A stretch of DNA of 23,042 nt from a virus. The stretch covers positions 1 through 23,042 of IMG/VR virus record IMGVR_UViG_3300036768_000068; one strand, given 5' to 3'. The translations under genes and the position numbers were made by a program. Each line of letters starts with the position of its first letter. The stretch's first letter is position 1. The notes below the pieces were generated by a model. The model worked only from the letters and a program-made list of their open reading frames with translations. It made no database searches and was not told where the DNA came from. Positions 1-23,042 of the stretch are shown here, piece by piece.

Positions 1-180
1 GCCAAAGGCTCGCCAGCGCTGGCGCGGCCCTACACCTTGGAGCTGTACCTGCCTCTGCCGCTCGGCGTGGATCGTGTGCAAAAGTTCTCGGCTTGTGAGG
101 ATGCCATGGCCGCAGCGGCCAAGCAACTGGAGCGCTTTGTTTCGGACTGCCTTGGGCGCGCCGAAAGGGATGACGAATGA
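1..180 (+). CDS. C-terminal end of an unidentified protein (partial)
   Basis: An open frame runs from the first base of the window to a TGA at 178-180, giving the last 59 residues of a protein whose start lies outside. The tail is rich in Ala, Leu and Glu, with a run of four alanines (AMAAAA) and a charged end (ERDDE), and looks helical. Its stop overlaps the start of the next gene in the ATGA arrangement, which supports it being a real translated frame in the same operon. I do not recognise a family from this fragment. Confidence 0.6.
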   Translation, partial: AKGSPALARPYTLELYLPLPLGVDRVQKFSACEDAMAAAAKQLERFVSDCLGRAERDDE

Positions 181-563
181 ACCCGCGCAAGTTGAGACTG
201 ATGTGTCAGGACGGACAAGCCAAGCCATTCGCGGACTGGGTGATGGGGTACGCTCCGCGCATGGTGGAGTTGTTGCAGACCCGTAACAACCTCAGTCGTG
301 ATGATCTTGAGTATTTGGCTGAGACGGCTGCCAAGCTGAAGGACGAACGACTCAAGGGTTGCATCGCCACCTTGATTGGTTGGGGTGACGAGGAACGGGC
401 AGAGCTGGAGACTTTCATCGCCATAGCCTTGGAGGTGATGAAACGTACTCCGCCGTCCAGACTTCGTGACGCGGCCCGCTTGGTCAATATCAAGGTGGCC
501 ATGCGGGAAGTGGAAGCCGCGCAACACGCTGCAAAGGACCGCAGCGACGGCTACGGCAACTAA
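177..563 (+). CDS. Small unknown phage protein (128 aa)
   Basis: The ATG at 177 overlaps the stop of the upstream gene (ATGA) and has an AAAGGGA ribosome binding site at 164-170. The product is acidic and probably all helical: a middle part with WVMGYAPRMVELL and LEYLAETAAKLKDERL reads like two amphipathic helices, followed by IATLIGWGDEERAELE. No signal peptide, membrane segment or catalytic motif is visible, and I do not recognise the family. Its position directly before a dCTP deaminase places it in a nucleotide-metabolism or replication operon, but that does not define its role. Confidence 0.65.
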   Translation: MNPRKLRLMCQDGQAKPFADWVMGYAPRMVELLQTRNNLSRDDLEYLAETAAKLKDERLKGCIATLIGWGDEERAELETFIAIALEVMKRTPPSRLRDAARLVNIKVAMREVEAAQHAAKDRSDGYGN

Positions 564-633
564 CCGGCCGCGTCGCAGTCGGTGCCGAGTCGGCTGTGTC
601 ATTAGTGCGGCGTCACAATTGCAGGAGTTTGCT

Positions 634-1203
634 ATGATCATGAGCTACAACGAGCTGCGCAGTCAAGTCCAGAATATCATGATGACGCCGGTGCCCGATG
701 AACACGTCAACGCAGCCAGCATCGACGTCACGCTAGGGCCGATCTTCTGGGTGGAGTCGCTGACGCCGGAGCAGGGCCTGGGTGTATTGTTGCGCGAATG
801 TCGCGGTATGTCGATGGCAAAACTGACGTTGACGCCAGGGCAGGTTTTATGGTTGATGCCTGGACAGTTCGTGCTGGCTGCTACGGCCGAGACTTTCAAT
901 CTACCGCTGGATGTCAGCGCGGAGTTCAGGCTCAAGAGCAGCGCGGCGCGCATAGGGCTGAGTCATGCGCTGGCGGTATGGGCCGACCCAGGCTGGCACG
1001 GATCGGTGCTAACGCTGGAGTTGCACAATATCACGCAACACCATTCCATCGGGCTACAGATGGGCGACCGAGTGGGGCAGATGATCTTCCACAAGCACGC
1101 TCCGGTGCCGTTGTCCGCTAGCTACGCAAAACGGGGCGCCTACAACAACGATCGAGCTGCTCAACCTGCCAAGCCTAGGGTAAATACTGACATCAACAAC
1201 TGA
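634..1203 (+). CDS. dcd: dCTP deaminase (Dcd/dUTPase superfamily)
   Basis: Deaminates dCTP to dUTP in the cytoplasm, providing the precursor of dUMP. The 189-residue product is close to the usual family length (about 190). The family signature is clear: a substrate loop LKSSAARIGL at about 100-109 (S103 and R106 match the conserved Ser and Arg), then ADPGWHGSVLTLELHN with E129 in the position of the catalytic Glu, then a C-terminal strand ending GQMIFHK. The start at 634 is chosen because AGGAG at 623-627 is 6 nt upstream; the frame stays open further upstream without a better site, and ATG 640 is an alternative. In this phage dUTP could feed the predicted dUMP hydroxymethylase at 16704-17756. 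A bifunctional dCTP deaminase-dUTPase is possible and cannot be told apart by eye. Confidence 0.88.
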   Translation: MIMSYNELRSQVQNIMMTPVPDEHVNAASIDVTLGPIFWVESLTPEQGLGVLLRECRGMSMAKLTLTPGQVLWLMPGQFVLAATAETFNLPLDVSAEFRLKSSAARIGLSHALAVWADPGWHGSVLTLELHNITQHHSIGLQMGDRVGQMIFHKHAPVPLSASYAKRGAYNNDRAAQPAKPRVNTDINN

Positions 1204-1206
1204 GCG

Positions 1207-1233
1207 TCAAAACGCACGCAGAAGCAATTTTTG
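1207..1233 (+). repeat. 27-bp intergenic repeat, copy 1
   Basis: This starts just after the dcd stop codon and matches 11157-11183, which lies just after the helicase stop, at 22 of 27 positions. Both begin TCAAAACGCA and end CAATTTTTG. Its core GCAATTTTTGC has 4-bp inverted arms around TTT; the other copy has ACAATTTTTGT, so both arm ends changed together. It may be a protein-binding site or an RNA 3'-end element. The function is unknown. Confidence 0.5.
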
Positions 1234-1350
1234 CGGCTACGCAGGCCACCGGCCAGGCTGCGCCTCAGTCGCTGATCCTAGCTGTGTTCCAGCCAATTTA
1301 CAACAGAGCAAAATTTGAGCGTTTTCGGGACGTCCCAGTCTTTGCGCGAT

Positions 1351-1378
1351 CAAAACCCGACTGAGTTGAAGGGTTTTG
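1351..1378 (+). terminator. Hairpin with T-rich 3' arm; candidate terminator of the dcd operon
   Basis: CAAAACCC at 1351-1358 pairs with GGGTTTTG at 1371-1378 across a 12-nt loop. The 3' arm ends in four Ts, as in weak intrinsic terminators. It lies 148 nt after the dcd stop and only 3 nt before the -35 box of the following promoter, so it could equally be an upstream operator. A perfect palindrome, GGGACGTCCC, sits at 1327-1336. Confidence 0.4.
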
Positions 1379-1439
1379 CTATTGACTTGCGATCAAAGAC
1401 GTCTCAGAATCCGTTTCACGGTGAACGCAACGCACCGTA
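1377..1439 (+). promoter_or_regulatory. Sigma70-like promoter within a 63-bp duplicated regulatory element, copy 1
   Basis: TTGACT (1382-1387) and CAGAAT (1405-1410) are separated by exactly 17 bp, a good -35/-10 arrangement. The spacer ends in the palindrome AGACGTCT (1397-1404). A second dyad, TTCAC-G-GTGAA (1415-1425), covers the expected transcription start. The same 63 bp recur at 11327-11389 with one difference. It should drive the unit beginning at 1471. Downstream, the pentamer CGTAA is tandemly repeated at 1441-1455 just before the AAGGAG site. The rest of the 1204-1470 gap holds no gene. Confidence 0.75.
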
Positions 1440-1470
1440 CCGTAACGTAACGTAACAAGGAGCTGACGCC

Positions 1471-1677
1471 ATGAACACTACCCGCACCGCAACCAAGCCG
1501 CGCACCCGCCTCTGCACGGCGGTCGAAGTAGCCAAGTATGAAGCCGCCGTGGCACCTTTGCTCGCCATGCCGGTGGGAACCGCCCGCCAAGAAGCCATCT
1601 TCAAGCTGCGCGAGAGCATGGGCATCTTCGTCAACTTCGGGTCTGGCCGTCGCGTGTACCGCGTCTACAATCGTTAA
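1471..1677 (+). CDS. Small basic unknown protein (68 aa), first gene after promoter copy 1
   Basis: ATG at 1471 follows AAGGAG (1457-1462) with 8-nt spacing. The product is basic, with an N-terminal Thr/Arg/Lys-rich tail (MNTTRTATKPRTR) and a C-terminal segment GSGRRVYRVYNR. The middle, VEVAKYEAAVAPLL and ARQEAIFKLRESMGIFV, looks like two helices. As the first gene after a strong promoter it could be an early host-takeover or DNA-binding protein, but this is inferred only from position and charge. I do not recognise the family. Confidence 0.65.
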   Translation: MNTTRTATKPRTRLCTAVEVAKYEAAVAPLLAMPVGTARQEAIFKLRESMGIFVNFGSGRRVYRVYNR

Positions 1678-1692
1678 CTAAAGGAGTCTTCC

Positions 1693-2022
1693 ATGACTTT
1701 CTTCAACATCCCTGTAGACACCAACGATCCCCGCTTCGCGGGCCGCCAAGCCAGTGGCAAGGTGCTCTTTGGCTTCTGCTCGCGCTATGCTCTGTATGCC
1801 GTGCACACGCGCGGTGACGCGGTGCAGTGGCTTGTCGCCGACGCCGAGTCGATGGACGCCGAAACCGGCTTGCCGGGCATCATCCGACAGGCTGCGACGC
1901 CTGAAGAGGCAGTGGCCGGTTTGGCCGATGACGCGTGGCCTTTTGAAGGCGCAAAGCTGAAGGCTAAACGTGCGCGGCGCGCCGCATCTTCGCGCGCCCG
2001 GGTCGACAGCAGCGGGTCTTGA
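1693..2022 (+). CDS. Unknown phage protein (109 aa)
   Basis: ATG at 1693 follows AAAGGAG (1680-1686), 15 nt after the previous stop. The N-terminal 90 residues look like a small mixed alpha/beta domain (VLFGFCSRYALYAVHTRGDAVQWLVADAE read in strands), followed by an acidic helix (TPEEAVAGLADDAW) and a basic tail with KAKRARRAASSRAR that could bind nucleic acid or simply be disordered. No catalytic signature is visible. It sits between a short unknown gene and the DNA ligase, so it belongs to the early or replication unit. Confidence 0.6.
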   Translation: MTFFNIPVDTNDPRFAGRQASGKVLFGFCSRYALYAVHTRGDAVQWLVADAESMDAETGLPGIIRQAATPEEAVAGLADDAWPFEGAKLKAKRARRAASSRARVDSSGS

Positions 2023-2089
2023 CGTCAGCTGGCTGCTGAGGCGGTGGGCAATGAGACCTGCCGCCTGTAACCTAAGACGAGGTGGTCCA

Positions 2090-3001
2090 ATGACTGACGA
2101 TGTAAGGCCAATGTTGGCTGGCGATTTGGACGGTTGCATTGACGATCTGCGCTATCCCTTGCTGGGTAGTTACAAGCTGGATGGTGTGCGGGCCATCGTC
2201 AATGGTGGGCGCATCTTGAGCCGTAAGCTCAAAGGTATCCCCAACGCATTCGTGCGTCATCAGCTGCGCGACCCTCTGTTGGAGGGCCTGGACGGTGAGC
2301 TGATAGTGGGCGATCCAGGCGACGACCCTATTCGGCGCACCGTATCAGGCGTCATGAGTTACGATGGCGAACCTGACTTCACGTATTACGTGTTTGACTG
2401 GATGGGCGACCCATTCCAGCCATACGAGCTGCGCCTGGACCTAGTTCATCGCCTAGCAAGTCGCATAGGCGGGCGGGTAGCGGCTTTGCCGCACTTCTGG
2501 ATCGTCAACGAGACAGAGCTGGCGGAGCGCGAAGAACAAGCGCTAGCGATGGGTTACGAGGGGCTGATGCTACGTAATCCGCAAGGTTTGTACAAGTCAG
2601 GACGTAGCACGGTGCGCGAAGGCTACCTTCTCAAGCTAAAGCGCTTCGCCGACGCCGAAGCCGTCGTTATCGGTGTGGAGGAGCAGATGCAAAATACCAA
2701 CACGTTAGAGCGTGACAAGTTAGGGTACGCCAAGCGCAGCGCAAAGAAAGCCGGCATGGTCGGCAAGAACACTTTGGGCGCTTTGCATGTGCGAGCCATT
2801 AACGGTCCGCACAAAGGGGGAGAATTCAGTATAGGCACCGGCTTCGATGACGAGTTGCGCCGTCGCATTTGGGATCAGCATCGCAGCGGTCAGTCAGTCA
2901 TCGGGCGCATTGTCAAATTCAAGTTCTTCCCTGGCGGCAGCAAGGGTGCGCCGCGATTTCCCGTGTTTCTCAATTTTCGTGATCCACGAGACATGTCATG
3001 A
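2090..3001 (+). CDS. ATP-dependent DNA ligase
   Basis: Seals nicks in phage DNA during replication and repair through a lysyl-AMP intermediate. The 303-residue product has the nucleotidyltransferase motifs in order: motif I YKLDGVRA with K29 as the adenylated lysine, motif III LDGELIVGD near 70, motif IIIa YYVFDWMGD near 100, motif IV YEGLMLRN near 155 and motif V LKLKRF near 180. An OB-fold-like C-terminal part follows, ending VKFKFFPGGSKGAPRFPVF. The length resembles compact viral ligases, a little shorter than T7 ligase. The start at 2090 has GAGGTGG at 2079-2085. The frame is open upstream to about 1970, but that stretch overlaps the previous gene and reads as non-family sequence. The stop overlaps the next start (ATGA). 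Confidence 0.92.
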   Translation: MTDDVRPMLAGDLDGCIDDLRYPLLGSYKLDGVRAIVNGGRILSRKLKGIPNAFVRHQLRDPLLEGLDGELIVGDPGDDPIRRTVSGVMSYDGEPDFTYYVFDWMGDPFQPYELRLDLVHRLASRIGGRVAALPHFWIVNETELAEREEQALAMGYEGLMLRNPQGLYKSGRSTVREGYLLKLKRFADAEAVVIGVEEQMQNTNTLERDKLGYAKRSAKKAGMVGKNTLGALHVRAINGPHKGGEFSIGTGFDDELRRRIWDQHRSGQSVIGRIVKFKFFPGGSKGAPRFPVFLNFRDPRDMS

Positions 3002-3426
3002 GTGAGACGGCAAAACGGCACATTCCGCGTCAGCGGGCGCGGCGGCTTGCAAAGCAACCAGCGCGCGGATTGCGCGAAGCTGAAACGTCGAATTTACACG
3101 TACAGGGCCGCGCCGACACGCACCGCGCGCCGGTCACGAAGCGCGGCCGGCCCATTATCGGCCGCAACTACACCGGCCGTCACGCCTTGTTCATGGATAC
3201 CGTCGAGGGCGTGTATTGGGAAGCGTTGCCCTCGATAGCCGGCAGTATGTACGATGTTCAAACGACCATCTTGCGCACCGCCAGGTCTGCAAAGCAATCC
3301 GCGCCGGCCGCTCGAATAGCGTCAGCTGTGCAGCAAATTGCACGTAGGTGCGCCGAACGCATTTACTGTTGGCTCAGGGTGCAGCCGCGAAGCCTGCGCT
3401 TGCCTATGGCCAAGCCCCGTCGCTAA
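2998..3426 (+). CDS. Very basic unknown protein (142 aa)
   Basis: ATG at 2998 overlaps the ligase stop (ATGA), the coupling pattern used repeatedly in this genome, which is the main support for it. The product is strongly basic: the first 60 residues are Arg/Lys-rich (SETAKRHIPRQRARRLAKQ) and look disordered, then YTGRHALFMDTVEGVYWEAL and a helical ARIASAVQQIARRCAERIYC follow. No family is recognised; binding to nucleic acid is possible from charge alone. A competing +2-frame reading from 3002 (78 aa) is shorter. The amino-acid composition is less phage-typical than that of its neighbours, so I keep moderate confidence. Confidence 0.5.
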   Translation: MSETAKRHIPRQRARRLAKQPARGLREAETSNLHVQGRADTHRAPVTKRGRPIIGRNYTGRHALFMDTVEGVYWEALPSIAGSMYDVQTTILRTARSAKQSAPAARIASAVQQIARRCAERIYCWLRVQPRSLRLPMAKPRR

Positions 3427-3460
3427 ACTTCCGTCCCACCCTGCACCGGGTTTAGGTGCC

Positions 3461-3475
3461 CTCTGTAACACTGTG
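3461..3475 (+). repeat. 15-bp upstream motif CTCTGTAACACTGTG, copy 1
   Basis: This lies just before the ribosome binding site of the gene at 3489. A near copy, CTCTGTCACACTGTG (14 of 15 identical), sits at 4715-4729 in the same position before the gene at 4751. The core ACACTGT is a short odd dyad. It may be a regulatory or RNA-processing site shared by two replication genes, though shared ancestry of leader regions is also possible. Confidence 0.4.
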
Positions 3476-3488
3476 GAGAATCCGCAAC

Positions 3489-3974
3489 ATGCCGACCGTC
3501 ACCAAAGCCGCCAAGACCGCAACCAAGGCGCGTCACACTGAGAAAGCCGCCCCGGCTGAAACCGCCCCTAAGACCCCGGACGTCAAACTCCCCAAGAGTC
3601 TTGCTCAGTGCGCTGATCGCTTGTACGAAGTGCGTCAGAAGCGCCTTGCGCTGGCCAAAGATGTCGAAGCCATGGAGCGCGAAGAAACCGCGCTGCGCGA
3701 GCACCTAATCGCCAACTTGCCGAAGTCACAGGCTAGCGGCATCGCAGGCAAGATCGCACGCGTCACCATCGAGACTAAGACCGTAGTCAGCGTCATTGAC
3801 TGGGACGCCCTGTGGAAATACCTGGTCAAGCAATACCCCAAGAATCCCGGCGTGATTTCATTACTCCAGCGCCGCGTAGGTGACGCCGCCGTTAAGGACA
3901 TCTGGGCCAACGGCGGAGAAGTCCCAGGCTGCGAGCCGCTGGACGTCCCAGTCGTCCGACTCAATAAGCTGTGA
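3489..3974 (+). CDS. Conserved phage protein of unknown function with Lys/Ala-rich N-terminus (161 aa)
   Basis: The start at ATG 3489 is chosen for the GGAG at 3475-3478; an upstream GTG at 3456 would add 11 residues but lies before that site. Residues 1-33 are a disordered Lys/Ala/Thr/Pro tail. Residues about 36-78 (LAQCADRLYEVRQKRLALAKDVEAMEREETALREHL, described in part) form a predicted coiled coil. The C-terminal domain contains KSQASGIAGKIARV, a WDALWKYLV helix and ISLLQRRVGDAAVKDIW. I associate this domain with hypothetical proteins in replication regions of other phages, but no function is established. Its stop overlaps the next start (GTGA). Confidence 0.75.
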   Translation: MPTVTKAAKTATKARHTEKAAPAETAPKTPDVKLPKSLAQCADRLYEVRQKRLALAKDVEAMEREETALREHLIANLPKSQASGIAGKIARVTIETKTVVSVIDWDALWKYLVKQYPKNPGVISLLQRRVGDAAVKDIWANGGEVPGCEPLDVPVVRLNKL

Positions 3975-4669
3975 ACGCTGTTGTCAGCGATCTCGCCAAT
4001 TTGCGCGAGGACGGACCAGTAAACGTGTTCATGCTTGACCACGACCCTCGATTGGCGGCCCGTTATCACTGCGACAAGCACGTGGTCAAAATGATCGTGG
4101 AAACGGCCCAGTTGTTGTCTACCGCCTGGCACTGCCTCGCTAACGCTCAGTACATGCCTTTGGCTGACGATCCAGCCGACGATCCTGTCACGCCATGGTT
4201 TGCGTTTCACGTGTTGCCGCCAACTACTGGCACTGAGCAGCCGCCCGTTATCCGCAAGTCCGAGGTAGCTGGCGAAGCCCCGGACGCCTGGTGGCTGCTG
4301 CACGGCCAACGCATCTACCGACGCACCCACGAGCGCCATCCTAGCGCAATCTGGGCGCAGGAGCTGGGTGGTAACTACCTGTGGCTATGGCGCCTGGGTA
4401 TGTTCTTGTGCCAGGAGCATGTGCACCGCTTCGGTAAACACCACAAGACCGAGCCTGTGTTGTGGACGCTGGAGGGGCCGCCGCCCGCTTTGCTCGATAC
4501 AGTTGACCAATGGACCGAATGCCCGCCAGTCGTGCCTGACGAGTGCAAGGTGATCATAGGCGACTTCTACGATACCGTGGCGTCATACAGGCTGTATTAC
4601 AATCAAAAGAAGCTGCCCATTGCGCGCTACACTAACCGCGACCCGCCGGCCTGGTTGGGAGCTGTTTGA
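3971..4669 (+). CDS. Conserved viral protein of the LDxDP...DKHVVKM type, function unknown
   Basis: GTG at 3971 overlaps the previous stop. The 232-residue product has a striking N-terminal signature: NVFMLDHDPRLAAR at about 18-31, then HCDKHVVKMIVETAQLLSTA at about 33-52, with conserved Asp, His and Lys residues that look catalytic or metal-binding. Later segments RRTHERHPSAIWA and YLWLWRLGMFLCQEHVHRFG are His/Trp-rich, and the end is YYNQKKLPIARYTNRDPPAW. This family is found in phages and other large DNA viruses and is usually unnamed. A DNA-repair or glycosylase-like role has been suggested in some annotations, but I cannot support that from the sequence. Location among replication genes fits DNA or nucleotide metabolism. 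Confidence 0.75.
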   Translation: MNAVVSDLANLREDGPVNVFMLDHDPRLAARYHCDKHVVKMIVETAQLLSTAWHCLANAQYMPLADDPADDPVTPWFAFHVLPPTTGTEQPPVIRKSEVAGEAPDAWWLLHGQRIYRRTHERHPSAIWAQELGGNYLWLWRLGMFLCQEHVHRFGKHHKTEPVLWTLEGPPPALLDTVDQWTECPPVVPDECKVIIGDFYDTVASYRLYYNQKKLPIARYTNRDPPAWLGAV

Positions 4670-4714
4670 ATCCCGGCCGCGACGAGCCGGTCAACAAATA
4701 TCGTCGCCATCTCA

Positions 4715-4729
4715 CTCTGTCACACTGTG
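4715..4729 (+). repeat. 15-bp upstream motif CTCTGTCACACTGTG, copy 2
   Basis: Partner of 3461-3475 (one mismatch). It lies 5 nt before the GAAAGGA ribosome binding site of the gene at 4751. Here the dyad is extended to CACA-C-TGTG. No -35/-10 pair is convincingly attached to it. Confidence 0.4.
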
Positions 4730-4750
4730 CCATTTGAAAGGACATCCGAC

Positions 4751-5614
4751 ATGGCAACCAAGAACGCTAAGCCCTCCAAGTCCACCGCCGTCGTGCCGTG
4801 GGAAGCCGAAATGGCCGCTCGCGCCCAGAAGGCGGCTGCGGCTGCTAAGGTGCGCGGCCTGACGAAGAAAATCAGCACGCGGGGCGGCATCCTGTCGATT
4901 GACGACACACCTGTAGAGGACAACGAGCTGCGCGTCGTCATTCTGAGCGCGATCCCCGAAAATCAATACTACATCAGCGCCTACAATCCCAACCAACCCG
5001 CTGTGCCGGTTTGCTACGCCTTCGGCACACCCGACGCCGACGATCCCGAAGCCGACATGGCGCCCAGCGACGATGTCGCGGACAAGCAGGGTGACGAGGA
5101 CGGCCGTTGCGCTCACTGCTGGGCTAACAAGATGGGAAGCGCTGACGTTGGGCGGGGCAAGGCTTGCAAGAACATCTACCGCGTAGCCGTCATTACTGAA
5201 GACGCACTGGAGTCGGCCGAGGACTTGCGCAACGCCGAAGTGCGCATGCTCAACGTGCCGGTGATGTCCGTCAAGAACCTCACCAAGTACATCAACAAGC
5301 TAAATGACGACATGTCGCGCCCGCCAGAGGCTGTGATCACTCTCTTGAAGGTAGTGCCGGACGCCAAGAGCCAGTTCCAGGTCACCTTCAGGTTTGAGGA
5401 GTTGATCAACTTCGACGGCGACCTGTGGGACGCTATGAAGGCCAAGCGCGCGGAGGTCAACAAGGACTTGACGGCCCCTTACCCGAAGCAGGAAGACTTG
5501 GACGCCGCCAACCAGGCTAAGCCGGTGCGCGCCCACGGCAAGCTGGGGCAAAAGATGACCGGACCTGGTAAGGGTGCAGCCGCCCCGACGAAGCGCGCAG
5601 GTGGCAAGTTCTGA
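4751..5614 (+). CDS. Putative single-stranded DNA-binding or replication-associated protein with a Cys motif (287 aa)
   Basis: The start at ATG 4751 follows GAAAGGA (4735-4741); a GTG at 4727 is upstream of that site and less likely. The N-terminus is Lys/Ala-rich. The central domain has VVILSAIPENQYYI, a short acidic insert (about 95-112), then CAHCWANKMGSADVGRGKAC, a pattern with three cysteines that, with the Cys of VCYAFG, could bind zinc. The C-terminal part has VTFRFEELINFD and a flexible Gly/Lys/Ala-rich tail. Proteins with the CxxC...GSA...GKGKACKN pattern recur in phage replication modules and have been proposed to bind ssDNA; that assignment is by memory and context. It directly precedes the DNA polymerase and has a terminator after it, as would suit a protein needed in large amounts. 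Confidence 0.6.
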   Translation: MATKNAKPSKSTAVVPWEAEMAARAQKAAAAAKVRGLTKKISTRGGILSIDDTPVEDNELRVVILSAIPENQYYISAYNPNQPAVPVCYAFGTPDADDPEADMAPSDDVADKQGDEDGRCAHCWANKMGSADVGRGKACKNIYRVAVITEDALESAEDLRNAEVRMLNVPVMSVKNLTKYINKLNDDMSRPPEAVITLLKVVPDAKSQFQVTFRFEELINFDGDLWDAMKAKRAEVNKDLTAPYPKQEDLDAANQAKPVRAHGKLGQKMTGPGKGAAAPTKRAGGKF

Positions 5615-5630
5615 TTAGAATTCGGGACTC

Positions 5631-5669
5631 AAGCCCACCGGCGGTCTGTCTGGTGGGCTTTCTTCATTT
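5631..5669 (+). terminator. Intrinsic terminator after the SSB-like gene
   Basis: AAGCCCACC (5631-5639) pairs perfectly with GGTGGGCTT (5652-5660) across a 12-nt loop and is followed by TCTTCATTT. This 9-bp stem with a T-rich tail sits in the 64-nt gap before the polymerase. It is probably a partial terminator, as the polymerase has no evident promoter of its own here. Confidence 0.7.
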
Positions 5670-5678
5670 GGAGCTGAC

Positions 5679-7610
5679 ATGGCGCGCATCGTTGTACCTA
5701 AACCCATCACCATAGATTTTGAAACCAAGGCCATCGACGACAGGCCGCGATACCCACCGGAGCCGGTGGGTGTAAGCATCGGGTATCCAGGGCGCAAGGC
5801 TCGCTACTACGCATGGGGGCACCCGGTTAATAACAACTGCGACAAGCGGGCCGGTGTACAGGCCCTGCGTGAAGCCTACACGGCTCACCTCAAGGGCGCT
5901 CATTTGCTACACCACAATGGCAAGTTCGACATTGACGTAGCGCAGACCCACATGGATGTGGGGGATATTGCATTGGATCCGCTGCGATGTCACGACACTC
6001 AGTTTCTGCTGTTCCTACTTGACCCGCACAGTTTCTCGCTAGCGCTCAAACCTTCGGCCGAGAAGTTCTTGGGCATACCGCCGGACGAGCAGGATGCAGT
6101 GCGCGATTGGCTGATCGAGCATCAAAAGCAACTCAAAGTGGACGGGCTGTTGCCGCAGCATGTCCGCATCACCGCTGTCAATTTCGGCGCCTACATATGC
6201 CTAGCCCCGGGCGACTTGGTGGGTCGGTACGCGGTTGGCGACATTGTGCGCACTCACAAGCTGTTCGTGCACCTGTACCCGTTGATGATCGAAGCCAACA
6301 TGCAGGCCGCCTACCAACGTGAGCAGAGACTGGTCCCCATATTGCTTGCCAATGAGCGCCAAGGTATGCGGTGCGACCTAGCGGGATTGGAGCGCGACCT
6401 GCCTATGTACGAAGCCGCCATGGGGAAGGCCGAACAGTGGCTGCGTAAGCGGCTCAAAGCACCAGATTTGGATTTCAACAAGGACCGCGAGCTAGCCGAC
6501 GCTTTGGACAAGGCCGGCATAGTGACCGAGTGGACGCTGACTGCCACAGGTCTCAAGTCGGTCAACAAAAAGAACCTCAAGCCCTCGCACTACAAAGACC
6601 CCAAAGTGTTCCAGGTACTGGGCTATCGCAACAAGCTGGAAACCTGTGTCAGCACCTACTATAAGCCCTGGTTGCGCACCGCCTCAGCTACCGGGGGCAT
6701 TCTGCACGCCGGCTGGAACCAAACGCGCAATGACAAGGACGCCGGGACTCGCACCGGCCGCTTGTCGAGCAGCCCCAATTTCATGGCCGTGGCCAAGTCG
6801 TTCGAGGACAAGGGGGACGGGTGGACGCATCCCGACTTCATAGACTTACCGCACCTGCCGCTCATGCGCAAGTATCTGTTACCGGACGCTAGGAACCACG
6901 TATGGGGACGGCGCGACTACAACCAGCAGGAGCTGCGCATACTGGGCCACTTTGAAGATGGCGAGCTCATGCACGCTTACCGGGCCAATCCTCGCCTGGA
7001 CGTCCACGCCTTCGTGCAGCAAGCCATCAAGGAGTTACTGGGTATCGAGCTGCCCCGCACTCCAGTCAAGACTCTGAATTTCGGGCTCATCTACGGCCAA
7101 GGGATTGCGTCGATGGCCGAGAAGCTCAACAGGTCGGTGGACGAAGTGCAGAAAGCACGGCAGGCTCAGTTCGCGGCGTTGCCGGGTTTGAAAGAGCTGG
7201 ACAATCTCATCAAGCAGCGCGGCAAAACTGGGCAGCCTATTACCACTTGGGGTGGTCGCGTGTATTATGCAGAAGAGCCCAAAGTGATCGACGGCCGGTT
7301 GCGCACATTTGAGTACAAGCTGCTAAACTACCTCATTCAGGGGTCAGCGGCTGATTGCACCAAAGAGGCACTGGTCAGGTACCATGACGCAGGCTACGGG
7401 GATGCCCGCTTCGTAGTGACTGTGCATGACGAAATCAACATCAGCGCGCCCAAGGGCGCATTCAAGCGTGAAATGCTGCGCTTGCGCGATATCATGATGT
7501 CCGTGGAGTTTGATGTGCCCATGATGTCTGACGCGGAGTACGGCCCCAACTGGGCTGAGATGACCACCCTCAAAGAGCCAGCGCCCGATCTGTCTCGCTG
7601 GGGTGTTTGA
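5679..7610 (+). CDS. Family A DNA polymerase with 3'-5' exonuclease domain
   Basis: The replicative polymerase of this phage. At 643 residues it lacks a 5'-nuclease domain, like T7-type enzymes. Exonuclease motifs are intact: Exo I D13-x-E15 (TIDFETK), Exo II N80...D84 (NGKFD) and Exo III Y184...D188 (YAVGD). Polymerase motif A is RRDYNQQELRI with D413; motif B is RTPVKTLNFGLIYG with K464, F468 and Y472; motif C is VTVHDEI with H583-D584. Phe at the 468 position corresponds to the residue that discriminates against dideoxynucleotides in E. coli Pol I. GGAG at about 5671-5674 precedes the ATG. If the phage uses hydroxymethyl-dUTP, this enzyme would incorporate it opposite A. The stop is 25 nt before the Cas4-like nuclease. 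Confidence 0.95.
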   Translation: MARIVVPKPITIDFETKAIDDRPRYPPEPVGVSIGYPGRKARYYAWGHPVNNNCDKRAGVQALREAYTAHLKGAHLLHHNGKFDIDVAQTHMDVGDIALDPLRCHDTQFLLFLLDPHSFSLALKPSAEKFLGIPPDEQDAVRDWLIEHQKQLKVDGLLPQHVRITAVNFGAYICLAPGDLVGRYAVGDIVRTHKLFVHLYPLMIEANMQAAYQREQRLVPILLANERQGMRCDLAGLERDLPMYEAAMGKAEQWLRKRLKAPDLDFNKDRELADALDKAGIVTEWTLTATGLKSVNKKNLKPSHYKDPKVFQVLGYRNKLETCVSTYYKPWLRTASATGGILHAGWNQTRNDKDAGTRTGRLSSSPNFMAVAKSFEDKGDGWTHPDFIDLPHLPLMRKYLLPDARNHVWGRRDYNQQELRILGHFEDGELMHAYRANPRLDVHAFVQQAIKELLGIELPRTPVKTLNFGLIYGQGIASMAEKLNRSVDEVQKARQAQFAALPGLKELDNLIKQRGKTGQPITTWGGRVYYAEEPKVIDGRLRTFEYKLLNYLIQGSAADCTKEALVRYHDAGYGDARFVVTVHDEINISAPKGAFKREMLRLRDIMMSVEFDVPMMSDAEYGPNWAEMTTLKEPAPDLSRWGV

Positions 7611-7634
7611 AACCAAGCCAACGAGGAGAATGCC

Positions 7635-8384
7635 TTGTCACCCAAGAAAGCCATCCCTATCAAACCGCTCACCAGTTGGTCGTTCAGCCGTTACAGCGAC
7701 TGGCGCACTTGCCCGCTAAAGGCCAAGCTCAAACACATCGACAAGATCAACGAGCCGCCCAATCCGGCCATGCAGCGCGGCACCGACATACACCAGATGG
7801 CGGAGCGGTACATCAAAGGTATGTTGCCACGATTGCCTGCGGAGTTGTCGAAGTTCAAGACCGATTTCGCAGACCTGCGCAAACGTTACAAGGCCAAGAA
7901 GGAGCCTGTAATTGTCGAGGAGCAGTGGGCCTTCACTTCCACATGGGAGATAACCAGGTGGGACGATTGGACCAATTGCTGGCTGCGCATTAAGCTAGAC
8001 GTCGCGCACTATGACGGCAACAAGTTGTACAAGACCGACTGGAAGACCGGCAAATACAGCGACTACAAATTGGCGGAGTACAACGAGCAGTTAGAGCTGT
8101 ACGCATTGGCGGCCCTCTTGATGAGTGAGCGCGAGGATGTCGTGGTGGTGCCGCGTATTGGTTGGCTGGACGAGGGGTTCTACACCCGCATCACTGACAA
8201 GACCGGGGACAATGTGGAATTCACGAAGGCCGACGAAGGCCGATTGAAGAAGGAGTGGCTCAAGCGGGTCAACCCGATGATGAAGGATACCCGCTTCGCT
8301 CCCAAGCCCAATGCTACTTGCAAGTGGTGTTTCTATGGCCAGGCCGGTAAGGCCAAGGGCGGTCCCGGTCTTTGCCAGTACTGA
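7635..8384 (+). CDS. Cas4/RecB-like PD-(D/E)XK exonuclease with four-Cys cluster
   Basis: A predicted DNA exonuclease for recombination or replication-fork processing. The 249-residue product shows the RecB-family motif series: QRGTDIHQMAERY (H53), IKLDVAHY (D122), the core TDWKTGK (D135, K137) and the helix YNEQLELYAL. Four cysteines, C26 (DWRTCPLK) and C229, C232, C247 at the C-terminus (CKWC...GLC), match the Cas4/AddB layout of one N-terminal and three C-terminal ligands for an Fe-S cluster. The start is TTG at 7635, with GAGGAG at 7623-7628; the ATG at 7630 is out of frame and the first in-frame ATG would remove C26 and part of the fold. Many phages encode such a protein beside polymerase and helicase; no CRISPR array is present. 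Confidence 0.88.
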   Translation: MSPKKAIPIKPLTSWSFSRYSDWRTCPLKAKLKHIDKINEPPNPAMQRGTDIHQMAERYIKGMLPRLPAELSKFKTDFADLRKRYKAKKEPVIVEEQWAFTSTWEITRWDDWTNCWLRIKLDVAHYDGNKLYKTDWKTGKYSDYKLAEYNEQLELYALAALLMSEREDVVVVPRIGWLDEGFYTRITDKTGDNVEFTKADEGRLKKEWLKRVNPMMKDTRFAPKPNATCKWCFYGQAGKAKGGPGLCQY

Positions 8385-8407
8385 GCCAATCACAAGGAGA
8401 CTTGAGA

Positions 8408-9073
8408 ATGCTCGACGACACGACAACCATCATCGCCGCCACCTTCGTGCTATCTGTCACGGCCACGTTGTGGTTTACAAGCTGGCGTTATGAGCGCATT
8501 AAGAGCCGGCTGCCGACTAGCGTCACTAACATCATGCTGGACTTGGAAACTTTGGGCAAAGAGCCTGGTTGCAAGGTACTGAGTATAGGCGCAGCCGTTT
8601 TCGACGCTGGAGGCACGCGCAGTACGTTCTACGTCGAAGTAGCGCGCAACAAGGGGCAGGACATGCTGATTGAAGACCCAGACACGATTGAGTGGTGGGC
8701 TCGCCAGTCTGCCGAAGCCCGCACGTTGCTCAATACGCCCGACGATGAAAAAGTCACGTTGACCGCCGCCCTGATCGAGTTCAACAATTGGCTGCGCAGC
8801 GTGGCAGTAACTGACAGCAGGGGTAACTTGCAGGTGGCGATTTGGGGTAACGGGGCGGACTTCGACAACGCCATATTGGGGTACGCCTACAAAGCGGTGG
8901 ACGTTAAGCAGGCTTGGCCGTATTGGGCCAACCGCTGCTATCGCACGCTGAAAAGCTTAGCGCCGCGTGTCAGGATGGTGCGCACCGGCACTCCCCACCA
9001 CGCCCTCGATGACGCGGTGTCGCAGGCCGACCACGCTGCAGACATCATCGCGGAGCTGGGCCTGTGGGGCTGA
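8408..9073 (+). CDS. DEDDh 3'-5' exonuclease with N-terminal membrane anchor
   Basis: Predicted RNase T/DNA polymerase epsilon-like 3'-5' exonuclease (Rv2179c-like/DUF family). Catalytic residues are visible: D45 and E47 in IMLDLETLGK, the Asp of GNGADFDNAI, and His plus Asp in HHALDDAVSQA. IEWWARQS is typical of the phage branch. Before the nuclease domain there is a hydrophobic stretch at residues about 6-26 (TTIIAATFVLSVTATLWFTS) followed by WRYERIKSR, which reads as a single membrane-spanning segment with the nuclease on the cytoplasmic side. ATG 8408 is supported by AAGGAGA (8394-8400), so the hydrophobic segment is inside the gene as best called. The substrate could be RNA or DNA. It overlaps the GNAT gene by 10 nt. 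Confidence 0.83.
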   Translation: MLDDTTTIIAATFVLSVTATLWFTSWRYERIKSRLPTSVTNIMLDLETLGKEPGCKVLSIGAAVFDAGGTRSTFYVEVARNKGQDMLIEDPDTIEWWARQSAEARTLLNTPDDEKVTLTAALIEFNNWLRSVAVTDSRGNLQVAIWGNGADFDNAILGYAYKAVDVKQAWPYWANRCYRTLKSLAPRVRMVRTGTPHHALDDAVSQADHAADIIAELGLWG

Positions 9074-9435
9074 TAGAACGCTGGGTGGTTGGCGAAGGCG
9101 GGTTTATTGGCGAGGCGTCGCTGATAGAGTTGTCCGTGGACGAGCACCGCCGCTATAGCCGACGCGGACGCTTTATTTGCGAGCTGACTGACGTGTACGT
9201 GCACCCGCTTCGGCGGGGCCGAGGATGGGCTAGGGTTGTCGTCGAAGCAGCCTTGGACTACGCGGACGCTGAGGGCTGGGACGTGTTTTTGCGTGTCGTG
9301 ACCTACGGGAAGGACAGCCAGCGCGGCCCCCATCGGTTGGACGTCGAATCGTTGATAGCTTTCTACGGCCGCTTAGGTTTCGTGGGGCGCCGCGACGACC
9401 CTAGATGCATGGTGAGGCGTTGGCGTGCGTGTTGA
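9064..9435 (+). CDS. GNAT-family N-acetyltransferase
   Basis: Transfers an acetyl group from acetyl-CoA to an amine. The 123-residue product is a compact GNAT fold: ELTDVYVHPLRRGRGWARVV at about 40-59 is the acetyl-CoA-binding motif A (R-x-G-x-G/A), and LIAFYGRLGFVGR near the C-terminus is motif B. The start is GTG 9064 with GGAG at 9052-9055, overlapping the exonuclease gene. The substrate cannot be read from the sequence. In phages with 5-acetylaminomethyl-dU, an acetyltransferase finishes the modification, so this gene may belong functionally to the hypermodification island 4 kb downstream; alternatively it acts on a host protein, a small molecule or a toxin. Confidence 0.82.
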   Translation: MGLIERWVVGEGGFIGEASLIELSVDEHRRYSRRGRFICELTDVYVHPLRRGRGWARVVVEAALDYADAEGWDVFLRVVTYGKDSQRGPHRLDVESLIAFYGRLGFVGRRDDPRCMVRRWRAC

Positions 9436-9790
9436 AGCTAGCATCGAGGAGTGGGTGGCGCGCCAGGCGTGGGAGCGCTACGGGGTTCCGTCCATACACC
9501 TGGGCCTAGTGGGTAATACGGGGTGGCCGGACAGGCTGTTCATCTTGCCAGCCGGCCGCACTCTGTGGATCGAGTTCAAGCAACCGGGCGAGCCTTTGCG
9601 TAAGCGCCAAGAGCTGACCCGCGACATTTTGGAGTACAGGCACCATGACTACCAAACGCACGACAACCGAGAGACTGCCCTCACAGCCGTCAAAGCCGCG
9701 TTGGACTCCGCACAGCTACCAACGCAAGGCGGTCAAGTTTCTGCTGGAGCACGGCGCAGCCGCCCTGTTCCTCGACCCCGGCCTGGGTAA
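9425..9790 (+). CDS. VRR-NUC domain nuclease
   Basis: A predicted structure-selective endonuclease of the VRR-NUC (PD-(D/E)XK) superfamily, common beside phage helicases. The core is seen in GNTGWPDRLFIL (D36) and TLWIEFKQPG (E50, K52), followed by the helix with LRKRQELTRDIL and a final strand/helix HDYQTHDNRETALTAVKAALD. The start is GTG 9425, overlapping the GNAT stop by 11 nt. The conserved domain ends near residue 94; the remaining 28 residues (SAQLPTQGG...RPVPRPRPG) are low complexity and are encoded inside the helicase gene, which overlaps this frame by 146 nt. The tail may therefore be a by-product of the overlap. Confidence 0.85.
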   Translation: MRVEASIEEWVARQAWERYGVPSIHLGLVGNTGWPDRLFILPAGRTLWIEFKQPGEPLRKRQELTRDILEYRHHDYQTHDNRETALTAVKAALDSAQLPTQGGQVSAGARRSRPVPRPRPG

Positions 9791-11138
9791 GACCAGCATC
9801 GCCATAGCGGCTTGTAAGGTACTGCTGAAGGAGGGCGCCATGACGGGTGCGTTGGTGGTTGCACCTTTGCGGCCGGCGCACACTACTTGGCCCAGCGAAG
9901 TATCCAAGTGGGCCGACTTCGACGGCATCAAGCTCACCGTGCTGCACGGTGGCGATCTCATGCGCAAGGTGAAGGACGGCGCTGACATCTTCGTTATCAA
10001 CTACGAGGGGCTGGTTAAGTTGTTCGCCAGGCGCAAAGTTGGTAAGGTGTGGAAGTATGAGTTGACTGAGCTGGGCAAGGAGTTGATGAAGCGTGCGGAT
10101 ACCCTCATTTGGGACGAGTTGTCCAAGATGAAGAATCCCGCCAGCCTGCGTTATACGCTGGTTAAGCCATGGCTGCACAAGTTTGTGCGTCGTTGGGGTC
10201 TGACCGGGTCGCCTGCCAGCAATGGGTTGCTGGACTTGTTCGGTCAGTGTTACGTACTGGACGAGGGCAACGCTCTGGGCCCGTACATCACGCACTATCG
10301 TGCCGCCTTCTTTTTGCCCAACGACAACATGGGTTACACCTGGCGGCTGAAAGAAGGCGCTGAGAAGGCTATCTATGACAAGCTTCGACCCTTGGCGCTG
10401 CGGATGGACGCCGAAGACCATCTGAGCTTGCCGGTGCAGCTGGACATCCCCATTAAGCTGGACCTGCCCGCCGAAGCCCGTCGCGTGTACAACGAGCTGG
10501 AAGATGAGCTACTGACAATGGTGAATGGCGAGCTGGTCACAGCTGTCAACCAGGCGAGCGCGAGTAGTAAGTGCCGCCAGGTGTGTTCCGGCGCGCTGTA
10601 TCGTCACGTCATCGATCCCATCACCGGGGCGCCTAAGCAAGGGGACCGTGCGTGGGTCCGCCTTCATGACGAAAAGCTGGACGCCTTGGCGGAGCTAGTT
10701 GACGAGTTGCAGGGGCAGCAGTTGCTGGTGGCGTATGACTTCAACCACGATCTTGAACGCTTGCTTGAGCGTTTCCCCAATGTGCCGCACATCGGCGGTG
10801 GCGTGAGCGCTAAGCGTGGGGCGGAGCTTGAGCGCCGGTGGAACGCGGGCGAGCTTCCAATGATGTTTGCTCACCCAGCATCCGTGGGGCACGGCCTGAA
10901 TCTTCAGGCATCGCATGCCAATCACATAGCGTGGTTCACGCTTACTTGGGACTACGAGCTGTATGACCAGTTCAACCGTCGCCTGCGACGTCAGGGCAAC
11001 AAGGCCAGCCATCTCAGAGTGTATCACCTCGTGATGCGCGACACCGTCGAGGAGTCGGTGGCCTTCGCGCTGCGGCGCAAGTTCAAGACCCAGAAGCAGT
11101 TGCTCGACGCCCTGAAGTCCAAAAAGCGTCTTGATTGA
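9645..11138 (+). CDS. SNF2-like superfamily 2 helicase/ATPase
   Basis: A DNA-dependent ATPase acting in replication or recombination. The 497 residues carry motif Q-like HSYQRKAVKFLL, Walker A DPGLGKTS (K49), motif Ia VVAPLRPAHTTW, the Walker B-type motif IWDELSKMKN (D157-E158; DELS in place of DEAH), motif III LTGSPASNGLLDLF, and in domain 2 HGLNLQASHANHIAWF and QFNRRLRRQGNKA with the arginine finger of motif VI. The start is ATG 9645 with GGAG at 9631-9634; no other usual start lies between it and the first conserved residues. It overlaps the VRR-NUC gene by 146 nt. It is the last gene before the second regulatory region, suggesting the end of a transcription unit. Confidence 0.92.
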   Translation: MTTKRTTTERLPSQPSKPRWTPHSYQRKAVKFLLEHGAAALFLDPGLGKTSIAIAACKVLLKEGAMTGALVVAPLRPAHTTWPSEVSKWADFDGIKLTVLHGGDLMRKVKDGADIFVINYEGLVKLFARRKVGKVWKYELTELGKELMKRADTLIWDELSKMKNPASLRYTLVKPWLHKFVRRWGLTGSPASNGLLDLFGQCYVLDEGNALGPYITHYRAAFFLPNDNMGYTWRLKEGAEKAIYDKLRPLALRMDAEDHLSLPVQLDIPIKLDLPAEARRVYNELEDELLTMVNGELVTAVNQASASSKCRQVCSGALYRHVIDPITGAPKQGDRAWVRLHDEKLDALAELVDELQGQQLLVAYDFNHDLERLLERFPNVPHIGGGVSAKRGAELERRWNAGELPMMFAHPASVGHGLNLQASHANHIAWFTLTWDYELYDQFNRRLRRQGNKASHLRVYHLVMRDTVEESVAFALRRKFKTQKQLLDALKSKKRLD

Positions 11139-11156
11139 CTATTGCGCAAGAAGCCA

Positions 11157-11183
11157 TCAAAACGCATGCTAGAACAATTTTTG
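11157..11183 (+). repeat. 27-bp intergenic repeat, copy 2
   Basis: Partner of 1207-1233 (22 of 27 identical), placed 18 nt after the helicase stop. The core reads ACAATTTTTGT, keeping the dyad of copy 1 by a double change. No gene is seen in the 11139-11409 interval. Confidence 0.5.
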
Positions 11184-11273
11184 TCCAAGCCGCAAGTCAG
11201 GACTTGCTGACCTCATCAATCGTTGCGCTGGCGTGCGTCTAGTTGTTTTATGACAGAAGCGTGTCGTTGCGTT

Positions 11274-11316
11274 TTTGTAGGGGACTTCCCTACAAAGATC
11301 GGAAAGACCCTACAAA
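11274..11316 (+). promoter_or_regulatory. Three TTTGTAGGG half-sites upstream of promoter copy 2
   Basis: TTTGTAGGG (11274-11282) is followed after 5 nt by its perfect reverse complement CCCTACAAA (11288-11296), and the same half-site occurs a third time at 11308-11316. The first pair forms a 9-bp hairpin but has no T tract after it, so an operator or activator site just upstream of the -35 box (11332) is more likely than a terminator. It is absent from promoter copy 1. Confidence 0.5.
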
Positions 11317-11326
11317 TTGGTCGGGA

Positions 11327-11389
11327 TGCTATTGACTTGCGATCAAAGACGTCTCAGAATCCGTTTCACGGTGAACGCAACGCGCCGTA
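11327..11389 (+). promoter_or_regulatory. Sigma70-like promoter within the 63-bp duplicated regulatory element, copy 2
   Basis: TTGACT (11332-11337), a 17-bp spacer containing AGACGTCT (11347-11354), and CAGAAT (11355-11360), with the TTCAC-G-GTGAA dyad at 11365-11375. It differs from 1377-1439 only at 11384 (G for A). It should drive the unit from 11410 that includes the hypermodification genes. The conservation of spacer and start region, beyond the boxes, points to selection on a bound regulator as well as on RNA polymerase. Confidence 0.75.
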
Positions 11390-11409
11390 ACTCGACTAAG
11401 GAGCCAACA

Positions 11410-11739
11410 ATGCAAACGCTGAAGATTGAAATTGCCGAGAGCCAACAAGACTTGCTCGCTTTGCACATCAGCACCGGCCTGACCTTCCACTCTAACCATC
11501 GCGCCGCTGCGATGGAGCGCCTGGGTAATTCGCACGCTAGCTTGTTCGTAGACACCAAAGATGGCGTTTCTGGCTACTTCGTCAACGTGGTGGCGATTGA
11601 AGGCCAAGCCTGGCGCCAATGGGTCGCCAAAGAAGGTAACTTGGACTTCTGGCAAGCCGTCAACCGCATGGCGACTCTTGGCACTATGTCACTGAGCGAC
11701 TTCGCGTTGGCTCTGAGCGACATGCAGCAAATTTGCTGA
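11410..11739 (+). CDS. Unknown protein (109 aa), first gene after promoter copy 2
   Basis: ATG 11410 follows AAGGAG (11398-11403). The frame is open upstream to 11317, but that part overlaps the promoter element and is not expected to be translated. The product looks like a small alpha/beta domain: MQTLKIEIAESQQDLLALHI, then a His/Asn-containing stretch AAAMERLGNSHASLFVD, strands around GYFVNVVAIEGQAWRQWV and a C-terminal helix LSDFALALSDMQQIC. It has no visible catalytic motif. It does not resemble the gene at 1471, although the two share the same promoter element. Confidence 0.65.
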   Translation: MQTLKIEIAESQQDLLALHISTGLTFHSNHRAAAMERLGNSHASLFVDTKDGVSGYFVNVVAIEGQAWRQWVAKEGNLDFWQAVNRMATLGTMSLSDFALALSDMQQIC

Positions 11740-11754
11740 TAGTCTCAGTACAAG

Positions 11755-11772
11755 GGCCCCGGTGACGGGGCC
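11755..11772 (+). terminator. GC-rich hairpin with GTGA tetraloop
   Basis: GGCCCCG (11755-11761) and CGGGGCC (11766-11772) form a perfect 7-bp stem around GTGA, 15 nt after a stop codon. There is no T tract, so it may be a transcript-stabilising or pause structure rather than a full terminator. The rest of the 11740-11867 gap shows only a direct repeat of TTGCACTC (11789 and 11809). Confidence 0.45.
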
Positions 11773-11867
11773 GCGCCTTGCGCGCATGTTGCACTCTTTA
11801 CCCGACGCTTGCACTCCGCTAGACTTCCGCTTGCTGCTGACCGCAACCAGCAATCTAGGAGCCGACA

Positions 11868-12062
11868 ATGATCCACTTTGTAATCAGCACCCACAACGGC
11901 CGCAAGATAGCCGTGGCAGCGCCCGAAGGCGCCGTGATGTTCAAAGTCGCGAGTCTGTTGCAAACCCACTACGGCTGCAACGTCGCCATCTTGCAATTTA
12001 TTTCGGAGCTGGAGCACTCCGGCTATCGCGACAAGATCACGCTGGGTGAGGAGGTGCTGTGA
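11868..12062 (+). CDS. Small unknown protein (64 aa)
   Basis: ATG 11868 has TAGGAG about 8 nt upstream, and the stop TGA (12060-12062) shares a base with the next ATG. The product begins MIHFVISTHNGRKIAVAAPE and continues with a helix VMFKVASLLQTHYG and a strand NVAILQFI, which suggests a compact alpha/beta fold. No known family or motif is recognised. Overlap coupling with the following gene suggests that the two act together or need matched levels. Confidence 0.6.
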   Translation: MIHFVISTHNGRKIAVAAPEGAVMFKVASLLQTHYGCNVAILQFISELEHSGYRDKITLGEEVL

Positions 12063-12868
12063 TGTCCGCCGCCGTTTTTCGCGTCAAGGGGCAGTCCTAC
12101 ACCTGCATCCGCATCGCCGACAACCAGAATCAGGTCCACTTCATTCCCATGTCCAGCCTACAGATTGAGACGTTGGACGCGCGGGATTTCTACCGCAACT
12201 GGGAAGAATTCACCAGCTATCCGGTACGTCGCGCCGCGCAGCTGTACCTTAGTGCTGGCCAGTACCATGAAATTGCGCCCCAGGCTCGTGAGCACCTGGA
12301 GCGTATTGTGGCAGACCCCGCCACGGAGTATGACCCCGCTCGCATTTTCAACAACCCAACGAAGGAACCCGTCATGAACGCACGCGCCAAGCAACCCGCC
12401 ACCAGCAAGACCGGCAAGGCCAACGCCGCCCCGGCCAAGACCAAGGTGGGCGGTGCCGCCAATCCCGCCGCGACTTCCAAGACCAAGCCCGCCAACGGCA
12501 TGGACACGGTGGTGAGTCAGACCGTCGCTGCCAAGAAGGTGACTGCGGGCAAGCAAGCTGTCCCGAGCAAGACCGCAGCGCCCACCAAGTCGGCCGCCAA
12601 GGCCGTCCCGGGCAAGCAGGCCGCCCCGGGCAAGCAGGCCGCCCCGGTGGCGCGCACCGCTCCCAACGCCGATCAAAAGCTGAAGGTGGCGGAACCGGAC
12701 AAGCCCCGCCGTGGCGTCACCCAGGATTTCGTCAACGAAGCTGTCAAGCTCAAAACTTTCACCCGTCAACAGCTGCATGACGTGATGGTGGCGAAGGGTT
12801 ATGACAGCAAGGCCACCCGCATCAAGATCGCTGACTGCGTGTACTTCAAGGTATTCGTGGAAGCCTAA
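12062..12868 (+). CDS. Unknown two-part protein with Lys/Ala/Pro-rich linker (268 aa)
   Basis: ATG 12062 (TGATG overlap) follows GAGGAGG (12049-12055); GTG 12059 is an alternative. Residues 1-104 form one domain, with MSAAVFRVKGQSYTCIRI and a helical QAREHLERIVAD. Residues about 105-205 are a histone H1-like, low-complexity segment rich in Lys, Ala, Pro and Thr, with short repeats such as PGKQAAPGKQAAP. Residues about 215-268 form a small C-terminal domain (TQDFVNEAVKLKTFTRQQLH...GYDSKATRIKIADCVYF) that looks like a winged-helix or helix-turn-helix unit. Nucleic-acid binding is a fair guess from charge and shape but is not shown. An in-frame internal start is possible at 12374 (see separate entry). 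Confidence 0.7.
   Translation: MSAAVFRVKGQSYTCIRIADNQNQVHFIPMSSLQIETLDARDFYRNWEEFTSYPVRRAAQLYLSAGQYHEIAPQAREHLERIVADPATEYDPARIFNNPTKEPVMNARAKQPATSKTGKANAAPAKTKVGGAANPAATSKTKPANGMDTVVSQTVAAKKVTAGKQAVPSKTAAPTKSAAKAVPGKQAAPGKQAAPVARTAPNADQKLKVAEPDKPRRGVTQDFVNEAVKLKTFTRQQLHDVMVAKGYDSKATRIKIADCVYFKVFVEA
12361..12376 (+). promoter_or_regulatory. Possible internal ribosome binding site and in-frame start
   Basis: GAAGGA at 12361-12366 lies 7 nt before ATG 12374 (codon 105 of the surrounding gene), exactly where the N-terminal domain ends and the Lys/Ala-rich part begins. Translation from here would give a 164-residue protein starting MNARAKQPATSK, resembling the N-terminal style of the genes at 3489 and 4751. 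Either one gene makes two products, or two ancestral genes have fused. Confidence 0.4.
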
Positions 12869-12894
12869 ACCACGGACCTAGCCCTGCCAAGCAA

Positions 12895-12924
12895 GACCCC
12901 GGCCCAGGCCGGGGTCGCCATTTT
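12895..12924 (+). terminator. Strong hairpin with short T tract; candidate terminator
   Basis: GACCCCGGCC (12895-12904) and GGCCGGGGTC (12907-12916) are perfect inverted repeats 2 nt apart, followed by GCCATTTT. The stem is very GC-rich. The ribosome binding site of the next gene (GGAG at 12925-12928) follows at once, so the hairpin may also limit transcription into the hypermodification island. Confidence 0.6.
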
Positions 12925-12934
12925 GGAGCCGACG

Positions 12935-13801
12935 ATGTCCCACTATTCCATCGAGGATTTTGGAGCCGCGCTTATCAAGACCGGCGACCTGGACCCTGTA
13001 TATCACGCCATCAGCGGAGCGGGTTTAGACGAGTCTACAGCCCACCGGCTGTGTCTGGCCTACTGGTGCCTGTATCACTTAGGCGCCGCTGCCAAGCTGG
13101 CCGAAATCAAGCAACCTGCGAAGTTTTGGGCGACGCTGATGGATGCGGCTGTCAACGATGGTAGACGATGGCCGCGCGGAAGTGAACGGCGCCACTTCAG
13201 AGCTGCTAACGCGGTCAACGCTGTAGAGTACCTCAAGGGTCGTTACAAAACCGCCACTGACGCAGTTTTTTACATGCTTTGGGGTGGGCGCGAGGTCTCA
13301 TTTGCCGACGTCGCAGCCCGTGTGCGCACGCACGTGGGCTTCGGTCCCTGGATCGCCTTCAAGATCGCGGACATGGGTGAGCGCGTGTTGGGCGCCCGAG
13401 TTGACTTCAGCAACTGCGAGCTAGGTATCTACAAAGACCCTCGCCAGGGCGGCGCACTCGCATTCGTTGAAAACTTGGCCGCTAAGGTGATGGACTCGCC
13501 ACCTTCGATCGACGTCTATAAGCCTTGGGAGTATCCGATCAGTGATGAGCAATTAGCGCTCACCATTGAGCATTACGTCAAGCACTTCAGCAAGTTTAAG
13601 GCGCCGCCTAGTGGTGACCGCAAGGTCAACGTCCAAGAAGTCGAAACCATATTTTGCAAGTACAAGAGTCACCGCAAGGGACATTACCAGCTAGGCAAAG
13701 ACGCCCGAGAAGTCGCCCATGGATTGATCGGTTGGGGCGATCTGGCCGACCAGCTCAAGACCGGCTTGCCAGACATATCCAAGCAACCTCAACTATTCTG
13801 A
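12935..13801 (+). CDS. aGPT-PPlase clade 3-like protein (predicted thymine hypermodification)
   Basis: It resembles the alpha-glutamyl/putrescinyl thymine pyrophosphorylase clade 3 family, DNA-glycosylase-related enzymes predicted to displace the (pyro)phosphate on 5-(pyrophosphoryloxymethyl)-dU in DNA with an amine-bearing group. Of 288 residues, the recognisable parts are GDLDPVYHAISGAGL near 17-31, LCLAYWCLYHLGAA near 39-52, the charged WPRGSERRHFRAANAV near 82-97, and the helix-hairpin-helix-like GFGPWIAFKIADMGERVLG near 134-152 that should contact DNA. Recognition is from memory of the family pattern. The start at ATG 12935 has GGAG 6 nt upstream. It is first in the row with the FAD enzyme, kinase and clade 2-like protein. 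Clade 3 proteins are less studied, and a role in DNA repair cannot be excluded. Confidence 0.65.
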   Translation: MSHYSIEDFGAALIKTGDLDPVYHAISGAGLDESTAHRLCLAYWCLYHLGAAAKLAEIKQPAKFWATLMDAAVNDGRRWPRGSERRHFRAANAVNAVEYLKGRYKTATDAVFYMLWGGREVSFADVAARVRTHVGFGPWIAFKIADMGERVLGARVDFSNCELGIYKDPRQGGALAFVENLAAKVMDSPPSIDVYKPWEYPISDEQLALTIEHYVKHFSKFKAPPSGDRKVNVQEVETIFCKYKSHRKGHYQLGKDAREVAHGLIGWGDLADQLKTGLPDISKQPQLF

Positions 13802-13808
13802 CGACGTT

Positions 13809-14681
13809 ATGGCACGCAAATACAACATCATCGTCGTGGGCAACGGGCTGTTCGGCTCAATTGCCGCCACCCTAGCACGCGCTCATGGACACACGGTCAC
13901 GGTCATCAGCGCCGACGTCCCAAATAGCGCCAGTAAAGCCTCTGGTTGCGTGCTCGCCCCAAGCTGGCTCAACAGCATGGAGCGTTCGCAGATCGACGCC
14001 GCCATGGGCGTACTAGGTGAGCTGTACACCATCCACGATCTGGAGTTCCGCACCAACCTGTTCAAGACATTCAAAGCTACTCGCGTGGTGCCTAGTGACG
14101 TTCTGGTACCGCCCGACATCAAGGCTCGCGTGCTGGAGGTGGGTGATGGCTGGGTGACTTACACGACGGACGAAGCCCGGCTACAACCGGCTGTCAAGCT
14201 CAAGGGCAAGGTGTTGGTAGCTGCCGGCGTCTGGTCTTTCGACCTGCTCGCCGACAACGAAGGCATCGACCGTTACGCCATGAAGGGCCTGTGGGGCGCC
14301 TCGCTGACCGTTAAGGCTCAGTTGGAAGTTCCGCGCATCCATGTGTATGCGCCCTACAAACAAGCGGTGGCCTTCAACATGGACCGCCGTCACGTATGGA
14401 TGGGCGACGGTACCGCGCTGACGGAGAGCACATGGATCAAGGAGCAAGAACAACGTTTGCGTCAGACCGCCGCACGCGCTGCCGAGCTGTTTGGCCTGCC
14501 CACCGAAGTCGGCAGCAAACCGGTGCGCGCTACCGTGGGGGTGCGCCCTTACGTCGAAGGTCACAAGTCCGGATTTTTCGAGCGCGTGACCGCCAACACC
14601 TGGGTGTCCACAGGCGGGGCCAAGAATGGCACCGTGCTAGCTGCCTGGCAAGCCTACAAGTTCATCAAGGAGTTGCCGTGA
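13809..14681 (+). CDS. DAO-like FAD-dependent oxidoreductase; predicted flavin lyase of base hypermodification
   Basis: A flavoenzyme of the D-amino-acid/glycine oxidase fold. Of 290 residues, the N-terminal Rossmann motif is IIVVGNGLFGSIAA (G-x-G-x-x-G) followed by a strand TVTVISAD, and KVLVAAGVWS near 136-145 is the second FAD-contact segment. GVRPYVEGHKSG and WVSTGGAKNGTVLAAW near the C-terminus match the end of DAO enzymes. It is short for the family (usually 350 or more), as in phage forms. Flavin-dependent lyases cut amino acids attached to thymidine in hypermodified phages, leaving an aminomethyl group. Location between two transferase-class genes and next to the kinase supports that role. 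Its stop overlaps the kinase start (GTGA). The ribosome binding site is weak. Confidence 0.8.
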   Translation: MARKYNIIVVGNGLFGSIAATLARAHGHTVTVISADVPNSASKASGCVLAPSWLNSMERSQIDAAMGVLGELYTIHDLEFRTNLFKTFKATRVVPSDVLVPPDIKARVLEVGDGWVTYTTDEARLQPAVKLKGKVLVAAGVWSFDLLADNEGIDRYAMKGLWGASLTVKAQLEVPRIHVYAPYKQAVAFNMDRRHVWMGDGTALTESTWIKEQEQRLRQTAARAAELFGLPTEVGSKPVRATVGVRPYVEGHKSGFFERVTANTWVSTGGAKNGTVLAAWQAYKFIKELP

Positions 14682-15274
14682 TCATCAACATTCGAGGCAC
14701 TCACGGTAGCGGTAAGAGCACAGCTGTGCGGCGCGTCATGGGCAAGTGCATTGCCGTCAATCCGGTGTCTTCGGGCCAGCGTATCGCGGGCTACCACTGC
14801 TTGCTGCCCAACAAGCAAACGCTGTTTGTGCTGGGCGATTATACCAACGCCTGCGGCGGTGCTGACGGCATACAGCCGTACAGCGCCATCTGGCCGCGCG
14901 TGGCCGATGCTGCTGCGGTCTTCGATCACGTGATGTTCGAGGGCGCGCTGATTAGCACGACTTACGGCAGCATTGGTCAGGCCGCCGATGCATATGGCGC
15001 GGATTTCGTTTTCGCTTTCTTGGACACGCCTTTGGACGTCTGCGTAGCGCGCGTCAATCAACGTCGTGCTGCGGCCGGCAAGCCGCCGCTCCGCGACACT
15101 AAGAGTATCGACAGCAAGTGGGTTACTATCAGCCGCCTGTACGACAAGCTGAGCGCCGGCGCCATTGTGACCGCTAACCGCAACGTGACGATTAGCTATC
15201 TGACGCCAGCTAAGGACTTGCTCAAGTTGTTGGGCATTCGCGCGAACAAAGAACCGACTTATGAAGCCGCTTGA
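14678..15274 (+). CDS. P-loop kinase, probable 5-hydroxymethyl-dU DNA kinase
   Basis: A 198-residue P-loop NTPase with Walker A GTHGSGKST at residues 7-15 (K13), a Walker B-like strand HVMFEGALIS near 87-96 and an Arg-rich lid RVNQRRAAAGK near 127-137. Small kinases of this type next to aGPT-PPlases are the 5-hydroxymethyluridine DNA kinases that phosphorylate hydroxymethyl groups in DNA before amino-acid transfer. The start is GTG 14678, preceded by AAGGAG (14667-14672) and overlapping the FAD gene stop; longer upstream readings overlap that gene. It could instead be a nucleotide kinase making hydroxymethyl-dUTP, an activity not otherwise found in the window, but the neighbourhood favours the DNA kinase. 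Confidence 0.78.
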   Translation: MIINIRGTHGSGKSTAVRRVMGKCIAVNPVSSGQRIAGYHCLLPNKQTLFVLGDYTNACGGADGIQPYSAIWPRVADAAAVFDHVMFEGALISTTYGSIGQAADAYGADFVFAFLDTPLDVCVARVNQRRAAAGKPPLRDTKSIDSKWVTISRLYDKLSAGAIVTANRNVTISYLTPAKDLLKLLGIRANKEPTYEAA

Positions 15275-16184
15275 GTTTGATCGCTGGATATACTACATGC
15301 GCGAGCGCCACAACATTTACCTGCTGCGGCAAGCGGGCAAGCCAGCTCCTTGGACTAATGACGCGGTGTTGAGTCAATACCGCTTCTGCAACGTGTACCG
15401 CGAGCTGGACAAGGTCACTATTTGGATACGTGAGCATATCCGCGAGCCGTTTGCTGATCATCCGTTTTTGTGGTTCATGCTCGCCATTGCGCGTCGCATT
15501 AACCTGCCGGCTACACTCGCAGAATTGATAGCCGACAAGAAGGGCGCTTGGCCTGATATTGCGACGTCGAAAGCGGGCGCGTCTGTAGGCAAGTGGAATC
15601 CTGACCGCATGGTGCAGCTACTCGATGACCGCACGAAGCGTGGCGAGCAGGTATACACTGGGGCCTACATGATAACAGGTGAGGCTAAGCCGGAACATAT
15701 CGGCAAGACCAAGAGCCGCACCACGGTTTTCAGCAACCTGCTGCCGCTTTGGCAGAAAGCCGGCGTCATCGAACCGCAGTTGCACCATACCCTGCAAGGC
15801 GCCTTTCAGGCCCTTCTAGGCCAGGGTTTTGCGTGGGGGCCTTTCATGTGTTATGAAGTGGTGAGCGACCTGCGCCATACACGCTACCTGTGCGACGCCC
15901 CGGATGTCCTCACCTGGGCCAACGCGGGACTTGGGGCTCTACGTGGGTTGAACCGCCTCCACGGCCGCCCGCTCAAGCAGGCGCAGAAGCCCGATGCGGC
16001 GTGCGCCGAGATGCAAGAGTTGTTGGAGCTGACGCGCAGGGAGTGGCCGCGCCCGTCGACCAAATTTCCCCGCCTGGAAATGCGCGAAATTGAGCACACG
16101 TTGTGCGAGTTTGATAAATACATGAGAGTGGTGACTGGCGAGGGTGTCCCACGTTCCAAATACCGACCACCCCGCAACAACTGA
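15261..16184 (+). CDS. aGPT-PPlase clade 2-like amino acid:DNA transferase
   Basis: Predicted to attach an amino acid to activated 5-hydroxymethyl-dU in DNA. Of 307 residues, the N-terminus has the family pattern: WIYYMRERHNIYLLRQAGKP at about 8-27, PWTNDAVLSQYRFCNVYREL at about 29-48, then WFMLAIARRINLPATL, plus a middle segment GAYMITGEAK near 134. GQGFAWGPFMCYEVVSDLRH at about 192-211 is the helix-hairpin-helix-like, DNA-contacting part and ends in a conserved-looking Asp-Leu-Arg. The C-terminus has LEMREIEHTLCEFDKYMR. Known clade 2 enzymes of phages such as M6 and ViI use free amino acids (for example glycine). The start ATG 15261 overlaps the kinase by 14 nt, indicating coupled translation. 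Confidence 0.8.
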   Translation: MKPLEFDRWIYYMRERHNIYLLRQAGKPAPWTNDAVLSQYRFCNVYRELDKVTIWIREHIREPFADHPFLWFMLAIARRINLPATLAELIADKKGAWPDIATSKAGASVGKWNPDRMVQLLDDRTKRGEQVYTGAYMITGEAKPEHIGKTKSRTTVFSNLLPLWQKAGVIEPQLHHTLQGAFQALLGQGFAWGPFMCYEVVSDLRHTRYLCDAPDVLTWANAGLGALRGLNRLHGRPLKQAQKPDAACAEMQELLELTRREWPRPSTKFPRLEMREIEHTLCEFDKYMRVVTGEGVPRSKYRPPRNN

Positions 16185-16195
16185 AGGAGCCGACA

Positions 16196-16690
16196 ATGAG
16201 TGAAATTAGCCGAACCATCGACTGGTTCATCAAAGCGGGCCAAATGGCCGCCAACCAAAAACCAGACCCGCGACAAACTGCCTTCTACCTAGGCATGCAG
16301 GTCGAAGAATTGGCCGAAAAGTTAACCGCCAGCGGAGTGTTCACTCGCTTGGCGAAGGGCAACCAGCTGGAAGGTCTGCTGACCGCGCTGGCTGCTGAGC
16401 TCAAAACCGGGGGCATGGACGATGTGGTGAAAGCTGCCTTCATTCACGGCCGGGCCGTCGATATGTTGGACGCTGACATGGACCTCATCTGGGTATCTAT
16501 AGGAGCCGCAGCGGCTCAGGGCGCTGACCCTGTAGGCGCCTACGCGGCTGTAACTGACGCCAACTGGGCTAAGTTTCCTGGCGGCGTCGTGACCAAGCAC
16601 CCAGTGACCGGCAAAGTCATCAAGCCCGAAGGTTGGACGCCGCCCAATTTGACGCCGCACCTCCACTCCAGTCTTGCCAAGGTCAACTGA
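16196..16690 (+). CDS. MazG/HisE-like NTP pyrophosphohydrolase
   Basis: An all-alpha NTP pyrophosphohydrolase that should cut a (d)NTP to (d)NMP and pyrophosphate. The 164 residues include FYLGMQVEELAEKL (the ExxE metal-binding helix), a later helix DMLDADMDLIWVSIGAAAAQ (ExxD-like second site) and the phage-typical tail DANWAKFPGGVVTKH...VIKPEGWTPPNL. AAGGAG precedes ATG 16196, 11 nt after the clade 2 gene. Directly before the TS-fold gene, it is a good candidate for turning dUTP into dUMP substrate or for removing dTTP so that hydroxymethyl-dU replaces T; both are inferences, and the specificity is not readable. Confidence 0.8.
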   Translation: MSEISRTIDWFIKAGQMAANQKPDPRQTAFYLGMQVEELAEKLTASGVFTRLAKGNQLEGLLTALAAELKTGGMDDVVKAAFIHGRAVDMLDADMDLIWVSIGAAAAQGADPVGAYAAVTDANWAKFPGGVVTKHPVTGKVIKPEGWTPPNLTPHLHSSLAKVN

Positions 16691-16703
16691 AAGGATACCG
16701 CCC

Positions 16704-17756
16704 ATGTTCGTCAAAGTCATTGCTACGCGCAATCCCAACACCGCGCTGGAATCAGCCTTGTGGTACCTGAAAATATCCGGCGTCGTCAACGACAGCCGTA
16801 ATGGACGTGTAGTTCAGGCCCCTGGACCTGTTATCACCACCTACACGTATCCGCAGCAGCGAGTTGTGTTCAGTGCCCTACGTGACGCCAACCCGTTTTT
16901 TCACCTGTACGAAGCCCTGTGGATGCTAGCCGGACGCAAAGACGCAGAAAGCGTGAGCCGCTACGCCAAGCAGATGGGCGCATTCGCCGATAACGGCCAG
17001 CTGTGGGGCGCTTATGGATGGCGCTGGCGTGAGTTTTTCGATTTCGACCAACTCAAGACGTTGATCGCAATGCTCAAGGCCGACCCCAAGACCCGCCGAG
17101 CCGTACTGACCATGTGGTCGCCAGTCGGCGATCTGGTGCCCACCACGAGCGGTGAAGGCGGTGCGGCGTCGGCCAAGGATGTGCCTTGCAACACGCACGT
17201 ATACTTCAGCGCCGTTAACGGCGTGCTGGACATGACGGTATGCAACCGCTCCAACGACATCATTTGGGGCGCCTACGGCGCGAACGTGGTGCATATGAGC
17301 ATCCTGCAGGAGTTCGTAGCCAGTGCAGTCGGTATCCCGATGGGTGCGTATCACCAATTCAGCAATAACTTTCACGCCTACGTTGACCGCCCCGACGTCC
17401 AGCGTTTGATTGACACTGCCGGGCCGACTAGCGCGTGGGTGATCAAGTACGCCAGCGATGACCGCTACACGTGCGGCAAAGAGTTAGCCCAGCTACCGCT
17501 GGTGGGTTATAGCAACTGGCAACTTTGGCTTGACGAGTGCGAGCGCTTCGTGGACGATCCGGGACGCGACCATTATGCATGGCGGCACACGTTCTTCCGG
17601 CGCGTCGCGGGGCCGTTGATGTGCGCTCACGCTGCTTACAAGGCTGGGGACGTCCTCGAAGCCATCCGCATGGCAAAGCGCTGCGACGCTGAGGACTGGG
17701 CCTTGGCTGCCGCTGAATGGTTGACCCGTCGCAATAAGCACTTGGGGGTGGACTGA
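16704..17756 (+). CDS. Thymidylate-synthase-fold enzyme, probable dUMP hydroxymethylase
   Basis: Converts dUMP with methylene-tetrahydrofolate to 5-hydroxymethyl-dUMP (or to dTMP if a true synthase). Of 350 residues, the fold is clear from LWGAYGWRWREFF near 98-110, the phosphate-binding TRRAVLTMWSPVGDL near 131-145, VPCNTHVYFS near 163-172 with the catalytic Cys, CNRSNDIIWGAYGANVVHMS near 183-202 and NNFHAYVDR near 222-230. Canonical synthases have PPCH, GLPFN and DxHxY at these places; here the His after Cys is Asn and the GLPFN segment is GAYGAN. The Asn that selects uracil over cytosine appears kept. The start at 16704 has AAAGGA (16690-16695). Context with the kinase and transferases favours hydroxymethylase. 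Confidence 0.82.
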   Translation: MFVKVIATRNPNTALESALWYLKISGVVNDSRNGRVVQAPGPVITTYTYPQQRVVFSALRDANPFFHLYEALWMLAGRKDAESVSRYAKQMGAFADNGQLWGAYGWRWREFFDFDQLKTLIAMLKADPKTRRAVLTMWSPVGDLVPTTSGEGGAASAKDVPCNTHVYFSAVNGVLDMTVCNRSNDIIWGAYGANVVHMSILQEFVASAVGIPMGAYHQFSNNFHAYVDRPDVQRLIDTAGPTSAWVIKYASDDRYTCGKELAQLPLVGYSNWQLWLDECERFVDDPGRDHYAWRHTFFRRVAGPLMCAHAAYKAGDVLEAIRMAKRCDAEDWALAAAEWLTRRNKHLGVD

Positions 17757-18274
17757 TGTCGTCGCTGAGCTTGCTGAAAGATCGTCTGCACATGATAGAG
17801 CGCAGCGCCCGAGTGCGCCGTTACCATACTGAGCCGGTGCTGCACCAACAGAACGTAGGCGAGCATACCTATGGCGTTATGTGGATCGTCTACCTTCTGA
17901 CTGACGGGCAACCCAGTCGCGACTTGCTGTTGGCCGCTATGATGCACGACGCGCCGGAGTTCTACACTGGCGACATCCCAGCGCCGACCAAACGCCTGGG
18001 CGATATCAAAGCGGTATTCGACGCAATCGAGGATTCCGTGATGGATGATTTGCAACTCGAAATGCCGACCCTCACCGACGCCGAAACCCGCACCCTCAAG
18101 CTAGCGGACTGCCTGGAGGGCGCGTTGTTCTGTTCATGGGAAGTGCGCCGGGGCAACTTGGAGTTGCTGGACAGCCTGCGCAATTACATCAAGTACATCG
18201 AAAACCTACACCCGGCCGGCACTGCGGCCGACATCCTCAGCATCATCAAGGAGCGGCACAATGCACAACTCTAG
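17756..18274 (+). CDS. YfbR-like HD-domain 5'-nucleotidase
   Basis: A metal-dependent phosphohydrolase of the HD superfamily, probably acting on deoxynucleoside monophosphates. Of 172 residues, VRRYHTEP at 20-27, VGEHTYGV (H37), MMHDAPEFYTGDIPAP (H64, D65, E68) and LKLADCLEGA (Asp near 121) match the YfbR pattern. ATG 17756 shares a base with the TS-fold gene stop (TGATG), so the two are translationally coupled. In modified-base phages related hydrolases remove the unmodified competitor nucleotide; a role in lowering dTMP or another dNMP would fit here but is inference. It overlaps the next gene by 14 nt. Confidence 0.85.
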   Translation: MSSLSLLKDRLHMIERSARVRRYHTEPVLHQQNVGEHTYGVMWIVYLLTDGQPSRDLLLAAMMHDAPEFYTGDIPAPTKRLGDIKAVFDAIEDSVMDDLQLEMPTLTDAETRTLKLADCLEGALFCSWEVRRGNLELLDSLRNYIKYIENLHPAGTAADILSIIKERHNAQL

Positions 18275-18710
18275 AGTCAACGACAACCAGGTGGGCGGCA
18301 CCCACTATAAGACCGCCATCCAGCACTGGGATTTCGTGGCCCAATACGGCCTGGGCTATTTCGAGGGCCAGGTGACCAAGTACGTGACACGTTGGCGCAA
18401 GAAGGGTGGCGTGCAAGACTTGCGCAAGGCCAAGCACTTCTTGGACAAGTTGAACGAGTTGGCTGCACACGCCGGCTATGTGGCGCAGACGTCGGCTCAA
18501 GTGCGCCAGCCGCCCGAATTCACTGTGGCGGAGTATTGTCTTGCTAACCAGCTGGGGCCGACGGAATCAAAGGTGGTGGAGTTGATGGCGGAGTGGGCCC
18601 GCACTAGCGACACGTCGGCGCTGCTGGGCGCTTCGCTATTGCTACTCAGCTTGCTTGATGAAGTCGAGGCGGCTGAGCCTAGCGCGGCTTACGTGAACCA
18701 AGACCGCTGA
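18261..18710 (+). CDS. DUF3310 protein
   Basis: The N-terminal half is the phage domain DUF3310: NQVGGTHYKTAIQHWDFV at about 9-26, then YFEGQVTKYVTRWRKKGG and QDLRKAKHFLDKL. The domain is frequent in phage nucleotide-metabolism regions and has no established activity. The C-terminal half (about 85-149) is a separate helical part with FTVAEYCLANQLGPTESKVVELMAEW. The start ATG 18261 has AAGGAG (18249-18254), inside the end of the HD gene. It is the last + strand gene before the convergent terminator region. Confidence 0.83.
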   Translation: MHNSRVNDNQVGGTHYKTAIQHWDFVAQYGLGYFEGQVTKYVTRWRKKGGVQDLRKAKHFLDKLNELAAHAGYVAQTSAQVRQPPEFTVAEYCLANQLGPTESKVVELMAEWARTSDTSALLGASLLLLSLLDEVEAAEPSAAYVNQDR

Positions 18711-18717
18711 CGTAATA

Positions 18718-18822
18718 ACCTGCGCCGCTGACCAGCAGATCGTGCGCAGGTGCAATTAGACAGGGCCTTCCCAGGCTACCCTACAGCCACGGTAGCTGAA
18801 TTGCTCCGGGGCTGTTTTATTT
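18718..18822 (+). terminator. Convergent terminator region
   Basis: On the + strand ACAGCC (18783-18788) pairs with GGCTGT (18810-18815), with inner CGG/CCG and AGC/GCT pairs around TGAATT, followed by TTTTATTTG: a good intrinsic terminator overlapping the holin stop. A second dyad, ACCTGCGC (18718-18725) with GCGCAGGT (18744-18751), is followed on the - strand by TATTAC and may end - strand transcripts. It separates the + strand and - strand transcription units. Confidence 0.7.
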
Positions 18823-19218
18823 GCTCACACCCTTGGCCTTCTCGTAGGTGCGCAGGCCGCCGATACCGAGCATGCCGGTGATCACCACCCACAGCAAGTC
18901 TATGTTGAGCGTAGGCGGAGCCGGCCAGCCCTTGATCGAAGCCCACCAGGTCAGAAGCGGCTGCAGCATAGTGGCGTACACGAAGCCTGCGCCGCCGGAC
19001 CAACCGAAGAAGGGCCGCCAGCCGGCCACCCAGATCGACGGGTGAGCCGCTTCCTGGGCGTTGATCTGCAGCTGGGCGATGACCTGCTTGAGCTCACCGT
19101 CCATCGCGTCCTTCAAAAACTCAGCCTCAGCTTTGCGGCGCTCCTCCTCGTTGGGAAAGAACCGATTGAGCAGGCTTTGGCCAAACTCTAGCAAAGGGGC
19201 AACAAGGATAGGGTTCAT
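18817..19218 (-). CDS. 3TM holin (GTA-type holin family)
   Basis: Forms the membrane lesion that triggers lysis. The 133-residue product matches the three-transmembrane holin family also found in gene transfer agents: an N-terminal hydrophobic/amphipathic segment (MNPILVAPLLEFGQSLLNRF), a charged helical stretch EERRKAEAEFLKDAMDGELK, then AAHPSIWVAGWRPFFGWSGG with a membrane segment to about residue 85, and a last membrane helix LLWVVITGMLGIGGLRTYEK. A GAAAGGG site precedes the start. It is the last gene of the - strand block, 13 nt after the endolysin stop. Confidence 0.88.
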   Translation of the reverse strand: MNPILVAPLLEFGQSLLNRFFPNEEERRKAEAEFLKDAMDGELKQVIAQLQINAQEAAHPSIWVAGWRPFFGWSGGAGFVYATMLQPLLTWWASIKGWPAPPTLNIDLLWVVITGMLGIGGLRTYEKAKGVSK

Positions 19219-19231
19219 AGTCGGCGCCCTT

Positions 19232-19771
19232 TCAGCTCACACGATTGAGTTGCCAGCCGTACATAAATGCCTCCTGTGACTTGTCGCCCTCGGCAATCTC
19301 CATGTACCGCACAGACTGCTGAGCGTTGAGCATACGTAGCAACACTTGTTCGCCGTCGGTTCCGCGAGCCTGGAGGAAGGCCCGCAGAGCTGACAGCGTC
19401 ATCTTGCCGATTGCACCGTCCACAACGAGGTCTGGGTACAACTTACCATCCTGATTGAGTACATTCAAAGCGCGCTGAAGGAAGCGAGCCGCCGTAGCAG
19501 GCCCCATGTTCACGCCGGTATCCAGCAGTTCTTCGGCGATGGAGGGGCTGATAGCCGCCACCTGGTCTAAGCGTGGCTGCAACCAATAGCGCTCTGTGTA
19601 GATGGACTCAGCAACCGAGCGCGGCATATCGCGCATCGCACCACTGTAGCCGAAGGCGCGAGCCGTCGCCGCCGTGATGCCCCATATCGTCTCACCGCCC
19701 TTGTCAGCCGGGTGATTGCTGTAACCGCCTTCGCGGCCGATCAGCAAGTCGAGAGTGTCGCTGAGATTCAT
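19232..19771 (-). CDS. Endolysin, GH108 N-acetylmuramidase
   Basis: Degrades peptidoglycan at lysis. The 179 residues begin with the glycosyl hydrolase 108 domain: IGREGGYSNHPADKGGETIW at about 11-30, where the Glu of REGGY is the expected catalytic acid, then GITAATARAFGY and YWLQPRLDQVA. The C-terminal part LYPDLVVDGAIGKMTLSALR is the associated peptidoglycan-binding type 3 region. There is no signal peptide, so export depends on the holin. Its start overlaps the stop of the upstream small membrane-protein gene by 4 nt (ATGA). Confidence 0.9.
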   Translation of the reverse strand: MNLSDTLDLLIGREGGYSNHPADKGGETIWGITAATARAFGYSGAMRDMPRSVAESIYTERYWLQPRLDQVAAISPSIAEELLDTGVNMGPATAARFLQRALNVLNQDGKLYPDLVVDGAIGKMTLSALRAFLQARGTDGEQVLLRMLNAQQSVRYMEIAEGDKSQEAFMYGWQLNRVS

Positions 19772-20055
19772 TCCTTGTCCGCCTTCTTGTCCAGCTTGTC
19801 CTCGATGCGCCGTAGGGCCTGGAATATGTTGTCCCCCATCTGCTGGAAGTCGGTCTTGCTAACGTAGTGCGTGGGCATTTCCACTCGCAGATCGTTGACC
19901 GCTTGAGCCAGCTGAATGTCAACCTTCTCCAAGTCACGCAGCCGCGTGAACAAAGTTTTGAGCAGCCAGCCGCCTAATGTGCTCACCGCCACCATCGCCA
20001 GGTTGAACATTGCAGCCCAGTCGATGAATTGTGTTGCATCAGCAGGAGTCGCCAT
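19768..20055 (-). CDS. Small one-TM protein of the lysis cassette (95 aa)
   Basis: It has a short N-terminal segment, a single hydrophobic stretch at about 16-35 (FNLAMVAVSTLGGWLLKTLF), then a long charged helix LRDLEKVDIQLAQAVNDLRV and a segment PTHYVSKTDFQQMGDN ending RRIEDKLDKKADKE. Proteins of this shape (one TM helix plus coiled coil, with the xLPTHYVxKxDF pattern) are common next to phage endolysins. A second holin, an antiholin or an inner-membrane spanin component are all possible; the sequence does not decide between them. It overlaps the endolysin start and the gene at 20039. Confidence 0.72.
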   Translation of the reverse strand: MATPADATQFIDWAAMFNLAMVAVSTLGGWLLKTLFTRLRDLEKVDIQLAQAVNDLRVEMPTHYVSKTDFQQMGDNIFQALRRIEDKLDKKADKE

Positions 20056-20263
20056 GTCGAGTCTTTCTGTCGGTTGTGATCAGGAATTTTTTAGCCGTCC
20101 TTAGACTACCTGCCGCCGAAGCGACTGCTTGCACTTCGGCTATGTCGTCAAACGCTGCGTCAACAGTGTGAAACGTCCTTGATGTGTACACGGTCTTACC
20201 GCAGTTATTGACCAACTCATACAGCCAGCTACCGGACCCTAATCTGCGTACAAAGAATTTCAC
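20039..20263 (-). CDS. Small unknown protein (74 aa)
   Basis: The start is GTG 20263, immediately after the stop of the upstream gene, and the frame overlaps the next gene by 17 nt. The N-terminal 45 residues (MKFFVRRLGSGSWLYELVNN, then GKTVYTSRTFHTVDAAFDDI) look like a small beta-rich unit similar in outline to YegP/DUF1508 domains, but the match is weak. A basic tail KKFLITTDRKTRHG follows. No clear ribosome binding site is seen, so translation would rely on coupling. Confidence 0.45.
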   Translation of the reverse strand: MKFFVRRLGSGSWLYELVNNCGKTVYTSRTFHTVDAAFDDIAEVQAVASAAGSLRTAKKFLITTDRKTRHGDSC

Positions 20264-20719
20264 TCAGCTACCATCATCGTCATCGTTGGCCAAGGTCAGC
20301 AGTCGATTGAACTGTCGGTTAGTGAGACCCGATAGATCGCGCAGCGTGCGAAACTCGAACGAACCACGTTCGATCAGCGGGCCGCGACTCCACCACGCTT
20401 TCATCTTACGCTTGGCCCGACCAGCCGGCATAGCATTAATGAGCGTGTCCACATCGTTCTCAGTGACGTTGTGCTCCTTGTCCAGCACGTTGATAAACTT
20501 GTATAGGACCGCGCTATTATGAGTGGGGGCGTCATCACTGGACTGCGCAGGCGGCGGCAAGTAGGGGCGCTGCTGCCAATTGAAGCCGTCGAAAAATGAA
20601 CGTAGGCGCCCGGGCTCAGCGTGAATGTCCAGCAAGGCAGGCGGCGTGGGCACGCTGCGCGGAGAGCCGTTAGGCACTTCGCCAGCGTACCAACCAAAAT
20701 CGTTGTAACTGTAGAACAT
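20264..20719 (-). CDS. Tail-fibre-associated or unknown virion protein (151 aa)
   Basis: It lies 15 nt after the large tail protein gene. The start MFYSYNDFGWYAGEVPNGSP resembles the N-terminus of tail-fibre assembly proteins, and the gene position fits. The C-terminal half (LYKFINVLDKEHNVTENDVD, then MKAWWSRGPLIERGSFEF and LSGLTNRQFNRLLTLAND) looks helical and ends in an acidic tail DDDDGS. The assignment rests mainly on position and the N-terminal pattern, and a fibre chaperone is the leading guess. Confidence 0.6.
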   Translation of the reverse strand: MFYSYNDFGWYAGEVPNGSPRSVPTPPALLDIHAEPGRLRSFFDGFNWQQRPYLPPPAQSSDDAPTHNSAVLYKFINVLDKEHNVTENDVDTLINAMPAGRAKRKMKAWWSRGPLIERGSFEFRTLRDLSGLTNRQFNRLLTLANDDDDGS

Positions 20720-20734
20720 GCGTCAGTCTCCTTA

Positions 20735-23026
20735 TCAAGCAAACATGCCGGTCTGCGAGCCTTTGAGCACTAGAACAGCCTGATGAGTGTTGTCACTGCC
20801 CAATACGGCGCGAGGCGAACCGCTTATGTCCATTTCCCATTGGTACTCGTCGATCATGGCGCCGTACCACGCGCCGCGCAAGCTTTGCGTTAGGTACTGT
20901 CCCCAAGGCCCGTTGAGCGACGAAGCCACAAACAGCCGCGTGGTTTCGTAGTTAGCAGCGCTATAGCTGGGATACAACCAGGCGCCGTTGAGCTTGAACG
21001 GAGCCGGCTGCTGACTCGGCCACCATTGCGGTAACTCGCAGGCGTTGGACGACCAGTTGATGCCGTCGTTGGTTTCCATCACCACGTTGAGACCGTTGGA
21101 AAGAGCGCGCATGTAGCCGTCCGATTGGATCTGCGCCACGGAGCCGCTCGCGGGACGTTGAGGCATGGACCGTGCGGTCCAGGTGAGTCCGTCGGTACTG
21201 GTCCAGTAGAAAGCGCTGCCCTTTCGTTGAATGATTGCCATGCTGCCTAGACGCTTCTTGTTGACGTAGTTGATGGCGCTACTGCTGTTCGTGTTCAGGA
21301 CAGCGGTGAACGCAGTAGCGGTGCCGTCGGTAGAACGCATCAGCAAACCGTTGGAGCCGCCGATGAACCAGTTGCCGTTACCGTAGACTACGCTGCTCAG
21401 CGTCTCAGTGCTGAGCTCTACCTGCTGCGTCCAATTGACGCCGTCTGTACTAGTCAGCACCGTGCCGTTGGCGCCTACGGCCACGAAACGGCTATTGCCG
21501 TAGGCCACGCGGTTGAGATTCTGCGTCGTGCCACTAGTGCGCGCGGTCCATGTGATACCGTCTGGGCTGGTCAAGATGGTTCCGGCGTTGCCAACAACCG
21601 CCCACAACGCTCCCGAACCAGCCACCCCGCTGAGATTCTGTGTTGTACCGCTAGTGCGCGCGGTCCATGTGATACCGTCTGGGCTGGTCAAGATGGTTCC
21701 GGTGTCGCCCGCGACCACGAATTGGCCAGCAATAGCTGCGACGCCTCGCAACGATTGACCCGTGCCGCTGGCTCGATTGGTCCAGGTAGTGCCCGGGGCG
21801 GTGGAAGACATGAGCGTGCCCCCGTTGCCTACGGCAACCCAGGTGGTAGCACTGCCCATGTAGGCCACATCGAACCAGTTGCCGGATGGAGTCGTCACGT
21901 TGCTCCACGAATCACCGCTGTTAGTGCTGTACTGTAAGGACGTGCTACCGAACGGCACGCCCACTACGGCACCGCTGCCGTTAGTAGCGAGGGCGCGCAG
22001 GTCCACAGACGTCGCCAACGTGCGGGCTGTCCAACTAGTACCGTTAGTGCTGTTAGCGGCCTGCGTAGTAGCTGAACCGTTGAGCGTACCGCCTACGATC
22101 AACGTGGTGGTGCTAGCGTTGTACGCAATGGCCTGTAGCGACGGGGTGTGTCCGAAAGGCAACGGGTTAGTGCCGCCGTTGGTCCACGACGTACCGGTGG
22201 CGCTAGTTTGGTACGTGCCGGTGGCGCTGGCGAGCTGCTGTAGTGCGAAGTAGGTGGAGCCAGCAAATCCCAACGCGTGAGTCGCGTTAGCCAAAGCCGA
22301 GCTGGTGTGCGCCCAGCTCACTCCGCTGTCAGTGGACTTAAGGATGCCCAGACCGCTCGTGGCCATGATAACTTCGACACCTTGGCTGGCTACTGCGTCG
22401 ATGGTGTACGCACTGGGCAGGTTGCGAGTCGTCCAAGTTTCACCGTCTGGGCTAGTCCGAATAGCGGACATACTGCCGGATGCCGCTAACGCAGCAAAGT
22501 TGGAACCCCACTTGTAGATGCGGTGCTGCGTCGCTCCGCTGTTAATCATGACTTGTTTGAACACCGTCTCACCCGCGCTAACAGGCCGAAAACCGGTGTT
22601 GTCGCTGAAGATGTTGCGAGCCTGAAGCACGACCAACTCAGTCCATTCTGGCGCTACTCCCGGGGTCTTGGTAGTAACATCTGACACGTTAGTATTCAGC
22701 AGCCAGTATTTGCCGTTGTGCGTAACGCTAGCCGGCTTATTCAACGCGCCGGACAAGGTACTCCAAGCGCCCTTGTAATTGGCCGCAGCTAGCAATGTAG
22801 TGGCTGACGTGGCAGCAGCGTTAGCTGAGTTGGCCGCCGACGTGGCCGCGTCGTTAGCGGTAGCCGCGTGAATAGAGGCGTTGAGCTCGCTGTTGCTGAC
22901 CGCAGCCTGAAGCGCGTTGGCTTCAGTTGCAAAGGTAGGCAAAGCGCCCAGAAATGTGTCTGCCCTGGAGCTGAAGTTGGCCGGGTCTTGACGCGACGGC
23001 GGGGTGGGAAGTGCGGTGATAGGCAT
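20735..23026 (-). CDS. Large tail protein with Asp-box beta-propeller repeats
   Basis: Probably a tail fibre or tailspike-type host-recognition protein. The N-terminal 75 residues (SRQDPANFSSRADTFLGALP, then an Ala/Asn-rich helix AATSAANSANAAATSATT) match the virion-attachment end of phage tail proteins. From about residue 180 there are roughly ten Asp-box-like motifs S-x-D-G-x-x-W, such as SPDGETWT, STDSGVSW, STNSGDSW, SPDGITWT twice, STDGVNWT and STDGLTWT, with VAVGNGGT-type strands between them, as in sialidase/YCF48-like beta-propellers. ATG 23026 is preferred; TTG 23032 adds two residues. Two repeat units are almost identical in DNA. The start of any upstream gene is outside the window. 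Confidence 0.85.
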   Translation of the reverse strand: MPITALPTPPSRQDPANFSSRADTFLGALPTFATEANALQAAVSNSELNASIHAATANDAATSAANSANAAATSATTLLAAANYKGAWSTLSGALNKPASVTHNGKYWLLNTNVSDVTTKTPGVAPEWTELVVLQARNIFSDNTGFRPVSAGETVFKQVMINSGATQHRIYKWGSNFAALAASGSMSAIRTSPDGETWTTRNLPSAYTIDAVASQGVEVIMATSGLGILKSTDSGVSWAHTSSALANATHALGFAGSTYFALQQLASATGTYQTSATGTSWTNGGTNPLPFGHTPSLQAIAYNASTTTLIVGGTLNGSATTQAANSTNGTSWTARTLATSVDLRALATNGSGAVVGVPFGSTSLQYSTNSGDSWSNVTTPSGNWFDVAYMGSATTWVAVGNGGTLMSSTAPGTTWTNRASGTGQSLRGVAAIAGQFVVAGDTGTILTSPDGITWTARTSGTTQNLSGVAGSGALWAVVGNAGTILTSPDGITWTARTSGTTQNLNRVAYGNSRFVAVGANGTVLTSTDGVNWTQQVELSTETLSSVVYGNGNWFIGGSNGLLMRSTDGTATAFTAVLNTNSSSAINYVNKKRLGSMAIIQRKGSAFYWTSTDGLTWTARSMPQRPASGSVAQIQSDGYMRALSNGLNVVMETNDGINWSSNACELPQWWPSQQPAPFKLNGAWLYPSYSAANYETTRLFVASSLNGPWGQYLTQSLRGAWYGAMIDEYQWEMDISGSPRAVLGSDNTHQAVLVLKGSQTGMFA
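21534..21702 (-). repeat. 117-bp tandem repeat in the tail protein gene
   Basis: 52 bp at 21534-21585 are identical to 21651-21702, 117 bp apart, and similarity continues on both sides (TGAGATTCTG at 21514 and 21631). The unit encodes 39 residues centred on SPDGITWTARTSGTTQNL. Silent identity across 52 bp points to recent duplication or gene conversion. Confidence 0.85.
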
Positions 23027-23042
23027 GGTCAAATCATCCCTT

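What the first reader, a model, noticed from the sequence alone, without database searches (positions are those of the whole stretch)
1377..1439. 63-bp promoter-operator element duplicated 9,950 bp apart
62 of 63 bases agree with 11327-11389, including the TTGACT-17-CAGAAT promoter, AGACGTCT in the spacer and TTCACGGTGAA at the start site, while the flanks and first genes are unrelated. Such tight identity in a non-coding element suggests common control of two units (replication and hypermodification) by one regulator, or a recent duplication.
Basis: seen in the sequence. Interest (0 to 1): 0.65.

Follow-up and report, generated by a model that had tools for sequence, protein, structure and literature searches.

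The report
Paired phage promoters with 5' hairpin
A virus of bacteria carries two almost identical switches, each a predicted promoter whose RNA would begin with a small hairpin, one before its DNA-replication genes and one before its DNA-modification genes; related phages keep a switch of the same design at the same two places although the letters differ, so the hairpin probably matters and may protect the start of the message.

Summary
Confirmed: 1377-1439 and 11327-11389 agree at 62 of 63 bases, in two intergenic regions (after a dCTP deaminase gene and after an SNF2-type helicase gene). The 63-mer was found nowhere else I could search. It is not part of a longer close repeat, although a second block 170 bp upstream (1207-1233 / 11157-11183, 22 of 27) sits at the same offset.
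Best reading: a sigma70-type promoter (TTGACT-17-CAGAAT) plus a hairpin at the predicted 5' end of the RNA (ACGGTG-9-CACCGT, 1418-1438). The only base change (A1434 to G11384) keeps the pairing as U.G. A window scan for promoter plus start-site hairpin finds three + strand sites, all intergenic: these two and one at 11797-11853. Phages with related helicases carry promoters of the same geometry just downstream of the helicase; their hairpins start at the same distance from the -10 box and covary. A covariance model of that family does not detect the window copies, so I claim the same design, not proven membership.
The proposed operators (AGACGTCT, TTCACGGTGAA) are not conserved. The shared 17-base spacer, unconstrained among relatives, points to recent copying or gene conversion. 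Likely role, inferred: 5'-hairpin stabilisation of coordinated transcripts.

The parts
1377..1439 (+). Copy 1 of the 63-bp element: promoter plus 5' leader hairpin, between the dCTP deaminase gene and a 68-aa ORF
11327..11389 (+). Copy 2 of the element, between the helicase gene and a 109-aa ORF; 62/63 identical to copy 1
1382..1410 (+). Copy 1 core promoter TTGACT-17-CAGAAT
   Evidence: the post-dCTP-deaminase site of L075 shares CAAAGACG..CAGAATCCGTT
11332..11360 (+). Copy 2 core promoter TTGACT-17-CAGAAT
1418..1438 (+). Predicted hairpin at the RNA 5' end: ACGGTG / AACGCAACG / CACCGT; A1418 is the likely +1
11368..11388 (+). Same hairpin in copy 2; the single base change turns a U-A pair into U.G
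1207..1233 (+). Upstream block of copy 1 (TCAAAACGCACGCAGAAGCAATTTTTG), alike to that of copy 2 at the same offset; also conserved after the dCTP deaminase gene of L075 (E 1e-6)
11157..11183 (+). Upstream block of copy 2
11797..11853 (+). Third promoter-plus-hairpin site of other sequence: TTTACC-17-TAGACT, stem TTGCTG (11831-11836) / CAGCAA (11848-11853)
   Evidence: L004 and L073 have a similar -10 region there with other stems. In longer context the minimum-energy fold of the window leader is a different one
640..1203 (+). dCTP deaminase-like gene upstream of copy 1
   Evidence: Pfam PF22769, E 1.6e-31
1471..1677 (+). First ORF after copy 1 (68 aa), conserved in L075 (65% identity) directly after its promoter
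9645..11138 (+). SNF2/DEAD-type helicase, last gene before copy 2
   Evidence: Pfam PF00176, E 1e-17
11410..11739 (+). First ORF after copy 2 (109 aa), no family match

Best explanation
Each copy is a sigma70-type phage promoter fused to a transcribed hairpin that starts at, or within a base or two of, the +1 position. Host RNA polymerase is expected to start near A1418 / A11368, so that the first six bases of each mRNA (ACGGUG) pair with CACCGU (or CGCCGU), leaving almost no free 5' end. I infer that this hairpin hinders 5'-end-dependent decay (RppH conversion, then RNase E) and so gives the replication and hypermodification transcripts matched output. The two sites are old: relatives have a promoter-like element at the same two positions. 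The near-perfect identity of this pair, spacer included, most likely reflects a recent copying or gene-conversion tract between two pre-existing promoter sites. Shown by sequence: the pair, its placement, the promoter geometry, the hairpins and their covariation in relatives. Inferred: transcription start, protein-independent stabilising role, conversion.
For: Window: a joint scan for promoter hexamers plus a 6-bp stem starting 5-8 bases after the -10 box gives 3 sites on the + strand, all intergenic; shuffles average 0.55. The one difference between copies preserves pairing. Closest relatives repeat the arrangement with unrelated letters: L004 carries a pair after dCTP deaminase and after helicase (54 nt, 87%, E 9e-10), L073 too (161 nt, 66%, E 6e-13) with stems CAAC/GTTG vs CAAT/ATTG in its two copies, and L075 has stem GATCAAG/CTTGATC. 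Wider family: stems of 5 bp or more begin at index 7 or 8 after the -10 box in 24 and 18 of 47 modules (1.7 and 1.6 expected); 92.6% of cells pair, 4 of 6 pairs change on both sides, slid controls 6-45%. Promoter pattern seen 46 times against 0.7 expected. Loops vary from 4 to 11+ bases, which suits RNA better than a dimer's DNA site. A 5' hairpin is known to stabilise bla mRNA by impeding RppH (PMC3997798). Conversion: spacer identity 17/17 against about 30% in the family; the -10 half matches the post-deaminase site of G007/L075 (p 0.002), the leader half its post-helicase site (p 0.02-0.03).
Against: The family covariance model does not find the window copies, so homology to the wider family is not shown. 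A stem as good as the window's arises in about 22-27% of shuffled leaders when its position is left free; only its exact place makes it unusual. L004's post-deaminase copy has only a weak stem and L073's post-deaminase copy a poor -10 box. Several modules in the family (the leftmost promoters, L016, L054) lack a hairpin. No transcript data exist; stabilisation is inferred from analogy. The 47 modules are not independent.
Confidence: 0.52

Rival explanations
1. One reading: a promoter-operator. A phage or host regulator binds the palindromes AGACGTCT and/or TTCACGGTGAA in both copies and switches the two units together.
For: Both palindromes are perfect and lie where a repressor would compete with polymerase; L052, AXL_3 and L004 also have 10-12 base palindromes in the spacer.
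Against: Neither palindrome is kept at the orthologous site of L075; 8-base spacer palindromes 5 of 43 against 1.9 expected, shuffles up to 6; same-genome copies in the family have unrelated spacers. The palindrome at the start overlaps the hairpin arm, which explains it otherwise.
Confidence: 0.15
2. The hairpin is a binding site for an RNA-acting regulator, such as an antitermination element acting on polymerase near the start (as put RNAs of HK022 do, from my own knowledge) or a site for a phage RNA-binding protein, not a passive stabiliser.
For: The hairpin covaries and is locked to the start site; copies sit upstream of long units.
Against: Loop sequence and length are not conserved, and in the window's own clade stem sequences differ entirely, unlike a protein- or polymerase-recognised RNA.
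Confidence: 0.15
3. Simply a recent duplication of an intergenic segment with no shared function; identity reflects recency only.
For: 17/17 spacer identity exceeds what functional constraint gives in the family; sharp edges.
Against: Three other lineages keep a promoter-like or paired element at one or both of the same positions; the copied tract coincides with promoter plus hairpin, and the one change keeps pairing.
Confidence: 0.12
4. A short shared coding sequence: both copies lie in the same reading frame of overlapping small ORFs (AIDLRSKTSQNPFHGERNAP).
For: The one difference is at a third codon position in that frame.
Against: No common start, no conservation of the peptide in L075, and one difference is no test.
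Confidence: 0.02

Closest known systems
5'-terminal mRNA-stabilising stem-loops (ompA, papA, engineered bla; Emory, Bouvet and Belasco, reviewed in PMC3997798)
   Same: Hairpin placed so that the RNA 5' end has almost no unpaired bases
   Different: Here it is fused to promoters repeated in a phage genome; no start-site mapping or half-life data
Promoter early stem-loops (PeSLs) of T4-type phages (Arbiol et al. 2010; Comeau et al. 2014; known here only through PMC4503421 and PMC4177764)
   Same: Small promoter plus stem-loop cassettes repeated in intergenic regions and thought to mediate exchange by recombination
   Different: By their published title these are promoter-terminator composites; here the stem-loop follows the promoter at the RNA start and has no U tract
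Start-associated sequences SAS/ESAS of Cluster K mycobacteriophages (PMC3203893)
   Same: Repeated non-coding elements with inverted repeats and variable spacers before a subset of phage genes
   Different: SAS are 13-bp repeats at translation starts; here the conserved unit is at the transcription start
Helicase-downstream promoters of Stenotrophomonas phage AXL_3, Pseudoxanthomonas phage PW916 and many IMG/VR contigs (found here)
   Same: Position after the homologous helicase, 17-base spacing, covarying start-site hairpin, copies before other units
   Different: These share TTGAAAATAGGTGTTTACA-like upstream sequence, ATCACGGTC and CTTGCTGAGGA, which the window lacks

Membership tests
Helicase-downstream promoter-hairpin family (model R1) | Lies in the intergenic region directly downstream of the SNF2-type helicase gene | tested here: met
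   Copy 2 starts 189 bases after the stop codon; in relatives mostly within tens of bases
Helicase-downstream promoter-hairpin family (model R1) | -35 and -10 hexamers 16-18 apart, stem starting 7-8 bases after the -10 box | tested here: met
Helicase-downstream promoter-hairpin family (model R1) | Detected by the covariance model of the family | tested here: not met
   No hit at either copy even with filters off
Helicase-downstream promoter-hairpin family (model R1) | TTGAAAATAGGTGTTTACA upstream and CTTGCTGAGGA ribosome site | tested here: not met
5'-terminal mRNA-stabilising stem-loop | 5' end paired or with very few free bases | tested here: inconclusive
   Predicted flush if +1 is A1418 / A11368; start not mapped
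5'-terminal mRNA-stabilising stem-loop | Prolongs half-life in an RppH/RNase E dependent way | not testable with these tools
   needs experiment
T4-type PeSL cassette | Composite of early promoter and transcription terminator | tested here: not met
   The stem-loop lies downstream of the promoter and has no T tract
SAS/ESAS | 13-bp GGGATAGGAGCCC-type repeat at translation starts | tested here: not met
   The repeat ends 31 and 20 bases before the start codons and holds no such motif
Repressor operator | Palindrome conserved at orthologous promoters | tested here: not met
Rfam family | Match above gathering score | tested here: not met
   No match in window and four relatives

The most novel reading that the evidence does not exclude
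A widespread group of phages marks its transcription units with a regulon-wide 5' cap substitute: promoters that build a start-flush, freely evolving hairpin into most of their mRNAs, with copies in some genomes homogenised by recombination so that replication and DNA-hypermodification genes stay matched.
Probability: 0.25. Interest if true: 0.7.

Novelty: new variant of a known kind. Interest (0 to 1): 0.45.

Why it matters
If right, a whole group of phages with known isolates (AXL_3, PW916) encodes mRNA protection in its promoters rather than in a protein, and the position-locked, covarying hairpin gives a simple way to find transcription starts in metagenomic phage genomes. It also offers natural matched pairs for testing how 5' hairpins set mRNA lifetime outside E. 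coli. The promoter-hairpin family is not mentioned in the AXL_3 genome paper (the word promoter does not occur there) and did not match Rfam; my literature search covered open papers only.

Tried and rejected
Mobile repeat or plasmid-borne element: no other copies found. Operator palindromes: not conserved. Membership of the wider family by covariance model: negative; the model also finds nothing in M6, KPP23 or the new closest contigs. Duplication of the whole intergenic region with uniform divergence: only 1207-1233 remains alike, the stretch 1234-1376 is not above chance. Concerted evolution in the wider family: leaders are not more alike within genomes than between them (45% vs 48%, permutation p 0.74), so conversion is claimed for this pair only. 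Shared peptide: no support. MAFFT alignment of window and relatives misplaced the 3' arms (A1), so the pair count was made on relatives only. Search for PolA relatives in GTDB genomes gave none, so the host is unknown. Rho-independent terminators near the copies: nothing convincing. Some more distant relatives (for example L025, L029, L043-L046) have no such promoter after the helicase.

Full report
What is there. The window is a whole 23,042-base IMG/VR virus record, probably a fragment. On the + strand two blocks run left to right. The first holds a dCTP deaminase-like gene, then copy 1, then a ligase, a PolA-type polymerase, nucleases and an SNF2-type helicase; the second starts after the helicase with copy 2 and holds an amino acid:DNA transferase, an FAD oxidoreductase, 5-hmdU DNA kinase parts and a thymidylate-synthase-like gene. 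The 63-bp pair is exact as described.

Edges. Outside the 63 bases similarity falls to chance on the right and, on the left, over 1234-1376 (31%, 9% of placements as good). A second block, 1207-1233 against 11157-11183, agrees 22/27 at exactly the same offset of 9950, better than any other place in the window, and is also recognisable after the dCTP deaminase gene of L075 (E 1e-6). So each regulatory region has two conserved pieces, and the core is the younger identity.

Relatives. Helicase and PolA searches brought 56 and 6 viral contigs. In the closest ones the same two positions carry promoter-like elements whose sequence differs from the window's. L004 has a near-repeat in the deaminase-ligase region (2310) and right after the helicase (11532), 54 nt at 87%. 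L073 has one after the deaminase (713) and one after the helicase (13950), 161 nt at 66%. L075 has CAAAGACGCCCACAGAATCCGTT after the deaminase, followed by the homologue of the window's 68-aa ORF; its contig ends in PolA, and the start of the same contig (L157) holds the helicase with a promoter-like stretch TAGAGTCCGGTCTCAGCGGTG after it. The pair in L157/L075 is not tight, which shows that tight identity is not obligatory.

Wider family. About 50% identical helicases, including those of Stenotrophomonas phage AXL_3 and Pseudoxanthomonas phage PW916, are in many cases followed within tens of bases by TTGAAAATAGGTGTTTACA-17-TAnnAT, ATCACGGTC..GACCG and CTTGCTGAGGA before the next ATG, with variations. 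The core promoter pattern occurs 46 times on the + strands against 0.7 in block shuffles. A model of 18 modules (R1) finds copies before other units as well: three in L056, six in MW202621, two in AXL_3. MW202621 has two copies identical over 47 bases from the -10 box to the ribosome site but with different spacers.

The hairpin. Scanning all 47 modules (the window's two included), stems of at least five pairs begin at index 7 or 8 after the -10 hexamer 24 and 18 times (1.7 and 1.6 expected), and hardly above chance elsewhere except index 9. On a sequence-only alignment of 18 relatives 92.6% of cells pair, four of six pairs change on both sides, no shuffle of 500 reaches the covariation score, and sliding the 3' arm drops pairing to 6-45%. 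The window copies show a six-pair stem in the same place; their only difference keeps it as U.G. A third window site (11797-11853) and its counterparts in L004 and L073 have start-site stems of quite different sequence, though the window's third leader folds otherwise in longer context. Variable loops and freely changing stems argue for RNA rather than for a DNA-binding dimer.

What it does. With +1 at A1418 / A11368, seven to eight bases after the -10 box, the RNA would start inside the stem. It is established that a hairpin at the 5' end can stabilise an E. coli mRNA by impeding RppH (PMC3997798). I take this as the most likely role, at about even odds; no transcript evidence is available. 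An antitermination or protein-binding role would predict conserved loops, which are not seen.

Why so alike. In the family, copies in one genome share the functional pieces but not the spacer (33% within, 29% between genomes). In the window the spacer is identical. The spacer and -10 half matches the post-deaminase site of L075 (p 0.002) and the leader half the post-helicase site of the same contig (p 0.02-0.03), while the flank of copy 2 resembles the post-helicase flank of L157 (p 0.04). These p-values are single, uncorrected tests. They suggest that one promoter was recently copied over the other, or that the two have exchanged pieces, at sites that already had promoters.

Limits. The window's copies are not detected by the family model and lack its flanking motifs, so common descent with the wider family is not shown, only common design and position. 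Modules are related to each other, so counts overstate independence. The host is unknown. Literature was limited to open papers; the T4 PeSL papers themselves were not available.

Noticed in passing
window 11797-11853: Third promoter-like site with a start-site stem (TTTACC-17-TAGACT, TTGCTG/CAGCAA) before the 64-aa ORF at 11868, with counterparts of other stem sequence in L004 (11 pairs) and L073.
   Followed up: partly
L061, positions 24352 and 35135 of its reverse complement (MW202621): Two promoter-leader copies identical over 47 bases from the -10 box to the ribosome site, with different -35 and spacer.
   Followed up: partly
L004 11516-11570: Perfect 17-base inverted repeat AACCGGAACTTCGGGTT ... 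AACCCGAAGTTCCGGTT spanning the promoter after the helicase; possibly an operator or terminator.
   Followed up: no
relatives L010-L056, upstream of the -35 box: Strongly conserved TTGAAAATAGGTG before TTTACA, in L022 and L056 an inverted repeat TGTAAA..TTTACA; may be a regulator site of that group, absent in the window.
   Followed up: no
window 1207-1233 and 11157-11183: Small near-palindrome RCAATTTTTGY in a block 170 bp upstream of each promoter, also in L075 as GCAATTATTGC; role unknown.
   Followed up: partly
window 21504-21716 (- strand gene 20735-23032): 96-base repeat, 88% alike, 117 bases apart within a large repetitive protein with a DUF6242 match, next to lysis genes.
   Followed up: no
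window 12935-17756: Thymidine hypermodification cluster (amino acid:DNA transferase, DAO, split 5-hmdU DNA kinase, thymidylate-synthase-like) on a phage unrelated at DNA level to any phage record searched.
   Followed up: partly
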